Positions 1 to 64,000 of a DNA stretch of 64,000 bases are shown here, in pieces. The stretch lies in contig NZ_LT900217.1 of the NCBI RefSeq assembly GCF_900199375.1, positions 124,001-188,000 of the forward strand. Reading direction: 5' to 3'. The position numbers were made by a program, and so were the translations under genes. Below the pieces are notes generated by a model. That model searched no databases. It worked only from the letters and a program-made list of their open reading frames with translations, and was not told the origin of the DNA. The DNA is from Gordonibacter urolithinfaciens. Lineage in GTDB: Bacteria > Actinomycetota > Coriobacteriia > Coriobacteriales > Eggerthellaceae. Position 1 is the stretch's first letter, and every line of letters starts with the position of its first letter.

Positions 1-1155
1 CGTATAGGCGCCGTATCCGCCCTCGACAGCCGCCTTCTGGGTGGTGAAGGAGATGGCGTCGGCGTTGTAGGTCTTGTCGGCGATGATCTTCTGCACGAGC
101 GCGGCGCAGAACGCGGCGTTCGTGGCGGGTTTGATGGGTATCCAGTTGATGCCCGGGATGGTGGGCGTCACGGAACCGTTGGCGAGCGTGCAGTCGAGCA
201 CGTCGATCTTGAGCTTCCCGGCTGCGAGGTTCTTGAGCGTGCGCTTGCCGGAGCTCTGGAAGTTGATCATGCTGCCGCCTGGGAAGGCGCCCAGCCAGAT
301 TGCGTACTCGGCCTCCTCCGGCTCGGGGGTGAGGCCGTTCTTACCTGCTTGTGCCAGCGAACTCGCTGAATTGGCGACCGCTCAACTGCTGGCGTGCCCG
401 TAGGCGTTGATCGTGCCGAACGTCGAGGCGAAGCGGCTGGAGAAGTTGCCGCGGCCGTCCGAGCGGCTGCCCAGCATAACCAGCTGGTTGGACACGGGGC
501 CGAGGCCCGGCTCGTCGGGGTTCATCGGCGTTTTCGTGTCATGCAGCTCTTTGAAGCCCATGATCTCGCGGTCCTCGCCGATCTCGGCGAACAGCTTGCC
601 GCCCTCCGTGACCTCCTTGATGAGCTGGTCCCAGCCGATGGCCTTCCACTTGCCCTCGCCGCGCTTGCCGGCACGCTTGAGCGGCACGGTGATGCGGTCG
701 GGCTGGGTATAGCCGTCCAACGTGCCGTTGCCGCGGCCGCATACGGTGCCGCGCAGCTGGTTGCCCTTGCCGTTGGCGTAGCTCAAGGACTGGTACGCCT
801 CGGTGAGGGGCGCCTCGAAGTCCAGGAACGGGTACGCGTCGGCGGGGTTGTAGGGGTTGCCGCCCACGCCCAGCACGCTGCCCGTCTCGCGGTCGAGCTT
901 CACGCGGTTGCCGCACGAGCAGTAGCACCCCACGCAGCCCGAATAGCGCACGACCACGTCCTCGTTGACGGTCACGTCCCCGGTCTTCGGGTCGACGCTC
1001 GCCTCGACGGGCTTGCCCTTGCCCGGCGCCGGGAACGCCGACTCGGCCGCGACGGCCGCGGTCGGCTGGCCGCCGAGCGCGGCGCCGGCTACCGACAGCG
1101 CGCCCAGGGCGCCCATCGCGCCGACGAACGTGCGTCGGTCGATGCTCTTTCCCAT
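1..1155 (-). CDS. TtrA-like molybdopterin oxidoreductase, selenoprotein, 3' end outside window
   Basis: This is the N-terminal part of a Tat-exported molybdopterin (DMSO reductase superfamily) catalytic subunit, closest in layout to tetrathionate reductase TtrA. The start at 1155 follows a strong GGAGGAGG ribosome site. A Tat signal with RRTF lies at residues 8-11. An FeS motif C-x2-C-x3-C follows around residues 74-81, with a later Cys in GTVCGRG. The frame is interrupted by UGA at 384-382 (codon 258) in the context GHASS-U-AVANS. The same frame then continues without a stop to the window edge with TtrA-like sequence (IWLGAF, LTNG-type and WIPIKP blocks). The position matches the residue that ligates molybdenum, so UGA is read as selenocysteine. 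A 5-bp hairpin just 3' of UGA supports this. The electron acceptor is not known. Partner B and C subunits would lie to the left of the window. Confidence 0.88.
355..368 (-). promoter_or_regulatory. candidate bacterial SECIS hairpin of the TtrA-like gene
   Basis: On the coding strand, starting 13 nt after the UGA codon, CAGCG-AGTT-CGCTG forms a perfect 5-bp stem with a four-base loop. The loop has G at its second position. Distance to the UGA and the G near the loop apex fit the known requirements for SelB-dependent Sec insertion. Folding was judged by eye only. Confidence 0.6.
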
Positions 1156-1227
1156 ACTCTCCTCCTCCTTATGCCAGAGAACGAACACAACAGCCTTCGA
1201 GTCTAGGCGGGAGGGCGGCGCGCTTCA

Positions 1228-1289
1228 TCACCTGATCGAGGCGTTTTGGCGGGACAATCCCGCATAAACCCCTCACCTGATCCAGGTGA
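1228..1289. promoter_or_regulatory. operator candidates between ttrA-like gene and LuxR regulator
   Basis: Two copies of a motif lie in the divergent intergenic region. One is a perfect 17-bp palindrome TCACCTG-atc-CAGGTGA at 1273-1289. The other is a half-degenerate copy, TCACCTGATCgAGG, at 1228-1241. They sit about 120-150 bases upstream of the oxidoreductase start and upstream of the regulator promoter. A LuxR-type dimer would bind such a dyad. Binding by the adjacent regulator is inference. Confidence 0.5.
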
Positions 1290-1342
1290 AGTTTGCATTT
1301 TACCTGTTCATACTCTAGTTAGGTGGAGTGGCAGTCGGTAGG

Positions 1343-1372
1343 TTGCACGCAGGGCGCAAGCGCACCTATACT
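1343..1372 (+). promoter_or_regulatory. promoter of the LuxR-type regulator
   Basis: TTGCAC at 1343-1348 and TATACT at 1367-1372 are separated by 18 bases. A second TATAAT overlaps at 1372-1377. The start codon lies about 30 bases downstream. Confidence 0.5.
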
Positions 1373-1400
1373 ATAATCAGCCGCTGGGAGGTGAGGGCGT

Positions 1401-2909
1401 TTGAGAGAGTACTATCGGCGGAACCTTCCGCTGTACCGGCGCGAGACCATCGGCTTCGCGCTTTTTCTGGGATGGGTGTTCTGCACGCTGTTCGGCTGCG
1501 GGCTGGCCACGCACGATGCCGCCATCGACGGCACGCTGACGAACTACAACCTGGAGCGCATCTGGATGGTGAGCGGCCTGTTCGAGGGACTCGGCGGGCT
1601 GGGCGGCATCGTGGCGGCGAGGTTCGTGGCCGATCCTGCGCGGTTCGTGCGGCGGCGCGCCTTCGGGGCCGTGGCTCTTGCATGCGCCGTGGCCGGCAAC
1701 GTGCTCACCTGGCTCGCCTGGACCGACCGCTTCGGCGCCGTGTGGGCATTCCACGTGCCGGGCGGCGCGCTCACGGGCATCGCCGTGGCGCTGTTCGCCA
1801 TGCTGTGGAGCGACCGCCTGGGATCCTATGACGAGGCGCACGTCGAATTCGCCATACCCCTCTCGTTCACGGTGGCCTTCGCGCTGTACTTCGTGTTGCT
1901 GCTGACGAAGCGGGGCTCCATCCCCTTCCTCGTGCTGTTGCTGGCCATGATAGCCCTCTCGTTCTGGCTCGCCTGCCGCCACGGCGGCGAGGGACGCCCT
2001 CCTGCCGCCGCGTCGCGGCCGGGGCCGCGCACGCACCGCGGGCTGCTGTCGTTCGGCGTGCTCGCATGCGTGTCGTGGGTGCAGGTGGCGTTCTTCCGCG
2101 TCGTGGCCACGCCGGAGATCATGGGCGACCGCATCGCCCACTTCCTCATACCGTTCACGTGCGCCTGCGTGCTGTCGCTCGTCATGCTGGCACTGTGCCT
2201 GCGTATGTCGCGCTACCTGAACATATCGCTCGCCTACCGGTGGAGCCTGCCGCTGTTCATGCTGAGCTACGTGCCCATCTTCATCGACTACGGCAACCCC
2301 ACCCTGCGCCTCGCCGCCTACGCCATCAACTTCCTCGGCATGTTCGGCGTGCAGTTCGGCTGCTGGCTCGGCGCGTGCAAGTACCTGCGGCGCACCGGCT
2401 CGCCTGCGCTCACCGTGTTCGGCGTGTACGCGCTCGGGGAGGGGCTCGGCATCTTCGCAGGCTGCATCGCGGGGCTCTACGCCGTGCTGACGCTTGACGT
2501 GAAGGGGCTCATGGTGTTGTCGTCGGTGCTGCTCACGGCCGTGGCGTTCGCCATCATGGTCACGGGCTTCAACCCGCAGTGGGTGTTCAACCGCACCCGC
2601 GACCGCAGCGAGCGGGACGCCCCGGGCAGGCCGGGCGCGAAAGGCGGCGGGCCCGACCTGGACGCCCTGTTCGAGCAGGAGGCCCGCACGCTCCAGGCGA
2701 CCTTCGACCTGACGAGCCGCGAGACGGACGTGGCGGCGCTGCTGCTGGCCGGCCGCAGCCGTCCATACATCCGCGACGAGCTCACCGTGTCCATCAACAC
2801 GGTGAGCTCGCATGTGCGCAGCATCTTCTCCAAATGCGGCGTGCACTCCCAGCAGGAGCTCATCGACCTCGCCCGCAAGGGCGCCGGTACAGCTGGCGAT
2901 AAGGCGTAG
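1401..2909 (+). CDS. LuxR-family regulator with N-terminal multi-pass membrane domain
   Basis: This is a 502-residue predicted transcription factor. About 400 N-terminal residues are hydrophobic and form roughly ten to twelve membrane segments. The C-terminus, from about residue 436, is a LuxR-type helix-turn-helix (LTSRETDVAALLLAG, then VSINTVSSHVRSIFSKCGV). This architecture is widespread in Eggerthellaceae, typically beside anaerobic reductases. The membrane part is thought to sense a substrate, but the ligand is unknown. The TTG start at 1401 is chosen because GGGAGGTGAGG precedes it by a few bases and the first residues lead straight into the domain. The gene is divergent from the TtrA-like selenoprotein and shares its intergenic operators, so it most likely controls that enzyme (inference). 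Confidence 0.85.
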   Translation: MREYYRRNLPLYRRETIGFALFLGWVFCTLFGCGLATHDAAIDGTLTNYNLERIWMVSGLFEGLGGLGGIVAARFVADPARFVRRRAFGAVALACAVAGNVLTWLAWTDRFGAVWAFHVPGGALTGIAVALFAMLWSDRLGSYDEAHVEFAIPLSFTVAFALYFVLLLTKRGSIPFLVLLLAMIALSFWLACRHGGEGRPPAAASRPGPRTHRGLLSFGVLACVSWVQVAFFRVVATPEIMGDRIAHFLIPFTCACVLSLVMLALCLRMSRYLNISLAYRWSLPLFMLSYVPIFIDYGNPTLRLAAYAINFLGMFGVQFGCWLGACKYLRRTGSPALTVFGVYALGEGLGIFAGCIAGLYAVLTLDVKGLMVLSSVLLTAVAFAIMVTGFNPQWVFNRTRDRSERDAPGRPGAKGGGPDLDALFEQEARTLQATFDLTSRETDVAALLLAGRSRPYIRDELTVSINTVSSHVRSIFSKCGVHSQQELIDLARKGAGTAGDKA

Positions 2910-2953
2910 CACCAGAGCAGCGCCGTAGCCGCTTGCGCAGCTTGCTTCAGCCC

Positions 2954-3937
2954 TCACCCCACGCCCAGCCCCAGCTGACGCCTGAGCTTGAGCTTGCGCG
3001 CATGGAGGTCGTCGATGCGAAACTGCGAGCGTTTGCCGAGATGCCGCCGTATCGTGCGGGCGATTGTCTCGGTCGCCGCGAGGCTGTCGAGCTCGTCGTT
3101 GGTGACGCCGACCACCGTCCATCCCATGGCCATGAGGGCATTCGTCCTGCGAGAGTCCCGCAGGCGACTCGCCTCGCCCTCATGCGCGAAGCGGCTCTGG
3201 TACTCAACGTCGAGCTTGGCCTCCGGCCAGCACAGGTCGCACCGAAAGCTCGACCTCCCCGCGATGGCCCGCGCCGCCGGGCTCGCGCGCACCACGAAGT
3301 TCATGCGGGGGATGCCCAGGCCCTCGCCGCCCTGGCGCAACGGAAGGCCCAGCACGAGCGCCTGCTTCGTCTCGCGCGGCGAGGCAGAGCGGTCCGCCGC
3401 GTAGCGCAGGACGCGGCCGAGCTTGCCTGCGCCGGCGAGCGAGGGGTTGCGCGCGACGAAGGCGCGCAGGTCGTCCACGCAGGCGAGCGGGGGCACGTCG
3501 TAGGCCGACTCGACACCCGTGCGCCGCGTCTGGTACGTCCCGCACGCCTCGTACACCAGCTCGAGCAGGGCGATAGGGCTCTTCTCGTCCATAGCGATCT
3601 GAACGAGGGCGAGGGCGGCGCCCGCCGAGAACGCACCCTCCGCCAGACGGCAAAACTCCCTGCCCGCCAGAGGCGCCGCGCACACATGCTCGCGGCAATC
3701 GGGCGCCAAGCGTCGGTGCGCGGCCGTGCCCACGAGAACATGGACGGGCTGGTCGATGCGGACGCCGTGATGAGCCGCCCCCAGGCGCTCGACGATCTCG
3801 GCAAGCTCGGCCGCGCTCGGCGCACGGTCCGGCAGCGCACGCGAGGGACCTTGCAGCGGCGCGCGCTTGGTCGGACTCGACGTCCGCAGCAGCTGGAGCG
3901 ATGTTCGATGGCTGAAATAGACCCGTGTGCCCGCCAT
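2954..3937 (-). CDS. hypothetical protein with C-terminal Vsr/DUF559-like endonuclease fold
   Basis: This is a 327-residue protein of a type frequent in Coriobacteriia. The C-terminal third has the look of a PD-(D/E)XK/Vsr-like domain: KLDVEYQSRFAHEGEAS, then RRTNALMAMGWTVVGVTNDEL. The N-terminal part starts VYFSHRTSLQLLR, as in AbiEi-like or promoter-binding proteins of this lineage. The start at 3937 is preferred because GGAGGGGGT lies about 10 bases upstream; an in-frame ATG at 4054 would add 39 unremarkable residues. The gene is monocistronic, convergent with the LuxR-type gene. The catalytic role is inferred from the domain only. No antitoxin or methylase partner is visible. Confidence 0.65.
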   Translation of the reverse strand: MAGTRVYFSHRTSLQLLRTSSPTKRAPLQGPSRALPDRAPSAAELAEIVERLGAAHHGVRIDQPVHVLVGTAAHRRLAPDCREHVCAAPLAGREFCRLAEGAFSAGAALALVQIAMDEKSPIALLELVYEACGTYQTRRTGVESAYDVPPLACVDDLRAFVARNPSLAGAGKLGRVLRYAADRSASPRETKQALVLGLPLRQGGEGLGIPRMNFVVRASPAARAIAGRSSFRCDLCWPEAKLDVEYQSRFAHEGEASRLRDSRRTNALMAMGWTVVGVTNDELDSLAATETIARTIRRHLGKRSQFRIDDLHARKLKLRRQLGLGVG

Positions 3938-4126
3938 AGGCGCACTACCCCCTCCAAACGCCCTGTTCCGAGGAGGATCTTGCAGGCGTGTGAGGGAAGC
4001 GAGGGCATCGCCGCTTCCGCATGGGCGGCCTCCATATAAGGGGCGCGCCTGCACTGGCTCTTTGATGCGCTCATCATACCACGCGAAATCATGCGTTCAT
4101 CATACCGCTTGAAAAACGGACGCACG

Positions 4127-4299
4127 AGTCACCGTTTTGGCCGCTGTGAAGCTTTCGCACGCCTTCCACGGCTATCTCGCGACACTGCGCACCTGCCACA
4201 GGAAACGAGCCCTCGCTCGACCTGCGGTTTCTTCGAGAGCGCATTCAGGCATCAGTTCGAGGGTCCCGGCCGGGCTTCACAGCGGCCAAAACCGTGACT
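4127..4299. repeat. 173-bp element with 26-bp terminal inverted repeats
   Basis: The arms at 4127-4152 and 4274-4299 are inverted copies of AGTCACCGTTTTGGCCGCTG plus TGAAGC, with one mismatch. They enclose 121 bases with no convincing gene. The size and terminal repeats resemble a MITE or other non-autonomous repeat. No transposase and no obvious target duplication are visible. It lies in the 316-base gap between the endonuclease-like gene and pyrC. Confidence 0.6.
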
Positions 4300-4311
4300 T
4301 CGGAGCCCCGA

Positions 4312-4350
4312 AAAAGCGAAGGACCGCACCGGACGTGCCCGGTGCGGTCC
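4312..4350 (-). terminator. terminator of the pyr operon
   Basis: A perfect 12-bp stem, GGACCGCACCGG (4321-4332) with CCGGTGCGGTCC (4339-4350), lies just past the pyrC stop. On the minus strand it is followed by TTCGCTTTTTCGG, a T-rich tail. Confidence 0.85.
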
Positions 4351-4370
4351 TTCGGCTGCTTGCAGACGGG

Positions 4371-5663
4371 TTACTCGACGATCGCGCCGTCCTCGAGGGT
4401 GGCGTAGCCGCCCACGTAGACGTCGGTGGCGCGACCCGTGAGCTCGGCGCCGATGAAGCCCGAGTTCACGGCCTTCGAGAGGAAGTCGGCCGCATCCACC
4501 GTCCAGGCGGCGTCCGGGTCGATGACCGTGAGGTCGGCCGTCGCGCCCGGCTCGAGCGCCACGCGCTCGACGCGCAGGATCTCACGGGGCTTCGCGGCCA
4601 TGAGCTCGACGGCGCGCTCCCAGCTGATGATGCCGGGCGCGACCAGGTTCGTGATGACGAGCGCGAGCGACGTCTCCAAGCCGATCATGCCGAAAGGCGC
4701 CAGCTCGAACTCGGCGTTCTTCTCGAAGTCGTTGTGCGGCGCGTGGTCGGTGACGATGGCGTCCACCGTGCCGTCCTTCACGCCCTCGACGAGCGCGGCG
4801 GCGTCGTCGGCCGTGCGCAGCGGCGGGTTCACCTTGAGGAAGGTGTTGTAGTCGTCGCCGATGGCGTCCTCGGTGAGGAACAGGTGGTGCGGCGTGACCT
4901 CGCAGGTGACGGGCAGGCCCTCGGCCTTCGCGGCGCGCACGAGCTCGAGCCCGCGGGCGGTGGTGAGGTGCTGCACGTGCAGCGGGCAGCCCGTGAGGCG
5001 GCAGATGGCGATGTCACGGGCAATCTGGATCTCCTCGCCCTCCGCCGGCCAGCCCAGCATCCCGAGGCGCGTGGACACGACGCCTTCGTTCACTTGGCCG
5101 GCGCCGACGAGGTCCTCGTCCTGGCAGTGGCTCATCACCACGCGGTCGAACTGCGCGGCGTAGTCCATCACGCGGCGCATCATGCCCGCACCCTGCACGC
5201 CGCGGCCGTCGTCGGTGAAGGCGACGGCGCCGTGGGCCACCATGTCGCCCATCTCGGAGAGCGTCTCGCCCGCGAGGCCTTGGCTGCAGGAGCCGGCCAC
5301 GTGCACGCGGCACTTGCCGACGGCCGCGGCGCGGACCTTGACGTACTCGACGCCCACCGCGTTGTCGATGACGGGCTTCGTGTTCGGCATGCAGCACACC
5401 GCCGTGAAGCCGCCGTGGGCCGCGGCGCGCGTGCCGGAAGCGATGTCTTCCTTCGTCTCGTAGCCGGGCTCGCGCAGGTGCACGTGGATGTCGACGAGGC
5501 CGGGGATGACGATCTTGCCGCCCAGGTCGCGCTCGACGCCCTTCTCCATCGCGAGGTTCTGGCCGATCTCGACGATCTTGCCGTCGCGCACGAGGATGTC
5601 GGCCGTTTCGTTCAGACCGACCTGCGGGTCGATCACGTGGGCGTTCTTAAGCAGTAAGGCCAT
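4371..5663 (-). CDS. pyrC: dihydroorotase
   Basis: This enzyme closes the ring of carbamoyl-aspartate to dihydroorotate, the third step of de novo pyrimidine synthesis, in the cytosol. The 430-residue length fits the class I family. Zinc ligands are seen in DIHVHLREPG (around residue 58) and HCQDED. The catalytic Asp lies in TDHAPHND (around residue 304). The start at 5663 overlaps the end of pyrB by 17 bases, implying translational coupling. It is the last gene of the pyrR-pyrB-pyrC operon and is followed directly by a terminator. The remaining pyrimidine genes (carAB, pyrD, pyrF, pyrE) are not in the window. Confidence 0.96.
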   Translation of the reverse strand: MALLLKNAHVIDPQVGLNETADILVRDGKIVEIGQNLAMEKGVERDLGGKIVIPGLVDIHVHLREPGYETKEDIASGTRAAAHGGFTAVCCMPNTKPVIDNAVGVEYVKVRAAAVGKCRVHVAGSCSQGLAGETLSEMGDMVAHGAVAFTDDGRGVQGAGMMRRVMDYAAQFDRVVMSHCQDEDLVGAGQVNEGVVSTRLGMLGWPAEGEEIQIARDIAICRLTGCPLHVQHLTTARGLELVRAAKAEGLPVTCEVTPHHLFLTEDAIGDDYNTFLKVNPPLRTADDAAALVEGVKDGTVDAIVTDHAPHNDFEKNAEFELAPFGMIGLETSLALVITNLVAPGIISWERAVELMAAKPREILRVERVALEPGATADLTVIDPDAAWTVDAADFLSKAVNSGFIGAELTGRATDVYVGGYATLEDGAIVE

Positions 5664-6591
5664 CTTCGCTCCCTCCCAGAAGAAGATACATTTCCGCCAT
5701 GCGCGTGAGAATGCCGGCGTAGACTTGATCGAGAATGACCGAGCGCTTCGGATGGTCGGCCATGTAGCTGTCCAGCTCGACGCCGCGGTTGATGGGGCCG
5801 GGATGGCAGATGAGGGCGTCGGGCTTCATGAGGGGCTCGCGCTCCTTCGTGAGGCCGTACAGCATGTTGTACTCGCGCAGCGACGGGTACGGCGCGCCTT
5901 CGAGGCGCTCGCGCTGGATGCGCAGCATGTACACCACGTCGAGGTCGGGCAGCACCTCGTCGAGCTTCGTGGTGACGTGGTCGGCGCCGAGGATGTCGGG
6001 ACGCGCCGGCAGCAGCGTCGGCGGGGCAACCACCGTCACCTCGCAGCCCATGATCTTGAGCGCGGGGATGAGCGAGCCGCACACGCGGGAGTGGCCGATG
6101 TCGCCCACGACGCCCACCTTGAGGCCGGCCAGGTCGCCCTTGACCTCCCAGATGGAGTACAGGTCCAACAGCGCCTGCGTCGGGTGCTGGTGCTTGCCGT
6201 CGCCCGCGTCGATGACGTGCGCGCCGGAGACGTCGGCGATCTTGCGGGGCACGCCCGCGTGCTTGTCGCGGACGATGATCATGTCGATCTTGTAGGCGCA
6301 CAGCGTCTCCACCGTGTCGACGAGGCTCTCGCCCTTCACCGTGGAGGTGGAGCTGCCGCCGAAGTTCAGGCTGTTGGCGGAGAGGCGCTTCTCGGCGATC
6401 TCGAACGAGGAGCGCGTACGGGTGGACGGCTCGTTGAACATGTTCACGACCGTGACTCCCTTGAGCGTGGGAACCTGCTTGATGCGGCGCTCGTTGACTT
6501 CCTTGAAGCGCGTGGCCGTCTCGAGGACGGTCATGATATCCTCGGCGGAGTACTCCGTGATATCGATCAGATGCTTGTGATTGAAGGCCAT
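5647..6591 (-). CDS. pyrB: aspartate carbamoyltransferase catalytic subunit
   Basis: This enzyme transfers the carbamoyl group to aspartate, the committed step of pyrimidine synthesis. Its 314 residues carry the carbamoyl-phosphate motif STRTRSSFE near residue 55 and HPTQALLD near residue 137. It starts three bases after the pyrR stop and overlaps pyrC. No pyrI regulatory subunit is present, so control is expected through the PyrR leader rather than allostery (inference). Confidence 0.96.
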   Translation of the reverse strand: MAFNHKHLIDITEYSAEDIMTVLETATRFKEVNERRIKQVPTLKGVTVVNMFNEPSTRTRSSFEIAEKRLSANSLNFGGSSTSTVKGESLVDTVETLCAYKIDMIIVRDKHAGVPRKIADVSGAHVIDAGDGKHQHPTQALLDLYSIWEVKGDLAGLKVGVVGDIGHSRVCGSLIPALKIMGCEVTVVAPPTLLPARPDILGADHVTTKLDEVLPDLDVVYMLRIQRERLEGAPYPSLREYNMLYGLTKEREPLMKPDALICHPGPINRGVELDSYMADHPKRSVILDQVYAGILTRMAEMYLLLGGSEDGLTA

Positions 6592-6594
6592 GCC

Positions 6595-7383
<789 letters not shown>

Positions 7384-7399
7384 TTAAAGGACTGCTCGC

Positions 7400-7428
7400 A
7401 GTATATGCGGTTTACCCGCGATATGTAA
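7400..7428 (-). promoter_or_regulatory. pyr operon promoter
   Basis: On the minus strand TTACAT and TATACT are separated by exactly 17 bases. Transcription would start near 7393, just before the PyrR site. Confidence 0.7.
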
Positions 7429-7488
7429 CCCCTTTTATGCAGAAATTTACGAGAACGTGCATAATCGAATTTCCGGTCGCAGCGCGAG

Positions 7489-7510
7489 CGGCGGCTCGCG
7501 CGAGCCGCCG
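7489..7510. terminator. 22-bp perfect palindrome after the surface-protein gene
   Basis: The sequence CGGCGGCTCG-CG-CGAGCCGCCG is fully self-complementary. It lies 33 bases beyond the stop of the sorted-protein gene. There is no T-tract, so terminator function is only likely. Confidence 0.45.
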
Positions 7511-7542
7511 TTCAGATGGCACACCGGATGTTCGAAGCGTTT

Positions 7543-8250
7543 CTACGCGAGTTTGCGGCGCAGCGCGAAGGCCACGACTCCGGCGGCGGCCAGCATGCCG
7601 AAAGAGGCGCCCGCCACCGCACCGGCATCCATGCCGGTCTTCGGCGAGGTCGCGCCCGTGTCGGTGCCGGACGGCAGCGCGGCTGGGTCGTCGACGGCCG
7701 GTTCGTCCGCATCCACCTTCGAGGGAACGAGCGTCATGATGAAGTCGGCGTTGTAGAAGGCATCGGCCGTCTGGTCGCCGAGGTTGAGCATCTCGGACGT
7801 GAAGTTGAAGCTGCTCTGGCTGGCGGCCCTCGTCACCTCGAACGTCTTAGCGGTGCCGGCGCTGCCCGCGCTCGGCTTCACGTGCACCTCGAGTTTGTTG
7901 CAACCAGCGTATTTACCGCCTGCGATAAGCGCCGCGCCGAAATCGATCTTCTTGGTCGCGCTCTCGGCAACGACCCTGAACGAGGGCATGCCGTCCAGAG
8001 CGTCGTCGGCCGTCTCGCTCGTAGCGATGATGGCAAACGAGGCTGCCCTCGTCTCGCCAGAGAGGACGAACGAGCCGTCCTCGTTCGACGCGCTCTCCTG
8101 CCACGGCCCGATCGAGCGGGTCGCTGCTCCCGTCTCCTGCGCGGTCGCCTGATCCGCCGTCGGCTCAGCCGCTTCCTCGGCCCATGCGAGCGCAGGGAGC
8201 GCGCACGCGAGCATTCCGGCGCACAGAAGCGCCGCCAGTTTCTTCCTCAT
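7543..8250 (-). CDS. secreted surface protein with LPxTG-like sorting signal
   Basis: The 235-residue protein has a clear Sec signal peptide (residues 1 to about 24: MRKK, hydrophobic core, ALAWA cleavage). Its middle part is beta-rich and matches nothing I recognise. It ends with a sorting-signal architecture: TSPKTG at about residue 200, a hydrophobic stretch, and the basic tail RRKLA. The neighbouring sortase B upstream on the same strand is the obvious partner. The motif SPKTG is a variant of LPxTG. Which residues sortase B accepts here is unknown. Function is likely a wall-attached structural or binding protein (inference). Confidence 0.7.
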   Translation of the reverse strand: MRKKLAALLCAGMLACALPALAWAEEAAEPTADQATAQETGAATRSIGPWQESASNEDGSFVLSGETRAASFAIIATSETADDALDGMPSFRVVAESATKKIDFGAALIAGGKYAGCNKLEVHVKPSAGSAGTAKTFEVTRAASQSSFNFTSEMLNLGDQTADAFYNADFIMTLVPSKVDADEPAVDDPAALPSGTDTGATSPKTGMDAGAVAGASFGMLAAAGVVAFALRRKLA

Positions 8251-8431
8251 CTCACACCTCTCTCATTGGCGCGCCCCCACAAGAAGGCGCGTGCGAACCA
8301 CAGCTTCCTCATGCTAAAGCACAACCACACGCCAATCGACCCGTAAGACGAAAGCAGACTTCTCCTCTGCGAAATAGGAAAAGTTTCAGCAATAGCAGCA
8401 GCACGGCGAGCGACGTTTTGGCAGAAAACCC

Positions 8432-9274
8432 CTATGCAGCCGCAGTTGTTTGGTCGTCAGTCAGCACACCGGTAACGAGGTAGCGCACAGGATCACTCGT
8501 GAAGGCCGATCGGCACGTGCTCAGCTGGACGAGCTTGCTCTCGGCGTTAAGAGCGATGCCCTCGCGCACGTTGGCTTGCAGGTCGTCGGGGGCGAGCACG
8601 GAAGCGAAATAGTTCTCGCGCACCACCGAATCGGCGAAGTCAAATGAATTCAGGATATGGCGGTCATCGTATTCATAGGCCGCCGCCACGCGATACGTGA
8701 GGATATGCCCGGGAATGTAAACATAGAATGCCTCGTTCGCCGCAAAGAAGGCGGGATCTTCGAAGCTATGCAGCGTGGCGAACATGCCATCGTTCACGAT
8801 GTTGTGACCATAGAGCACCGTGACCGGGTCGGTAAAGTCCTTGGCATTCGCCATCTGAGAGAACACAGCGCCCTCTACGGCGCAGTTGCCGCGGTAGTCG
8901 TGGTCCAGGTAGAAGAAGTCGTCCCCGGCGCGCTGCGCCACCGGCAGGTTGACGTTCGTGTTCGGCACGTAGATCCACGCGTACAGGTCGGGATTCTCCG
9001 CCTTTAGGGCGGCGAAGTCGATGGGGTTCTGCGGTCCGGCCTCCTGCGCCTCCACCGTGGGTTCCACGGCGGGCAGCGGCGTCTGGGCGACCTCCGCCAC
9101 GGCGCGGTCTATCTGCCGCTGCTGCCACACCAGGAAGCCGAAACCGGATGCCGCGGCCCCCAGCAGCACGACGAGCAAGACGGCCAGGACAACGGCGGCC
9201 CGTGGCCGCGCTGGGCGCTTCTCCACCGAACATCCTCCCACTCGACACGCCGCGGACGGGCGCGTATCGGACAC
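8432..9274 (-). CDS. srtB: class B sortase
   Basis: This membrane-anchored transpeptidase cleaves sorting signals and links proteins to peptidoglycan. It has 280 residues with an N-terminal cytoplasmic stretch and one transmembrane helix (about residues 26-48). The catalytic triad is visible: His in YGHNIV, Cys in LSTCRS near residue 253, and the downstream Arg in DPVRYLV. The subfamily B call rests on the YAWIYVPNTNVNLPV start of the fold and the long insert. It lies 181 bases upstream of its probable substrate gene in the same orientation; the gap shows no terminator. Confidence 0.85.
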   Translation of the reverse strand: MSDTRPSAACRVGGCSVEKRPARPRAAVVLAVLLVVLLGAAASGFGFLVWQQRQIDRAVAEVAQTPLPAVEPTVEAQEAGPQNPIDFAALKAENPDLYAWIYVPNTNVNLPVAQRAGDDFFYLDHDYRGNCAVEGAVFSQMANAKDFTDPVTVLYGHNIVNDGMFATLHSFEDPAFFAANEAFYVYIPGHILTYRVAAAYEYDDRHILNSFDFADSVVRENYFASVLAPDDLQANVREGIALNAESKLVQLSTCRSAFTSDPVRYLVTGVLTDDQTTAAA

Positions 9275-9539
9275 GATCCGACCTATCCTAGACGCCGCCG
9301 GCCACCGCCGTCAACGAGCCGGGCGAAACCGGGGCACTGCACCGCGAAAAGGGCGGGGAGGCATCTGCCCGGCAAAGGCGCAGCAGGCGAAAGTGCAGGG
9401 CGCGGAGGCGCAGGAAGCGAACGGGAGAGCCTACGGATCGCGTAGCTGGAACGCAGGACACGGCGCTGGCAGGAACGCAGAGCAGTGCAGCGGGATCGCC
9501 CGGCCGAAGCGCGGCCGCGGCAGGGTCGGCGGCGCGCGC

Positions 9540-9745
9540 CGCCGGCAGCTCAGCCCGTTCACGTTGAGACGCAGGCCGGGATGCCGGCGTACCATGAGCA
9601 CGCCGTCTGCCAGCGCTTGCTCCATTATCCAATTGCCCAGGTCGTAGAAGCATGGGTCCTGCTCGAGCCACGGCACGAAACGCCCGGGCAGCACCTCGCC
9701 GTAGGGCTCGCCGCAATTCCGGACGGCTTTACGTGGCTATCCGAC
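9540..9745 (-). pseudogene. EAL-domain (c-di-GMP phosphodiesterase) remnant
   Basis: On the minus strand a short open stretch reads PGRFVPWLEQDPCFYDLGNW, then IMEQALAD, then LRLNVN. This aligns by eye with the part of EAL domains where PAEFIPLAEETGLI, LGRWVLEQA and VNVS occur. The catalytic EAL, metal ligands and the rest of the domain are absent, and a stop precedes it. It is a decayed fragment in the otherwise empty 488-base gap between the sortase and the next gene. No other gene is seen in 9275-9762. Confidence 0.55.
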
Positions 9746-9762
9746 CGTGCGCCGCACGGTGG

Positions 9763-10587
9763 TCACTTGCCGAGCTCCGCGAGGCGTGCGCGGGCTTCGG
9801 GCACGGCGGGCAGGCGATTGCCGTTCTCGACGACGAAACGAAGGCACTCCCGCTCGCGCGCCCCGTCGCCCTGGCGCCGGCGGACGGCCGCCTCGTCCGC
9901 AGCGGCCAGCACGCGCATGCGCAGCGGATAGCCTTCGGTCTCCCTCACGTGCGCGAGCTTCGGGGCCAGCACGCCGTCGTCGCCGGACAGGCGGGCTTCC
10001 AGTACGCCGCGCTCCCAGGCAAGGAAGTTACGGCGCTGGGCGGTCTCGGCGGACGAGTCACCCTCCAGCAGGCGCTCGGCCTCCTCCACGGCCCCGAGCG
10101 CCGGTCGGGCGCCCAACAGCCTCTGCACGACCGGCTCCATGTTCACGAGCAGCGCCGCACGCTCGCGCTCATCCTGCGCCTGCGCGGCGCTCGCGCGCAG
10201 GCCCTCGCCGATGCGCGCCGCCTCCTCGACCTGGCCGCCATCGGCAAGCGCCAGCGCGTAGAACGACAGGAACCACGAGCCCGCCTCCGTGTACGGCTCC
10301 CCGATGGCGCGGGCGGGCGCGGCGGCCTGGGCGCGGAAGGCGTCCGGGTCGCATCCGTCGTTGTAGAGCGAGACGAGCTGCTCGGCCTTGCGGTCGGCCA
10401 GCTGCCCCATGAGGCGCGGCATGACGTACAGGCACGCGAAGAACAGCATGAGCGACGAGAACAGCCCCGGCAGCGTCTTGACCACGTTGCCGCCCATCAC
10501 CAGGGAGAAGGCGGCGAGCGATGCCGCGGGTATCAGCACCGACAGCGCGTAGGCGGCCCAGACGTACTTCTTGAAATAGCGCAGCAT
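9763..10587 (-). CDS. hypothetical membrane protein with TPR-like C-terminus
   Basis: The 274-residue protein has two transmembrane helices close to the N-terminus (about residues 8-30 and 38-58). A long alanine-rich helical cytosolic domain follows that looks like tetratricopeptide-type repeats. The start at 10587 is chosen because the sequence MLRYFKKYVWAAY leads into the first helix and GAGGAGAGCC precedes it. It is the last gene of the AmmeMemoRadiSam run, 64 bases downstream of the radical SAM gene. Function not recognised. Confidence 0.6.
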   Translation of the reverse strand: MLRYFKKYVWAAYALSVLIPAASLAAFSLVMGGNVVKTLPGLFSSLMLFFACLYVMPRLMGQLADRKAEQLVSLYNDGCDPDAFRAQAAAPARAIGEPYTEAGSWFLSFYALALADGGQVEEAARIGEGLRASAAQAQDERERAALLVNMEPVVQRLLGARPALGAVEEAERLLEGDSSAETAQRRNFLAWERGVLEARLSGDDGVLAPKLAHVRETEGYPLRMRVLAAADEAAVRRRQGDGARERECLRFVVENGNRLPAVPEARARLAELGK

Positions 10588-10651
10588 GGCTCTCCTCGGT
10601 TCGCGGGTTAGGAGCCAGTATAGCGGAACCGCGGGAACGGAGGGAGGGCGC

Positions 10652-11575
10652 TCAGCAGTTGCCCAGCAGCACGTCGTCCAGGTGGCGCCGGGCAACGTCG
10701 GCCAGGCGGCGCAGGTCGGCCGCGGGCGTGGGCGGGCGGTCGGTCAGGCGGTGGCAGGGGAAGAAGCGCGTGAGATGGTACGGGATGGCGGGGTCGAGCG
10801 AGGCGAGCCAGGCGGCGGCCGCGTCGATGGTCGCCTCGTCGTCGTTCAGGCCGGGGACGACGAGCGTCGTCACCTCCAGGTGGCAGCCGGGTGCCGCGGC
10901 CAGCGCGGCGATGGTGCGCCTCACGGCCTCGAAGTCGCCGCCCGCCACGTCGTAGAATTCCTGCGAGAACCCCTTGAGGTCGATGTTGGCGGCATCCAGG
11001 AGCGGCACGAGCCCGGCGAGCGGGCCCGCGTTCACCATGCCGTTGCTCACGAGCACGTTCGCCATCCCCCGCCCGCGCACGAGGCGCGCGGTGTCGGCGA
11101 CGAACTCGATGCCCACGAGCGGCTCGTTGTAGGTGTAGGCCACGCCCACGCAGCCGCGGTCCCGCGCCTCCAGAGCGAGGTCCGCCAGCTCGGCGGGCGC
11201 CATCGGGCGCCACGGCACGTCGTCCGGCCCGGCGCAGGCGATGGAGGCGTTCTGGCAGAACGGGCAGCGCAGGTTGCAGCCGTAGGAGCCTGCCGACAGC
11301 ACGAGCGAGCCGGGGTGCCAGCGCGCGAGCGGCTTCTTCTCCACGGGGTCCAGCGCAAGCGACGTCACGCGGCCGTAGCTCTCGCAGACCACCTGCTCGC
11401 CGCGGGCGACGCGGGCGCGGCAGAGGCCCTGCCGGCCCTCGGCGGGCGCGCAGGCGTGCGGGCACACGCCGCAGACGGCCCGGCCGCCGTGCGGCGCATC
11501 CTCGGCGGAGGACCGGGGCGCGCCGGCGCACCCCTCGGGCACGGTCCCCGACTTAGCTGCTCCCGGCTCAGCCAC
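10652..11575 (-). CDS. AmmeMemoRadiSam system radical SAM enzyme
   Basis: This is a 307-residue radical SAM protein related to PflA-type activases. The cluster motif C-x3-C-x2-C is in YGCNLRCPFCQN near residue 110. A Cys-rich N-terminal segment (CGVCPHACAPAEGRQGLCRAR) is typical of the AmmeMemoRadiSam family. YTYNEP and the NGM and DLKGF blocks follow in the usual order. The GTG start at 11575 has GGGGAGG upstream and overlaps the end of the Memo-AMMECR1 gene by 8 bases, so the two are translationally coupled. The reaction is unknown for the family; a role in modifying a small molecule or protein together with Memo and AMMECR1 is inference. Confidence 0.85.
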   Translation of the reverse strand: MAEPGAAKSGTVPEGCAGAPRSSAEDAPHGGRAVCGVCPHACAPAEGRQGLCRARVARGEQVVCESYGRVTSLALDPVEKKPLARWHPGSLVLSAGSYGCNLRCPFCQNASIACAGPDDVPWRPMAPAELADLALEARDRGCVGVAYTYNEPLVGIEFVADTARLVRGRGMANVLVSNGMVNAGPLAGLVPLLDAANIDLKGFSQEFYDVAGGDFEAVRRTIAALAAAPGCHLEVTTLVVPGLNDDEATIDAAAAWLASLDPAIPYHLTRFFPCHRLTDRPPTPAADLRRLADVARRHLDDVLLGNC

Positions 11576-12995
11576 GGCGGGCCTCCCCGCCGCGGTCGTG
11601 GCGCACGACCTCGAAGCGCTCGAGCCGCACACCGCCCTCGTCGGGCGCGATGCCCGCCTTCGCGCGGGCGATGGCAACCTGCTGGGCCGCCGTGTCCACG
11701 CCCTCCAGGTTCGGCAGCAAAAGGCCGCGCCGGCGCCCGAGCGTCACGATGACGCCGTAGCGCGCCGGGTCGAGCGCGGCCTCCGAGTCCACGGGCTCCG
11801 GCGGGAACAGCACGTCCACCGAGTACGACAGCGCGTCGAGCTCGCCGGCGCCCACCGGCGGGAAGCGCGGGTCCTCGCTCGCGGCCGCCGCGCCGTTGCG
11901 GATGATCTCGTCGGCGATCGAGCCGGTGACGGGCTCGACGGTGCCGATGCAGCCGCGCAGGTCGCCGCCCTCGTGCAGCGACACGAACACGCCGGCGCGC
12001 GCGTCGGCCAACTCAGGCGGCAGTCCGTCGGGGCGCGCGAGGGGCCTTCCCGTGCGCACGAAGCCCTCCACCGCGGCGCGCGCGAGCGCGACGAACGGGT
12101 CGGCCCCGTCCTGCTCAGCGGCCGCCGCGTCCTCGGCCCCGCGCGCGTCGGCTTCCGCGTCCACGCCCGCGGCAACCGCTCCGTCGCCCTTCGGCCCCTG
12201 CACCTCGAAGGCGGCCACGGCGTAGCCAACGCCGAACGGCCCCTCGTAGCTCAGCAGCTCGTGGGTAACCGGCACGCCGTCCAGCGCGCCGGCCATGATC
12301 TGGAACGAGCCAAGGCCGCACTCGGCCGCCGCCTCGCGGAACGCCGCATCGATCGAGAAGAGCCCCTCGAGGTCGCCCTCGTCGAAGAGGCCCGTGACCG
12401 TGCGGTCGAACACGGGGCCTTCGGGCGCAAAGCCGTAGGGGCCGTCCTCCTTCAGCTTGTGGGACAGGTCGCCCGAGGCCACGAGCACGCAGGCGCGGTC
12501 CAAGTCGCAAGCCGCCTCGGCAACGCAGCGCCCGACCTCGCGGTGATCGGCGGGGGTCAGGCCCGAGAGTCCCACGCGCACCAGGCGGTAGCCGGCATAG
12601 CGCTCGTTCACGAAGTGGAGCGGCACGAACGTGGCGTGGTCGAGCTCGCCGTCGCGCATGCCGCTGCCGCAGATGGGCACGCCGCGGGCGCGGGCGCAGG
12701 CCGATACCGCTGCGGCGAAGGAGGGGTCGTACGGCACGTTCATGGCGGCCTCCCACGCGTCGAACCGCCCCATGTCGCCGTGGGCGGCGTCGCCGGTGGA
12801 GATATGGAAGCAGTCGTAGTAGAGCGGCGCATGCGGCGAGACCACGACGATGGTGTCGGGCGCATGAGCGGCGATGCGGCGGGCCACCTCCTCGTAAGCG
12901 TCGACGGTGGCCTGGATGGCGCGCTCCTGGCCGTGCCCCACCGCCGGCACGATGAGCGGGGGATGCGGTACGACGTAGGCGGCGACGATGCTCAT
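11568..12995 (-). CDS. fused AmmeMemoRadiSam protein B/A (Memo-AMMECR1)
   Basis: The 475-residue protein joins two domains that are separate in many genomes. Residues 1 to about 270 are a Memo/LigB-like dioxygenase fold with the metal-ligand-like His residues in VVPHPPL, SPHAPLYYD, DGELDHATFV and SGDLSHKL. After an Ala/Glu-rich linker (about 271-298) comes an AMMECR1 domain with FVSLHEGGDLRGCIGTVEP and EDPRFPPV. It overlaps the radical SAM gene, and a weak TACAAT box (13078-13073) lies upstream. The fusion supports physical cooperation of the parts. It follows fdhD in the same direction after a 170-base gap, but a link to formate dehydrogenase is only positional. Confidence 0.87.
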   Translation of the reverse strand: MSIVAAYVVPHPPLIVPAVGHGQERAIQATVDAYEEVARRIAAHAPDTIVVVSPHAPLYYDCFHISTGDAAHGDMGRFDAWEAAMNVPYDPSFAAAVSACARARGVPICGSGMRDGELDHATFVPLHFVNERYAGYRLVRVGLSGLTPADHREVGRCVAEAACDLDRACVLVASGDLSHKLKEDGPYGFAPEGPVFDRTVTGLFDEGDLEGLFSIDAAFREAAAECGLGSFQIMAGALDGVPVTHELLSYEGPFGVGYAVAAFEVQGPKGDGAVAAGVDAEADARGAEDAAAAEQDGADPFVALARAAVEGFVRTGRPLARPDGLPPELADARAGVFVSLHEGGDLRGCIGTVEPVTGSIADEIIRNGAAAASEDPRFPPVGAGELDALSYSVDVLFPPEPVDSEAALDPARYGVIVTLGRRRGLLLPNLEGVDTAAQQVAIARAKAGIAPDEGGVRLERFEVVRHDRGGEARRG

Positions 12996-13165
12996 GGGCG
13001 GCTCCTAACCTTGCAGGCTCGGCCCGCCGCACGGCACGTCCGGCTCGGGAGGCTGGCGGGCGCTTTTCCGCCATTGTACAACGCCGGGCCGCGCCCTGCG
13101 AGCCTTGCGCGCGGCCGCAGGCGATCCGGCACGCAAGCGTTGCCGGGCGCCCCGTCCGCCGAAGC

Positions 13166-13918
13166 CTAGCCCGCGATGCGGTCGGGGCAGGACAGGACGC
13201 GCAGGCGGCCGTCGCGGCAGTGGGATACCAGCGTCACGCCCAGCTCCTCGGCACGCCGGGCCGCCTCGTCGGTGGCGGACTTGCGGCTCACGAGCACGGG
13301 GCAGCCGGCGCGGTGGGCCTTGAGGGCCATCTCGCAGCTGATGCGTCCCGTGATGAACAGGGCCTTGTCGTCCAACGGCACGCGGTCGAGCCACGCCTGG
13401 CCGATGAGCTTGTCCATGGCGTTGTGCCGCCCGATGTCCTCGCGCACGAGCAGAAGGCCCCCCGTGCGGCCGTCGCCCAGGCCGCAGCCGTGAACACACT
13501 CGCCGGTGTTGCGTCGCGGGCTGCGCTCGCAGAGCTCGTCCATCTGGGCGAGCAGGGCATCGGCGTCGAAGCGCGCGGCGGTCTCCAGGCGCCGGGGGCT
13601 CGGCACGCCCCCGCCGTCGGCCAGGAGCGCCGAGCGGGCGCAGCCGGCCGAGGTCACGCGGTGCAGCGGCACGTAGCCCTCCGCGGCGCGCTCGCCGCTG
13701 GCCACGTACACGGCCGCCGCCTCGGGGTCGGCCGTCACCTCCACGAAGCGCTCGCGGTCGGCGATGAGGCCCTCGGACAGGAGGTAGCCCACGGCCAGCT
13801 CGGCCAGGTCGTACGGGCTGCCCTGGCTCACCGCCACGGGCGCGTCGTTCAAGAATATGCGGATGGGCCGCTCGGCCGTCGTGCGCGGCGCGGACGGGCG
13901 GTACTCGATGACGGCCAT
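13166..13918 (-). CDS. fdhD: formate dehydrogenase accessory sulfurtransferase
   Basis: FdhD passes sulfur from a cysteine desulfurase to the molybdenum cofactor of formate dehydrogenase. The 250-residue protein has the family signature EDIGRHNAMDKLIG (around residue 156) and ITGRISCEMALKAHRAGCPV. The usual CGxCG pair is reduced to a single Cys in TSAGCARS. Additional Cys residues appear in TGECVHGCG where most members have TGGxHAA or TGCTHAA. That makes the sulfur-relay residue uncertain. It lies 18 bases after fdhE and belongs to the fdh run. Confidence 0.9.
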   Translation of the reverse strand: MAVIEYRPSAPRTTAERPIRIFLNDAPVAVSQGSPYDLAELAVGYLLSEGLIADRERFVEVTADPEAAAVYVASGERAAEGYVPLHRVTSAGCARSALLADGGGVPSPRRLETAARFDADALLAQMDELCERSPRRNTGECVHGCGLGDGRTGGLLLVREDIGRHNAMDKLIGQAWLDRVPLDDKALFITGRISCEMALKAHRAGCPVLVSRKSATDEAARRAEELGVTLVSHCRDGRLRVLSCPDRIAG

Positions 13919-13936
13919 GCGCCCCCCTTCCCTTCT

Positions 13937-14815
13937 CTAGCCCCGCTCGGCCGCGATGGCGTCGAGCCGGGCCATGACCACGTCCTCCACCTCGAACGAG
14001 AACGGCGCGAGCGCGTCGTCCGCGTAGACGGTGCGCAGGTAGCCGCCGCACTCGTCGCAGGTGGCGATGCGGTGGGCGTCGTCGCCCTCCACGTTGTAGT
14101 AGTGCAGGTGCGCCTGGTTCTGCGTGCCGCAGCGGGCGCAGCGCACGCGCTCGATCTCCCACGACGTGCCGCACTGCGCGCACCAGAGCGTCTTGCCGCG
14201 CCCTTGCGTCGAGTTCTCGCCGCCCACGCGACCCGCGGCCGGGGCGCCGCCGCACACCGGGCACGCAAGGGGGTGCGGCGCGTCGCAGCCCGCCTGCCCG
14301 AGCGCGCGAGCCGCCGCACGGGCAGGCTCCTCCAGCTGCGAGCGCAGCGCAAGCGCCGCCACCAGCGCGGCCGTGCGTGCCTGGTCCTCGGTCATGCCGT
14401 CGTCTGCCAGCAGCTCGGCCAGGGCATCCAGATAGGCTGCCGGGTCGCTGCCGGCCAGCCCGAGCGGGCTCGCGGCAACGATGCGGTCCCACCTCGTGCG
14501 GCCGAGCGCCTCGGCCGTGCCCGCGGCGAAGCCGCCGTGCTCGGCCGCGCAGGCAGCCGCGCGCCCGAGCGCTACGGCGAACGGGGCGGCCCCCACCGTT
14601 GCCGGCGCGTGCGCGAGCACCGGCTCGCCCGCCGCGAACCAGGTGCGCAGGTCCTCCGCGCACGGCGCGTCCCAGCCCTCCGCGGCGGGCGCGTCGGCCG
14701 CCGCCTCGTCCAGGGCGCCCCACAGCTTGCGGAAGAACGCGAGGCGCGCCATCTCGCCCTCGTCGAGCTTCTCGCGGTAAGCGGCCAAAGCCGCGTCGAT
14801 CGCTTTCAAATTCAT
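13937..14815 (-). CDS. fdhE: formate dehydrogenase accessory protein FdhE
   Basis: FdhE is a rubredoxin-like cytosolic chaperone needed for maturation of respiratory formate dehydrogenases. The 292-residue protein has a helical, poorly conserved N-terminal half. The C-terminal half has four CxxC pairs (CPVCGG, CAQCGT, CARCGT, CDECGG), as the family requires for iron binding. It lies between the structural fdhABC genes and fdhD on the same strand, separated from fdhC by a 199-base gap containing a 19-bp hairpin. Confidence 0.9.
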   Translation of the reverse strand: MNLKAIDAALAAYREKLDEGEMARLAFFRKLWGALDEAAADAPAAEGWDAPCAEDLRTWFAAGEPVLAHAPATVGAAPFAVALGRAAACAAEHGGFAAGTAEALGRTRWDRIVAASPLGLAGSDPAAYLDALAELLADDGMTEDQARTAALVAALALRSQLEEPARAAARALGQAGCDAPHPLACPVCGGAPAAGRVGGENSTQGRGKTLWCAQCGTSWEIERVRCARCGTQNQAHLHYYNVEGDDAHRIATCDECGGYLRTVYADDALAPFSFEVEDVVMARLDAIAAERG

Positions 14816-14914
14816 GCCGTATCCTTGTCAGTCAGTTGCGTCGATCCGTACCGTCCGGGCCGTCGGCGTCGCTTCCTCCGCCCGTGCCCGGCCTTTCCTC
14901 GGCGCGCCCTTGGC

Positions 14915-14964
14915 GCTGGCCGTTCGCAGGGGCTCTCCCCCGAGCGCCCCTGCGAACGGCCAGC
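14915..14964. repeat. 19-bp perfect inverted repeat between fdhC and fdhE
   Basis: GCTGGCCGTTCGCAGGGGC (14915-14933) pairs perfectly with 14946-14964 around a 12-base loop. There is no T-tract. Placed between structural and accessory genes, it could slow transcription or protect the fdhABC message from 3' decay, so lowering fdhED expression (inference). Confidence 0.7.
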
Positions 14965-15014
14965 GGAGCAGCCGGGGCACGATCCGCCCCGGCAGCCCCG
15001 CAAAAGCGGCTCCC

Positions 15015-15782
15015 TTAAGCCTTCTTCTCTATCACGTTCTCGCCGGAAGCGATTTCCTTGCGAGCCCAGTGGCCCCAGTGGTACAGGGCGTCGGACTCGG
15101 AGACCATGCCGTCGCCGAACATGAGCTTGTACGTTCCCCGGTACGGCTGGAAGATGCCCGCACCCAGGAAAATGTGCGCCAGCCCGAACACCGCGATCAG
15201 CAGAAAGCCGATGTCGTGCAGGAACAGCGTCAAGCCGTGCACGCCCGACCCGAAGTCAAAGAGGGTCGTGCCCAAAAGCAGGATGACGCCCGTGATGCCC
15301 ATGAGCGCGCCCGCGAACCACAGCATGCCGTCGGCGAAGCGCTGGCCGCTCTTGACCTCGCGCTGGTCGGGCATGTGGATCCACTTGGCCATGAACAGGT
15401 AGGGGAAGAACAGCATCATCCACTTCTTGTCGTCCGAATCCCACCGGTCGAACAGGTTCTTGAAGATGTGCTTCACACCCTTGGGCGCCATGATGGCGCT
15501 GATCAGGGGCACGATCACGAAGATGACGCCGATCACGCGGTGCGACATGCGGATGGCGAACACCGTGTCCGCCCCCGCCGCGGCCGCCAAGGCCGGAACG
15601 AACACGAACAAGCCCGAGATGCACAGCAGGATGCACGCGATGATGGTGATGCCGTGCGTCCAGCGCGCCTGCTTGGAGTGGCGGCGGATGTAGCGTTCCG
15701 CGCCGCTTGCCGCCATCTGCTCCAAGAACGCCTTGTTCTTGGCGGTTTCCTCGGCGGAAACCATAACGGGTCCCTTGCTCAT
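15015..15782 (-). CDS. fdhC: formate dehydrogenase cytochrome b (gamma) subunit
   Basis: This membrane subunit accepts electrons from the FeS subunit and passes them to the quinone pool. The 255-residue protein has four transmembrane segments and several His residues in or next to them (TRWTHGITI-type, MSHRVIG, FLHDIGF, GLAHIFLG) suited to heme b. It ends in a short charged tail. Its ATG overlaps the stop of fdhB by one base (TGATG), so the two are coupled. No haem maturation genes are in the window. Confidence 0.9.
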   Translation of the reverse strand: MSKGPVMVSAEETAKNKAFLEQMAASGAERYIRRHSKQARWTHGITIIACILLCISGLFVFVPALAAAAGADTVFAIRMSHRVIGVIFVIVPLISAIMAPKGVKHIFKNLFDRWDSDDKKWMMLFFPYLFMAKWIHMPDQREVKSGQRFADGMLWFAGALMGITGVILLLGTTLFDFGSGVHGLTLFLHDIGFLLIAVFGLAHIFLGAGIFQPYRGTYKLMFGDGMVSESDALYHWGHWARKEIASGENVIEKKA

Positions 15783-16708
15783 CAGTTGCCTCCCTTCTTG
15801 CCCGGGAGGTTCTCGGTAATGTGCTCCATCACCGTCTCCTCGTCCTGGCCGTCGCCATGCTTGACGACCTGGCCGGTGTCGACGGAGATCGTGTCCTCCG
15901 TCTCGGGGTTGTACGCCAGCTTGTCGCGCTTGTAGCCGACGCCGAGCGCGAACATGGCGGCGAGGCCCGCCACGGTGAGCCCCGTGACGGCGCCCGTGAT
16001 CGGCTTCATGATCTGCGTGAGGCCCACCACCGGGTTAGCCTGCGGGTTCTCCACCTGGCCATGTGCGGCCACGCCGTACTTCAGCACCTGGATGACATGC
16101 AGGCCGCCCATCTCGTCCTCGCCGTAGACCACCGCGTCCTCGTAGCCGCGGGCCTTGAGGAAGTCGGCGCGCTCGTGCGCCAGCGCTATCATCTCGTCGC
16201 GATCGCCGAACACGAGTGCGTCCGGCTGGCACGTGGTGACGCAGGCGGGCTCCCTGCCCTGCTCGATGCGGTCGACGCAGCCCGTGCACTTGTTGACGGT
16301 CGTGCGCAGGCCCTCCTGGTAGCGGGGGACGTCGAACGGGCACGCCGTGGAGCAGTACTGGCAGCCGATGCACTTGGACTCGTCCACCGTCACCAGGCCC
16401 GTGGCCTCGTGCTTGGCAATGGCTCCGGCCGGGCAGATGGTGGCGCACGCGGCGTCGGTGCAGTGCTGGCACGAGCGGCGCCCGAAGGCCCACTTCACGC
16501 CCTTGTCGCCACCTGCCTCCTCGTTGAAGGAGATCAGGATGCGGGTGGTGCCGTTCAGGTCCATCGGGCTCTGGTACGAGCCGGTGGACGGGTTGCCGTT
16601 CTTCTCGAGCGTCGACGGCAGGTCGTTCCAGCATTTGCAGGCCACCTGGCAGCCGCGGCATGCGCTGCAGCGCGAGGTGTCGAACAGTATGGCTTTGTCA
16701 CTCATCAT
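15782..16708 (-). CDS. fdhB: formate dehydrogenase iron-sulfur (beta) subunit
   Basis: This subunit carries electrons from the catalytic subunit to cytochrome b. The 308-residue protein has four Cys clusters of the FdnH type (CSACRGCQVACK; CQHCTDAACATICP; CIGCQYCSTACP; CTGCVDR with CVTTC). A C-terminal transmembrane helix (about residues 238-258) anchors it, as in FdnH. A tail of about 50 hydrophilic residues follows. The start could be either of two adjacent Met codons. It begins 11 bases after the fdhA stop. Confidence 0.93.
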   Translation of the reverse strand: MMSDKAILFDTSRCSACRGCQVACKCWNDLPSTLEKNGNPSTGSYQSPMDLNGTTRILISFNEEAGGDKGVKWAFGRRSCQHCTDAACATICPAGAIAKHEATGLVTVDESKCIGCQYCSTACPFDVPRYQEGLRTTVNKCTGCVDRIEQGREPACVTTCQPDALVFGDRDEMIALAHERADFLKARGYEDAVVYGEDEMGGLHVIQVLKYGVAAHGQVENPQANPVVGLTQIMKPITGAVTGLTVAGLAAMFALGVGYKRDKLAYNPETEDTISVDTGQVVKHGDGQDEETVMEHITENLPGKKGGN

Positions 16709-16719
16709 TCAACACCTCC

Positions 16720-19700
16720 CTAGATCTTCTCGATGTCGACGAGGAACGCCTTGTACTCGGGCACCCAGCAGTTCGGGTCGCCCACGTTCGGCGGCAGGTC
16801 GTTCACGATGTCGCCGGTGGCGTACTCGCCCGCCCAGCCGAAGTGGTGCGTCATGCCCACCTGGTGCACGGTCTCGCCGTTAACCGTGAACGGCTTGAAG
16901 CGCGGCGTGACAAGGGCCATCACCTCGACGGAGCCGCGGTTGTTGCGCACGCGGACCTTCTCGCCGTTCTTGATGCCCTTCTCCTCGGCCAGCTCCAGCG
17001 ACATCTCCACGAACTGCTCGGGCATGGCCTCGTTGAGGGCCGGGCACGTGCGGGTCTGCCCGCCGGTCTGCCAGTGCTCGGTGACGGAGTACGTGGTCAC
17101 CGCGATGGGGAACTCGGAGCGGTCGCCGCGCTTGACCGACTCGAACTCGGCGAAGCGGACGCACGGCGAGTTCTGCCGGCCGTTCATCTGGTTGTCCGCC
17201 GGGCTCTCGAAGGGCTCGTAGTGCTCGGGCAGGGGCCCGTCTCCCATGCTGTAGCTCTCCAGGCGCGCGTTCTGCTCCCAGAGCATCATGAACGCCTTGT
17301 CGTTGGGGGGCACGGGCTTGCCGTTGGACACGGCCACGAAGTCGCCCACGTCGTTCTGCACCCACTTCTCGCCCGTCCACTCCACGAGCGTGCGCTCGGG
17401 GTTCCACGGCTTGCCGTTCAGGTCGGCCGAGGCGCGGTTGTAGATGATGCGGCGGTTGAGCGGCCAGGCGAACGACCACTTCGGATGCAGGCCGAGGCCG
17501 GTCGGGTCGTCGGCCACACGGCTGCCGATGGCCTGCTCGGCCGGATCGAGAGGTGCCTCGTTGTTGGCCCAGAAGCCGGTGTAGATCCACATGCCGCAGG
17601 CCGTGGAGCCGTCGGCCTTGAGGTTCGCGAAGGTGGAGAGCAGCTCGGTCTTCGGGGCCGCCGAGGTGGTGTTGCACTCGGTGCCGTCGTACACGTAGCC
17701 GTTGAGGGCCCAGGCCACGGGACGCGGGTCGATCTTGCCGTCCACGTAGTAGTCCCACTTCGTGTTCACGATGGGCTCCGCCGCGACGCCGCCCTCCTTC
17801 TTGTAGAGGTCGACGATGGCCGTCCACAGCACGTCGCAGATCTCGTAGTCGGGCTTGGCCTCGTCCCACGGCTCGACGGCCTGGTAGCGCCACTGCAGCC
17901 AGCGGCCGGAGTTCAGGATGATGCCGGGCTTCTCGTAGATGAGCGCGGCCGGCAGGAAGTACACCGTGGTGTCGATATCGGCCGGGTTCATGTCGGGGGC
18001 CTTCCAGAAGGTGGCGGACTCCGTCTCCACCCAGTCGGCCACCACGAGCCAGTCGAGGTTCGCCATGGCGCGGCGCACGTTGCTCGCGTTCGGCGCGGAG
18101 TGGCAGGGGTTCATGCCCCAGTTGAAGTAGCCCTTGATGACGCCCTGGCTCATGAGCTCGAACGAGCCGATGATGGAGTAGTCGGGGCTCTTCGGCACCT
18201 TCGGCCACCAGTCGTAGCCGTAGTCGTTGTCCACCGTGGCCGCGTCGCCGAACCACTCCTTGAGCGCGGAGACGACGAACTTGGGCTTGTTGGTGTAGTA
18301 GCCATCGGAGTAGGTCTCCTTCTCGCACCATTTGCGCAAAGACGGCGTGCCGTATTCGGTGGGCCAGTTCAGGTAGCCGGGCTGGTTCGCCACGAGCATG
18401 CCCATGTCGGTGGCGCCCTGGACGTTGGGCTCGCCGCGCAGCGCGTTCACGCCGCCGCCGGCCACGCCCACGTTGCCCAGCAGCAGCTGCAGGATGCCCA
18501 TGGAACGGCAGTTCTGCGCGCCGTAGGTGTGCTGCGTCTGCCCGAGGGCGTAGAGGATCGTGCCGGACTTGTCGGGAGCGCCCGTGGAGGCGTAGGTGGC
18601 GTACACCTTCTCCAGCAGGTCCTTGTCCATGCCGCACACGCTGGACACGGTGTCCAGGTCGTAGCGGGAGTAGTGCTTTTTCATCTGCTGGAACACGCAC
18701 ATCGGGTCCTGAAGCGTCATGTCGCGCTTGGGCACCTCGAGCGTCGGGGGCGTGAACTCCGGCACGCCGGGCGCTGCGGCCCACGCGTAGGCGCCGCCCT
18801 CGGAGGTGTCCCAGGTCTTCGTCGTCTCAACCTGGTAGTGCCAGGTCTTGGCGTCGTAGGCGGCCGTGTCCTCGTCGAAGCCGGAGAAGATGCCCTCGTT
18901 CACGTCGAAGGAGTACTGCTCGTCCAGCAGGTAGGAGGCGTTCGTGTAGTTCAGCACGTACTCGTGCTGCCACAGGTCGTGCTCGATGATGTAGTTGAAC
19001 AGGCCGCCGTAGAAGGCGATGTCGGTGCCCGAGCGGATGGGGCAGTAGATGTCCGCCATCTCGGCCGAGCGCGTGTAGCGGGGGTCGACCACGATCCACG
19101 TGGCGCCGCGGTCGAGGGCCTTCTGCACCCACTTCGACGACACGGGATGGTTCTCGACGTTGTTGGAGCCGATGGTCATGATGACGTCGGCGTTCTGCAT
19201 GTCGCAATAGTGGTTCGTCATGGAACCGCGACCGAATGTTGCTGCCAGACCGGCAACCGTGGGGCTGTGTCAAACACGAGCCTGGTTGTCGATGGCTATC
19301 ACCCCTAACGACCTCATCATCTTGTTGATGAGGTACTCCTCCTCGGAGTTCTGCTGGCTGCCGCCCAGGCTGGCAATGCCGTGGCAGCGGTTTACCGTGA
19401 TGCCGTCGTGCACGGTCTCGAAGGTCTCGTCGCGGGTCTTCTTGACCCACTGCGCTATCTCGGCGACGGCGTCGTCCCAGGTGATGTTCTCCCACTCGGA
19501 GGCGCCGGGGCGGCGGACCATCGGCTTGGTCTTGCGGTTGGTGTTCTTGATGATCTCGCGCGTCTCGGGATCGACCACGTTGCGCAGCTGGAACATCGTC
19601 GCGCCCTTCGGGCACAGGCCTCCCTGGTTGATGGGGTGGTCGGGATCGCCTTCGAGGTTGACCAGCTCGCCGTCGCGCGTCGAGCAGATGACGCCGCATC

Positions 19701-19869
19701 CGCCCGAGCAGTAACAGCAGATGTTCGTGTACTCCTCGGTGTTCACGAGCTTCCAATCGGGCGACGTCTCAACGGCAAACGCCTCCGACTTCGAGGACAG
19801 CTCGAACGCCATGGACGTGGCGAACGCAGCACCGGCGGCTTTGAAGAAGCCCCTGCGTGACAGGTTCAT
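16720..19869 (-). CDS. fdhA: formate dehydrogenase catalytic subunit, selenoprotein
   Basis: This enzyme oxidises formate to CO2 outside the membrane. The full frame of 1049 residues is obtained by reading UGA at 19272-19270 as Sec (codon 200), in the context QARV-U-HSPTVAGLAATFGRG. That is the same site and surrounding sequence as the Sec of E. coli FdnG (residue 196). A Tat signal (NLSRRGFFKAAG) opens the protein. CCYCSGGCGVIC, with a later Cys in GLCPKG, gives the [4Fe-4S] site. MTNHYCDMQNADVIMTIGSN follows the Sec. The start at 19869 has GGAGAGAGAGG upstream. Without UGA decoding the gene appears as two unrelated open frames. It is the first gene of fdhABC-fdhE-fdhD. Confidence 0.97.
19238..19257 (-). 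promoter_or_regulatory. SECIS hairpin of fdhA
   Basis: Shortly after the UGA the coding strand reads GTTGCC-GGTCT-GGCAGCAAC. This is a stem with a small bulge and the loop GGUCU. E. coli fdhF has the same GGUCU apex, which SelB recognises. Very strong support for Sec decoding. Confidence 0.85.
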
Positions 19870-19973
19870 GTCCTCTCTCTCCTTCCTTCTCGTCCTATGG
19901 GAACGTGCAGTGGGTCGCGCGGCAGGGCGGGGAGCCTGAGGGCATGGGAGGGCGCCCGGCCCCGCTGCGTGAT

Positions 19974-19991
19974 CCCGGTGGTGACACCGGG
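19974..19991. promoter_or_regulatory. dyad in the fdh upstream region
   Basis: CCCGGTG-GTGA-CACCGGG is a perfect 7-bp dyad about 105 bases upstream of fdhA. It could be an operator or a leader hairpin. The rest of the 419-base divergent gap (19870-20288) shows no gene and no clear -35/-10 pair. Confidence 0.35.
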
Positions 19992-20288
19992 GAAATGCCC
20001 TCGTCACCCGGCGAACTGATCGTACCATAGGGGGCGCGCCGGGCCCGTCCTGCGCACTGCAGCTCCTTTGCAGGCCTTTCGGCGAACGGTGCATGAGCCT
20101 ATTCCCACCAGGGCGAACGGCGGTCAAGCCAGGGCGAGCGGCTCCAACCGGGCAGGTAAAGGGAGCCAGTTCCGCGGCAAGCGGAAACACGCGGGCGGCG
20201 CGAAACGTCGATGAGCGGGCTCGGGGACGCACGCACGCCGCATTGCGCTACAATAGGCGGGTTGCTGGTTCGGAGGAAGGGGAAGTTC

Positions 20289-21617
20289 ATGGAGAAGGGC
20301 AACGTCAAGGCGCTCCTGCCCATCGGGGTGTTCTTGGTGCTGTATCTAGGGCTGGGCGTGTTGTTCGAATACGGGATGGGCATCCCCATGGGTTTCTACA
20401 ACATACCCATCGTGGTTATCTTCCTGGTGGCGCTTCTGGTGGCGTGCGTTCAGAACCGCAAGCTGCCCTTCGACGACAAGCTGGTCGTCATGGGTCGCGG
20501 CATAGGCGACAAGACCATCGTCACCATGGTGCTCATCTTCATGGCGGCCGGCATCTTCGTGGGCACGGTGGGCCGCGACAGCGCCGAGAGCGTGGCCTAC
20601 CTCATGCTCTCCGTCATTCCCGCGGAGTTCTCCGTGCTGGTGCTGTTCGTGGTGAGCTGCTTCGTGTCGCTGGCCATGGGCACGTCGGTGGGCACCATCA
20701 CGCTCATCACGCCCATAGCCGTGGCGGTGTCGACGGCCTCGGGCTTCGACCTGCCGCTGTGCGTGGCCAGCGTCATGGGCGGCGCGATGTTCGGCGACAA
20801 CCTGTCGTTCATCTCCGACACCACCATCGCGGCGTGCCAGGGCCAGGGCTGCCAGATGAAGGACAAGTTCCGCGAGAACTTCAAGATAGCCGTGCCGGCC
20901 GCCTTGGCGACGCTCGCCATCATCCTGGCGCTGTCGCTCGGCTCGGACATCAGCGGCACCGTGAGCCATGACTACGACCTGATCCAGCTCGTGCCGTACC
21001 TTATCGTGCTCGTGGGCGGCATCGTGGGCGTGAACGTGTTCGTCGTGCTTTTGCTGGGCATCCTTTCCGGCTCCCTCATCATGGTGGCCACCGGCGCCAC
21101 CGCGGCCACCGACCTTCTGGCCAGCATGGGCTCGGGCGCGGCCGGCATGTTCGAGACCACGATGGTGGCGGTGCTCGTGAGCGCCATCTGCGCGCTCATC
21201 CGCGAGTACGGCGGCTTCACCGCGCTTCTGAACGGCATCAAGAGCCTGTTCAAGAGCAAGAAGGGCGGGCAGCTGGGCATGGGCCTGCTGGTAGGCGCCA
21301 TGGACATCGCAACGGCCAACAACACCGTGGCCATCGTCATCGCGAACCCCATCGCCGCCGACATGGCCGAGACCTACGATATATCGCGGCGCAAGACGGC
21401 GTCTATCCTCGACACGTTCTCCTGCGTGTTCCAGGGCGTCATCCCCTACGGCGCGCAGATGCTCGTGGCCATATCGGCGGCGGCGGAGCTGGGGTATGCG
21501 GTGTCCGCGTTCCAGATCATGCCCTTCCTGTTCTACCCGTTCCTGCTGCTGGCAAGCTCGCTCGTGTTCATCTTCCTCGTGCCCGACAAGCGCGGCCACG
21601 AGAGCGAGAAGGCGTAG
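20289..21617 (+). CDS. nhaC: Na+/H+ antiporter, NhaC family
   Basis: This is a 442-residue inner-membrane exchanger with about eleven to twelve hydrophobic segments. The family signature GGAMFGDNLSFISDTTIAA is near residue 165, and TANNTVAIVIANPIA lies in the second half. The start at 20289 has GGAGGAAGGGG seven bases upstream. It is divergent from the fdh operon and precedes selD by 232 bases. NhaC relatives also move other ions and organic substrates, so the substrate here is not certain. A role in selenium handling is possible from position alone. Confidence 0.85.
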   Translation: MEKGNVKALLPIGVFLVLYLGLGVLFEYGMGIPMGFYNIPIVVIFLVALLVACVQNRKLPFDDKLVVMGRGIGDKTIVTMVLIFMAAGIFVGTVGRDSAESVAYLMLSVIPAEFSVLVLFVVSCFVSLAMGTSVGTITLITPIAVAVSTASGFDLPLCVASVMGGAMFGDNLSFISDTTIAACQGQGCQMKDKFRENFKIAVPAALATLAIILALSLGSDISGTVSHDYDLIQLVPYLIVLVGGIVGVNVFVVLLLGILSGSLIMVATGATAATDLLASMGSGAAGMFETTMVAVLVSAICALIREYGGFTALLNGIKSLFKSKKGGQLGMGLLVGAMDIATANNTVAIVIANPIAADMAETYDISRRKTASILDTFSCVFQGVIPYGAQMLVAISAAAELGYAVSAFQIMPFLFYPFLLLASSLVFIFLVPDKRGHESEKA

Positions 21618-21752
21618 CCGGCGTGCGGCTCGGGCTGCTTGCCGCTCCCACGTTGCGCAACGCAAACCCCCGCGCGGCACGGCGCCCGGAGCCGGGAAGG
21701 CGATAGCCCGTCGCATGCCGACGGGGCACGTGACGGGCGGCTGACCGCTGGC

Positions 21753-21838
21753 AGGCGCGGCATGCGGGGGCGCGGCGGGCTGCTATACTGTCCGACGACG
21801 AAAGAGGCCCGCCCGAGGCGGCGAGGCGCGGCATGCGG
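21753..21838. repeat. 15-bp direct repeats upstream of selD
   Basis: AGGCGCGGCATGCGG occurs at 21753-21767 and again at 21824-21838, flanking a TATACT box at 21784-21789. The second copy runs into the selD ribosome site. They could be binding sites for a regulator of selD. No good -35 hexamer is visible. Confidence 0.4.
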
Positions 21839-21849
21839 AAGGAGGCACC

Positions 21850-22965
21850 GTGGACGAGATCGAGCGCATCAGGTTGACGAAGCTCACGTCGAAGGGCGGT
21901 TGAGCGGCCAAGTGGGGTCCGGGCGACCTCGACGACATACTGGGCGCGCTTGCGGCCGCTGCCGGCGGCGGCGCGTCGGGCACAGGCGGGCAGGACGCTG
22001 CCGGCGACGCGGGCAGCGGGGCCGGACGGCTGCTGCTCGGCTTCAACACGTGCGACGATGCCGCCGTGTGGCAGCTCTCGGACGACTCGGCAGCCGTGCT
22101 CACCGTGGACTTCTTCACGCCCATCGTGGACGATCCCTACGAGTTCGGGCGCATCGCGGCGGCCAATGCGCTCTCCGACGTGTTCGCCATGGGGGCCGAG
22201 CCGCACGTGGCGCTGAACCTGCTGGCGCTCGACTGCGCGCTGGGCGCGGACGTGGCCGGCGCCATCCTGCGCGGCGGCGCGGACGCCGTGCGCGAGGCGG
22301 GCGCGCTCGTGGCCGGGGGCCACACCATCGACGACGCGGAGCCCAAGTACGGCCTCGCGGTGTTCGGCACCGTGCGCCCCGACCGCATCGTGCGCAACGC
22401 GGGGGCGGTGCCGGGCGACGCGCTGTACCTGACCAAGCCGCTGGGAACCGGCATCATGGTGGCGGCGCGCGCCTGCGACCTCGTGGACGACGCGGGCCTG
22501 CGCCCGGCCGTGGAGTCCATGATGGAGCTGAACGCCGCCGGCGCCGCCGCGCTCGCGGAATCCGGCGTGCACGCGGCCACGGACGTGACCGGCTTCGGGC
22601 TGGCCGGGCACCTGCACGAGCTCTTGGAGGCGAGCGGCTGCGCCGCCGCGCTCGACTTCGAGGCGCTGCCGCTGTTCGAGGGCGTGTGGGACCACGCGCG
22701 CGCCTACTGCCGGCCGAACCGCCTGTTCACCATCATGGACCAGGCCGAGCGCTACGTGGCGCAGGGCGCGCTTTCCGACGAGGAGTACGACAACCGCCTG
22801 GCCGTGGTCTGCGACCCGCAGACCTCCGGCGGCCTGCTGGCCGCCGTGCCGCCCGAGGCGGCCGGCGCCTTCGAGCGCGCCTTCGAGGCACGCGCCGGCC
22901 GGCTGCCCGCGCGCATCGGGCGCGTGGAAGCCGGCGAGCCGGGGACGATCCGCTTCGCAGGGTGA
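21850..22965 (+). CDS. selD: selenide, water dikinase, itself a selenoprotein
   Basis: SelD makes selenophosphate, the selenium donor for Sec-tRNA and other Se-modifications, from selenide and ATP. The GTG start at 21850 is preceded by GGAAGGAGG. Codon 18 is UGA (21901-21903) in the context LTSKGG-U-AAKWGPGDL. This is exactly where SelD proteins have the catalytic Cys or Sec in the GC-x2-K or GU-x2-K motif. The frame continues to 22965 (371 residues) with FNTCDDAAVW, TVDFFTPIVDDPY and the glycine-rich KPLGTGI. A frame starting after UGA would lose the catalytic loop. It is followed by a strong hairpin terminator. Confidence 0.97.
21914..21930 (+). promoter_or_regulatory. candidate SECIS hairpin of selD
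   Basis: Ten bases after the UGA, GGGGTC-CGGGC-GACCTC can form a 6-bp stem with one G-U pair and a G at the second loop position. The spacing fits bacterial SECIS elements. Energy not computed. Confidence 0.5.
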
Positions 22966-22970
22966 GGCTG

Positions 22971-23003
22971 GGGGAGGGGCGACGCCGGCGCCCCTCCCCT
23001 CTT
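22971..23003 (+). terminator. selD terminator
   Basis: GGGGAGGGGCG (22971-22981) and CGCCCCTCCCC (22989-22999) form a perfect 11-bp stem five bases past the stop, followed by TCTTGCC. Confidence 0.75.
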
Positions 23004-23058
23004 GCCACAAGTCGCGCCCTACCTTCTCTCCGAGGCGCCCCCTTCCCCTTCTCGAGAA

Positions 23059-23208
23059 GCACAGTTTTCACCGATTCCTGCATTCTCGGAGACAAGATCG
23101 CGCCTCTCGTTCGCCATGGATGGCCTATGCGGGACGTTCTGCCCGTTCGTCGAAAGCGAGTCCGGCCATACGCGGGGCAATCATGTCAAAAAGCGGTGAT
23201 TACTGTGC
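23059..23208. repeat. interspersed repeat copy A with GCACAG..TCACCG ends
   Basis: The 150-bp unit starts GCACAGTTTTCACCG and ends with the inverse CGGTGATTACTGTGC. It matches the ends and several internal blocks of copy B at 33641-33800 (read in reverse). It occupies the gap between the convergent selD and DUF3343 genes. No transposase is nearby. Confidence 0.65.
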
Positions 23209-23228
23209 CGGACGCCGGCATCCCCCGC

Positions 23229-23480
23229 CTACAGCTTTTCCAGCAACACGTACTCCCCCGCCTGGTCGGCGTAGAGGGCGGCAAGGCCGCGGGCTTCGGG
23301 CACGGCGACGGCGAGGGCGCGGGCCGCGGCTGCGTCCTCGGCCTCGAAGCGCAGGGTCATGCCGCAGCTCGCGGTGATGGCGCGCGGGGTGGGGATGACG
23401 GCGGGGTTCACGGCGGCGAGCGCCTTGTTGGCGGCCATGGCCGCATGGGTGGACTCGAAGGCCAGCAGGTAGCGGGGCAC
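23229..23480 (-). CDS. DUF3343 protein (putative Se/S carrier-like), short form
   Basis: The 83-residue protein matches DUF3343: a beta-alpha start (YLLAFESTHAAMAANKAL), then the conserved PTPRAITASCGMTLRFE with a single Cys (around residue 38). The GTG start at 23480 is chosen because AGGGAGGAC lies five bases upstream and no ATG exists. The family is strongly associated with YedF and selenium genes and has been proposed to carry selenium or sulfur on its Cys; this is not proven. It starts 11 bases after the yedF stop, in the same operon. Confidence 0.85.
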   Translation of the reverse strand: MPRYLLAFESTHAAMAANKALAAVNPAVIPTPRAITASCGMTLRFEAEDAAAARALAVAVPEARGLAALYADQAGEYVLLEKL

Positions 23481-23491
23481 GTCCGTCCTCC

Positions 23492-24115
23492 CTATAGCGT
23501 GATGACCTTGGCCGCCTCCTGCATGCGGCCCAGGATGTCGTACATGTTGGAAACCTCGCCCACGGCCAGCTGGTCCTTGCACCCGTAGAAGTCAAGGCAC
23601 GTGCCGCATACGAGCACCTCGGTGCCCTTCTCGGCGAGCGCGCGCACGCTGTCGACCACCTGCTGCTCGCCGCCGGCCACGAGCTTCACGCCCGCGTTCA
23701 TGAACAGGAGCGACGCCGGCACGTCGTCGGATTCGGAGAGCGTGTACAGCGCCATCTTCATGAGGTTGTACCCGAGCTCCCCGTCGCCCGCGCCCACATG
23801 GTCCTTGCCGACGAACACGGCATAGCCGCACCCGCCGCCCGCCGCGCACGACGCGCCTGCGGCGACGGGAGCCGCCTCGGGAGCCGGGGCCGGGGCCGCC
23901 GAGCCGTCTCCCTCGGCGAACGACACGAGCCAGCCGCCCTCGATCTCGTCCACGGACACGGCCAGGCCCGTCTTGCCGCCCAGGCGCGTGAGGTTCTTCA
24001 CGGCCGTCTCGTTGTCCACCTGCACGGACAGCTCGCGGCAGCCCGCGTCTATCTCCTTCTTGGCCAGCACGAGCGGCTTGGGGCACTGCATGCCGAAGGC
24101 GTCGATTATCTTCAT
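23492..24115 (-). CDS. yedF: selenium metabolism protein YedF
   Basis: The 207-residue protein has two domains. Residues 1-70 are TusA/SirA-like with the CPKP Cys motif (FGMQCPKPLVLAKKEI). After an Ala/Pro linker comes a DsrE-like domain, about residues 98-207, with LVCGTCLDFYGC near residue 180. This two-domain form is the one annotated as a sulfurtransferase-like selenium metabolism protein in Sec-encoding anaerobes. It probably relays selenium or sulfur as a persulfide/perselenide (inference). It is the first gene of a two-gene unit with the short DUF3343 gene. Confidence 0.88.
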   Translation of the reverse strand: MKIIDAFGMQCPKPLVLAKKEIDAGCRELSVQVDNETAVKNLTRLGGKTGLAVSVDEIEGGWLVSFAEGDGSAAPAPAPEAAPVAAGASCAAGGGCGYAVFVGKDHVGAGDGELGYNLMKMALYTLSESDDVPASLLFMNAGVKLVAGGEQQVVDSVRALAEKGTEVLVCGTCLDFYGCKDQLAVGEVSNMYDILGRMQEAAKVITL

Positions 24116-24285
24116 GGTAGGTTCCTTTCCGTCTTTTCCCGTTTCCCCGCCCGCCCTGCGCGTCGGACGGGGCTATTGCGCAGTCGCACGAGTCGTGCCG
24201 GCCGCGGTTCGACCGGCGCGAAACAGGGCCGCGATGCGGGCGACCCCGTGGCCCGGCGGCGGCCCTGCGCGCGACCCGGCGGCCG

Positions 24286-25431
24286 TCAGCCTGCGTCGCG
24301 CGCGACGGCCGCAAGGGCCGCGAGGCCCGCTTCGATCTCGTCTTCCGTGGTGAAGCTGGAGAAGCTGAAGCGCACGGCGCCGCGCTCCTCGGTGCCGAGC
24401 GCGCGGTGCATGAGCGGGGCGCAATGGGCGCCTGCGCGCGTGCAGATGCCGAAGTCGCTGGACAGCCGGTCGGCCACGAGGGCGGAGTCGGCGCCCGCCA
24501 CGTCCACCGCCACGATGCCGCACCGGTCGATGCCGCCGTGCCCGCCCAGCACGCGCACGCCGGGCACGGCGGCGGCGCCGGCCTCGAAGCGCTCCGTGAG
24601 CGCCTGCAGGCGCGCGGCCACGTTGCCCACGCCCGTGCGCTCCAGGTAGGCCACGCCGGCCGCCAGGCCCGCCAGCCCGTGGGCGTTCACCGTTCCGGCC
24701 TCCAGCGCCTCGGGCATGAAGCGCGGATGCCGTTCGTCGAAGCTGTGCGTGCCGGAGCCGCCCTCCAGAAGCGGCGGCACGTCCACGCCCTCCGCCACGG
24801 CCAAGCCGCCCGTTCCCTGCGGCCCGTACAGGCTCTTGTGGCCGGTGAAGCACACGATGTCGGCGCCGAGCGCGCCCATGTCCAGCGGCAGCGCGCCCGC
24901 CGTCTGCGCGGCGTCGAGCACGAACAGCGCGCCGGCCTCGTGCGCGAGGCGCGCCATGCGGGCCACGTCGTACACGTCGCCCGTGAGGTTCGACGCGTGG
25001 GTGGCCGCCACGAGGTCGGCGCCCTCTTCCAGCAAGCGCTCGTAGGCGGCGAAGTCGAGGGCGCCGTCCGGGCCGACGGGCGCCACGCCAACCGCGCACC
25101 CGCGCTCGTCGCGCGACTTGAACAGCGGCCGCAGCACCGAGTTGTGCGAGGCAGCCGTCGTCACGGCGCGGCCGCCGGCGGGCAAAAGCCCCGCGATGGC
25201 GATGTTGAGCGCCATGGTGGCGTTGGCCGCGAACGACACACGGGCCGCCGAGGGCGCGCCCAGGAGCCGCGCCATCTTGTCGCGCGCGTCGTACACGGCC
25301 ATGCCGGCGTCGATGGACGCCTCGTGCACGCCGCGCCCCACGCCGCCGAACGAGCCGATGGCGCGCGCCACGGCCTCGGCCACCTCGGGCGGCTTGCGCC
25401 GGGTCGTGGCCGCGTTGTCGAAGTAGATCAT
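24286..25431 (-). CDS. cysteine desulfurase-like PLP enzyme (EF2568 type)
   Basis: This class V aminotransferase-fold enzyme has 381 residues. The PLP Lys lies in CFTGHKSLYGPQG around residue 205, and the start is YFDNAATTRRKP. The C-terminal RAGAHCAPLMHRALG carries the putative catalytic Cys and is the hallmark of the EF2568 subfamily, which in Enterococcus lies near selD and selenium genes. It is therefore a good candidate for mobilising sulfur or selenium from cysteine or selenocysteine for the local machinery (inference). An extended -10 box lies upstream. It ends 170 bases before yedF on the same strand. Confidence 0.87.
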   Translation of the reverse strand: MIYFDNAATTRRKPPEVAEAVARAIGSFGGVGRGVHEASIDAGMAVYDARDKMARLLGAPSAARVSFAANATMALNIAIAGLLPAGGRAVTTAASHNSVLRPLFKSRDERGCAVGVAPVGPDGALDFAAYERLLEEGADLVAATHASNLTGDVYDVARMARLAHEAGALFVLDAAQTAGALPLDMGALGADIVCFTGHKSLYGPQGTGGLAVAEGVDVPPLLEGGSGTHSFDERHPRFMPEALEAGTVNAHGLAGLAAGVAYLERTGVGNVAARLQALTERFEAGAAAVPGVRVLGGHGGIDRCGIVAVDVAGADSALVADRLSSDFGICTRAGAHCAPLMHRALGTEERGAVRFSFSSFTTEDEIEAGLAALAAVARDAG

Positions 25432-25462
25432 GGGAGAGCCTTTCCGTCATTCTTCTTCCCGC

Positions 25463-25491
25463 ATCATACCAGTTCCCCGCCTTGTGCCGAA
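25463..25491 (-). promoter_or_regulatory. promoter of the EF2568-type gene
   Basis: On the minus strand an extended -10, TGGTATGAT, lies 17 bases after the weak -35 TTCGGC. It falls in the 177-base gap before the activase stop. Confidence 0.45.
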
Positions 25492-25608
25492 AACGCATCC
25501 GCACCTGCTACGGAACCGACAGGAAAAACGGGTCTCCGCCGCGCCGCCGAGCCTCCGCCGCGGAATCCTTCCGTCGCGCCGGCGCCCACCCGAACGCGCG
25601 CAGGGCGC

Positions 25609-26391
25609 TCACCGTCTTCCAGCGCCCCCCTGTGCCGCCTGCTCCAGCGCGCAGAGCGCCGCGCCCAGAGCGCCGGCGAAACGGGCCTCGGGACAGGTTT
25701 CCACCGGCTTGCCCAGGCGCGCGGCGAGGCGCTCCACCACGTAGCCGTTGTCGCACAGGCCGCCTGTGAGGAAGTAGGCCTCGCCCGGCATCTGCGCCGC
25801 GAGCGCGGCCACGCGGGCCACCACGGACTCGATGACGCCGTTGGCGATGTTCTCGCGCGGCTCGCCCTTTCCCACGAGCGAGATGACCTCGGACTCGGCG
25901 AACACGGTGCACATGCTGGAGATGACGGTGGGCGTGCCGGCGCGCGCGAGGCGCGCGAGCTCGTCCTGGTCCACCGCCAGGCGGTCGGCCATGATCTCCA
26001 GGAAGCGCCCCGTGCCGGCGGAGCACTTGTCGTTCATGACGAACTTCCTCACCGCGCCCCCCGCCAGCGCGATGACCTTCGTGTCCTGGCCGCCCACGTC
26101 CACCACCACTCCGTCGCGCCCGAACAGGCGCGCGGCGCCGCGGCCGTGGCAGGTGATCTCCGTGACCACCTTGTTCGCGTAGGGCACGGCAACCCGGCCG
26201 TAGCCGGTGGCCACGACCGAGCTCCCGTCCGCGTCGATGCCCGCCTCGGCCAAGAGAGAGCGCACCCGCCGCGCGGCGTCCACGCTGCTGAACCCCGTGG
26301 GGCACAGGAACGTGCGCGCGAGCGCGCCGTCCCCGTCCAGCACGGCGACCTTCGTGGCGGTGGACCCCACGTCGATGCCCACGTAATGCAT
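25609..26391 (-). CDS. acyl-CoA dehydratase activase / DCCP reductase component
   Basis: This is an ASKHA-fold ATPase of 260 residues that binds a [4Fe-4S] cluster between two subunits and drives an electron into its partner by ATP hydrolysis. GIDVGSTATKVAV (phosphate 1), DVGGQDTKVI and the cluster Cys residues in NDKCSAGTGRF and SSMCTVF are visible. The start at 26391 follows GGAAAGGAAGG. The partner is the double-cubane-cluster reductase encoded 0.7 kb upstream on the same strand, with a DUF3343 gene between them. This is the YjiL-type partner rather than one serving a hydroxyglutaryl-CoA dehydratase, since no dehydratase A/B pair is present. Confidence 0.9.
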   Translation of the reverse strand: MHYVGIDVGSTATKVAVLDGDGALARTFLCPTGFSSVDAARRVRSLLAEAGIDADGSSVVATGYGRVAVPYANKVVTEITCHGRGAARLFGRDGVVVDVGGQDTKVIALAGGAVRKFVMNDKCSAGTGRFLEIMADRLAVDQDELARLARAGTPTVISSMCTVFAESEVISLVGKGEPRENIANGVIESVVARVAALAAQMPGEAYFLTGGLCDNGYVVERLAARLGKPVETCPEARFAGALGAALCALEQAAQGGAGRR

Positions 26392-26502
26392 GGCCTTCCT
26401 TTCCTGGTACGGTCTCGGACGCCCCGAAAACCGGGGCGCTCCGCGGTTTGCCCGTAGGGGGCGTGTCAAAAGTCCCAGAGCGCAAGTTCGCCAGGGAACC
26501 GT

Positions 26503-26585
26503 CTCGTAGGGCAAGGGCTCTGCCCTTGCCGTAACCTGCGAGGCGACCCCGCTCGCCGGCAAGGGCAGAGCCCTTGCCCTACGAG
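26503..26585. repeat. 29-bp perfect inverted repeat with self-complementary arms
   Basis: The arm CTCGTAGGGCAAGGGCTCTG plus CCCTTGCCG (26503-26531) is repeated exactly in inverse at 26557-26585 around a 25-base loop. Each arm alone also folds (GGCAAGGGC-TCT-GCCCTTGCC type). It sits in the 264-base gap between the DUF3343 and activase genes. It resembles the REP-like or MITE-like 'GTAGGGCAAGGG' repeats that recur in gut bacterial genomes. Confidence 0.75.
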
Positions 26586-26655
26586 CGACCTGCCAGAGGC
26601 GGCGAGGCGGAGCTTTCGATACGGCCCCGCACGGGCATCCCACGAGGGCGGTGCC

Positions 26656-27039
26656 TCAGCAGTAGCGGTCCCGGTCGGGGCGTATCTGGCGCGGCAGGCG
26701 CGCCACGCCCTCGATGTGCGCGCCGCATGCCTGCGCGACCGCGCGGATGCGCTCCTCGTCGTCGCACGACACGAGCAGGCTCATGCCGCACTCGGCGCGC
26801 GCGGCGCGCGGAGTGGGCGAGATGCGCGCGTCCACGCCGGTGCCCTTCAGCGCGCCGAACAGGGCCAGCCCGTCGGTGTGCCCGCGGAACAGCACGTAGC
26901 AGTCCACGGGCGCCCCGGACTGCGCGTCGCCGTCCGGGGCGCCGGGGGAACCGGGGCCGTTGCCGGGAGCCTCCGGCGCATCGGCAGCGCCCGGGCCTCC
27001 CGCCCCCTGCGCGGCGGGCTCGCCGCCGACGGGCTCCAC
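26656..27039 (-). CDS. DUF3343 protein (putative Se/S carrier-like), long form
   Basis: The 127-residue protein has a low-complexity Gly/Pro/Ala N-terminal extension (about 45 residues) before a DUF3343 domain: CYVLFRGHTDGLALFGALK, then PTPRAARAECGMSLLVS with the conserved Cys. The GTG start at 27039 is chosen for its GGGGGAG site, four bases after the upstream gene's stop; a start inside the linker is possible. Being coupled to the double-cubane reductase suggests it works with that system. A second paralogue lies at 23.2 kb. Confidence 0.8.
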   Translation of the reverse strand: MEPVGGEPAAQGAGGPGAADAPEAPGNGPGSPGAPDGDAQSGAPVDCYVLFRGHTDGLALFGALKGTGVDARISPTPRAARAECGMSLLVSCDDEERIRAVAQACGAHIEGVARLPRQIRPDRDRYC

Positions 27040-27043
27040 GGGC

Positions 27044-28321
27044 CTACTCCCCCAGCATTTCCACGAACGCGCCCACGCGCGTGCGCAGCTGCTCGGCATC
27101 GTTGTCGGTGTAGTCGGTCTCCAGCGCCAGGCAGGGGATTCCCTCGGCCTCGAGCGCTGCGGCCAGGCTCGGCTTCTCCACGTCGTAGAGCGTGCAGAAC
27201 TTCAGGTTCGCATCGATCACGCCGTCCACGTGGTACTCGCGCGCCATGCGCACCACGTCGGCGATACGGCCGGGGTTCGGCGTGAAGCAGGCGCAGTTGT
27301 TCTTCATGTAGCGCTCGGACAAGGCCTGGAACTGGCCTTCCAACGTATCGGCGGACTCGTCCACCAGGTTCTCGAAGTAGCGCGTGCCCGTGCACATCTC
27401 CTCGCATACCACGGCCGCGCCGCTCGTCTCGATGATGTGGTGCAGCTTCCAGTTGGGGATGGCCAGCGGCGTGCCCGTGACCAGGATGCGCTTCGTGCCC
27501 GCCGGGAACACGCTCACGCCGTCGGCGATGCGCTGCTCCAGCTCGTCGGCCAGCTTGTTCGCCATCTCGGCGCAGCGGGCCGGATCGTCGAAGAACGCGA
27601 TCTGCATCATGAGCAGGGCGTCCTTGCCGCTGATGGGAATGCAGCCCTCCGCCTTGCGCGCCTCGAACACGCGCGCGAGCGCACGGCGCTTCTCGTTGAT
27701 CAGCCCGATGGCCGCGCCCAGCGCCTCGGGCGTGAGCGCGCGGCCGGTGACGTCCTCCACCTCGCGCGCGAACTCGGCGATCTCGCCCGTCCACTTCTCG
27801 ATGTCCTTGGGGCGCTTCATCTGCGGCATGTCCATGACGTAGGTGCGCTTGTCGGCGCCGAGTATCTCGTAGGCCTTCTTCTTGCCGTCGCACGTGGTCT
27901 CGCCCACGTACATATCCGCCACGCTGAAGTAAGGGCAGGTCTTGCCGAAGTGCGCGCCGAGCGACGCCTTCACCAGCGGGCACAGGTCGCTCGGCAGCAC
28001 CTTCTCGCCCTCGGGCACCCAGAACTGCGAGCCGCCGCAGAGCCCGGTGACGGCGCCGCCGCAGGCCACCACCACCTCGTCGGGCACGAACACGCAGAAC
28101 GTGCCGAACACCTTGCCGCCCTTTTTCTGCAGTTCGATGAGCTCGGCGGGGCGCACGCCGTGGATCTCGGACACGACGAAGTCATAGAAGGCCATGTTCT
28201 CGGGACGGTTCTCTTGGGAGAGGTACGTGTCGCCGAAGGCGGCGGGCAACACGGCGCACAGCTGGTCGTGCGTCTCCAGGTCCATGTCCAAATCGGTCCA
28301 CATCTGGCGGTAGTCGGTCAT
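27044..28321 (-). CDS. double-cubane-cluster anaerobic reductase (2-hydroxyacyl-CoA dehydratase D family)
   Basis: The 425-residue protein belongs to the HgdB/FldC superfamily but is the single-subunit form (YjiM/DCCP). It has cluster-ligand Cys in VVACGGAVTGLCGGSQF, DLCPLVKAS, KTCPYF and CEEMCTG. In characterised members a [8Fe-9S] double-cubane cluster reduces small molecules using low-potential electrons from the ATP-driven activase. The substrate here is unknown. The start at 28321 has GGAGGATACC upstream. The operon order is reductase, DUF3343, activase. Confidence 0.9.
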   Translation of the reverse strand: MTDYRQMWTDLDMDLETHDQLCAVLPAAFGDTYLSQENRPENMAFYDFVVSEIHGVRPAELIELQKKGGKVFGTFCVFVPDEVVVACGGAVTGLCGGSQFWVPEGEKVLPSDLCPLVKASLGAHFGKTCPYFSVADMYVGETTCDGKKKAYEILGADKRTYVMDMPQMKRPKDIEKWTGEIAEFAREVEDVTGRALTPEALGAAIGLINEKRRALARVFEARKAEGCIPISGKDALLMMQIAFFDDPARCAEMANKLADELEQRIADGVSVFPAGTKRILVTGTPLAIPNWKLHHIIETSGAAVVCEEMCTGTRYFENLVDESADTLEGQFQALSERYMKNNCACFTPNPGRIADVVRMAREYHVDGVIDANLKFCTLYDVEKPSLAAALEAEGIPCLALETDYTDNDAEQLRTRVGAFVEMLGE

Positions 28322-28749
28322 AGGGGTATCCTCCTTCGCAGGGGTCTGCGTCTCGTCTTCTCGTCTGTCGATGGAGCCGAGCCCGGGGCAGACGGGAACG
28401 CCGCCGGGAACGGCGGTGCAGAACAAGCGGGCGCGGGGGCAGAGGCGCGTCCGCCGGCTTCCCTTGAAGCACGGTGGGTGGACGGCGATGCGGCCCCGAT
28501 GCAGAAGGGGGACGCGCCTTTGGCAGAAGGTGCGCGTCCGGCGGGCAGGCTGCCGTCGGAAACCAGTATAGCGCAGGCAGGTCGGCCGCGCGCAGAAAGA
28601 GCATGACCCGTTCGGCCAGGTGTCGCCGGGGCAGGCCGCCGGCACCGCAGGGCTGCAGCGACAACAGGGCGCGACCGAGGGCGCGCACGCCCACAGCGCT
28701 GCAGCCGCACGCGGGCGCACGCTGCTGCAAGCTGGATCTCGCTCGCCGC
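28322..28749. other. 428-base divergent-free gap upstream of the double-cubane operon
   Basis: No gene is seen. A TATACT box on the minus strand (28570-28565) could start the reductase operon with a leader of about 240 bases. A -35 is not recognisable. The rest is GC-rich with several short inverted repeats. Confidence 0.4.
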
Positions 28750-29580
28750 CTAGCGCGCTTCCCTGCCCCGGTAGGCGTACCAGTACGCGAGCCCCACCAG
28801 AACGCCGCCCGCCACGTTGCCGAGCGTGGCCAGCACGAGGTTCGCCGCCGCGCCGCCCAGCGACACGGCCCCGGCGGCCCCCACTCCGCCCAGAACGTTC
28901 AGCAGGATGCCCGTGGAGAGGAAGAACATGTTCGCCACGCAGTGCTCGAAGCCGCACGCCACGAAGGCGGCGATGGGCAGCAGGATGCCCACGACCTTGT
29001 CCGTCACCGAGCGCGACGCGAACCCTATCCACACCGCCAGGCACACCAGCACGTTGCACATGACGGCCTTGAAGAACAGCTCCACGGGGCCGAGCGACGC
29101 CTTGGCCGAGGCAACCGACACGAACGTCGCGCCCACCTCGCCGCCGTTCATGCCCTGCACGTTCGCCAGCAGCACGAGCGCCATCGCCGCAAGCGAGCCG
29201 GCCAGGTTCCCCAGCCACACCAGGCCCCAGTTTCCCAGCACCGCGCGCCACGGCACGCGGCCCGAGACCCTCGAGCACACCATGAGCACGTTGCCGGTGA
29301 ACAGCTCGGCGCCGCAGCAGAGCACGAGCACGAGGCCCAGGCAGAAGCACACGCCGCCTACGAGCCGCTGCACGGCGAAGGGCAGCGTGGCATCGGAGAG
29401 GAACGTGCAGAAGAACATGCCGCCGAACCCGATGAACGCCCCGGCGAGCATTGCCGAGACGAAGCACCTGCCCATCGGCAGGGCAGCCTTCGCGCACGCC
29501 GCGTCCTCGACCCGCTTTTCCACCTCGGTCGGCGAAAAGGCCTCCAACTTGAGCCCCGCGCCTTCTTGCATCACCGCCAC
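28750..29580 (-). CDS. focA: formate/nitrite transporter family channel
   Basis: This is an inner-membrane pentameric channel of the FNT family, 276 residues, six hydrophobic segments. The signatures GAELFTGNVLMV, GNWGLVWLGNLAGS and GFEHCVANMFF are in order. With a respiratory formate dehydrogenase 10 kb away, formate is the likely substrate. Nitrite or hydrosulfide cannot be excluded. The GTG at 29580 is preceded by GAAGGGG; an ATG at 29571 is an alternative. Its 5' leader contains a terminator-like hairpin. Confidence 0.85.
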   Translation of the reverse strand: MAVMQEGAGLKLEAFSPTEVEKRVEDAACAKAALPMGRCFVSAMLAGAFIGFGGMFFCTFLSDATLPFAVQRLVGGVCFCLGLVLVLCCGAELFTGNVLMVCSRVSGRVPWRAVLGNWGLVWLGNLAGSLAAMALVLLANVQGMNGGEVGATFVSVASAKASLGPVELFFKAVMCNVLVCLAVWIGFASRSVTDKVVGILLPIAAFVACGFEHCVANMFFLSTGILLNVLGGVGAAGAVSLGGAAANLVLATLGNVAGGVLVGLAYWYAYRGREAR

Positions 29581-29618
29581 GTCGAATCCCCTTCTCCCTG
29601 CTCTTCCCTTGCTGCGGC

Positions 29619-29653
29619 AAAACGCCCGCCGGGCCTCACCCGGCGGGCGTTTT
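29619..29653. terminator. terminator-like hairpin in the focA leader
   Basis: AAAACGCCCGCCGGG-CCTCA-CCCGGCGGGCGTTTT is a perfect 15-bp stem with a T run on either strand. It lies 38 bases upstream of the focA start, between divergent genes, where no upstream gene needs terminating. It could attenuate focA transcription or insulate the two promoters. Confidence 0.7.
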
Positions 29654-30038
29654 GGCCCGCGAACGCACCATTATCGCAGATTCGGGCCCGGTTCGCCCCA
29701 GAAATTCCCACCATCTTCCTTCCCGCCTTCCAGCCCCGAGCGCATGCGCCCGGCTGGCTGTTCGGAATGCACCCGAGGAGGCCCCCCTCCCCCACCGAAG
29801 CCGCCTCCGGGATGCCTCGTCTCCGAATGCGCCCCACGTCGGCGGGACGCGCCCCGCGCCGCCCCTTCCGCGCGCCCTTCCCTCTGCCGGCCCCTCTCGC
29901 GCAACGCGCGCTGCCTTTCCCCTCCCCGTCCTGCGGGGATTCGTCGCACGCCGCCGTTTCGGGCCGGCGGCCCGGTCCGACATTGGTATACTGCTCGGGA
30001 AACCTTGCGTCCGGCCCGCTTATCGAGAAAGGCATCCC
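29654..30038 (+). promoter_or_regulatory. selA upstream region with -10 box
   Basis: TATACT at 29987-29992 lies 46 bases before the selA start and is the best promoter candidate; a -35 is not clear. Near the left end, ATTATCGCAGATTCGGGC (from about 29670) resembles the inner end of repeat copies A and B, possibly a truncated copy. No gene is seen. Confidence 0.4.
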
Positions 30039-31583
30039 ATGGCACCCACGCCCGCCCGCGACTTGCTGCGATCCCTGCCCCCCGTAGAGGAGGTGCTGCG
30101 CTCCCCCCAGGTGAGCGCGCTCGCGCCGCTGCTCCCGCACGACATCCTGGCCGACTGCGTGCGCGATGCCGTCGATGCCGTGCGCAGCGCCATATTGGCC
30201 GGGAGCCGGGAGCCGGTGGACGGCGCCGCCCTCGCCGACGACGCGTGCGCCCGGGCGCTGGCCTGCCTGCGCCCCTCGCTCAGGCGCGTGGTGAACGCCA
30301 CGGGCGTGGTGGTGCACACGAACCTGGGACGCAGCCCGCTGGCAGACGAGGCCGTGCATGCCGTGACGGAGGCGGCGCGGGGCTATTCCACGCTGGAGTA
30401 CGACACGGACGCGATGGCCCGCGGCAGCCGCCACGACCACGTGGAGGGCCTGCTCTGCGCGCTCACCGGCGCCGAGGCCGCCATCGCGGTGAACAACAAC
30501 GCCGCGGCCGTGGTCATGGTGCTGGCCGAGTTCGCCCAGGGGCGCGAGGCCGTGGTGTCGCGCGGCGAGCTCGTGGAGATCGGCGGGTCGTTCCGCATCC
30601 CGGACATCATGGCGTTCTCGCGCGCCCGCATGGTGGAGGTGGGCGCCACGAACAAGACGCACGCGGCCGACTACGAGCGGGCCCTCACCCCGGACACGGC
30701 CATGCTGCTGAAGGTGCACCCTTCCAACTACCGTATCGTCGGGTTCTCGGAGCAGGTGGGCATGCGCGAGATGCGCGCCCTCGCCGATGCCGAGAACGAG
30801 CGCCGCCGCGCCGCGGGCGTGGAGGACGAGGTGCTGGTGTACGAGGACCAGGGCTCGGGCGCGTTCATCAACCTGGCCTGCTTCGGCGCCTACGCCGAGC
30901 CCACCGTGGCCGAGTCGCTGCGCGGGGGATGCGACCTGGTATCGTTCTCGGGCGACAAGCTGCTCGGCGGCCCGCAGGCTGGCATCGTGGTGGGGTCGAA
31001 GCAGCTTATCGACCGCCTGAAGAAAAACCCGCTCGCGCGCGCCATGCGCCTGGACAAGATGACGCTGGCCGCGCTCGAAGCCACGCTGCGCCTGTACCTG
31101 GACCCCGAGCGCGCGCTTACGGCCATCCCCACGCTCCGCATGCTTTCCGAGCCCGACGGAGCCGTGCGCGTACGCGCCGAGCGCCTGGCCGACGCGCTGC
31201 GCCGGGCCGTGCCCGCGGGCTGCGCGCGCATCGAGGTGGTGCCCGAGGTGGCGCGGGCCGGCGGCGGGGCGCTGCCGCTGTGCGACATCCCCACGTTCGC
31301 GGCGAGCATCTCCTTCGAGCGCGGCGACGCGCAGGAATGCGAGGCCTTCCTCGTGTCGAAGCGCGCGGTGCCCGTCATCGGTCGCATCAAGCGCGAGGCC
31401 GTGCTGCTGGACGCGCGCACCATCGGGGAGGACGACATCGCCGAGATCGCCGAGGCGGTGCGCGCCTACTTCGAGGGGCCGGGCGCTGCGGCGGCGTCGG
31501 CCGGGATAGCGGAAGGGGCAGCGGAAGGCTCCCCTGCCCCGGCAGCGCCCGCGGCCGGCCGCTCGGCGGGAGCGGGCGCATGA
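30039..31583 (+). CDS. selA: L-seryl-tRNA(Sec) selenium transferase
   Basis: This PLP enzyme converts seryl-tRNA-Sec to selenocysteinyl-tRNA-Sec with selenophosphate, in the cytosol as a large ring. The 514 residues start with the usual LRSLPPVEEVL. They carry NATGVVVHTNLGRSPL, HPSNYRIVGF and the PLP Lys in FSGDKLLGGPQAG near residue 300. The C-terminus ends with an Ala/Gly-rich extension. The stop overlaps the selB start (ATGA), so the pair is coupled. It acts with SelD, SelB and tRNA-Sec, all within 13 kb. Confidence 0.97.
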   Translation: MAPTPARDLLRSLPPVEEVLRSPQVSALAPLLPHDILADCVRDAVDAVRSAILAGSREPVDGAALADDACARALACLRPSLRRVVNATGVVVHTNLGRSPLADEAVHAVTEAARGYSTLEYDTDAMARGSRHDHVEGLLCALTGAEAAIAVNNNAAAVVMVLAEFAQGREAVVSRGELVEIGGSFRIPDIMAFSRARMVEVGATNKTHAADYERALTPDTAMLLKVHPSNYRIVGFSEQVGMREMRALADAENERRRAAGVEDEVLVYEDQGSGAFINLACFGAYAEPTVAESLRGGCDLVSFSGDKLLGGPQAGIVVGSKQLIDRLKKNPLARAMRLDKMTLAALEATLRLYLDPERALTAIPTLRMLSEPDGAVRVRAERLADALRRAVPAGCARIEVVPEVARAGGGALPLCDIPTFAASISFERGDAQECEAFLVSKRAVPVIGRIKREAVLLDARTIGEDDIAEIAEAVRAYFEGPGAAAASAGIAEGAAEGSPAPAAPAAGRSAGAGA

Positions 31584-33520
31584 GCGCCGCCGCGGGCGGC
31601 CGCCGCGTCGTGCTGGGCACGGCGGGCCACATCGACCACGGCAAGTCCACGCTCGTGCAGGCGCTCACCGGGGAGGACCCCGACCGCCTGGCCGAGGAGA
31701 AGCGCCGCGGCATCACCATCGAGCTGGGCTTCGCGCAGCTGGAGCTGCCGGACGGCAGCGCGCTCGGCGTGGTGGACGTGCCGGGCCACGAGCGCTTCGT
31801 GCGCCAGATGATCGCGGGCTCCACGGGCATCGACCTGGCGCTTCTGTGCATCGCAGCCGACGACGGCGTCATGCCGCAGACCGAGGAGCACCTGGCCGTG
31901 CTGGAGCTGCTGGGCATCGCGCGCTGCGTGGTGGCCCTCACGAAGCGCGACCTGGTGGACGAGGAGTGGGCCGCGTTCATGGCCGACGAGGTGCGCGGGC
32001 GCCTGGCGGGCGGCCCGTACGCCGACGCGGCCGTCGTGCCGGTGTCGGCGCGCACGGGCGAGGGCCTGGACGAGCTGCGCGCGACGCTGGCGGAGGCCGC
32101 GCGCGGCCTCGTGCGCGCGAAGGACGGCTCTTCCGCGCGCCTGCCCGTGGACCGTGCGTTCAGCATCAAGGGCTCGGGCACCGTGGTCACGGGGACGCTC
32201 TGGAGCGGGCAGGTGGCGCCGGGCGACGAGCTGGAGGTGCTGCCCGGCGGCACGCGGGCGCGCGTGCGCTCCGCGCAGATACACGGCCAACCGGTTGAGC
32301 GCGCCGAGGCCGGCAACCGCGTGGCGCTCAACCTGGCGGGCGTGGACACCGGCGAGGTGCGCCCCGGCATGCTGCTGGCAGCCCCCGGCACGGTGGAGCC
32401 CACCGACCGCTTCGACGCCTGGCTCACGTACCTGGGTGCGCCCGGCGCGCCGGAGGCGCTGGAGACGGGCACGCGCGTGCGCGTGGCCCACGGCACCGCC
32501 GAGGTGCCGGGGCGCGTGCTGCTCATGGGCGGCCGCGCCGCGCTCGGCGCGCGCGAGGGCGCCTACGCGCAGATCCGCCTGGACGAGCCGCTGCCGGCGT
32601 CCCGCGGCGACCGCTTCGTCGTGCGCTCCCTGACGCCCGTGCACGTGGTGGGCGGCGGCCAGGTGCTGCACGCGCACCCGCGCCGCCGCACGAACCTGAA
32701 GCCCGGCGAGGAGGCGCTGCTCGACGCCCTGCGCGCCGGCGACGAGGACGGTGCCTGCGATGCGGCGCTCGCGCTGGCGGCCGCGCCCGTCACGGCGGCC
32801 GAGCTGGCCGCGGCGGCGGGCATCCCGGCCGCAGCGGCGGGGCGGCGCCTCGGAGAGCGCTGCAAGCAGGGTCTCGTGCGCCTGGGCGACGGGGCGGGCG
32901 CTCACTTCGCCGAGCGCGCCGTGCTGCAGAAGCTGGACAGCGCGCTGAAGAACGCGCTTCTGCGCTTCCACGCCGAGCAGCCGGCGGCCACGGGCATCTC
33001 GAAGGGCGCGCTCGCCGCGCGGCTCCCCGGCGCGCTGTCCGATGCCTGCATCGACGCGCTCGTGGAGCGCGCCCGCACGGACGGGCGCGTGGTGGTGGAC
33101 GGCGGCCTCATCGGCCACCCGCGCGCCGGCGGCGGGGCGCGCAAGCTCGAAGAGCAGGCGGCCGAGGCGCTCGCGTCGGTGCTTGCCGCAGCCGCAGCCG
33201 CCCCGCCTACCGTGGCCGAGCTCGTGGCGCAGGCGGGCGTCGATGCCTCTGTCGCGCACCGCGCGCTCGGCGCGCTCGAGAAGGCCGGGCGCATCCGCCG
33301 CGTGAGCGGCGAGCTGGCCTTCGACGCGGCCGCCTACGAGGCGCTCGAGCAGGCGGCCGTCGCGCTGCTGCGCGGCCAGGGCGGCGCCACGGCGGCCGAG
33401 CTGCGCGACGCCATGGGCACCACGCGCAAGTACGCCATCCCGCTGCTGGAGCACTTCGACGCCCAGGGCGTCACGCGCCGCGACGGCGACCTGCGCGTGC
33501 TGGGCCCCAAGCGCGCGTAA
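31580..33520 (+). CDS. selB: selenocysteine-specific elongation factor
   Basis: SelB is a GTPase that carries Sec-tRNA to the ribosome and binds the SECIS hairpin. The 646-residue protein has the G1 motif GHIDHGKST at residues 16-24, DVPGHERF and TKRDLV. Two beta-barrel domains follow, then a C-terminal half of winged-helix repeats (KGALAARLPG, AELVAQAGV, and a final TAAELRDAMGTTRKYAIPLLEHFD) for RNA binding. It is slightly longer than E. coli SelB. It begins within the selA stop codon. Confidence 0.97.
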   Translation: MSAAAGGRRVVLGTAGHIDHGKSTLVQALTGEDPDRLAEEKRRGITIELGFAQLELPDGSALGVVDVPGHERFVRQMIAGSTGIDLALLCIAADDGVMPQTEEHLAVLELLGIARCVVALTKRDLVDEEWAAFMADEVRGRLAGGPYADAAVVPVSARTGEGLDELRATLAEAARGLVRAKDGSSARLPVDRAFSIKGSGTVVTGTLWSGQVAPGDELEVLPGGTRARVRSAQIHGQPVERAEAGNRVALNLAGVDTGEVRPGMLLAAPGTVEPTDRFDAWLTYLGAPGAPEALETGTRVRVAHGTAEVPGRVLLMGGRAALGAREGAYAQIRLDEPLPASRGDRFVVRSLTPVHVVGGGQVLHAHPRRRTNLKPGEEALLDALRAGDEDGACDAALALAAAPVTAAELAAAAGIPAAAAGRRLGERCKQGLVRLGDGAGAHFAERAVLQKLDSALKNALLRFHAEQPAATGISKGALAARLPGALSDACIDALVERARTDGRVVVDGGLIGHPRAGGGARKLEEQAAEALASVLAAAAAAPPTVAELVAQAGVDASVAHRALGALEKAGRIRRVSGELAFDAAAYEALEQAAVALLRGQGGATAAELRDAMGTTRKYAIPLLEHFDAQGVTRRDGDLRVLGPKRA

Positions 33521-33551
33521 GCCCCCGCCCTCCGGCCTCCATCCTCCCGAC

Positions 33552-33592
33552 CCCAACCCTGCAACGGTGCCGCATCCTGTCGCAGGGTTGGG
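33552..33592 (+). terminator. hairpin after selB
   Basis: CCCAACCCTGC and GCAGGGTTGGG form a perfect 11-bp stem 31 bases past the selB stop. There is no T-tract, so termination is likely but not certain. Confidence 0.55.
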
Positions 33593-33640
33593 CGCCCGGG
33601 TTCCCTGCAGGAGGAAGTGCCTCTCCCCACCGGCCTTTCT

Positions 33641-33800
33641 GCACAGAAATCACCGGTTTTTTACGCATTGTCGGCCCTTGGTCGGCAAATTGGGCACCCA
33701 TCATTTCGCCATCAGGGAAAACGTTGGGCGCAAACGTCCGGGTCCAAGCTACAGCAGCACGCTGAGCCCGCGAATCCGCAATAATCGGTGATTTCTGTGC
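33641..33800. repeat. interspersed repeat copy B with 15-bp inverted ends
   Basis: The 160-bp unit begins GCACAGAAATCACCG and ends with its exact inverse CGGTGATTTCTGTGC. Read in reverse it aligns with copy A at 23059-23208. With the selB hairpin and the tRNA leader it fills the 453-base gap 33521-33973; no gene is seen there. Confidence 0.7.
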
Positions 33801-33944
33801 AAGTTCCCCCGCTGCGACAGCACACAGGCCGCCTCGTCCCAGCCAGGAAGGAAGCCTGTTTGGGGCAAGCCCCTGCGGAAACGGCCCCCTTTCGGCAAGA
33901 TGCCACTTTTTTTGCATTTTGCAGCGTTTTCGGCCGTTTTGCCT

Positions 33945-33950
33945 TATTAT
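33945..33950 (+). promoter_or_regulatory. -10 box of the tRNA-Sec gene
   Basis: TATTAT lies 23 bases upstream of the mature tRNA 5' end, within an AT-rich stretch. A consensus -35 at correct spacing is not visible. Confidence 0.35.
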
Positions 33951-33973
33951 AGTCAACGTTGCCTTTTGCTCTT

Positions 33974-34070
33974 GGAGATGGATGGGTCCTGGTGGGCCCC
34001 GCGGCCTTCAAAGCCGTTGTGAGGCGCGCAGAACGTCTCGGGTGTGTTCGATTCGCACGCATCTCCGCCA
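33974..34070 (+). tRNA. selC: tRNA-Sec (anticodon UCA)
   Basis: The 97-base gene has all Sec-specific traits. The acceptor stem GGAGATG pairs with CATCTCC. The D stem is a 6-bp GGGTCC/GGGCCC with a four-base loop. The anticodon loop is CTTCAAA with TCA. A long variable arm (GAGGCG/CGTCTC) is present. The T arm is GTGTG-TTCGATT-CGCAC, the discriminator is G, and CCA is encoded. The eighth acceptor pair of bacterial tRNA-Sec appears as a G-G mismatch here. The tRNA reads the UGA codons of the three selenoproteins in this window. Confidence 0.95.
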
Positions 34071-34080
34071 AAAACCACGA

Positions 34081-34113
34081 GCGCCCGCGCCTCACCGAGA
34101 CGCGGGCGCTTTT
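34081..34113. terminator. terminator after tRNA-Sec, probably bidirectional
   Basis: GCGCCCGCG (34081-34089) and CGCGGGCGC (34101-34109) form a 9-bp stem followed by TTTT. On the other strand it is followed by TCGTGGTTTTT and could also stop the convergent polysaccharide operon. Confidence 0.85.
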
Positions 34114-34228
34114 CCATTGCGGAAAATACGGGCACGAAAAGCAAGGGGGATTTCTGCTCCGTATCGTACGCCACACTTGGCGACAGTTGCCTCGAAGCCG
34201 CTACTGCCCACATTGCCTCACACATATT

Positions 34229-35471
34229 TTATTTCTTCGATGCCCCACCAGTTAGCATCGTTCTAATCGATATCAACGATCTCCTGATGACAGCAGGGAT
34301 GAGATACGCGTGGTTGTTAAAGAACAGGCTGGCAGAATGTTTTGCACTCCCATACCTGGGTCTCAAGAAGTCGTCGGCAACTGCCTCAATCCCGCCCTTG
34401 CGAAAAATCGACCAAAACTCATCCCTTCGAGAGTTCGCTCTAAAGGGCAAGCGCAATGGGCCGTTTCCCTCGATCGCTTCCTGGAGCTTTTTTTTGAACC
34501 ATCACAAGACTCTCGCTGATCGCAGCAAGCTCCTTGGCCCCTTGTTGGGTATCAACAAGCACCAGACTGATTCCACGCTCGTCATTTCTGTGGCAACGCG
34601 ATTCCGAGACGTAACCCCAGAAATCTGCGAGTGTCAGGTCTCCCAACCGCCGCGTCCCGACATAGGGGCATTTGCAACAACTGGGACGGGATATGAAGTC
34701 GCCAAGAAACGCCCTCAGGTACAAATCATCCGTGGTTGGCCAGCTTCTCGTCGAACCGTCCAGAAAACGCATTTCCATACTGAAGATCGTCCATGATGGG
34801 TCTTTCTTTCGGAAACTGGCCCCCGTGATCTTCGAACCCGACTCTTTCTCTCTAAACCAACGGTACTCCCGCCAAAACAGAGGAGACGGCGCTCCATGGC
34901 AGAGAACGTCGACGGTGATAAGATTTCCTGTCGGTATTTTCTCCGACAATTTCCGCATCGCCGCAACCTGGCACGGCGTTCCGGTAAACAAGACGAGCTC
35001 GCCCGCGCGCAATCTGTCCGCGCACACCGAGAGCGCAGTTGCGACATCGCTCTGCACGTACTTCGATCCACGCATGGATTCGACGATTGCACGATCACGC
35101 GTCACGATATGACGGACATCGAACGCATCATCGAATACCGCGCCACATACCCAGCCGCCCCTTCCAAGAACGGCATCGGCAAGCAGCATGAAAACCCCTC
35201 CGGAGGTCGCCGAAGCTCGACGCTCGCCATCCTTGTCCCAGCACGCCAGCGCCTCGATCGGAATATCCGAACGAGATACGGGATAAAGCTCCGGACAAGC
35301 TGTCGAGCACGCTCCGCAGCCGACGCACCTACTGATCACAATAGAGGGACGCAAGAACCCCTCGTCGTCAGACACCATGGCGATGGCGCCGAAACGGCAG
35401 GATGCGGCGCACGCCGAGCACCCTGTGCACCACTCGGGATCTGCCAGCCTCGGCTTGACAGCGTCTTTCAT
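34229..35471 (-). CDS. coenzyme F420 hydrogenase/dehydrogenase beta-subunit family protein, frameshifted
   Basis: This family (two N-terminal ferredoxin clusters plus FrhB-like domain) is common in polysaccharide loci. Its function there is unproven; a redox step on a sugar is assumed. Cys motifs CTGCSACAASC and CVGCGACSTACP open the protein from MKDAVKPRLADPEW (start 35471). LFTGTPCQVAAMR and CKCPYVGTRRLGDLTLADFWG follow. The frame ends at 34440 after an A8 run on the coding strand (34495-34488). Losing one A joins it in a sensible way to KKLQEAIEGNGPLRLPFRAN and on to a stop at 34229 (about 413 residues, the normal family length). It is therefore either broken, slippage-expressed, phase-variable or a sequencing error. 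Confidence 0.8.
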
Positions 35472-35476
35472 ATCAC

Positions 35477-36880
35477 TCACCCCTTCCTTTTGAAGATTGC
35501 TGTAGCACCGCCCAAGAGGCCTCGATACCTCACGATAGTGAACGCCACGAGTGCGACCGACAAACCCAAGGAGATCGTCGTGGCATGCACGATGCCTATA
35601 CTTAGGAGGGCCACCTCTGCGAGCAGCACGGAAAGGCCAACAACCTGGTACGGCAAGTCCATCTCTATCCTTACAAACTTTCGCGTGTCGAATGCTCTGG
35701 AGATTGAGATGATCGAATATGCGACAACCGAACCGACAATGGGGCCCCATACGCCGATTTCGGTGGCGAGAAGAACACTCAGCACAACGTTGGATAGAGC
35801 CCCTACGACGGTCGTTACGAAGATCATCCTGTTTTGCTTTGCAGCGTTGTACAGCACGCCAAAATACGTCGAGTAGCCGTTTACCACCGCACCGAACATG
35901 AGCAACGGCACGAACAGCCGCGCCTCGTAGAACCCGCTGCTCAGCATGACGCGCGACAGCGGTTCGGTGATAGCGATGGCAAGTGAGCCAGCACATAGCA
36001 GAAGAGCTGAATAAACGCGAAACACAATGCTGAACGACCGGCTACGATCTGCGGCAGAATATTCCCGTGCCGAGAATATCTGCCATGCCTGCTGAAAAAC
36101 AGACACCAGCATGTTCATCACGGCCGGGAGCTTCGATGCCGCTGTGTACAAGCCTGCAACCGCAATGCCGCTGGAAAACAGAACGATATAACGCCCCGAC
36201 AGGTTTACGAACCACCATGCGAGCGCATTAGGAACCATGGGAATGCTGTAGCGAAGTAGTCTGCGCATGAGATCCCCATCGATGCTCCCTAGGGAGAAGT
36301 AGCGCCACATCCTCGCACCAATCGTCACGAGCAGGAGCTGTGTTGCCTGGCATAGTATGAGGGCGAGCAAGTAGCCGGTGATTCCGGCACGGAGAACACC
36401 GAGAAGCAGGTAACCGGCCCCGCAGAGCACAAGTGTGCTGATTACTCCAGACGCCGCATAGAGCTTCGTCTTTCCAAGCCCCTTCGCGAACTGCATGCAC
36501 ACCGTCTTGAACGAAGTAACAAGGCAAAGGGTAACGAGGTACCACGTGTAGTCAAACCCAGTGAAGGCATAGCCAGCAATACCAACCACTGCGACTACAG
36601 GTGCAAGAGCGAAGGCGACGGACACACCCGTAGATAGCACTTTCCGTGGGTCAGAGTCCCGATCTATCGAGTAGCGAAAAACTCCCTCGTATATCCCAAG
36701 ACAGCAGAGGGGGTAAAGCAACTCCGACATGTTGTTAACAAGCTCACCGATACCGTATTGCTCAGTAGAAAGCAGCGCGGTGTACATAGGCAATAGAAGG
36801 AACTGCATGAGCTTTGTAAGCATGTTGCCTACCGCAAAAACCATGGTATCGCTGACAAGACGCTTGTAGGCTCGCTTCAT
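35477..36880 (-). CDS. polysaccharide flippase (Wzx/MATE-like)
   Basis: This is an integral membrane protein of 467 residues with about 14 hydrophobic segments, opening with VSDTMVFAVGNMLTKLMQFLLLPMYT in the style of RfbX/Wzx flippases. It would move the undecaprenyl-linked repeat unit across the membrane. G+C is visibly lower than the flanking housekeeping DNA. It ends five bases before the F420-beta-like gene begins and belongs to the same operon. Substrate unknown. Confidence 0.88.
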   Translation of the reverse strand: MKRAYKRLVSDTMVFAVGNMLTKLMQFLLLPMYTALLSTEQYGIGELVNNMSELLYPLCCLGIYEGVFRYSIDRDSDPRKVLSTGVSVAFALAPVVAVVGIAGYAFTGFDYTWYLVTLCLVTSFKTVCMQFAKGLGKTKLYAASGVISTLVLCGAGYLLLGVLRAGITGYLLALILCQATQLLLVTIGARMWRYFSLGSIDGDLMRRLLRYSIPMVPNALAWWFVNLSGRYIVLFSSGIAVAGLYTAASKLPAVMNMLVSVFQQAWQIFSAREYSAADRSRSFSIVFRVYSALLLCAGSLAIAITEPLSRVMLSSGFYEARLFVPLLMFGAVVNGYSTYFGVLYNAAKQNRMIFVTTVVGALSNVVLSVLLATEIGVWGPIVGSVVAYSIISISRAFDTRKFVRIEMDLPYQVVGLSVLLAEVALLSIGIVHATTISLGLSVALVAFTIVRYRGLLGGATAIFKRKG

Positions 36881-36923
36881 GAAATCGCCCCTCCCCCCAC
36901 CCGAGCACGCTTCAGCGCCACTT

Positions 36924-38066
36924 TCACACCGCCTCGATCAAATCATGTAGTTCCTCGTAATATGGGGCGGCGAACGGCGGGGCGGCTGCGCCCTCGGGAA
37001 ACCTCGTCATCAAGCCTCGCGCAAGGTCTGGCACGGACGCAAGATCACCTGCGACCGTTATCGCCTCATCGCCCGCATCCTCAAACCATTGAGCACCCGA
37101 GGTCACCTTGTGGTCAGCGGTCCTGAGCACAACCACGGGCGTTCCGGCGATACGGGCAAAGATAGTGCCGTGATAGCGATCAGTCACTACGACTCTATAA
37201 TGGGCATACGACTCGATCACCTTCTCGATTCGACTCCACGCCTCCTTCGAATCAAGATCAATCCCGCCGAGATCAACCGTTGTGTCCGTCTGGGCAAGGG
37301 AGCCGATCTGCCGCTCAAGCTCGTCGGCAAGAGCATCGATTTCGCCATACGAATAGAACTTCTCCCCGTCGTTCCTCGTGCAAAGTAGCGCGCCCGAACG
37401 ATGTCCGTCGAATTCGTATTTACCGATGAGCGTAGTGACCACATCGGGGTAAAGCCTGACATCGACCTTGGGGTAGATGGATCGGGCCTTTTCGGCGGAC
37501 ACTGCATCCCGCGCCAAGAAGAGGGTGCGAGGATGCGCGTTTATCGCCCTTATATCGCGGCGCATGCCTCGCTTGCTCAGGAACTTTATGCTCGTTGGAA
37601 AGAACACGATCCTGTTCCCAGGAAAGGAGTCAGGAATCATGCGATGCGCCGTCTCGTCCGGATGCAGCCCATCCATAGTGTGGCCGCTCTGCATGATTAT
37701 GACGTCGTCGGGTCGAACCAGCCGCTTCAAAAGCACCGCCGTCCTCGCGGCCCCTCCGTTGAAATCCCTGCTCGAAATTTTCACTATCTCGGCACCGGGG
37801 CAATTAGCCTCGACCCAAGCAAGAATGCAGAACTTCTGCGCCTGATCGCCCAAGTTGTTGTGGGTGGGAACGCCAAAATACCAAACCCTTGGACGCTCGG
37901 CACCCTGCAGGCCATTGAGCATCTTCAACAACGCTTTGTTGTCTTTGTGCGCCAAAGGGTGGCGGAGAGCAAGCCGAATAGGACGCACGATCTCCCTATT
38001 GACCATCACGGCGAAGGCGGACAAGCCGGGTATCGACTTAAACTTCATCTTGAATTCGTTGTTCAT
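36924..38066 (-). CDS. polysaccharide pyruvyl transferase family protein
   Basis: Members add a pyruvate ketal to a sugar of an exopolysaccharide or wall polymer, giving it negative charge. The 380-residue protein has the start of the fold in RVWYFGVPTHNNLGDQAQ and the family motif VVVTDRYHGTIFARIAGTPVVVL near residue 320. The start at 38066 is chosen for GAAGGACAAACG upstream. It lies between the polymerase and the flippase in the operon. Confidence 0.87.
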   Translation of the reverse strand: MNNEFKMKFKSIPGLSAFAVMVNREIVRPIRLALRHPLAHKDNKALLKMLNGLQGAERPRVWYFGVPTHNNLGDQAQKFCILAWVEANCPGAEIVKISSRDFNGGAARTAVLLKRLVRPDDVIIMQSGHTMDGLHPDETAHRMIPDSFPGNRIVFFPTSIKFLSKRGMRRDIRAINAHPRTLFLARDAVSAEKARSIYPKVDVRLYPDVVTTLIGKYEFDGHRSGALLCTRNDGEKFYSYGEIDALADELERQIGSLAQTDTTVDLGGIDLDSKEAWSRIEKVIESYAHYRVVVTDRYHGTIFARIAGTPVVVLRTADHKVTSGAQWFEDAGDEAITVAGDLASVPDLARGLMTRFPEGAAAPPFAAPYYEELHDLIEAV

Positions 38067-38097
38067 CGTTTGTCCTTCATAGACGGTTTTCCCACTC

Positions 38098-39198
38098 TCA
38101 CCAACCCAATATTGCCAACACGTTCGAAAAATCGACCGCATAAGGGATGACGCCCTGCCATTCAGGTCGGAGCAGTCCTACGGCAAAAAAGTACGCGAAG
38201 GACATCGAGCACAGAAAAACAAGGGAGAACGTCCGCTCTTTCTGTTTCGGGGCGGTCAAAGCAATGGGAATTGAGATGACTGCGAATATCGAGAAGTAAT
38301 ACGCGAGCCGCGCAAAGATCTCAGCTTGAACGCCCGTCACTTGGAAGAGAACGGCGAGCATCATGGCGTGCTGATAAAAGGACAGCATCCCACGATCATC
38401 CAAGTTCGTTCGCTTAAGAACTTCGATATAGTTCACAACAAAAAACGCAAGCACGGCAACGAATGCGAGCTGAATGACAGCACCGAAATAATTTGAAGCC
38501 ATGAAATCGCTACTGTACACATCTTCACGACCGAGAACCCATTGCGCAAGCGCAAGAACAACGTTAAAGGCAAGCAGGCAGATCGCGTAAAGCGCAAGGT
38601 ACACGAACACGTAGCCTTTGCGAAAACCTATTTTCGTCAGAGGCAAGATGACGAGAGCGATCAATGCATAAACGTGAAACATGGAAGCGGCAACGACGCA
38701 AGCCACAAAACCAACATTGCTCCGCTTTAGAAGAAAGACGAATGCAACCACCAGCAAGGCGGCGGCAATTCCCTGCCTCATGACGTTCATATAGGCCGTA
38801 TAAATGTTGAGCGTGATAAAAAGAAAGCAACTCAACAGGGGGTTCTCCGAATATTTGTATATCGCATAGCCGATGGGAACATACATTACAATCGCCGTGA
38901 ATACGAGAAGCAATTGGTAGTTGCTGGACAGCTGGTTCAAGAGAAGGCACAGAGCAGTAAAACCCGGCTCGTATCGCTCCAAAGCAAACGCCGACCAACC
39001 CTCGGCCCCAATCCTCGCGTACGCGCGAATGAACTGCTCCGTGTCAACGCCAACCGTGTAGCTTCTGCATGCAGCGATACAAATGAGCAGGGCGAAGACC
39101 AAGGCGACGTACAATCTTTTCGCCTTGGTTGAGCGTTTTGGCCTGATGACAATCGCCAAAAGTAGGAGGGTTAGCAGAACGAGGCTGTAGAAAAACAT
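38098..39198 (-). CDS. EpsG-family polysaccharide polymerase
   Basis: This is a 366-residue integral membrane protein with about ten segments. It has the EpsG-type pattern CRSYTVGVDTEQFIRAYARIG, then ERYEPGFTALCLLLNQLS near residues 45-90. It is probably the Wzy-like polymerase that joins repeat units outside the membrane. It ends 31 bases before the pyruvyl transferase. Confidence 0.85.
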   Translation of the reverse strand: MFFYSLVLLTLLLLAIVIRPKRSTKAKRLYVALVFALLICIAACRSYTVGVDTEQFIRAYARIGAEGWSAFALERYEPGFTALCLLLNQLSSNYQLLLVFTAIVMYVPIGYAIYKYSENPLLSCFLFITLNIYTAYMNVMRQGIAAALLVVAFVFLLKRSNVGFVACVVAASMFHVYALIALVILPLTKIGFRKGYVFVYLALYAICLLAFNVVLALAQWVLGREDVYSSDFMASNYFGAVIQLAFVAVLAFFVVNYIEVLKRTNLDDRGMLSFYQHAMMLAVLFQVTGVQAEIFARLAYYFSIFAVISIPIALTAPKQKERTFSLVFLCSMSFAYFFAVGLLRPEWQGVIPYAVDFSNVLAILGW

Positions 39199-39209
39199 TT
39201 GCGCTCGCC

Positions 39210-40577
39210 TTAATCTAAAGAGTCGAGTTCGACATGGCCCACCCATCCGGACGGAGGGGTGAAGCGGCGTACAGGGGAAATATGATTGAAGGACACGGGG
39301 TTCCGCCCGTCCATACTGCACATCACATCACCCGGCAATCCGGAGACCAAAGGAAGACGCTCCACCTTGAATGCATGCGCCAATGAAGGTATTTTCTGGA
39401 AATCAAATCCCATAATCCTGGAAGCCACCATGTCAACGATGACGGGATTACCCCCGCATAGCAGAACTCCGGCATCGACCGGATCAGGCTCAAGCGGGCC
39501 CTCGCCTTCGCCCGCTACGATCCCGTCCACAATCGCAACGTATCCCATTCGAACGGATCGGCTCAAAGTCCCATCGAGATTTCCGTACAGGAGAATCTTG
39601 TTGAGATCGAGAATCGTCCTCCAAAGCGTATCGTTACCGAACCAACTGCCGTTTCTGGCAACCGCCCTGTTGTCGCCCCACACCTTTTTCGCAATCCATT
39701 TCAAGGGGACGAGTACGCGAGCGATGGGCCGCGCCAGATTAGCAATGCTTTTCGCCCGTGCCGTCAGCACTCCCTCGGCCTTCCTAGCCATGCCGTTCTC
39801 CGCAAATTGATCGCCGCCATCAGCCGGCGCGCCAACGGTATGATGAGGGAGTAGATTCTTGTTCGTGCTGACTCCCACAAGGTTTTTCAGACAGCAGGTC
39901 ATGCCTGCCTTTTTATGAGTCTTCAACTTCGGCAGATTGACGAAGATATCGGCTTCCATAACAGACCCGCCCATCTCGTACAGATTGGTTTGTCCGTCGT
40001 GCGCCCTATTCGTCTCCTCGATATCGTAGCTCGCTCCGTAGTAGCCTCCCAAAGAGGTCTCCTTGGTGAAAAACTCGCTCAGGTCGCCTTCAACGTTGTA
40101 AAGGGTCTTTCCAGACGGATCGCCTGGCAGCTCGACGGAAGAAAGGATTATCCCGTCACCAGAGACGTTCCAGCGCTCGTTTCTCATGTCGACGAGAGAA
40201 AAGGAGATTCCACCTTCTTCGCACTTACGTCTCCATTCTTCAACCGGCATGAGCGCCACGATCTCGTCGAAATTGGCAGGCGTCATCGGGCTGTCACCGA
40301 CGATGATAGTTCCAGATCCGGCCATGTTCTCGACCAAGATATCGATCACCGCCGTAATGACGGAAGGATGGGTGATCATCTGGACCCATTCATCCCTGCG
40401 CAAATGCCTCTCCTGAACCCAGTTGGGTTTGACGAAAACCCTGTCGCCAGGATGCACGCAGCTCAGAACACCAGTGCTCGATATGAGCCGGCCGATCTTC
40501 TCCGCATCATATTCGCAACCCGTGAAGCAATGGCAGGTTAGATTTGATATAACGCTTTCCGTCATAGCCGATCCCAT
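39210..40577 (-). CDS. DUF362 domain protein
   Basis: This is a 455-residue protein of the DUF362 family: VFVKPNWVQ near the start, IIVGDSPM, DIFVNLPKLKTHKKAGMTCCLKNLVG, and AIVDGIVAGEGEGP with GGNPVIVD in the last third. Many members carry a ferredoxin domain; this one lacks any CxxCxxC set. Function is unknown. Its presence beside an FrhB-like gene is common in surface polysaccharide loci. The start at 40577 follows the upstream gene by two bases; an ATG at 40565 is an alternative. Confidence 0.8.
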   Translation of the reverse strand: MGSAMTESVISNLTCHCFTGCEYDAEKIGRLISSTGVLSCVHPGDRVFVKPNWVQERHLRRDEWVQMITHPSVITAVIDILVENMAGSGTIIVGDSPMTPANFDEIVALMPVEEWRRKCEEGGISFSLVDMRNERWNVSGDGIILSSVELPGDPSGKTLYNVEGDLSEFFTKETSLGGYYGASYDIEETNRAHDGQTNLYEMGGSVMEADIFVNLPKLKTHKKAGMTCCLKNLVGVSTNKNLLPHHTVGAPADGGDQFAENGMARKAEGVLTARAKSIANLARPIARVLVPLKWIAKKVWGDNRAVARNGSWFGNDTLWRTILDLNKILLYGNLDGTLSRSVRMGYVAIVDGIVAGEGEGPLEPDPVDAGVLLCGGNPVIVDMVASRIMGFDFQKIPSLAHAFKVERLPLVSGLPGDVMCSMDGRNPVSFNHISPVRRFTPPSGWVGHVELDSLD

Positions 40578-40579
40578 CG

Positions 40580-41695
40580 TTACGCAATATTTGTATAGAA
40601 ATCTGCCAGCAGCAACGCTGCAGCTCTTTGCGAGTATCCGGCATCGTCGATGCGCATCGCGGGATCCTGGAACCTGCCCTCGAGCGCCGCATTTGCAATC
40701 GCATCGCTCCAATCCGACAGTCGTTCCTTTCTTCCAAGGAATGTAGCGACACCGGTAATATCCACCTCAGACGGGACGTCTTTGGAGAACACGCACCTCA
40801 GCCCAGATGCTTGGGCCTCAACTGCGGCCACGGGCAATCCTTCACACAAAGACGGCATAGCCAGCACGTCGAATACGGAATACAGCTTGCCCACGTCCTC
40901 GCGAAGTCCCAAAAGATGTACTTTGCCCTCCAGCCCGAATTCGGCTATCAAACCGGACAACGCTTCTTCTTCAGGCCCGCTGCCGACGATGAGGAGCTCG
41001 GCCCGATGCTCGGTCTTGAGAAGCTCTCGAAACACATCGAACATGAAGGGGTAGTTCTTCTGCTTTGCAAGCCTGCCGACGCATCCAACGACGGGGAAGG
41101 CATCGGGGCCGATCGGCAGCTTCCGTTTGAGCTCGGAGGCGGCGGCTTCATCGAAACGAAACGCCTCCACATCGATACCGTTACGGAAGATGCGATAGGA
41201 CTGATCGCCGAAAAGATAGTCTCCGGCCTCCTGCGAGCAAGCGAGCCGTTCCGTTGCAAATCTTTTTCCGTATCGGATAAGCGGATAGTTTCTTATTCGA
41301 TGGCTCAAATGCTCCGAACTCGCCGCAAGATGGCTGTGAATAAGCCTGTTTTTCACCCCAGCATACGATGCGGCGCGAAGGACGCAGAAAGCGGTATTCG
41401 GAACGTGGCAATGAACTATGGAATAAGCGATTCCTTCGCTTTTTAGCAATTCGTTCACGTACCTGACATATCGAAGCGGCTCTTTCGAAGCGTCCGGAGC
41501 ACAGTAAATTCTGGAACCAGATGCCATGCACTCCTTCTCGAACGTTATGGATGAAGGAATGTGGTAGAGGTAGTCGAAAGCAATTCTGTTCTGGTCGATC
41601 TCCCGCATCATGTTCCAGACATAGCGCATCACGCCCGACTCTTTGCTCATCGCGGGCACGACTTGGAGAACCTTGATTCTCTCACGCGATGTCAC
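40580..41695 (-). CDS. glycosyltransferase, GT4 family
   Basis: This is a cytosolic GT-B enzyme of 371 residues adding a sugar to the lipid-linked repeat unit. It has KVLQVVPAMSKESGVMRYVWNM at the start, IHSHLAASS, PVVGCVGRLAKQKNYPFMFD near residue 200, and the C-terminal E-x7-E region PSLCEGLPVAAVEAQASG. It overlaps the ATP-grasp gene by four bases (ATGA). Donor and acceptor cannot be told. Confidence 0.9.
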   Translation of the reverse strand: MTSRERIKVLQVVPAMSKESGVMRYVWNMMREIDQNRIAFDYLYHIPSSITFEKECMASGSRIYCAPDASKEPLRYVRYVNELLKSEGIAYSIVHCHVPNTAFCVLRAASYAGVKNRLIHSHLAASSEHLSHRIRNYPLIRYGKRFATERLACSQEAGDYLFGDQSYRIFRNGIDVEAFRFDEAAASELKRKLPIGPDAFPVVGCVGRLAKQKNYPFMFDVFRELLKTEHRAELLIVGSGPEEEALSGLIAEFGLEGKVHLLGLREDVGKLYSVFDVLAMPSLCEGLPVAAVEAQASGLRCVFSKDVPSEVDITGVATFLGRKERLSDWSDAIANAALEGRFQDPAMRIDDAGYSQRAAALLLADFYTNIA

Positions 41696-42627
41696 CTTAT
41701 CTCACCTCTATCTGCGGCATCGTCAAACGGCTTATGCGATCTGGACTCTCGCATCCCGCGCACATGCAAGACCTCTCCCCATCGGAAAATGAAGTCATCG
41801 GTGAAATAGGGAAGAACGCCTCCCGCGGGAGAAAACGTCAGCTCGCCGAAGTAGACTTTCCCTTCAGCCTCATAGAGGTCGACGCGGACGAAATCGAAAT
41901 CCGCCGATAAGGACTTCGCTATTTCGAGCATCGTGTCGAACCCGCTGGGTTTCGGAATTTCGCGCTCGTTTTTCATCGAACCCCGAAGGCCCTCGATTGG
42001 CTTCCACTCGAGATCGTAAAGGTTGAGCTTCAGCGATTCTTCCCGATTTGAACAGGTGAGGACGAACGAAGGAACACCATTCAGGCAATGGAATTTATAG
42101 TCTATAACGTCATCTAAACCGCCGACGTATTCCTCTGCGTAAATACGACGCGGAATCAGCTTGTAGTGTGGCTCCACGCAAGCGCGAGGGTAGTCGGCAG
42201 CCAACCACTGGTGAGCATGCGAGATCATATCGTCGACATCAAGTCTCGTCCTATCCATGCAAATGTAATTCATTTCGCAGCCATGTGTGGCCTTGAGGAC
42301 GAATTTGTCCGGGAAAGCCGAGATGTCGATCTCCTCGACGCTACTCCAAGGCCCCCCGCACAGCGGTATAAGGATGTTTTCGGCACCCAAATTTGCAACG
42401 TAGTCCCTTACGGCGTATTTGTCTGTACAGCGAGCCATTAGCTCCTCGTCGGCATTCAGCTCAATCCACGAGATCTTGTCAGCCAATGTTCTCGGTTTTT
42501 CGATGTCGAGCCGTCGGCCGTATCTGAATCGGGCATCGAAGAGCTTGGCGTTCTTCGACCCGAAGAAACGCGCAAAACCGTTGAGGAAAGCCCTGTACGT
42601 GCTTTTCCCAATCCCATTCGACGACAT
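41692..42627 (-). CDS. ATP-grasp (TupA-like) polysaccharide-modifying protein
   Basis: The 311-residue protein follows the TupA/ATP-grasp pattern: KPRTLADKISWIEL, CTDKYAVRDYVANLG, FVLKATHGCEMNYICMDR, and FDFVRVDLYEAEGKVYFGELTFSPAGG near residues 245-270. Such proteins are thought to ligate an amino acid or similar acid to the polymer. It starts one base after the ugd stop. Confidence 0.85.
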   Translation of the reverse strand: MSSNGIGKSTYRAFLNGFARFFGSKNAKLFDARFRYGRRLDIEKPRTLADKISWIELNADEELMARCTDKYAVRDYVANLGAENILIPLCGGPWSSVEEIDISAFPDKFVLKATHGCEMNYICMDRTRLDVDDMISHAHQWLAADYPRACVEPHYKLIPRRIYAEEYVGGLDDVIDYKFHCLNGVPSFVLTCSNREESLKLNLYDLEWKPIEGLRGSMKNEREIPKPSGFDTMLEIAKSLSADFDFVRVDLYEAEGKVYFGELTFSPAGGVLPYFTDDFIFRWGEVLHVRGMRESRSHKPFDDAADRGEIR

Positions 42628-43893
42628 CTAGTCCCTCCTGAACAGGTCTCGCGTGTACACCTTGCCGACCACGTCAGCCAGCTCGTCACTCCAGCGATTG
42701 GCAATTATCACGTCGCAACGCCGCTTGAAGGCATCCAGATCATGCGTCGCCTCGTTACCGAAAAACTCGTTCTCGTCCAAAGTTGGCTCATACACCAGCA
42801 TGGGGATGCCCTTGGCCTTGATGCGCTTCATGACGCCCTGCACGGAAGATGCCCGGAAATTGTCCGAACCGGCCTTCATGGTCAGGCGGTATACGCCCAC
42901 CATGGGCATCGCGTCCCAGTCGGCAAATTTTTCCGCAAGCTCCTCCACCTGTGCCGCCACGAAATCCTTGCGTGTTCGGTTGGCGTCAACGATGGCGCCT
43001 ATCAGGTTCTGCGGCACGTCCTGATAGTTCGCCAAGAGCTGCTTCGTGTCCTTGGGCAGGCAGTAGCCACCATATCCGAAGGAGGGGTTGTTGTAGTGCG
43101 AGCCAATGCGCGGTTCCAGGCACACGCCCTCGATGATCTGGGTAGCGTCCAGCCCGTGCACGCACGCGTAGGTATCGAGCTCGTTGAAGTACGCCACGCG
43201 CAGAGCCAAGTACGTGTTGGAAAAGAGCTTCACGGCCTCCGCCTCTGTGGCGTGCATAACGAGCTTCGGGATGCCGGCAGTCCCATCGGCGTTCTCGCGC
43301 TCCCGCTCGGCGGGGTCGGCCCCCTCCTCCAGCAGCGCCGCAAATCGCTCGGCGTACTCACTTAGAAGGTCGGCTTCAGCATGATTACTCGGCACGCCCA
43401 CTACGATGCGGCTGGGATGCAGGTTGTCGTAAAGAGCATGCCCCTCGCGCAAGAACTCCGGGCTGAACAGGAAACGTCCCTGCGGGTAGCGCTCGCAGAG
43501 CGTCTTAGTGTAGCCTACGGGCACGGTCGACTTCACCACCATGACTGTATCAGGGCTCACGCTCAGTACCAGTTCCACCACCTGTTCCACAAGGCTCGTA
43601 TCGAAATAGTCTTTCTCAGGATCGTAGTTGGTGGGCGTGGCTATGACCACCAACTCGGCCGCCGCGTAGGCCGCATATCCGTCAAGCGTCGCTGCAAGCG
43701 CAAGCTCGCGCACACCGGCTTTCGCCTCTGTCAGGAACCGCTCGATCTCCGCGTCCCGGATGGGGCTCGCCCAACGGTTGATCGCATCCACCTTCTCGGG
43801 CACCACGTCCACGGCCGCAACCTCGTTGCGCTGCGCGAGCAGCACAGCGAGCGAGAGCCCGACGTATCCTGTGCCCGCTATAGCTATCCTCAT
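42628..43893 (-). CDS. ugd: UDP-glucose 6-dehydrogenase
   Basis: This enzyme oxidises UDP-glucose (or a related nucleotide sugar) to the uronic acid with NAD. The 421 residues carry GTGYVGLS at residues 7-14, [17 protein letters not shown], and the catalytic Cys in [14 protein letters not shown] near residue 260. Its product implies a uronic acid in the polymer. Codon use is GC-richer than in the genes downstream. Confidence 0.95.
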
Positions 43894-43944
43894 ATCAGAA
43901 ACCTCATGTCCATAGTCGAACCCGCATACGTGACGCGTCGCAGG

Positions 43945-44859
43945 TCATCGCTTTCCTCTCGTGAAGAACTCGAGCCCCTTCGCGAAGCATGCCCCTGGGG
44001 ACGTGGCAAACGCCCGCACCCCGTACCCCATAGATTTCAGAAGCATGCCGCTACGTAGGCACGCGAACGCAAGCACCGCGTTATGTCTGAACTCTACGAA
44101 TCGGATGTCCCGCTTGCTCAGGCGCGAGTAGAAAACCTTCGCCGCCTCGTGACGCGCCATCTCGCCTTCGATCTTGTTCTGCCCGAGCGAGAGCCTCTCT
44201 CCCTTGTGGAGGTACTGGTGCACGTGAACCTCCGGCATATAGCCGATGCGTGCACCGGCCTCGATGCACCGCAGCATAAGCCACCAGTCCTGCCCGGTCG
44301 CCACCTCGCCGAAGCCCTCGATCCTGTCGAAAAGCTCTTTCTTGAGCAGGTAGATAGACGTGGGGCAGATAGGGGTCAGCAGGTGGGCGCGCAGCAGTCC
44401 GTCTCGTGAAAAGTCCTTGCAATGGTTCAGATAGCGATGCTCTACAAGCTTGCCTTCTTCGTTGTACCAAGCCACGTCCTGCCAGCTCATATCCAGGTCG
44501 TTTTCCATAGTGAAAACGACCTGGGTCTCGATCTTGTCGGGCAGGAACTCGTCGTCGTCGTCCAGAAAGGCGAGCCACTCGCCGCAAGCCTGCCTGCAAG
44601 CGACGTTGCGTGCTGCTCCACCGCCGGTCTTTCCGCCCGTCTCCACCTCGCGTAGGCGTCCGTCGGCCACATAGCACGCCAGTCGCCGCTTCGTCGCCTC
44701 GTCCTCAGGAGAACCGGGTACGTTGTCGTTTGCAATTAGCACCTCGATGTTGCGGTAGGTCTGTCCCAGCACGGAGTCGATCGCGCGCGGCAGCTTATTG
44801 GCGCGCCTGTACGTAGGGATCACCACAGTCACCAACGGGGTTTCGCTCAAGTTGCGCAT
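43945..44859 (-). CDS. glycosyltransferase, GT2 family
   Basis: The 304-residue GT-A enzyme has VTVVIPTYRRANKLPRAIDSVLGQTY at the start, the metal-binding LAFLDDDDEFLPDK near residue 95, and QDWWLMLR as the base region. The start at 44859 directly follows the upstream stop (two bases). It presumably adds the second sugar after the initiating transferase. Confidence 0.9.
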   Translation of the reverse strand: MRNLSETPLVTVVIPTYRRANKLPRAIDSVLGQTYRNIEVLIANDNVPGSPEDEATKRRLACYVADGRLREVETGGKTGGGAARNVACRQACGEWLAFLDDDDEFLPDKIETQVVFTMENDLDMSWQDVAWYNEEGKLVEHRYLNHCKDFSRDGLLRAHLLTPICPTSIYLLKKELFDRIEGFGEVATGQDWWLMLRCIEAGARIGYMPEVHVHQYLHKGERLSLGQNKIEGEMARHEAAKVFYSRLSKRDIRFVEFRHNAVLAFACLRSGMLLKSMGYGVRAFATSPGACFAKGLEFFTRGKR

Positions 44860-44861
44860 CG

Positions 44862-45596
44862 CTACCGCCCCGTCTTTCGCGCCATGGCGCCGAGGGTGCC
44901 GACGACTATCCCGGCGTCCATCCGCAAGCCGCACCGCCGCACATACTCGAGTTCTATACGCTGACGATCTCCATTCTCCCATGTGGCTTCGTTGCGTTCC
45001 GTCACCTGCCACAGCCCCGTCACGCCTGGGCGCACCGAGAGCGCCAAGTCGCGATGTTCTCCGAACTCGTGCGTCTCGGCCTCGGTCACGGGCCGCGGGC
45101 CCACGACCGACATGTCGCCCATCAGCACGTTCACTAACTGCGGGAACTCGTCTATCGAGGTCTTGCGTATGAAGCGCCCCAGGCGGGTCACGCGGGGGTC
45201 GCCCTCCACCTTTTGCTCGCGTCTCCACGCGGCCAGCTGCGCCTCGTCCAAGTAGCGCTCGGGGTGCTCGTGCGCGTCGGCCCGCATGCTGCGGAATTTG
45301 AATATGCGCATGGGCCTCCCGCCCCGGCCCACCCGCTCCTGTCTAAACACGGGGCCTCCGGGCGAATCCAAGCTGATAGCCAAAGCCAAAACCAAACCAG
45401 GTACCATTAGCGCCGCGAGCACGACAGCCGAGAACGCGATGTCGAACGCCCTCTTGGCGGCGCGGTAGCCCAAACGCGCACGGTTGCGCTTCGTGACCTC
45501 GGCATCCGAGAGTTCGGGAAGCGGCGCAAACGTCTCCTCGCATGCGAGTGCAACCGATCCCTCGTTCGAGCTCGACGTGGTTTTTTGCTGCGTCAT
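44862..45596 (-). CDS. undecaprenyl-phosphate sugar phosphotransferase (initiating transferase 2)
   Basis: This bacterial sugar transferase of 244 residues has one N-terminal membrane segment and the catalytic core FKFRSMRADAHEHPERY, RKTSIDEFPQLVNVLMGDMSVVGPRPV, RPGVTGLWQVT. It begins the repeat unit by moving a sugar-1-phosphate onto undecaprenyl phosphate. It has a paralogue immediately upstream, so two alternative first sugars are possible (inference). Confidence 0.92.
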   Translation of the reverse strand: MTQQKTTSSSNEGSVALACEETFAPLPELSDAEVTKRNRARLGYRAAKRAFDIAFSAVVLAALMVPGLVLALAISLDSPGGPVFRQERVGRGGRPMRIFKFRSMRADAHEHPERYLDEAQLAAWRREQKVEGDPRVTRLGRFIRKTSIDEFPQLVNVLMGDMSVVGPRPVTEAETHEFGEHRDLALSVRPGVTGLWQVTERNEATWENGDRQRIELEYVRRCGLRMDAGIVVGTLGAMARKTGR

Positions 45597-45602
45597 GCGG
45601 CA

Positions 45603-46394
45603 TCACCGACCGCATACGAACACGGGCTGCAAGAGAGCAAGCTGCGGCGACGGAACTGGCGGGCACGAGTGCGAAGCGCATCTAGAACGCCCCCCCCCGG
45701 TCACGACAACGCGAACCGTCTGGGCTATCAGCCTCAGGTCGGTCATGACGCCGCGCTCGGCGATGTAGCCAAGGTCCAGCCGCACCATGTCGTCGAAGTC
45801 AAGGTTGGAGCGGCCCCCCACCTGCCACGGCCCCGTGAGTCCCGGCTTCACGGCCAGACGCTGCATGGCCCAGGCGTCATAGAGCTCGACCTCCCAGGGC
45901 AACGGCGGGCGCGGGCCCACCACGGACATCTGCCCGAGAAACACGTTGATGAATTGGGGGAACTCGTCGATGGAGTGCCTGCGTATGAAGCGGCCGATCC
46001 TCGTCACCCGCGGATCGTCCGCGATCTTAAACATGGGTCCTTTCACTTCATTTTTCTCGCGTAGCTGTTCCAGGCAAGCATCGGCGTCCTCGACCATCGA
46101 CCGGAACTTCCACATGCGGAAGTACGACGGCTTGCCGTCTGCGCCGAACCCTCCCACACGCACCTGCCCATAGAACGGGTTGCCGGGGGACTCTATGCGT
46201 ATCGCCAGCGCCAACAAGATTGCAGGGATGAACCCAACCATGATCACCACAGCGGAAAACGCAATGTCGAACGCCCGTTTCACGAAACGGTAGCCGCGTC
46301 TCCCACGACTCCATTCCTCCCCGCGCATGTCTTCAGCAGGCGTCTCGGGTGCCCCCTCCCCAAGATCGAGGGCGCTGCTTGTGTCCGTTGCCAT
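45603..46394 (-). CDS. undecaprenyl-phosphate sugar phosphotransferase (initiating transferase 1), G9 tract at 3' end
   Basis: This is a 263-residue member of the same family as the next gene: KRAFDIAFSAVVI membrane segment, WKFRSMVEDAD, RRHSIDEFPQFINVFLGQMSVVGPRPPL, KPGLTGPWQVGGRSNLDF. The family normally ends within a few residues of VVTGGGA. Here a run of nine G on the coding strand (45698-45690) is followed in frame by about 28 unrelated residues to 45603. With ten G the protein would end GGGAF and stop at 45682. The tract may vary in length. Confidence 0.88.
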   Translation of the reverse strand: MATDTSSALDLGEGAPETPAEDMRGEEWSRGRRGYRFVKRAFDIAFSAVVIMVGFIPAILLALAIRIESPGNPFYGQVRVGGFGADGKPSYFRMWKFRSMVEDADACLEQLREKNEVKGPMFKIADDPRVTRIGRFIRRHSIDEFPQFINVFLGQMSVVGPRPPLPWEVELYDAWAMQRLAVKPGLTGPWQVGGRSNLDFDDMVRLDLGYIAERGVMTDLRLIAQTVRVVVTGGGRSRCASHSCPPVPSPQLALLQPVFVCGR

Positions 46395-46405
46395 CGTTGC
46401 CCCCT

Positions 46406-46993
46406 TCAGCTCTTGAAGGGGACGTCGAGGGGCATCTGCTCCACGAAGCCGCCGTCGGCGTCGCATACGTCCACCAGGCAGCGCCTGCGGTGGCGGTCGA
46501 TCTTTCGCACGCGGCGCTCCTGACCCATGAGGGGACCGGCAAGGACCCGAAGCTCGCCTTCCACGATGTGGGCCATCGAGCTGCGAAGCACGTGGTCTGC
46601 GTCCATGGAGGCCTCGAACCACTCCTGGGCCTCGAAGGCCAATGGCAAGAACCCGCGTCCGCTCTCGCTCGCGATGCGCGCAGGGAAGCTCAGGCGGGAA
46701 AGCTCCCTGTCCAAAGCCGTCACGTCGCCGGTCGCCACGAAGAAGTACTCGTGGTACATCTGCACGAGGTTGAGCGACCAGACGCCGGCGCGCTTGAACC
46801 AGCGCTCCTTGCGCAGCACGAACGCATCGGCCAGGAGGTCTGAGGGCACGATCTTTCGAATCTTCTCGCAGGTCGCCTGCTCGCGCCCTTCGGGCACATG
46901 CACCAGATACCAGCGCGTTTTGCCGCGCGGCGTCCTCCTGCCGCGAGGCAGCCCCATAGGCAGAGCGCTTGTCGATATCGAAGCCGTCCCCAT
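46406..46993 (-). CDS. NusG/RfaH-like transcription antiterminator
   Basis: The 195-residue protein has an N-terminal NGN-type domain (TRWYLVHVPEGREQATCEKIRK, VQMYHEYFFVAT) and a C-terminal KOW-like segment (VLAGPLMGQERRVRKIDRH). As the first gene of a long polysaccharide operon, it matches the UpxY/LoaP/RfaH role of letting RNA polymerase read through the operon. The start at 46993 follows GGAGGCGGGG. Its promoter is probably the invertible one immediately upstream. Confidence 0.87.
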   Translation of the reverse strand: MGTASISTSALPMGLPRGRRTPRGKTRWYLVHVPEGREQATCEKIRKIVPSDLLADAFVLRKERWFKRAGVWSLNLVQMYHEYFFVATGDVTALDRELSRLSFPARIASESGRGFLPLAFEAQEWFEASMDADHVLRSSMAHIVEGELRVLAGPLMGQERRVRKIDRHRRRCLVDVCDADGGFVEQMPLDVPFKS

Positions 46994-47070
46994 CGGATGA
47001 CCCCGCCTCCCTCTCTCAAGGCGACTCCGACAAAGCCTTGACCTGCGAGAATGCGGGGCAGCTGCGTCGG

Positions 47071-47211
47071 AAAGGTACACCTTTTGGCAGCTGCGACGCC
47101 AAAAGGGCCGTTCATGACATCCGAACGCGTCATTTGGGGTTTCTCAATAAAGAGCCCGCAAGGGGTCGTGTATAATGGTGAAATTCAACTACGGTAAAAA
47201 GGTGTACTTTT
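47071..47211. promoter_or_regulatory. candidate invertible promoter, OFF orientation
   Basis: AAAGGT-AC-ACCTTT at 47071-47084 and its inverse AAAGGT-GT-ACTTTT at 47198-47211 are near-identical palindromic sites. Their two-base asymmetric cores are opposed, as in serine-invertase crossover sites. Between them TATAAT (47171-47176) reads on the plus strand, away from the polysaccharide operon. Inversion between the cores would place it on the minus strand at about 47111-47106, some 110 bases upstream of the antiterminator gene. A serine recombinase gene begins the other flank. Confidence 0.65.
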
Positions 47212-47253
47212 GTGATGGGCTAAACATACCGTTTACCTGCTGCTATGCCGCTT

Positions 47254-47874
47254 CTATGAAGACTCCCCCTGATATTTCCCGTCCTCGCGCGCCCATCGCG
47301 CGAAGGTTGTCTCGCTCACCTTGCAGCGCGCGGCGGCCTCTTTCCGCGTTATGCGTCCGCCCCAGTAGGCCTCCCGCGTCTCCCCGTAGTTCGCAGGGCG
47401 TTTCTTCCTCGGACGCCCGAAGCTCACCCCGCGGGCTTTGGCGGCCGCTATGCCCTCGGCCTGCCGCTGCCTTATGTTCTCACGCTCGATTTGGGCAACG
47501 TAGCTTAGAAGCTGCAGCACGATGTCCGCTATCAGCACCCCCGTTATGCCGTCGCGCTCCTCGCGCGTGTCCAATACCGGCATGTCGAGCACCACGACAA
47601 ACACGCCGCGCACCTTCGTGACATCGCGCCATACGTCCAAGATCTCGGCATAGTCGCGTCCCAGCCGGTCGATGCTCTTAACTGCCAGCACGTCGCCCGG
47701 CCGCAGCGCACCCATCAGCCGATGCCACGCAGGCCGTTCGAAGTCCTTGCCGCTCGCCTTGTCGGCGTACACCGCCCCGTCCTCTACGCCGAATGCGCGC
47801 AGCGCGTCCAGCTGCCTGTCCAGATTCTGCTCACGCGAGCTCACCCGCGCGTAGCCGTACATCGTCGATGCCAT
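47254..47874 (-). CDS. serine recombinase (resolvase/invertase)
   Basis: The 206-residue enzyme has the catalytic N-terminal domain: YGYARVSSREQNLDRQ with the nucleophile Ser near residue 12, VKSIDRLGRDYAEILD, and ERENIRQRQAEGIAAAKARG. A short C-terminal Hin-like HTH (GRITRKEAAARCKVSETTFARW) follows. This is the size and layout of DNA invertases. It lies 43 bases from the right inverted site, in the same direction as the operon. No transposon partner genes are present, which favours a local switching role. Confidence 0.9.
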   Translation of the reverse strand: MASTMYGYARVSSREQNLDRQLDALRAFGVEDGAVYADKASGKDFERPAWHRLMGALRPGDVLAVKSIDRLGRDYAEILDVWRDVTKVRGVFVVVLDMPVLDTREERDGITGVLIADIVLQLLSYVAQIERENIRQRQAEGIAAAKARGVSFGRPRKKRPANYGETREAYWGGRITRKEAAARCKVSETTFARWAREDGKYQGESS

Positions 47875-48119
47875 GGCCCCTCCGATTCTCCCGTCGCTTG
47901 CATCACGGGAAACAGGCTAAGAGGTGTCCCTGCAATACCGAGGGCAGATCGACCCTCGGGTTCGATTTCATACTGTTGAAAAAAGAATTTTGGCACCTCG
48001 GAAAGAACGCCAGGGAATGCAAATGGAGCGAGGCCGCCAAGCAGCTTCGCTCCTCTTCTGGCAAATCGAGGCAGTTTGTTTGCACTTCCCCCGAGGCACG
48101 GGCGGCCCCGGCCCTGGCC

Positions 48120-49298
48120 CTACCGGCCGATACGGGTGGCGTCGGCCACGTTCATGGTCATGGTCTGGAAGCGGTTCTGCATGAAGTCGTTGTCGTAGTG
48201 CTTCGCGTAGAACTGCTCGATGGGCGTGTCGGGCGCCTTGCCCGCCATGCGCTGGTACCAGCAGTCGATGGACTGCACGGTCATCACGCCGTCCAGCAGC
48301 ATGAGCGCCGCGCACGCCGCCGTCACGCCGTAGCGCCAGTTCCACGGGATGAGGTTGATGAGCTTCAGCAGCTGCGGCAGCAGGAGCTTGATCCACGCCA
48401 CGCCCAGCACGCCCCACATCACCATGAACACGAAGTTCGTACGCCCGTCGATGGACAGGAACGTGCCCGAGTAATCCCACGCGCGGATGCCGAACGAGAA
48501 TTCCATGATCCAGCTCGTGAAGTACTCGAACGCCCCGCCGATGACGGCGCTCACGAGGAAGATCACCCACACGGGCTTGTCGTGGAAGCGGTTGAGAGCG
48601 ATGGTCATGAGCAGCGCGCCGAAGCCGTAGATGGGCGAGAACGGCCCGAACAGCAGGCCCGCGCGGTCCTGGTACTCGTGGTACAGCGCGAAGTGGAACA
48701 GCACCTCGATGATGAGCCCCAGCACGCAGCACACCACGAAGATCCAGAACAGGTTGAAGAAGTTCAGCGTGATAAAGCCGCGCTTCGGCTTAGCCTCGGC
48801 GGCCCGGCGCCGCTCTTCGCGGCGCTGCTCCTTGTCCATCTTGCGCAGCTTGCGCTGCAGCGCGCGCTCCTCGGCAAGCGACGGGTCCAGATAGCTCGTG
48901 ACCGCGATGAGGATGACGAGCTGCACCAGGTAGCCGATATGGTGCGCCGACAGGCCGAACAGCATGAGGGTGCCGATGATGGAAAGCACCGTGAGCGCTG
49001 CCAGCGTGTTCGCCGTGGCCGCAGCGTGCTTCCGACGGTTGAGCAGAAGGCGCACGCCCAGGAACACGAACAGCACGGCCGACGCCGCGAGCACCGCCAT
49101 GAGCGCGGCGAAGATGGCGACGGAGGCCGTGCGGTAGCCGGCGCCTCCCAGCCCCTGGACGAGCGAGACGGCCACCGGCACCAGGTCGCCAAGCGAGGCG
49201 AGGCCCCCCAGCACGCACAGCGCGCCGAACAGCTTCAGCGGCAACGGCACGCGCTGCCCGTCGGGCATGCGCCCCTCGTCGTTGCGATCTTCGGTCAT
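48120..49298 (-). CDS. putative ABC-transporter-like membrane protein (CmpB/PF06541 type)
   Basis: The 392-residue membrane protein has about four N-terminal segments. A charged cytosolic stretch (LRKMDKEQRREERRR) and a C-terminal domain of about five more segments follow. The second half shows the family pattern FGPFSPIYGFGALLM, GGAFEYFTSWIMEFSFGIRAWDYSG, IDGRTNFVFMVMWGVLG. The biochemical function of this family is unknown. It overlaps the GH3 glycosidase gene by four bases (ATGA). The 245 bases between it and the recombinase hold a short CCGAGGG/CCCTCGG hairpin (47938-47960 region) and no gene. Confidence 0.75.
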   Translation of the reverse strand: MTEDRNDEGRMPDGQRVPLPLKLFGALCVLGGLASLGDLVPVAVSLVQGLGGAGYRTASVAIFAALMAVLAASAVLFVFLGVRLLLNRRKHAAATANTLAALTVLSIIGTLMLFGLSAHHIGYLVQLVILIAVTSYLDPSLAEERALQRKLRKMDKEQRREERRRAAEAKPKRGFITLNFFNLFWIFVVCCVLGLIIEVLFHFALYHEYQDRAGLLFGPFSPIYGFGALLMTIALNRFHDKPVWVIFLVSAVIGGAFEYFTSWIMEFSFGIRAWDYSGTFLSIDGRTNFVFMVMWGVLGVAWIKLLLPQLLKLINLIPWNWRYGVTAACAALMLLDGVMTVQSIDCWYQRMAGKAPDTPIEQFYAKHYDNDFMQNRFQTMTMNVADATRIGR

Positions 49299-51724
49299 AC
49301 GTTGTCCCCTTCCCTCTCGGACGGCGCCCCCGCACCGCCGGGCGGCGGGGCGGGCTTGAGCGCACGCAGCTTCTTGAAGCCGCGGATGAAACGGTAGTTC
49401 AGAACGTCCACGGCGGCGCCTACCAGGTTCATATTCGTGCCCGACATGGCCAGCGTCCGCAGGGGCGTCTCCATGACGGCCAGCTCGGCCTGGGCGCGCC
49501 GCTCGGCGTCGCCTGCCAGAAGCAGCCTGAGCTCGCGGCGCAGCAGGTAATGCACCAAGCGCCCGACGAGCGACGCCTTCAAATCGCCTACCGTGGCGTT
49601 GGCCGTGTAGGGCCGCATGGGCACGACGACCTTGGGCAGCGCGCGGCCGTACAGCTTCCTGAACGCCTCGTCCGAGAACCCGCCGGGCCGCACGCGATGG
49701 TAGGCCTCCGGGGCGCCGTCCTCACGGCGCGGCGAGCCCGCCACCTCCACCCGCGCGCTCAGGCGCACGTCGCGGCTCGAGGCGGCAATGCGCACCTCGT
49801 AGGCGCCGGCTTCCACATCCCAAGCACGCATATCCGCATCGTAGTGCGCGAAGGCGCGCCTCGGCAGCGGAAGCGTCACGCGACATTCCTCGCCCGGCGC
49901 AAGCGCCGCCTTCGCGAAGCCCTTGAGCTCCTGCGGCGGCCGGAACGCTCCCGGCTCGAGCGGGGCCACATACAGCTGCACGGCCTCCCTGCCGGCGCAG
50001 GGGCCGTCGTTGCGCACGAGGCACGACACGGAAAAGCCCCCGTCGGGAGCCTCTCCCACCTGCAGGTCGCGGTAGGAGAACTCCGTGTACGACAGCCCAT
50101 GGCCGAACGGATAGGCCACGTCCGCGCCCGCAGCGTCGTAGTAGCGGTAGCCCGTGTAGACGCTCTCGCGGTAGCGCGCCTGGCGGCCCTTCTCGGGGAA
50201 GTGCTCCGCGCACGGCGTGTCCGCCAAGCGCACCGGCCACGTCTCGGCCAGCTTGCCCGAGGGGTTCGCGCGCCCCAGCAGCAGGTCGGCCGCCGCCTGC
50301 CCTCCCCGGCAACCGGCCAGGTAGCACAGCAGGACGGCGCGCGGGCGCCCGCGCCAGGGAAGCTCCACGGGGGAGCCGCCCTGCAGCACCGCCACCGTGT
50401 TCGGGTTCGCGGCGCACACGCGCTCCACGAGCGCGTTGTGGCCGGCGGGCAGCGCCATGTCGACCCGGTCGGCGCCCTCGGACTCCGAGGCGTCCGGGAG
50501 CCCCACGAACACCACGGCCACGTCCGCCGCGGCCGCTATGCGCGCAGCCTCGTCCAGCAGCGCCTCGTCCGCCTCCCCCGTGGCAGCATCGTAGCCGGGC
50601 GCGTAGGAGGCCGCCGCGCCGGCTGCCGCGAGCGCATCCCAGGCGCAGTCGAGCGGCACCGGGTTGATCTTCGACGAGCCCGCGCCCTGGTAGCGCGGCT
50701 CGCGCGCGAAGGCCCCGATCACCGCCACGCGCGCACCCGGCACGAGCGGCAGCGCACCGTCGTTCTCCAGGAGCACGGCCGAGCCCTCGGCCACGGCGCG
50801 GGCCACGTCCAGGCGCTCGTCCAGGCTCCGCACGACAGACGTGCCCTCCGCAGCCGCATGCTTGGCGTGCAGCTCCAGGATGCGGCGGACGGCCGCGTCG
50901 AGGCGCTCCTCGGAGAGCTCCCCCGCCTGCACGGCAGCGGCCACGTCGGCGCGGTAGTCGGCCCGCGGGCCCGGCATGACCAGGTCGAGGCCCGAGGGCA
51001 GGCTCGCCTTGTTGTCGTTCTCGGCGCCCCAATCGCTCACGTACGCGCCGTCGAAGCCCCACTCGTCGCGCGCCAGCGCCAGAAGGCGCGCGTTCTCGGA
51101 GCAGTACGCGCCGTCCAGCAGATTGTACGCCGTCATCACCGTCCAGGGCCGGGCCTTCTCCACCGCTATGCGGAACGGCTCCAGGTACAGCTCGTGCAGC
51201 GCGCGCTCGTCCACCACCGCGTCCACGATCAGCCGGTTCGTCTCCTGGTTGTTGCAGGCGAAGTGCTTGAGCGACGTTCCCACGCCCCGGCTCTGCACGC
51301 CCTCGATGTAGGCGGCCGCCAGCTCGCCGGCCAGGTGCGGGTCCTCGCTGAAGTACTCGAAGTTGCGGCCGCACAAGGGGCTGCGCTTCATGTTCGCGCC
51401 GGGCCCCAGCACCACGGCCACGCCCTGCCCGCGCGCCTCGTCGCCCAGCGCCTCGCCCATCGTGCGCACGAGGTCCGCGTCGAAGGAGCACGCCGCGGCG
51501 CTCGCCGTGGGGAAGCACACCGCCGGCTCGCTGCCCGCGAGCCCCAGGTTGTCCGCCGTGTCCGCCTGCCGGCGCAGCCCGTGGGGGCCGTCCGAAACCG
51601 TGATGGGGCCTATGCCCAGGCGCGGGCACCCGCCCAGCTCCCAGTAGCCCTCGCCCGTCAGGCACGCGCATTTCTCCTCAAGGGTCATGGCTGCCACGAC
51701 GGCATCGACATCGAAGAGCGACAT
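49295..51724 (-). CDS. glycoside hydrolase family 3 (beta-glucosidase-like)
   Basis: This is a hydrolase of beta-linked sugars, 809 residues, without a signal peptide, so probably cytosolic. The catalytic domain has VSDGPHGLRRQ, LGPGANMKRSPLCGRNFEYFSEDP, TSLKHFACNNQETNR and the nucleophile Asp in YVSDWGAEND near residue 250. The second alpha/beta domain and a C-terminal fibronectin-III-like domain (QELKGFAKAALAPGEECRV) follow. The start at 51724 has GGAGGGGGC upstream. A TATAAT box lies at 51816-51811. It is coupled to the downstream membrane protein. Confidence 0.9.
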   Translation of the reverse strand: MSLFDVDAVVAAMTLEEKCACLTGEGYWELGGCPRLGIGPITVSDGPHGLRRQADTADNLGLAGSEPAVCFPTASAAACSFDADLVRTMGEALGDEARGQGVAVVLGPGANMKRSPLCGRNFEYFSEDPHLAGELAAAYIEGVQSRGVGTSLKHFACNNQETNRLIVDAVVDERALHELYLEPFRIAVEKARPWTVMTAYNLLDGAYCSENARLLALARDEWGFDGAYVSDWGAENDNKASLPSGLDLVMPGPRADYRADVAAAVQAGELSEERLDAAVRRILELHAKHAAAEGTSVVRSLDERLDVARAVAEGSAVLLENDGALPLVPGARVAVIGAFAREPRYQGAGSSKINPVPLDCAWDALAAAGAAASYAPGYDAATGEADEALLDEAARIAAAADVAVVFVGLPDASESEGADRVDMALPAGHNALVERVCAANPNTVAVLQGGSPVELPWRGRPRAVLLCYLAGCRGGQAAADLLLGRANPSGKLAETWPVRLADTPCAEHFPEKGRQARYRESVYTGYRYYDAAGADVAYPFGHGLSYTEFSYRDLQVGEAPDGGFSVSCLVRNDGPCAGREAVQLYVAPLEPGAFRPPQELKGFAKAALAPGEECRVTLPLPRRAFAHYDADMRAWDVEAGAYEVRIAASSRDVRLSARVEVAGSPRREDGAPEAYHRVRPGGFSDEAFRKLYGRALPKVVVPMRPYTANATVGDLKASLVGRLVHYLLRRELRLLLAGDAERRAQAELAVMETPLRTLAMSGTNMNLVGAAVDVLNYRFIRGFKKLRALKPAPPPGGAGAPSEREGDNV

Positions 51725-51780
51725 GCCCCCTCCAGCCCGCCCCCCGCTCACCATCCGCCTCGCCTTCCCCTCGAACATTG

Positions 51781-51832
51781 CCGAGCCGATCCTTCCTTTA
51801 TCCCCACATGATTATAAAGGTTCTTGGCTCGG
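51781..51832. promoter_or_regulatory. GH3 promoter region with flanking inverted repeat
   Basis: CCGAGCC (51781-51787) and GGCTCGG (51826-51832) flank a minus-strand TATAAT (51816-51811). The dyad may be an operator, or a terminator for the LytTR gene ending at 51839. Confidence 0.4.
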
Positions 51833-51838
51833 CCGCCC

Positions 51839-52558
51839 CTATCCGACGCTGAGCGCGTCGGTGAAATAACGGTAATAGGCCTCGTGCATCTTGCGCCGCT
51901 CCTTCACGCGCACGGGCACGCAGGTGCCGTCCCGCAGGATGAAGTCGTCGCGCACGTCCACGATGAAGTCCATGTTCACGATGAAGCTGCGATGGCAGCG
52001 CAGGAAGCGGGGATCGCGAAGCTCGTCGGCCACGTCGTCGAGCTTCGCCAGGCTGCGATGGCAGGAGCCGTCGGACCGATGCAGCAGCACCGCATGGTCG
52101 CGGCTTTCCAGGTAGACGATGCTGCGGTAATCGAAATAGCGGCGCGCAGAGCCCACGCGGAACGCGAGGCGCGGCGAGGTGGCCGGCAGCACACGGTCGA
52201 GCACGGCGGCCAGCTTGCGCGGGTCCGCCGGCTTCACGAGATAGCCCGTAGCCTGCACTTCGTAGCTCTCCACCGCATGTTCGCGCGATACGGTCAGAAA
52301 CACGAGGGGCACGCTGGGATCGTGCTCGCGCAGCTTCCGCGCCACGGCGATGCCGTCCTCGCCCTCGAGGTATACGTCGAGGAACACCAGGTCGAACGGA
52401 TCGGCACCCGCGGCCACCTCGGCGACGAGCGGCCCGCCGCCCGCATACTCCTCGAAGCGGGGACGGTAGCCTCGGGTGACCAGATGCCGGTCCACCGCCG
52501 CCCTCAACTCCCGCCGTTGCGCCCCGTCATCGTCGCACAGCGCGATTCTCAAGCCCAT
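51839..52558 (-). CDS. LytTR-family response regulator
   Basis: The 239-residue protein has a receiver domain (RIALCDDD, phosphorylation Asp in VFLDVYLEG near residue 60, Lys in LVKPADP) and a C-terminal LytTR DNA-binding domain (YFDYRSIVYLESRDHAVLLH, RFLRCHRSFIVNMDFI). No sensor kinase gene is adjacent, so the activating signal is unknown. It lies upstream of the GH3 gene on the same strand and may control it or act elsewhere. Confidence 0.9.
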   Translation of the reverse strand: MGLRIALCDDDGAQRRELRAAVDRHLVTRGYRPRFEEYAGGGPLVAEVAAGADPFDLVFLDVYLEGEDGIAVARKLREHDPSVPLVFLTVSREHAVESYEVQATGYLVKPADPRKLAAVLDRVLPATSPRLAFRVGSARRYFDYRSIVYLESRDHAVLLHRSDGSCHRSLAKLDDVADELRDPRFLRCHRSFIVNMDFIVDVRDDFILRDGTCVPVRVKERRKMHEAYYRYFTDALSVG

Positions 52559-52679
52559 CCTCCTCGTGTTCTTCCCCGGTACAAATCACGTTTTCCTATT
52601 GTCCAGCCAAGAGGGCTTTGCTGTCCAGTGCCGCTTTCGCAGGCTTCGCGGCCGTTTACGCAACAGGGAAGCCGCGCGC

Positions 52680-54056
52680 TCACCCGCCAAGCGTCACCTC
52701 GCGCTTGAGCACGAAGCGCAGCACAAGGTAGTAGGCCGTGCCCGCGGCCATCCACACCACGCCGAGCACCTTTGCCGGCACGTCGAGCCCCCACCATGTG
52801 TAGCCGATGACCGCCAGGCCCGCCAGCGGTACCAGCAGGTGCGCCACCCAGCGCCCGTCGCGCTTCTTGACGAAGAAGTACCAGATGACGGTAACATGAA
52901 GCAAAAGAAACGCCGTGAGCGCGCCGAAGTTCACGAAGAGCGAGATGGTGTCGGTGCCCAGCTGCCCGAACGTCAGCACGAGCACGAGCGTGAGCGCGCC
53001 CACGAAGAGCGTGGCCACGTAGGGGGTGTGGTACTTCGGATGGATGCGCGCGAGCGCGTGCGGCAGCCCGCCGTCGCGCCCCATGGCGAACAGGATGCGC
53101 GACACGGCCGTCTGCGCCGCGAGCGCCGTGAAGATGCCCCAGGCCAGCGCCGTGGCCACGGCGCACACCACGTAGAGCCACCGTCCTCCCACCACCTGCG
53201 CCACCAGGTAGAAAGCATTTCCCTTGTCGTGCGCGAACACGGCGCCATCGGGGCTGATGCACCCGGCGATGTACGTCTGCAGCACGAACAGCGCTCCCAC
53301 GATGGCCAGCGACGCCATCATGGCGCGGCCGGGGCCGCGGCGGCCGTCCTCGGCCTCCTCCGACAGCGTGGCGATGCCGTCGAAGCCCAAAAACGACAGC
53401 ACGCCCAACGACACGGCGCTGAACACGAGCGGCAGGCTGAACGTGGCGGGGTTGTAGAGGGGCTGAAGCGTGAAACCGTGCGAGGCGGGGTCGGACAGGA
53501 GCCAGCGCACGCCCAGCACCACGAACACGGCCAGCACCAGCACCTCCAACACGAGCGCGATGCGGTTCACGATGTCGGTGAGCGCGATGCCGCGGATGTT
53601 CACGAACGTGTTCGCCACCACGAACACGATGGAGAAGGCCCACGGGGGCACCTCCGGCACGATGCCCGACAGCGCCGTGGAGGCCACCACGTACATGAGC
53701 ACGGGGATGAGCAGATAGTCGAGAAGCAGCGTCCAACCCGACACGAACCCGATGCCCTTGCCCAGGCCGCGCGAGGTGTAGGCGTACACCGAGCCGGACA
53801 CCGGCCACTCGCGGATGAGCATGCCGTACGACAGCGCCGTGAACACCATGGCCAGCGTGCCCACCACGTAGACGAGCGCCGGCATGCCGCCCGACTCGGA
53901 GAACACGCCGCCGTAGATGCCGAACGGCGCGATGGGAACCATGAAGATGAGCCCGTACACGATCATGTCGGGCACGCTGAGCACCCGCGCGAGCTTCGGC
54001 TTGCCCGAGCCCCCTTTCGAAGGGGTGCTGCTCGGCGCGGAAGGGGCGTTCGCCAT
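52680..54056 (-). CDS. APC-family amino acid permease
   Basis: This is a 458-residue inner-membrane transporter with twelve segments. The family features are MIVYGLIFMVPIAPFGIYG at the first helix, VSGSVYAYTSRGLGKGIGFVSGW, and FLGFDGIATLSEEAEDGRRGPGRA near residue 240. The start at 54056 is chosen because AAGGAGCC precedes it. Substrate not predictable. It is monocistronic. Confidence 0.88.
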   Translation of the reverse strand: MANAPSAPSSTPSKGGSGKPKLARVLSVPDMIVYGLIFMVPIAPFGIYGGVFSESGGMPALVYVVGTLAMVFTALSYGMLIREWPVSGSVYAYTSRGLGKGIGFVSGWTLLLDYLLIPVLMYVVASTALSGIVPEVPPWAFSIVFVVANTFVNIRGIALTDIVNRIALVLEVLVLAVFVVLGVRWLLSDPASHGFTLQPLYNPATFSLPLVFSAVSLGVLSFLGFDGIATLSEEAEDGRRGPGRAMMASLAIVGALFVLQTYIAGCISPDGAVFAHDKGNAFYLVAQVVGGRWLYVVCAVATALAWGIFTALAAQTAVSRILFAMGRDGGLPHALARIHPKYHTPYVATLFVGALTLVLVLTFGQLGTDTISLFVNFGALTAFLLLHVTVIWYFFVKKRDGRWVAHLLVPLAGLAVIGYTWWGLDVPAKVLGVVWMAAGTAYYLVLRFVLKREVTLGG

Positions 54057-54229
54057 GGGCCGGCTCCTTTCGGCAGGTCGGAAACGGCGCGCGCACCGCG
54101 CGCCCGCCGGCCCCATCGGCCGGCCGTCCGTCCCACTCTAGCGTTCCCCGCGTGCCCGCCCCGGCGCAACCGCACGCCGTCATCGACCCGTGGCGGGAGC
54201 GTTGACGGGGCTCGCGGCCAGCGAGCGCC

Positions 54230-55621
54230 CTAGGTGCGCGGCAGGAAGCCCGTGGCCACGGCCACGACGACGAATCCGATCGCGAGAAGGGCAAGGCAGG
54301 CGGCGACCTGCGTCTTGAGCGGGACGCGACCCAACGCAGGCACGAGGCGAACGAGCGGCCGGCGGTCGCTCGCCAGGAAGAAGCCGGGCAGGAACATGAG
54401 AACGGCGATGCCGTAGTAGGCCGCAACCCGCGCGGCGAGGGGACCGCCATAGCCCGTGTCGCCCGGCTGCGGCGAGAACGCCAGGTCGGTGGCCACGCAG
54501 AGGAAGAGCACGGAGAGCAGGGCCAGCGCCACGTCCCACGCGACGCCCGCCCAGCGCGGCACGCGTCCCCAGAACGCCCCGCCCCCGTGCGCAGCGGCGC
54601 GCGAGACGGCAGGAAGCGGAGCAGGCCGTATCGGAAGGGCCTTCGAAGACGCCAAAGGCGCAGCTCCCGCGGGCTCGGGCACCACCGCCGTCTGCCTTCC
54701 CGCCGCGGGGCCCGCCGACGCAGCCTGCGCCTGCGCTGCCGCCGCGCCCTTCGCCTCCCCTGCGGCCACCGCCGACCGCCCCGGCGCCATCCCTGCCGCC
54801 CTGCTGCCGCCGGGAGGGAGCACACGGCGCGCGGCTTCCCCGAACGCTTCCTCGAGCTCGCGCACGCTCGCGTAGCGGTCCCGAGGATCGAACGACGCCG
54901 CACGTTCCACCACCGCCCGAAACGGCTCGGGGATGCCCTCGTCGCGGTAGCCCGCTCGACGCGCCTTGGCGTCCGGAGTCCTCTCCGTCAGGCAGAAGTA
55001 CAGCAGCATGCCCAGCGCGTAGACGTCGGTGCGCGCGTCGCTCTGCCCGTAGCCGAACTGCTCGGGCGGCGCGTAGGCCCTCGTGCCGAAGTGGTGCGTG
55101 TCCTGCTCTGCCGCCTCGTCGAAGGAGCGGGCGATGCCGAAGTCGATGAGGGTGAGGTTGTCGCGCGTCAACATGACGTTGGAGGGCTTGAGGTCGCGAT
55201 GGATAAGAGGCGGGTCAAACGCCTCGTGCAGCTCGCGCACGGCCCCGCAAAGCTTCGGGAACACGTCGCATGCGAGGGCGACGGACGGATCGCAGCGGTA
55301 CACGACGTCGGCGAGCGTCTCGCCCCGAACGAACTCCATGACCACGACGCGCCGGGAGCCCACCGCATGGCAGTCGAGCACCAGGGGCAGGTGGAGGAAC
55401 CGCCGGCCCGAGCGCTGGGCGCGCCAGAGCCTCTCGTAAGCCGCGCCGAGGCCCGCGTCGCCGTCAAGGTACTTGCGCACGTACGGCCCCTGCTCCGAGC
55501 CGTTCGCCCCCACGAAGTACACGAGCTGCGTGGTCTCGAACGCGCTCTCCTTCATGACGGCGTCCACGCGGTAGCAGCCGTCGCGCGCCAGTGCATCGAG
55601 ATGTTCCGAAAGCTCGTCCAT
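54230..55621 (-). CDS. Ser/Thr protein kinase with C-terminal membrane domain
   Basis: The 463-residue protein has a kinase domain over the first 270 residues: VRKYL (likely ATP Lys), catalytic HRDLKPSNVML, DFGIARSF and GTRAYAPPEQFGYG. The glycine-rich loop is degenerate. After an Ala/Pro linker, three membrane helices close the protein, so the kinase faces the cytosol. It is downstream of a small HTH protein gene with a 74-base gap; the pair is probably one unit. Confidence 0.88.
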   Translation of the reverse strand: MDELSEHLDALARDGCYRVDAVMKESAFETTQLVYFVGANGSEQGPYVRKYLDGDAGLGAAYERLWRAQRSGRRFLHLPLVLDCHAVGSRRVVVMEFVRGETLADVVYRCDPSVALACDVFPKLCGAVRELHEAFDPPLIHRDLKPSNVMLTRDNLTLIDFGIARSFDEAAEQDTHHFGTRAYAPPEQFGYGQSDARTDVYALGMLLYFCLTERTPDAKARRAGYRDEGIPEPFRAVVERAASFDPRDRYASVRELEEAFGEAARRVLPPGGSRAAGMAPGRSAVAAGEAKGAAAAQAQAASAGPAAGRQTAVVPEPAGAAPLASSKALPIRPAPLPAVSRAAAHGGGAFWGRVPRWAGVAWDVALALLSVLFLCVATDLAFSPQPGDTGYGGPLAARVAAYYGIAVLMFLPGFFLASDRRPLVRLVPALGRVPLKTQVAACLALLAIGFVVVAVATGFLPRT

Positions 55622-55695
55622 GACAGGTACATGGTAGCAGAAGGAGCCGGGGGCGCACCGGACGCCGGAGCGGTTCGCGCAGGCTCCTCGCAGCC

Positions 55696-56154
55696 TCAGC
55701 AGATCGTGTCCTCGCCGAAGCGGTAGAGCTCCTCGTCGGTCTTCTGCAGGCTGTAGCCGTGGTCGAGGCAGAAGATGATGATGGCGTCGCGGCGATCCTT
55801 GCAGTACAGCCCGCTTGCGCCAGCTGCCTGGAGGAGCCGGTCGGCCTCCTTGAGCGTGAGGCCCAGGGCGAAGGCCAGCTGCAGCACCTTGTTGCGCGAG
55901 GCGCCGCGCTGCCCCATGAATATCTGGTAGCCGAACGTGTCGTTGAGGCCCGCCCGGCGCACGACCTCGGCCCGCTCGAGGCCTTTCTCGTCGAGCAGCT
56001 GCTGCAGGTAGTCCGGCAGGCTGCGCCGGCCGATGCGGTGCCGCTCGGCAAATGCACGCGGATCCGGCGCATCCAGCAGCTCCTGCAGCAGCTCGTCGGT
56101 CAAGGGCTCTTTCACGCGGCGCTTCCTTCTTCTACGTTTCGTGTCCGGTCTCAT
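55696..56154 (-). CDS. small HTH (XRE-like) protein paired with the kinase
   Basis: The 152-residue protein has a basic N-terminus (RRRRKRR) and a central helix-turn-helix-like region (LDEKGLERAEVVRRAGLND, GQRGASRNKVLQLAFALGLTLKEADRLL). It ends with a conserved-looking RRDAIIIFCLDHGYSLQKTDEELYRFGE. Such proteins are often encoded with a Ser/Thr kinase, suggesting it is a regulator or substrate of that kinase (inference). The start at 56154 is at MRPDTKRR. Confidence 0.75.
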   Translation of the reverse strand: MRPDTKRRRRKRRVKEPLTDELLQELLDAPDPRAFAERHRIGRRSLPDYLQQLLDEKGLERAEVVRRAGLNDTFGYQIFMGQRGASRNKVLQLAFALGLTLKEADRLLQAAGASGLYCKDRRDAIIIFCLDHGYSLQKTDEELYRFGEDTIC

Positions 56155-56228
56155 GGTATCAGACGGCCGCCGGAACCGGCCATGGCGTCGCGAGGGCGCC
56201 CGCCCCGGTTCCGGCGGCCGGCACGGCC

Positions 56229-56723
56229 TTACGCCACGTCGAACGTCTTCTCGGCGAGGACGGTGTCGTCCAGGCTGATGAGCTCGGTGCACTCCACGCT
56301 CACCTGCGACTGGTCGTCAAGCAGGTAGGCCTGCTGGACGGTGGTGGTGGCGCCGGGCTTGATCTCGTTCATGGAGCTCTGGGAGTCGATGTCGCTCACG
56401 ATCGCCGTGTCGAGCTGTACGCCGTTCTGAAACGCCTTGGCCGACACGGCCGTGAAGAACGGCACGGCCTTCTCTGCGTTGTTGGTGAACGTGTACGTCA
56501 CCACGATGGCCGCCTTGCCCGCATAGTCCTGCCCCACCGTGCACTCGTCGATAGTCACGGCGTACTTCGACTCCTTCTGCTCGGGCTCCTTCTGCGCGGC
56601 CTGAGGGGCGTCGTCCGCCTTCTCGCCGCTCGGTGCCTCCGAGCCGCCCGACGAGCAGCCGAACAGCCCGACGCAGGCGGTTAGAGCGCAGGCCGCCGCC
56701 AAAGTACCGATGTTCTTCCTCAT
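56229..56723 (-). CDS. lipoprotein with DUF5067-like domain
   Basis: The 164-residue protein has a lipobox LFGC at residues 20-23 after a hydrophobic signal (MRKNIGTLAAACALTACVG). A Ser/Gly/Glu/Lys-rich linker and an Ig-like beta domain (YAVTIDECTVGQDYAGKAAIVVTYTFTNN) follow. It would be anchored to the outer face of the membrane. Function unknown. The start at 56723 has AGGAGGGACC. Confidence 0.8.
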   Translation of the reverse strand: MRKNIGTLAAACALTACVGLFGCSSGGSEAPSGEKADDAPQAAQKEPEQKESKYAVTIDECTVGQDYAGKAAIVVTYTFTNNAEKAVPFFTAVSAKAFQNGVQLDTAIVSDIDSQSSMNEIKPGATTTVQQAYLLDDQSQVSVECTELISLDDTVLAEKTFDVA

Positions 56724-56916
56724 GGTCCCTCCTTGCTCCGGTTTACCCATCGGAACAAGGGTATCGAAACCGCCCAGCCAAAACATTAGCTGGCAGCTAA
56801 GTTCCCGCCAGCGGGGCAGGGGCGGAAAACCCCCGCTACCATGGGCTTTCCGCTCGGCGAGGAGATGGCCGGCATCCCGCCCTGCTCCGCTTCGAACCGG
56901 AAGAACGGGAGCCGCC

Positions 56917-57777
56917 CTAGAAGTCGATGGTGTCCGGGTCGAGGCCGCTTTGGCCGAGGGGGTCCAGCTCGTCGATGCGCTGCAGGTCCTCATCGGTGAT
57001 ATTGAACCAGAACACGCGGGCGTTCTCGGAAATGCGCCCGGCGTCCGTGGACTTCGGCAGCGGGATGGCGCGGCGCTGCAGGCACCAGCGGATGCACAGC
57101 TGCGCCACCGTGCAGCCGTAGCTGGCCGCGATGTCGATGAGCAGCTGGTTCTCCAGCACGCGCCCTGCGCCGAGCGGCGACCAGGCCTCCACCACGATGT
57201 CGTTGCGGTTGCAGAAATCGCGCGTGGCCTCTTGGTTGCAGCCCGGGTGCAGCTCTATCTGGTTCACCATGGGCAGGATCTCGGCGGCGTTCATGAGCGG
57301 CTCCAGGTGGTGGGGCTTGAAGTTGCTCGTGCCGATGGCGCGCACCTGGCCGTCCAGGTAGAGCGTCTCGAGCGCCCGCCACGTCTCCTGGTTCGTGCGC
57401 TGCCAGTCGTCCTCGGCGCCCTGCGCCGCCGGCCAGTGGATGAGGTAGAGGTCCACGTAGTCCAGGTGGAGCTTCTTGCGGGATTCCTCGAACGCCTTGA
57501 GCGTGGGCTCGTAGCCACGGTCGGTGTTCCATACCTTCGTGGTCACGAACAGTTCCTCGCGCGTGAGGCCGGACGTGGCCAGAGCCTTGCCCACCGTGGC
57601 CTCGTTGTCGTAGGCCGCCGCCGTGTCGATGTGTCGGTAGCCGTCGGCGAGCGCCTGGTGGACGGCATCGATGCCCACCTCGCCGTCCGGCATCTTCCAC
57701 GTGCCGAACCCGATGCACGGCACGCCGTAGCCGTTGCGCAGGGTGATCTTGTCTTGCGGGCTTTGCAGGTCTGCCAT
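56917..57777 (-). CDS. aldo/keto reductase
   Basis: This is an NADP-dependent carbonyl reductase of 286 residues. The catalytic tetrad is visible: Asp and Tyr in DTAAAYDNE, Lys in FVTTKVWNTD, His in YLIHWPAAQ. NADP-binding KSTDAGRISENARVF is near the C-terminus. Close relatives are 2,5-diketo-gluconate reductase-like enzymes of broad specificity. It is monocistronic. Confidence 0.93.
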   Translation of the reverse strand: MADLQSPQDKITLRNGYGVPCIGFGTWKMPDGEVGIDAVHQALADGYRHIDTAAAYDNEATVGKALATSGLTREELFVTTKVWNTDRGYEPTLKAFEESRKKLHLDYVDLYLIHWPAAQGAEDDWQRTNQETWRALETLYLDGQVRAIGTSNFKPHHLEPLMNAAEILPMVNQIELHPGCNQEATRDFCNRNDIVVEAWSPLGAGRVLENQLLIDIAASYGCTVAQLCIRWCLQRRAIPLPKSTDAGRISENARVFWFNITDEDLQRIDELDPLGQSGLDPDTIDF

Positions 57778-57996
57778 GAGTGCCTCCTAGTTCGCAGGCG
57801 CGCCGCCCCGAGCGCGCGGCCCCGCGGTGCGCCTTCGCCTTCGCGTATGCGCCCACTCTACCGGCCATCGCGCCCGATGCGGGACGACGCGGGCGAACCG
57901 TCACCCGGTTGTAGGCCCGCGCGCACAAACCAGGCGGGGGCGCCGGCGCCGCCCCGCACCGGCATGCTCCGGGGTGCCGCACAGGAGCTCGCCATG

Positions 57997-59067
57997 TCAG
58001 CGCTTCGCGGACAGGCGCCTCACGGCCTTCGATATGTCCTTGTACCTGCGTTCCTTTTGGGCGAGGTAGCCGGCCTTGTCCTCGGCGAACGCGGCCTCGG
58101 CCTTCAGCTTGCGGTACGCCTGCCAGCGGCGCTCGGACAGCTCGCCGTCCGCGATGGCCTCGTAGACGGCGCACCCCGGCTCGGAGGTGTGGGTGCAGTT
58201 CGAGAACCGGCACGAGGCGAACAGGCGCTCCACGTCGGCGAACCCCTGCTCGAGGCCCTCGGCAACGTCCCCCAGCCCCAGCTCCCGCATGCCGGGCGTG
58301 TCCATCACGAGGCCGCCTCCCGGCAGCAGCACGAGCTGGCGGCGCGTGGTGGCATGGCGGCCGCGGCCGTCGGCGCGCACGTCGCGCGTTTCGAGGACGT
58401 CCTCTCCCAGCAAGCGGTTGACCAGCGTCGACTTGCCCACGCCCGACGAACCCAGAAGCGCGACGGTCCTGCCGGGCTGCAGGAAGGGGCGCACGGCCTC
58501 GCAGCCGCCCTCCTCCATCGACGACACGGCCAGCACGTCGACGCCGAAGGCCACCGACTCTACGGCGCGCAGCCGTCGCCCCAGGCTGTCGCACGCATCG
58601 GCCTTCGTCAGCACCACGACGGGCACCGCCCCGCCCTCCCACGCGAGCGCGAGGTAGCGCTCGAGCCGCCGCAGGTTGAAGTCCCCGACGAGCGACATGC
58701 ACAGAAACGCGGTGTCGATGTTCGCCGCCACCACCTGCTGCTCGAACGACGCGCCGGCCGCCTTGCGCACGAAGGCGCTCGTGCGCGGAAGCACCTGCGA
58801 GACGATGGCGCGCCCGCCCGCGTCGTCCGCGCGGTCCAAGAGGACGAAATCGCCAACCGCCGGGAAGTCGGCAGCCGAACGGGCGGCGTGGCGCAGCTTG
58901 CCCGCCGCTTCGGCGAAGAGCTCGCCCTGCTCGCCGACGACGCGGTACAGCTCGTGGGCCTGGGACAGGACGCGCCCCACGACGGGGTCCTCCAAGCCGG
59001 ACGCCTCGCGCGCCCGCTGCATGATCGCGTCGGTCACGCCGTAGGCGCGCACATCGACGGCCGCCAT
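57997..59067 (-). CDS. rsgA: small ribosomal subunit biogenesis GTPase
   Basis: This is a circularly permuted GTPase that checks 30S maturation, 356 residues. G4 (VLTKADAC) precedes G1 (GSSGVGKSTLVNRLLG), and G3 is DTPGMRELG. The C-terminal zinc site CRFSNCTHTSEPGC is complete. The start overlaps the stop of the RNHCP gene by one base (TGATG). The protein is longer at the N-terminus than the plain OB-fold form but normal for the YloQ/RsgA group. Confidence 0.93.
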   Translation of the reverse strand: MAAVDVRAYGVTDAIMQRAREASGLEDPVVGRVLSQAHELYRVVGEQGELFAEAAGKLRHAARSAADFPAVGDFVLLDRADDAGGRAIVSQVLPRTSAFVRKAAGASFEQQVVAANIDTAFLCMSLVGDFNLRRLERYLALAWEGGAVPVVVLTKADACDSLGRRLRAVESVAFGVDVLAVSSMEEGGCEAVRPFLQPGRTVALLGSSGVGKSTLVNRLLGEDVLETRDVRADGRGRHATTRRQLVLLPGGGLVMDTPGMRELGLGDVAEGLEQGFADVERLFASCRFSNCTHTSEPGCAVYEAIADGELSERRWQAYRKLKAEAAFAEDKAGYLAQKERRYKDISKAVRRLSAKR

Positions 59068-59483
59068 CACGCCTCGCCTCCCTCGCGCGCCTGCGCGCCG
59101 GGCGCGTCCGCCCGCAGGCCCTCGAGGGGAAACGGCGGCTCTGCCAGCGGCTTCACGGCGATGGACATGAGCTTGACGGGGTTGTCGTCTGCGGCGATGC
59201 GGTTCGAGCTCAGGTGACCGCAGCGCTTGCAGCGGTGCACGATGGCCCATTCCCCGCCTTTGCGCACCCACACGCTGATGGGCTCCATGATGCTTTCGCA
59301 CACGGACGCCCGGTCGCCGGGCCGCTCGTCGACGTGCAGGCTGTGCAGGCATTGAGGACAGTGGTTGCGATGGCGGCTCCCCGCCTCGTCGGGCGTGACG
59401 AGCTGGCCGCACTGTTTGCAGATGAAGCTGTCCATGCAGGCGTGCGCCTGGTAGAAGGCGGTGCCTCTCTTGATTTTTTCCAC
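59067..59483 (-). CDS. RNHCP-domain zinc protein
   Basis: The 138-residue protein has the RNHCP domain: FICKQCGQLV, RHRNHCPQCLHSLHVDERPGDRAS, CKRCGHLSSNRIAADDN. These give three CxxC pairs for zinc or nucleic acid binding. In many actinobacteria and firmicutes it is encoded beside rsgA, as here, so a ribosome-related role is plausible. The GTG start at 59483 has GGGAGAACC upstream. Confidence 0.88.
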   Translation of the reverse strand: MEKIKRGTAFYQAHACMDSFICKQCGQLVTPDEAGSRHRNHCPQCLHSLHVDERPGDRASVCESIMEPISVWVRKGGEWAIVHRCKRCGHLSSNRIAADDNPVKLMSIAVKPLAEPPFPLEGLRADAPGAQAREGGEA

Positions 59484-59697
59484 GGTGGTTCTCCCAAAAC
59501 GTTGGTGGTCGTTGCCCTGTTTGGGAGGTTCCAGCGGAGACTAGCGCTCGCAAACCTCCCGGCTTGCGACAATCTCCACGCTACATCCTTGTGACAAAAG
59601 TCATGCTCCTCAAGTAGTGTTGACGCCGTCGTTTATACCACAGGAGGGCGAAGGGCCGCAAGGGGGCCGCCGCGCGCGTCGAACGGCCGGCGCGCCC

Positions 59698-60474
59698 TCA
59701 GCCCCCGTAGCGCTTCAACATGCGCAGCCACGTGGCCATGACGAGGCGCTGCGGCACGAGCTTCGCGGCCACGTGCAGGTACTTCGCGTACAGGGGATGC
59801 ACCGACAGGGCGCGTCCCCGCCGCGCGTCGCGCAGGGCGAGGGCGGCCACCTTACCGGGCGGCACGAGGCCGGGGAACGCCACGCGGCGACCGTTCACCT
59901 CGTGCAGGAGCAGGTCGGTGTCCACCCAGCTCGGGCACACGGCGCACACCGTCACGCCGGTGCCCGCCAGCTCGGCGCCGAGCGCGCGCGAGTAGCTGAG
60001 CTCGAACGCCTTCGTAGCCGCGTACAGGCCGAGGAAGGGCGTGGGCTGGAAGGCCGAAGCGGAGGACACGTTCAGGATGCGGCTCCCCCGCCCCATGAAC
60101 GGCAGGCAGATGCGGCAGAGCGCGGCGACGGCCGTGCAGTTGAGGGCAACCGTGCGCTCGATCTCGTCGACGGGGAACTCGGCCCATGCGCCCATCTTGG
60201 CCGCGCCCGCGTTGTTTACCAGGTAGGCCACCGTGGGACGCTCCGGCTGCGCGAGCAGGGCGCGCTCCACGACGCGCAACCCCTCGGCGGTCGAGAGGTC
60301 GGCGGCGAGCGGCACCGCGCGACCGCCCAGATCGCCGCGCAGGCGCTCGAGCTTCTCGGGGGTGCGGGACACCGCCCAGAGCTCGTCGATGCCCTCGTCC
60401 TCGAGCAGCCGCTCCGCGAAGGCGCGGCCGATACCGCCGGTCGCGCCCGTGACGACGGCGATGCGCGCGCCCAT
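59698..60474 (-). CDS. short-chain dehydrogenase/reductase
   Basis: The 258-residue NAD(P) oxidoreductase has TGATGGIGRAF, NNAGAAKMG, the catalytic Ser in LNVSSASAF, and YAATK. The C-terminal part is longer and basic. It follows the TetR gene by one base and is probably controlled by it. Substrate unknown. Confidence 0.92.
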   Translation of the reverse strand: MGARIAVVTGATGGIGRAFAERLLEDEGIDELWAVSRTPEKLERLRGDLGGRAVPLAADLSTAEGLRVVERALLAQPERPTVAYLVNNAGAAKMGAWAEFPVDEIERTVALNCTAVAALCRICLPFMGRGSRILNVSSASAFQPTPFLGLYAATKAFELSYSRALGAELAGTGVTVCAVCPSWVDTDLLLHEVNGRRVAFPGLVPPGKVAALALRDARRGRALSVHPLYAKYLHVAAKLVPQRLVMATWLRMLKRYGG

Positions 60475-60475
60475 G

Positions 60476-61081
60476 CTAGCGTCCTCCCTTGAGCAGCGTG
60501 CGATCCAGATCGGCCGCGTCGATCATGGCGTAGCCTGCCGTGAACAGCCGCTTCAGCGCGTAGAGGTACGCGACGCCCCAGTAGTAGTCGGCCAGTTTGA
60601 GGGGATCGCCCGCAACCACGCTGCCCTCGCGCTGGCCCTGCTCGACGATGCGCGCAGTGTGCGCGTAGAGCTCCGAGCGGTACGGGGCGGGCCGGCCGTC
60701 CGCATCGGGTTCCTCCTCCAGCATGAGCTGCGTGTTCAGCACCACCGAGGCCGCGAACAGCTCGTCGTCGGCCAGGCGCCCCAGGATGGAGGCGGAAAGG
60801 CGGCCGATCTTCGCCTTCGCCGTCAGCGGCAGCCGGGCGAGCAGCTTGAGCTCCCGCACGTCGTCGCCGTTCGCCGCGAGCTCGCGCAAGGCGGCGAACA
60901 GGTCCTCCTTCGAGTCGAAGTAGCGGTAGATCGTCCCCTGCGCGATGCCGATGCCGCGCGCGAGGTCCGCTATGCGGGTGCCCGCGAACCCGTTGCGCGC
61001 GAAGTAGCGCAGCGACTCGCGCAGTATCCGCGCCCGCATCTCGCCCCGCAACTCCGCGCACCGCTCCGGCGATTTCGGCAT
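60476..61081 (-). CDS. TetR-family repressor
   Basis: The 201-residue protein has an N-terminal HTH (LRYFARNGFAGTRIADLARGIGIAQGTIYRYFDSKEDLF) and an all-helical ligand domain. It heads a two-gene operon with the SDR gene. A dyad directly upstream is the likely autoregulatory operator. Confidence 0.9.
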   Translation of the reverse strand: MPKSPERCAELRGEMRARILRESLRYFARNGFAGTRIADLARGIGIAQGTIYRYFDSKEDLFAALRELAANGDDVRELKLLARLPLTAKAKIGRLSASILGRLADDELFAASVVLNTQLMLEEEPDADGRPAPYRSELYAHTARIVEQGQREGSVVAGDPLKLADYYWGVAYLYALKRLFTAGYAMIDAADLDRTLLKGGR

Positions 61082-61100
61082 CTGTCCCCCCTACCTTTAA

Positions 61101-61120
61101 ATGAATTATTTTTCATTCAT
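61101..61120. promoter_or_regulatory. operator candidate of the TetR-SDR operon
   Basis: ATGAAT-TATTTTTC-ATTCAT is a 6-bp dyad 20 bases upstream of the TetR gene start, in an AT-rich promoter region. It would block transcription when bound. Confidence 0.5.
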
Positions 61121-61432
61121 AAGATACGCCATAGCAGACGAAGAATCAAGGAAGTGGTCCCAAGCGAGAAGAAGAATGGCCCTTTCTCCAAGCGAGCCGT
61201 TTGAAGCCGCACGGGATTAGGCCAGGACGGCAGCACCCATAACCGATGCATACCCGAAAATGGCAGAGATCTTGAGGTATGCGACTTTCGATTTAGCATG
61301 TTCAACCCGAAACGACCAGATAGCAAGCATCGACCTAGTCTTTTACTTGCACACATCCACTTCCGACGATGACAGAGAAAATCTCACCTACCTCGGAATC
61401 TTTGCCAGATTGGAGGCCTTGCGATGCTGGAA

Positions 61433-61619
61433 CGTGGACGCCCTGCGCGCTCGACACAGGGGAAAGCCCGTCGCCTTCCAAGCCGAGCATCGCCCCCGCT
61501 GCGAAGGCGGCAAGCTGCGCCACGAGTACGACGGCGCCTCCTTCGACGTGGACGTCGAGACCATGCGCCGAACGGGAGGCTTCGACCGCTTTCCCCCGTT
61601 CGTTTCCGTCGAGCAGTAA
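61433..61619 (+). pseudogene. possible coding remnant upstream of the AraC-type gene
   Basis: From about 61433 to a stop at 61619 the plus strand shows strong third-position G+C and reads KPVAFQAEHRPRCEGGKLRH, then EYDGASFDVDVETMRR and GFDRFPPFVSVEQ. The preceding 170 bases in the same frame, back to an ATG at 61260, are AT-rich and do not look coding. It may be the end of a truncated gene. I do not recognise the family. Nothing else is seen in 61121-61736. Confidence 0.35.
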
Positions 61620-61736
61620 GGCGGCCCGCGCCGAGAGCCCGCGGGCAACGTTCGCAAGTCGGATCAAGCGCGCGTGCCCCGCGTGCCGTATAGTGCAGCT
61701 CAGCGCGCGCTGACCGGCAAGGAGAACGGACAAGAC

Positions 61737-62705
61737 ATGCACGAATGGCGAAGGCAGGTGCAGCAGATCGTCGACGCGATCGACGAGAGCATCGCGGCCC
61801 GCGACGACGAGGCGCTCACCCTGCGCGCCTTGGCGGAGCTGCTCGGGTACTCCGAGTTCCACACCACGCGGAGGTTCAAGGAGGTCTCGGGCATGCCGCT
61901 GCGGGACTACCTGCGGGGACGTCGGCTGGCGTTCGCGCTCAAGGAGGTGCGCGACGGCGACGCGAGCTTGCTCGATATCGCACTTTCGCACGGGTTCTCT
62001 TCGCACGAGGCGTTCACCCGGGCGTTCAAGCGCGCCTTCGGCGTGACGCCGAGCGCGTACCGGGCGGACCCGCGGCCCGTGGTGCTGCGCACGAAGATCA
62101 CCGCCTTCGACCGCTACGTGCTGGGAATGGGAGAGATCGGCATGACGGACGAGAACGAGAACGTGGAACCTTATTTCATCACGGTGCCCGCGCACCGGTT
62201 CCTGCATGTGGCCAACCGAGAGAGCAACGGCTACTGGGACTTCTGCCAGAAGCAGAACGAGATTCCCGGGCAGGACATGGCCACCGTCTGCGGCCTGCTG
62301 GACAGCGTGAAGGGCAAGCTCGACGACGAGGGCGGCGCGGAGGCCAACGCCGGCGGCGGCCAGGTGATGGCCTACGTGAGCGACCCGGCGGGGCGCCTGT
62401 GCGCCTGGGGCTTCCCCCGCGTCGAGTGCCTGGGCGCGCGCCTGCCCCGCGACTGGGCGGGCGAGGTGCCGCCGAACCTGCGCCTCATGGACGTGGAGGC
62501 GGGCGAGTACGCCGTGTTCGAGCACGGGCCCTTCGACTACGAGCGCCAGATGCGCACGGTGGAGGACAAGATCGAGGCCGCGATGGCCGCGTTCGAGGCC
62601 GCCGATAACGGCTGGCAGTTCGACACGGCGCCGGGGAAGGTGATCTACCTCTACTTCGACCCCGCGCGCTTCTGCAAGTACGTGCGGCCCGTGCGCAGGG
62701 CGTAG
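61737..62705 (+). CDS. AraC-family regulator with GyrI-like effector domain
   Basis: The 322-residue protein has an N-terminal AraC HTH pair (LRALAELLGYSEFHTTRRFKE, LDIALSHGFSSHEAFTRAFKRAFGVTPSAYR). A C-terminal GyrI/SOUL-like small-molecule domain (YFITVPAHRFLHV, LMDVEAGEYAVFEHGPFDYE) completes it. The layout matches Rob/MarA-type multidrug regulators. The MFS gene 74 bases downstream on the same strand is a plausible target. AGGAG lies 13 bases before the ATG. Confidence 0.88.
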   Translation: MHEWRRQVQQIVDAIDESIAARDDEALTLRALAELLGYSEFHTTRRFKEVSGMPLRDYLRGRRLAFALKEVRDGDASLLDIALSHGFSSHEAFTRAFKRAFGVTPSAYRADPRPVVLRTKITAFDRYVLGMGEIGMTDENENVEPYFITVPAHRFLHVANRESNGYWDFCQKQNEIPGQDMATVCGLLDSVKGKLDDEGGAEANAGGGQVMAYVSDPAGRLCAWGFPRVECLGARLPRDWAGEVPPNLRLMDVEAGEYAVFEHGPFDYERQMRTVEDKIEAAMAAFEAADNGWQFDTAPGKVIYLYFDPARFCKYVRPVRRA

Positions 62706-62779
62706 AAGGAGGGTGCGCCGGGGCGCGGAATCCGGTAGGATGGCACCAAGTTGTTTCCTCCGAGAGAATCGACGATGCC

Positions 62780-64000
62780 ATGCCTGCCGAGCACGCCTCC
62801 CTGCCCCGCCCCGGCCTGACGAGGAAGTCGTGGGCGCTCATCATCCTGCTGTCGTTCTTCGGGCAGGTGGCCTGGGCGCTCGAGAACAACTTCTTCAACC
62901 TGTTCATCCAGGACGCGTTCGGCGCGTCGCTCTCCGACGTGGCGCTCATGGTGTCCGCCTCGGCGCTCACGGCCACGGCCACGACGCTGTTCGCGGGCGC
63001 GTGGTCGGACCGCGTCGGGCGGCGCAAGGCGTTCATCGGCGTGGGCACCGTGCTGTGGGGCGCTTCCATCATCGTGTTCGCCTACCTGCAGTCTATCTCG
63101 TCGGCACTCGCCGGCACCGCGGCGGCGGCCATGGCGTTCGGCGTGACGCTCACCATCGTGTTTGACTGCGTGATGACGTTCTTCGGCAGCCTGGCGAACG
63201 ACTCGTGCTTCAACGCCTGGATCACCGACATCACCTGCGAGGAGAACCGCGGGCGCGTGGAGGGCGTGAACTCCGCCATGCCGCTGCTCGCGATGCTCGC
63301 GGTGTTCGGCGGCGCGCTGTTCTTCATGATCGTGCGGCCCGACGGCACGGTGACCTACGACTACCCGCTGTTCTTCACCATCGTCGGCGTCGCGGTGATG
63401 GCGCTCGGCGCGGGCGTGCTCCTGTTCATGGACGACTCGGCGCCCGGCCGCGCGCCTACGGGCGGCTACCTGGCAAGCGCGCTCTACGGCTTCCGCCCGC
63501 AGGCGGTGCGCGAGAACCGGATGCTTTACCTGGTGCTTCTGGGCTACCTCGTGTTCGCCACGGCGCTGCAGGTGTTCATGCCCTACTACGTGCTGTACCT
63601 GCGCCTGCCCTACATCCTGGGCGAGAGCTACGTGTTCGTGATGGCGCCGGGCATCGCGATCGCGGCCGTGTTCACCATCCTCTACGGCAAGCGGGTCGAC
63701 GCCTGCGGGTTCCGGCGCGCGGTGGTGCTGCCGCTTCTGCTGTTCGTGGCGGGGTGCGTGGTGCTCACGCTGCTCACGGGCATGGCGGGCGTGTTCGCGG
63801 GGTCGGTGCTGATGCTCTGCGGCTACCTGGGGGCGGTCGCTTGCTTCGGCGCGGAGGTGCGCAACAACACGCCCGCCGGGCGCGTGGGGTCGTTCCAGGG
63901 CGTGCGCATCTTCATGGCCGTGCTCGTGCCGATGCTCGTTGGGCTGTGGATCGGCTCGGCTTTGAGCGCGGGCTCGGGGGCGCTCGGGTTCGGCGTGGTG
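62780..64000 (+). CDS. MFS transporter, 3' end outside window
   Basis: At least 407 residues of a membrane transporter are present; the frame is open to the window edge. The signature SDRVGRRKAF after the third helix and about eleven hydrophobic segments place it in the major facilitator superfamily. The sugar-cation (GPH/MelB-like) subgroup is possible from NDSCFNAWITDITCEENRGRVEG. The ATG at 62780 is the likely start; its ribosome site is weak. Substrate unknown. Confidence 0.8.
   Translation, partial: MPAEHASLPRPGLTRKSWALIILLSFFGQVAWALENNFFNLFIQDAFGASLSDVALMVSASALTATATTLFAGAWSDRVGRRKAFIGVGTVLWGASIIVFAYLQSISSALAGTAAAAMAFGVTLTIVFDCVMTFFGSLANDSCFNAWITDITCEENRGRVEGVNSAMPLLAMLAVFGGALFFMIVRPDGTVTYDYPLFFTIVGVAVMALGAGVLLFMDDSAPGRAPTGGYLASALYGFRPQAVRENRMLYLVLLGYLVFATALQVFMPYYVLYLRLPYILGESYVFVMAPGIAIAAVFTILYGKRVDACGFRRAVVLPLLLFVAGCVVLTLLTGMAGVFAGSVLMLCGYLGAVACFGAEVRNNTPAGRVGSFQGVRIFMAVLVPMLVGLWIGSALSAGSGALGFGVV

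Follow-up and report, generated by a model that had tools for sequence, protein, structure and literature searches.

We analysed a window of 64,000 nucleotides (64 kb) from Gordonibacter urolithinfaciens, in which a recombinase gene, two palindromic sites and a set of polysaccharide genes lie next to each other. On the minus strand, their order is the recombinase, a proximal dyad, 113 bp containing a -10 box, a distal dyad, a loaP-like gene and the polysaccharide genes.

Recombinase, dyads and polysaccharide genes of the window

The recombinase gene (47254-47874, minus strand) encodes a small serine recombinase of 206 aa, presumed to be a dedicated invertase. It matched Pfam Resolvase (1.6e-33) and contained a resolvase catalytic domain with the serine motif present, in which S12 of the sequence YARVS is the likely nucleophile; its relatives in the PDB were Sin, gamma-delta, Tn3 resolvase and a DNA invertase. 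An earlier note on this DNA had rightly placed a serine recombinase gene beside the segment, although with its start on that side; it is the 3' end that faces the segment, so that recombinase, segment and operon are co-oriented. An assignment to the Mpi master invertase equivalog was rejected, as NCBIfam NF009949 gave 49.7 bits against a cut-off of 272. The nearest named relative was found in Gordonibacter pamelaeae, with 97% over residues 1-186. The reading frame of this orthologue (L007, L177) departs after residue 186, we found no dyads behind it, and the cassette seems to have decayed or been replaced there. In the viral collection, we identified three distant relatives of the recombinase; a relative with 52% identity was present on an IMG/VR contig (L153).

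The two 14-bp dyads, described earlier as having opposed AC/GT cores, were both present, at 47198-47211 (recombinase-proximal; AAAAGTACACCTTT on the minus strand, core AC, kept in relatives) and at 47071-47084 (operon-proximal; AAAGGTGTACCTTT on the minus strand, core GT, and thus opposed). Each is a candidate crossover site, and their forward-strand letters are AAAGGTGTACTTTT and AAAGGTACACCTTT, respectively. Both dyads reached the maximum consensus score, with 12/12 positions. Allowing up to one mismatch, the pattern AAARGTNNACYTTT matched these two dyads and nothing else in the 64 kb, against 0.07 matches expected, and AAAGGTACACCTTT likewise recovered the two window dyads as its sole matches in the 3.29-Mb single-contig chromosome. 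With just two chromosomal matches at this threshold (more diverged sites being possible), an Mpi-like system of many targets was also rejected.

The distance between the sites, previously given as 129 bases, is 127 bp from start to start, with 113 bp between them. The presumed invertible segment (47078-47204, unstranded) measures about 127 bp between the two cores. Its bounds were placed at the dyad cores; the breakpoints between a sister cassette (L093) and its counterpart L175, discussed below, fall within dyads. The perfect TATAAT that had been reported to point away from the operon was located at 47171-47176 on the plus strand, 21 nt from the proximal dyad, and is directed away from the operon (OFF). 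There is no canonical -35 alongside it, and a strict sigma-70 scan of 45200-48600 gave no canonical -35 or sigma-70 match. Inverted candidate recombination sites around a presumed promoter, one of the features by which an inverton is recognised, are present in the window. The direct repeats said to flank the left site were likewise found, as two copies of GGCAGCTGCG (47057-47066 and 47086-47095, unstranded) that bracket the operon-proximal dyad. We found no further copies in the window, two copies arose in 17 of 100 shuffles, and such repeats were not seen among the relatives inspected. The repeat contains the palindrome GCAGCTGC, and one copy would travel with an inversion; the pair is possibly an operator, or possibly due to chance.

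The first gene of the presumed operon (46406-46993, minus strand) encodes a NusG paralog of 195 aa, as anticipated by the earlier note, with NCBIfam antiterm_LoaP as its match (5e-22). At 78.8 bits it does not reach the NF033641 cut-off of 125, and we therefore refer to it as LoaP-like. It aligns with the LoaP-like proteins encoded behind the same cassette in relatives. UpxY, the NusG-type antiterminator of Bacteroides, was considered and rejected, with no match of the window protein to NF033644 at E <= 0.01. The RNA fold of the loaP leader was not exceptional (z -0.92). The adjoining gene encodes an undecaprenyl-phosphate sugar transferase, the priming enzyme (45603-46394, minus strand; Pfam Bac_transf 6.5e-57, NCBIfam EPS_sugtrans 6.4e-73). 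The rest of the presumed operon (35477-45228, minus strand) encodes, by Pfam, GT2, UDP-Glc/GDP-Man dehydrogenase, TupA ATP-grasp and GT1/GT4 proteins, a DUF362 protein, an EpsG polymerase-like protein, a pyruvyl transferase and a Polysacc_synt flippase. These genes sit in a low-GC island at about 33.5-47 kb of the window and, from their order and strand, we infer a single operon of capsule type.

Dyad pairs and promoters behind related recombinases

We gathered relatives of the recombinase from public genomes and read them with their surroundings, giving a non-redundant set of 92 loci. An opposed-core dyad pair (score >=20) lay no more than 520 nt beyond the recombinase stop codon in 40/92 loci, compared to none upstream, one in the stretch 1 kb downstream, and 0-1 in each of five shuffles. 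Same-core pairs were found only four times, against 40 opposed. The dyad score was devised after the window sites and the first relatives had been seen, and the upstream, distant and shuffled controls outweigh the score itself. Such a pair is missing behind about half of the related recombinases, including a large Collinsella group, and a de novo inverted-repeat search of the pairless loci gave a few weak pairs but none for the greater part of the Collinsella group. The closely related recombinases of L104-L126, a large set mostly from one genus of the order, had no recognisable downstream dyad pair.

The core dinucleotide (AC, AG, TT or GT) followed the recombinase tree, with 5 changes compared to 19 when labels were shuffled, as is expected if each recombinase acts on its adjoining sites. 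The distances between sites clustered near 105, 116, 127, 138 and 149 bp in 39 representatives of <75% recombinase identity. Rayleigh r was 0.67 at 10.5 bp and 0.74 at 11.0 (n=35, distances up to 165 bp), in a series in which 26 periods were tried first and ten on the <75% representatives, with p-values uncorrected, kinship partly removed and no exact period claimed. This spacing supports a role for the helical repeat, as distinct from a measured period. More than two dyads were observed behind some recombinases: L021 and L034 have three, and L081 has one additional internal copy. Nested inversions could occur at such loci. One genome (G048) contained three related recombinases (L094, L096 and L067), of which at least L094 and L096 have AC-core site pairs that are almost identical, which would permit inversions between distant loci.

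The promoter geometry also recurs. In 15/18 AC-core loci, we identified a perfect TATAAT located 19-23 nt from the dyad that it faces, whereas 2000 shuffles gave a mean of 0.07 and a maximum of 2 such loci. The box was directed to the recombinase side (OFF) in 12 of these 15 loci, the window included, and to the operon side (ON) in three (L065, L097 and L187); a G-rich stretch upstream of the -10 was common to many AC-core loci. A LoaP-like gene was located downstream in 14/18 AC-core loci, compared to 7/39 AG-core loci. Several AG-core loci have, as their next large gene, one for a surface protein carrying choline-binding, MucBP, SpaA or Cna_B domains, which suggests, from gene content, that AG-core cassettes before adhesin-type genes are surface-protein switches. 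Large genes, several of them adhesin-type, follow the AG-core cassettes of L098, L011, L130, L136, L139, L021, L035 and L146.

Orientation of homologous segments between genomes

We identified a sister cassette of recombinase, dyads and loaP (L093; recombinase at 991319-991909) on the same chromosome. Its recombinase is 63% identical to that of the window, and its core is AG as opposed to AC, a difference that should keep the two cassettes from recombining with each other. No clear -10 was found for it. Compared to the G. pamelaeae locus L175, the segment of L093 was 93% identical when inverted and 57% in direct orientation. The upstream flanks of the two were 95% identical and the first 46 nt downstream contained one mismatch; the downstream value of 47% over 150 nt arises because the G. 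pamelaeae sequence turns to N a short way further on. Of all the comparisons, this one speaks most strongly for inversion. The orientation of L175 is shared by the Gordonibacter loci L089 and L091 and by a member of the family, L083, to which the L093 segment was 78%, 79% and 72% identical, respectively, when inverted, and 55-57% when direct.

An equivalent comparison was found among AC-core loci. The segment of L065 was 73%, 68% and 73% identical to those of L064, L066 and L077, respectively, in inverted orientation, against 42-50% in direct orientation. The -10 of L065 is directed toward the operon (ON), and those of L064, L066 and L077 away from it (OFF). These alignments show that dyad-bounded segments invert in the course of evolution; they compare species and genera, not clones, and so give no rate within a culture. 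Between species, both orientations were seen for the sister cassette and for AC-core relatives. The window segment itself had no partner above z 5 in the pairwise segment comparison, its best identity being 63% and direct, and a genus-wide DNA search with it returned only the window.

A candidate promoter switch, its alternatives and known systems

Genome comparison establishes the anatomy of the cassette, its recurrence beside related recombinases, and the existence of homologous segments in both orientations in related genomes. The best-supported reading of these data, which we consider very probable, is that the cassette is a phase-variation switch, whose promoter is invertible by the adjoining recombinase and is now OFF. 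This had been proposed in the earlier note, and gains support from the recurrence in related genomes and from the homologous segments found in both orientations between matching flanks. The recombinase of 47254-47874, presumably acting on the sites in the window, would bind the two 14-bp dyads as dimers, cut at the 2-bp cores and ligate the ends in the opposite arrangement, which would turn around the 127-bp segment and the -10 box that it carries. As the segment now lies, the promoter, if active as we presume, would be directed into the 3' end of the recombinase, leaving the loaP-capsule operon OFF. In the flipped orientation, the -10 would be 21 nt upstream of the operon-proximal dyad, through which transcription would proceed into loaP. 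The LoaP-like product would then carry RNA polymerase through the long operon, presumably by antitermination. Orientation would presumably be heterogeneous within a population.

The dyads might instead be operators, for a regulator or for the recombinase itself, that mediate repression or autoregulation with no recombination. They are palindromic and lie around a promoter, the palindromic GCAGCTGC repeats look operator-like, and resolvases are known to repress from their own sites. However, operators have no need of an opposed asymmetric 2-bp core, for which the pairs are biased by 40 to 4, and relatives differ in the orientation of homologous segments whose breakpoints lie inside the dyads; we regard this explanation as highly improbable. 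That a former switch is locked in the present strain would accord with the G. pamelaeae orthologue, decayed, with a frame that departs after residue 186 and without dyads, and with the OFF state of 12/15 scored AC-core loci. The recombinase of the window is nonetheless intact and both of its dyads score 12/12, making such a loss improbable.

A further alternative is that the segment inverts but mainly controls another target, for example through an antisense RNA against the recombinase, with the operon transcribed by read-through from the recombinase gene. The promoter does now face the 3' end of the recombinase, and the co-orientation of recombinase and operon makes read-through possible. We nevertheless consider this unlikely, as LoaP-like or surface-protein genes come after the segment in many relatives, and the ON-state loci L065, L097 and L187 keep the same distance from the -10 to the operon-side dyad. 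An invertible promoter of the loaP-capsule operon accordingly remains our preferred reading.

Phase variation of capsules has been studied extensively in Bacteroides. A single serine recombinase of B. fragilis, Mpi, inverts 13 regions that include seven capsule promoters, according to the passage of PMC4747536 that cites Coyne et al. 2003. The window resembles the Mpi switches in having a serine recombinase, a short and presumably invertible promoter upstream of polysaccharide genes and a NusG-type first gene; unlike the master invertase Mpi, its recombinase adjoins two near-perfect sites that have no equal elsewhere in the genome. The parallel with Bacteroides capsule loci drawn in the earlier note extends to the logic of the switch, but not to its recombinase, which is local and not an Mpi equivalog, nor to its antiterminator, which is LoaP-like and not UpxY. 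By analogy, the locus may follow the Bacteroides-type capsule switch logic, with a dedicated local recombinase and a LoaP-like protein replacing Mpi and UpxY.

The invertible segment of Hin is about 1 kb long. In most of the loci studied here, by contrast to this far longer segment, the sites are about 104-150 bp apart and helically phased. The presence of a small serine recombinase and inverted dyad sites, which in Hin lie around a promoter, is shared with Hin/Gin, and Hin works with a Fis-bound enhancer (PMC3798978). In Eggerthella lenta, of the same family as Gordonibacter, capsule clusters undergo reversible inversions of megabase size at the 16-bp repeat GATAAGCGCGGTTATG, which has no recombinase beside it, and these are the only inversions in the Eggerthellaceae papers that we found (PMC13174815). 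Both cases would combine reversible inversion tied to capsule loci with a loaP gene. The E. lenta repeat was tried as a candidate and, even with up to 3 mismatches allowed, does not occur in the window. As in the LoaP loci of Goodson et al. 2017, in the account given by PMC13174815, a LoaP-type NusG paralog heads a long biosynthetic operon; unlike LoaP proper in NCBIfam, the window protein falls short of the cut-off (78.8 against 125 bits). In the open-licence literature, we found no paper that joins LoaP to an invertible promoter, and no description of this cassette in Coriobacteriia; preprints lay outside this search and earlier accounts elsewhere are possible.

We tentatively suggest, as a possibility that we rate somewhat below even, that the cassettes of gut Coriobacteriia and Firmicutes form a family of local switches complete in themselves. 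Each would comprise a recombinase, two helically phased dyads about 105-150 bp apart with a core specific to the recombinase clade, and a promoter that serves either a LoaP-capsule operon or surface adhesins. If so, the phasing would reflect synapsis over a tightly bent loop, perhaps with no need of a Fis-type enhancer, while several switches in one genome would be prevented by their differing cores from recombining together. The phased spacing of the sites would provide a test of serine invertase action over very short DNA. A switch this compact, worked by a recombinase of its own, would likewise make surface variation directly open to testing in Gordonibacter and its relatives, with a bearing on phage sensitivity and host interaction.
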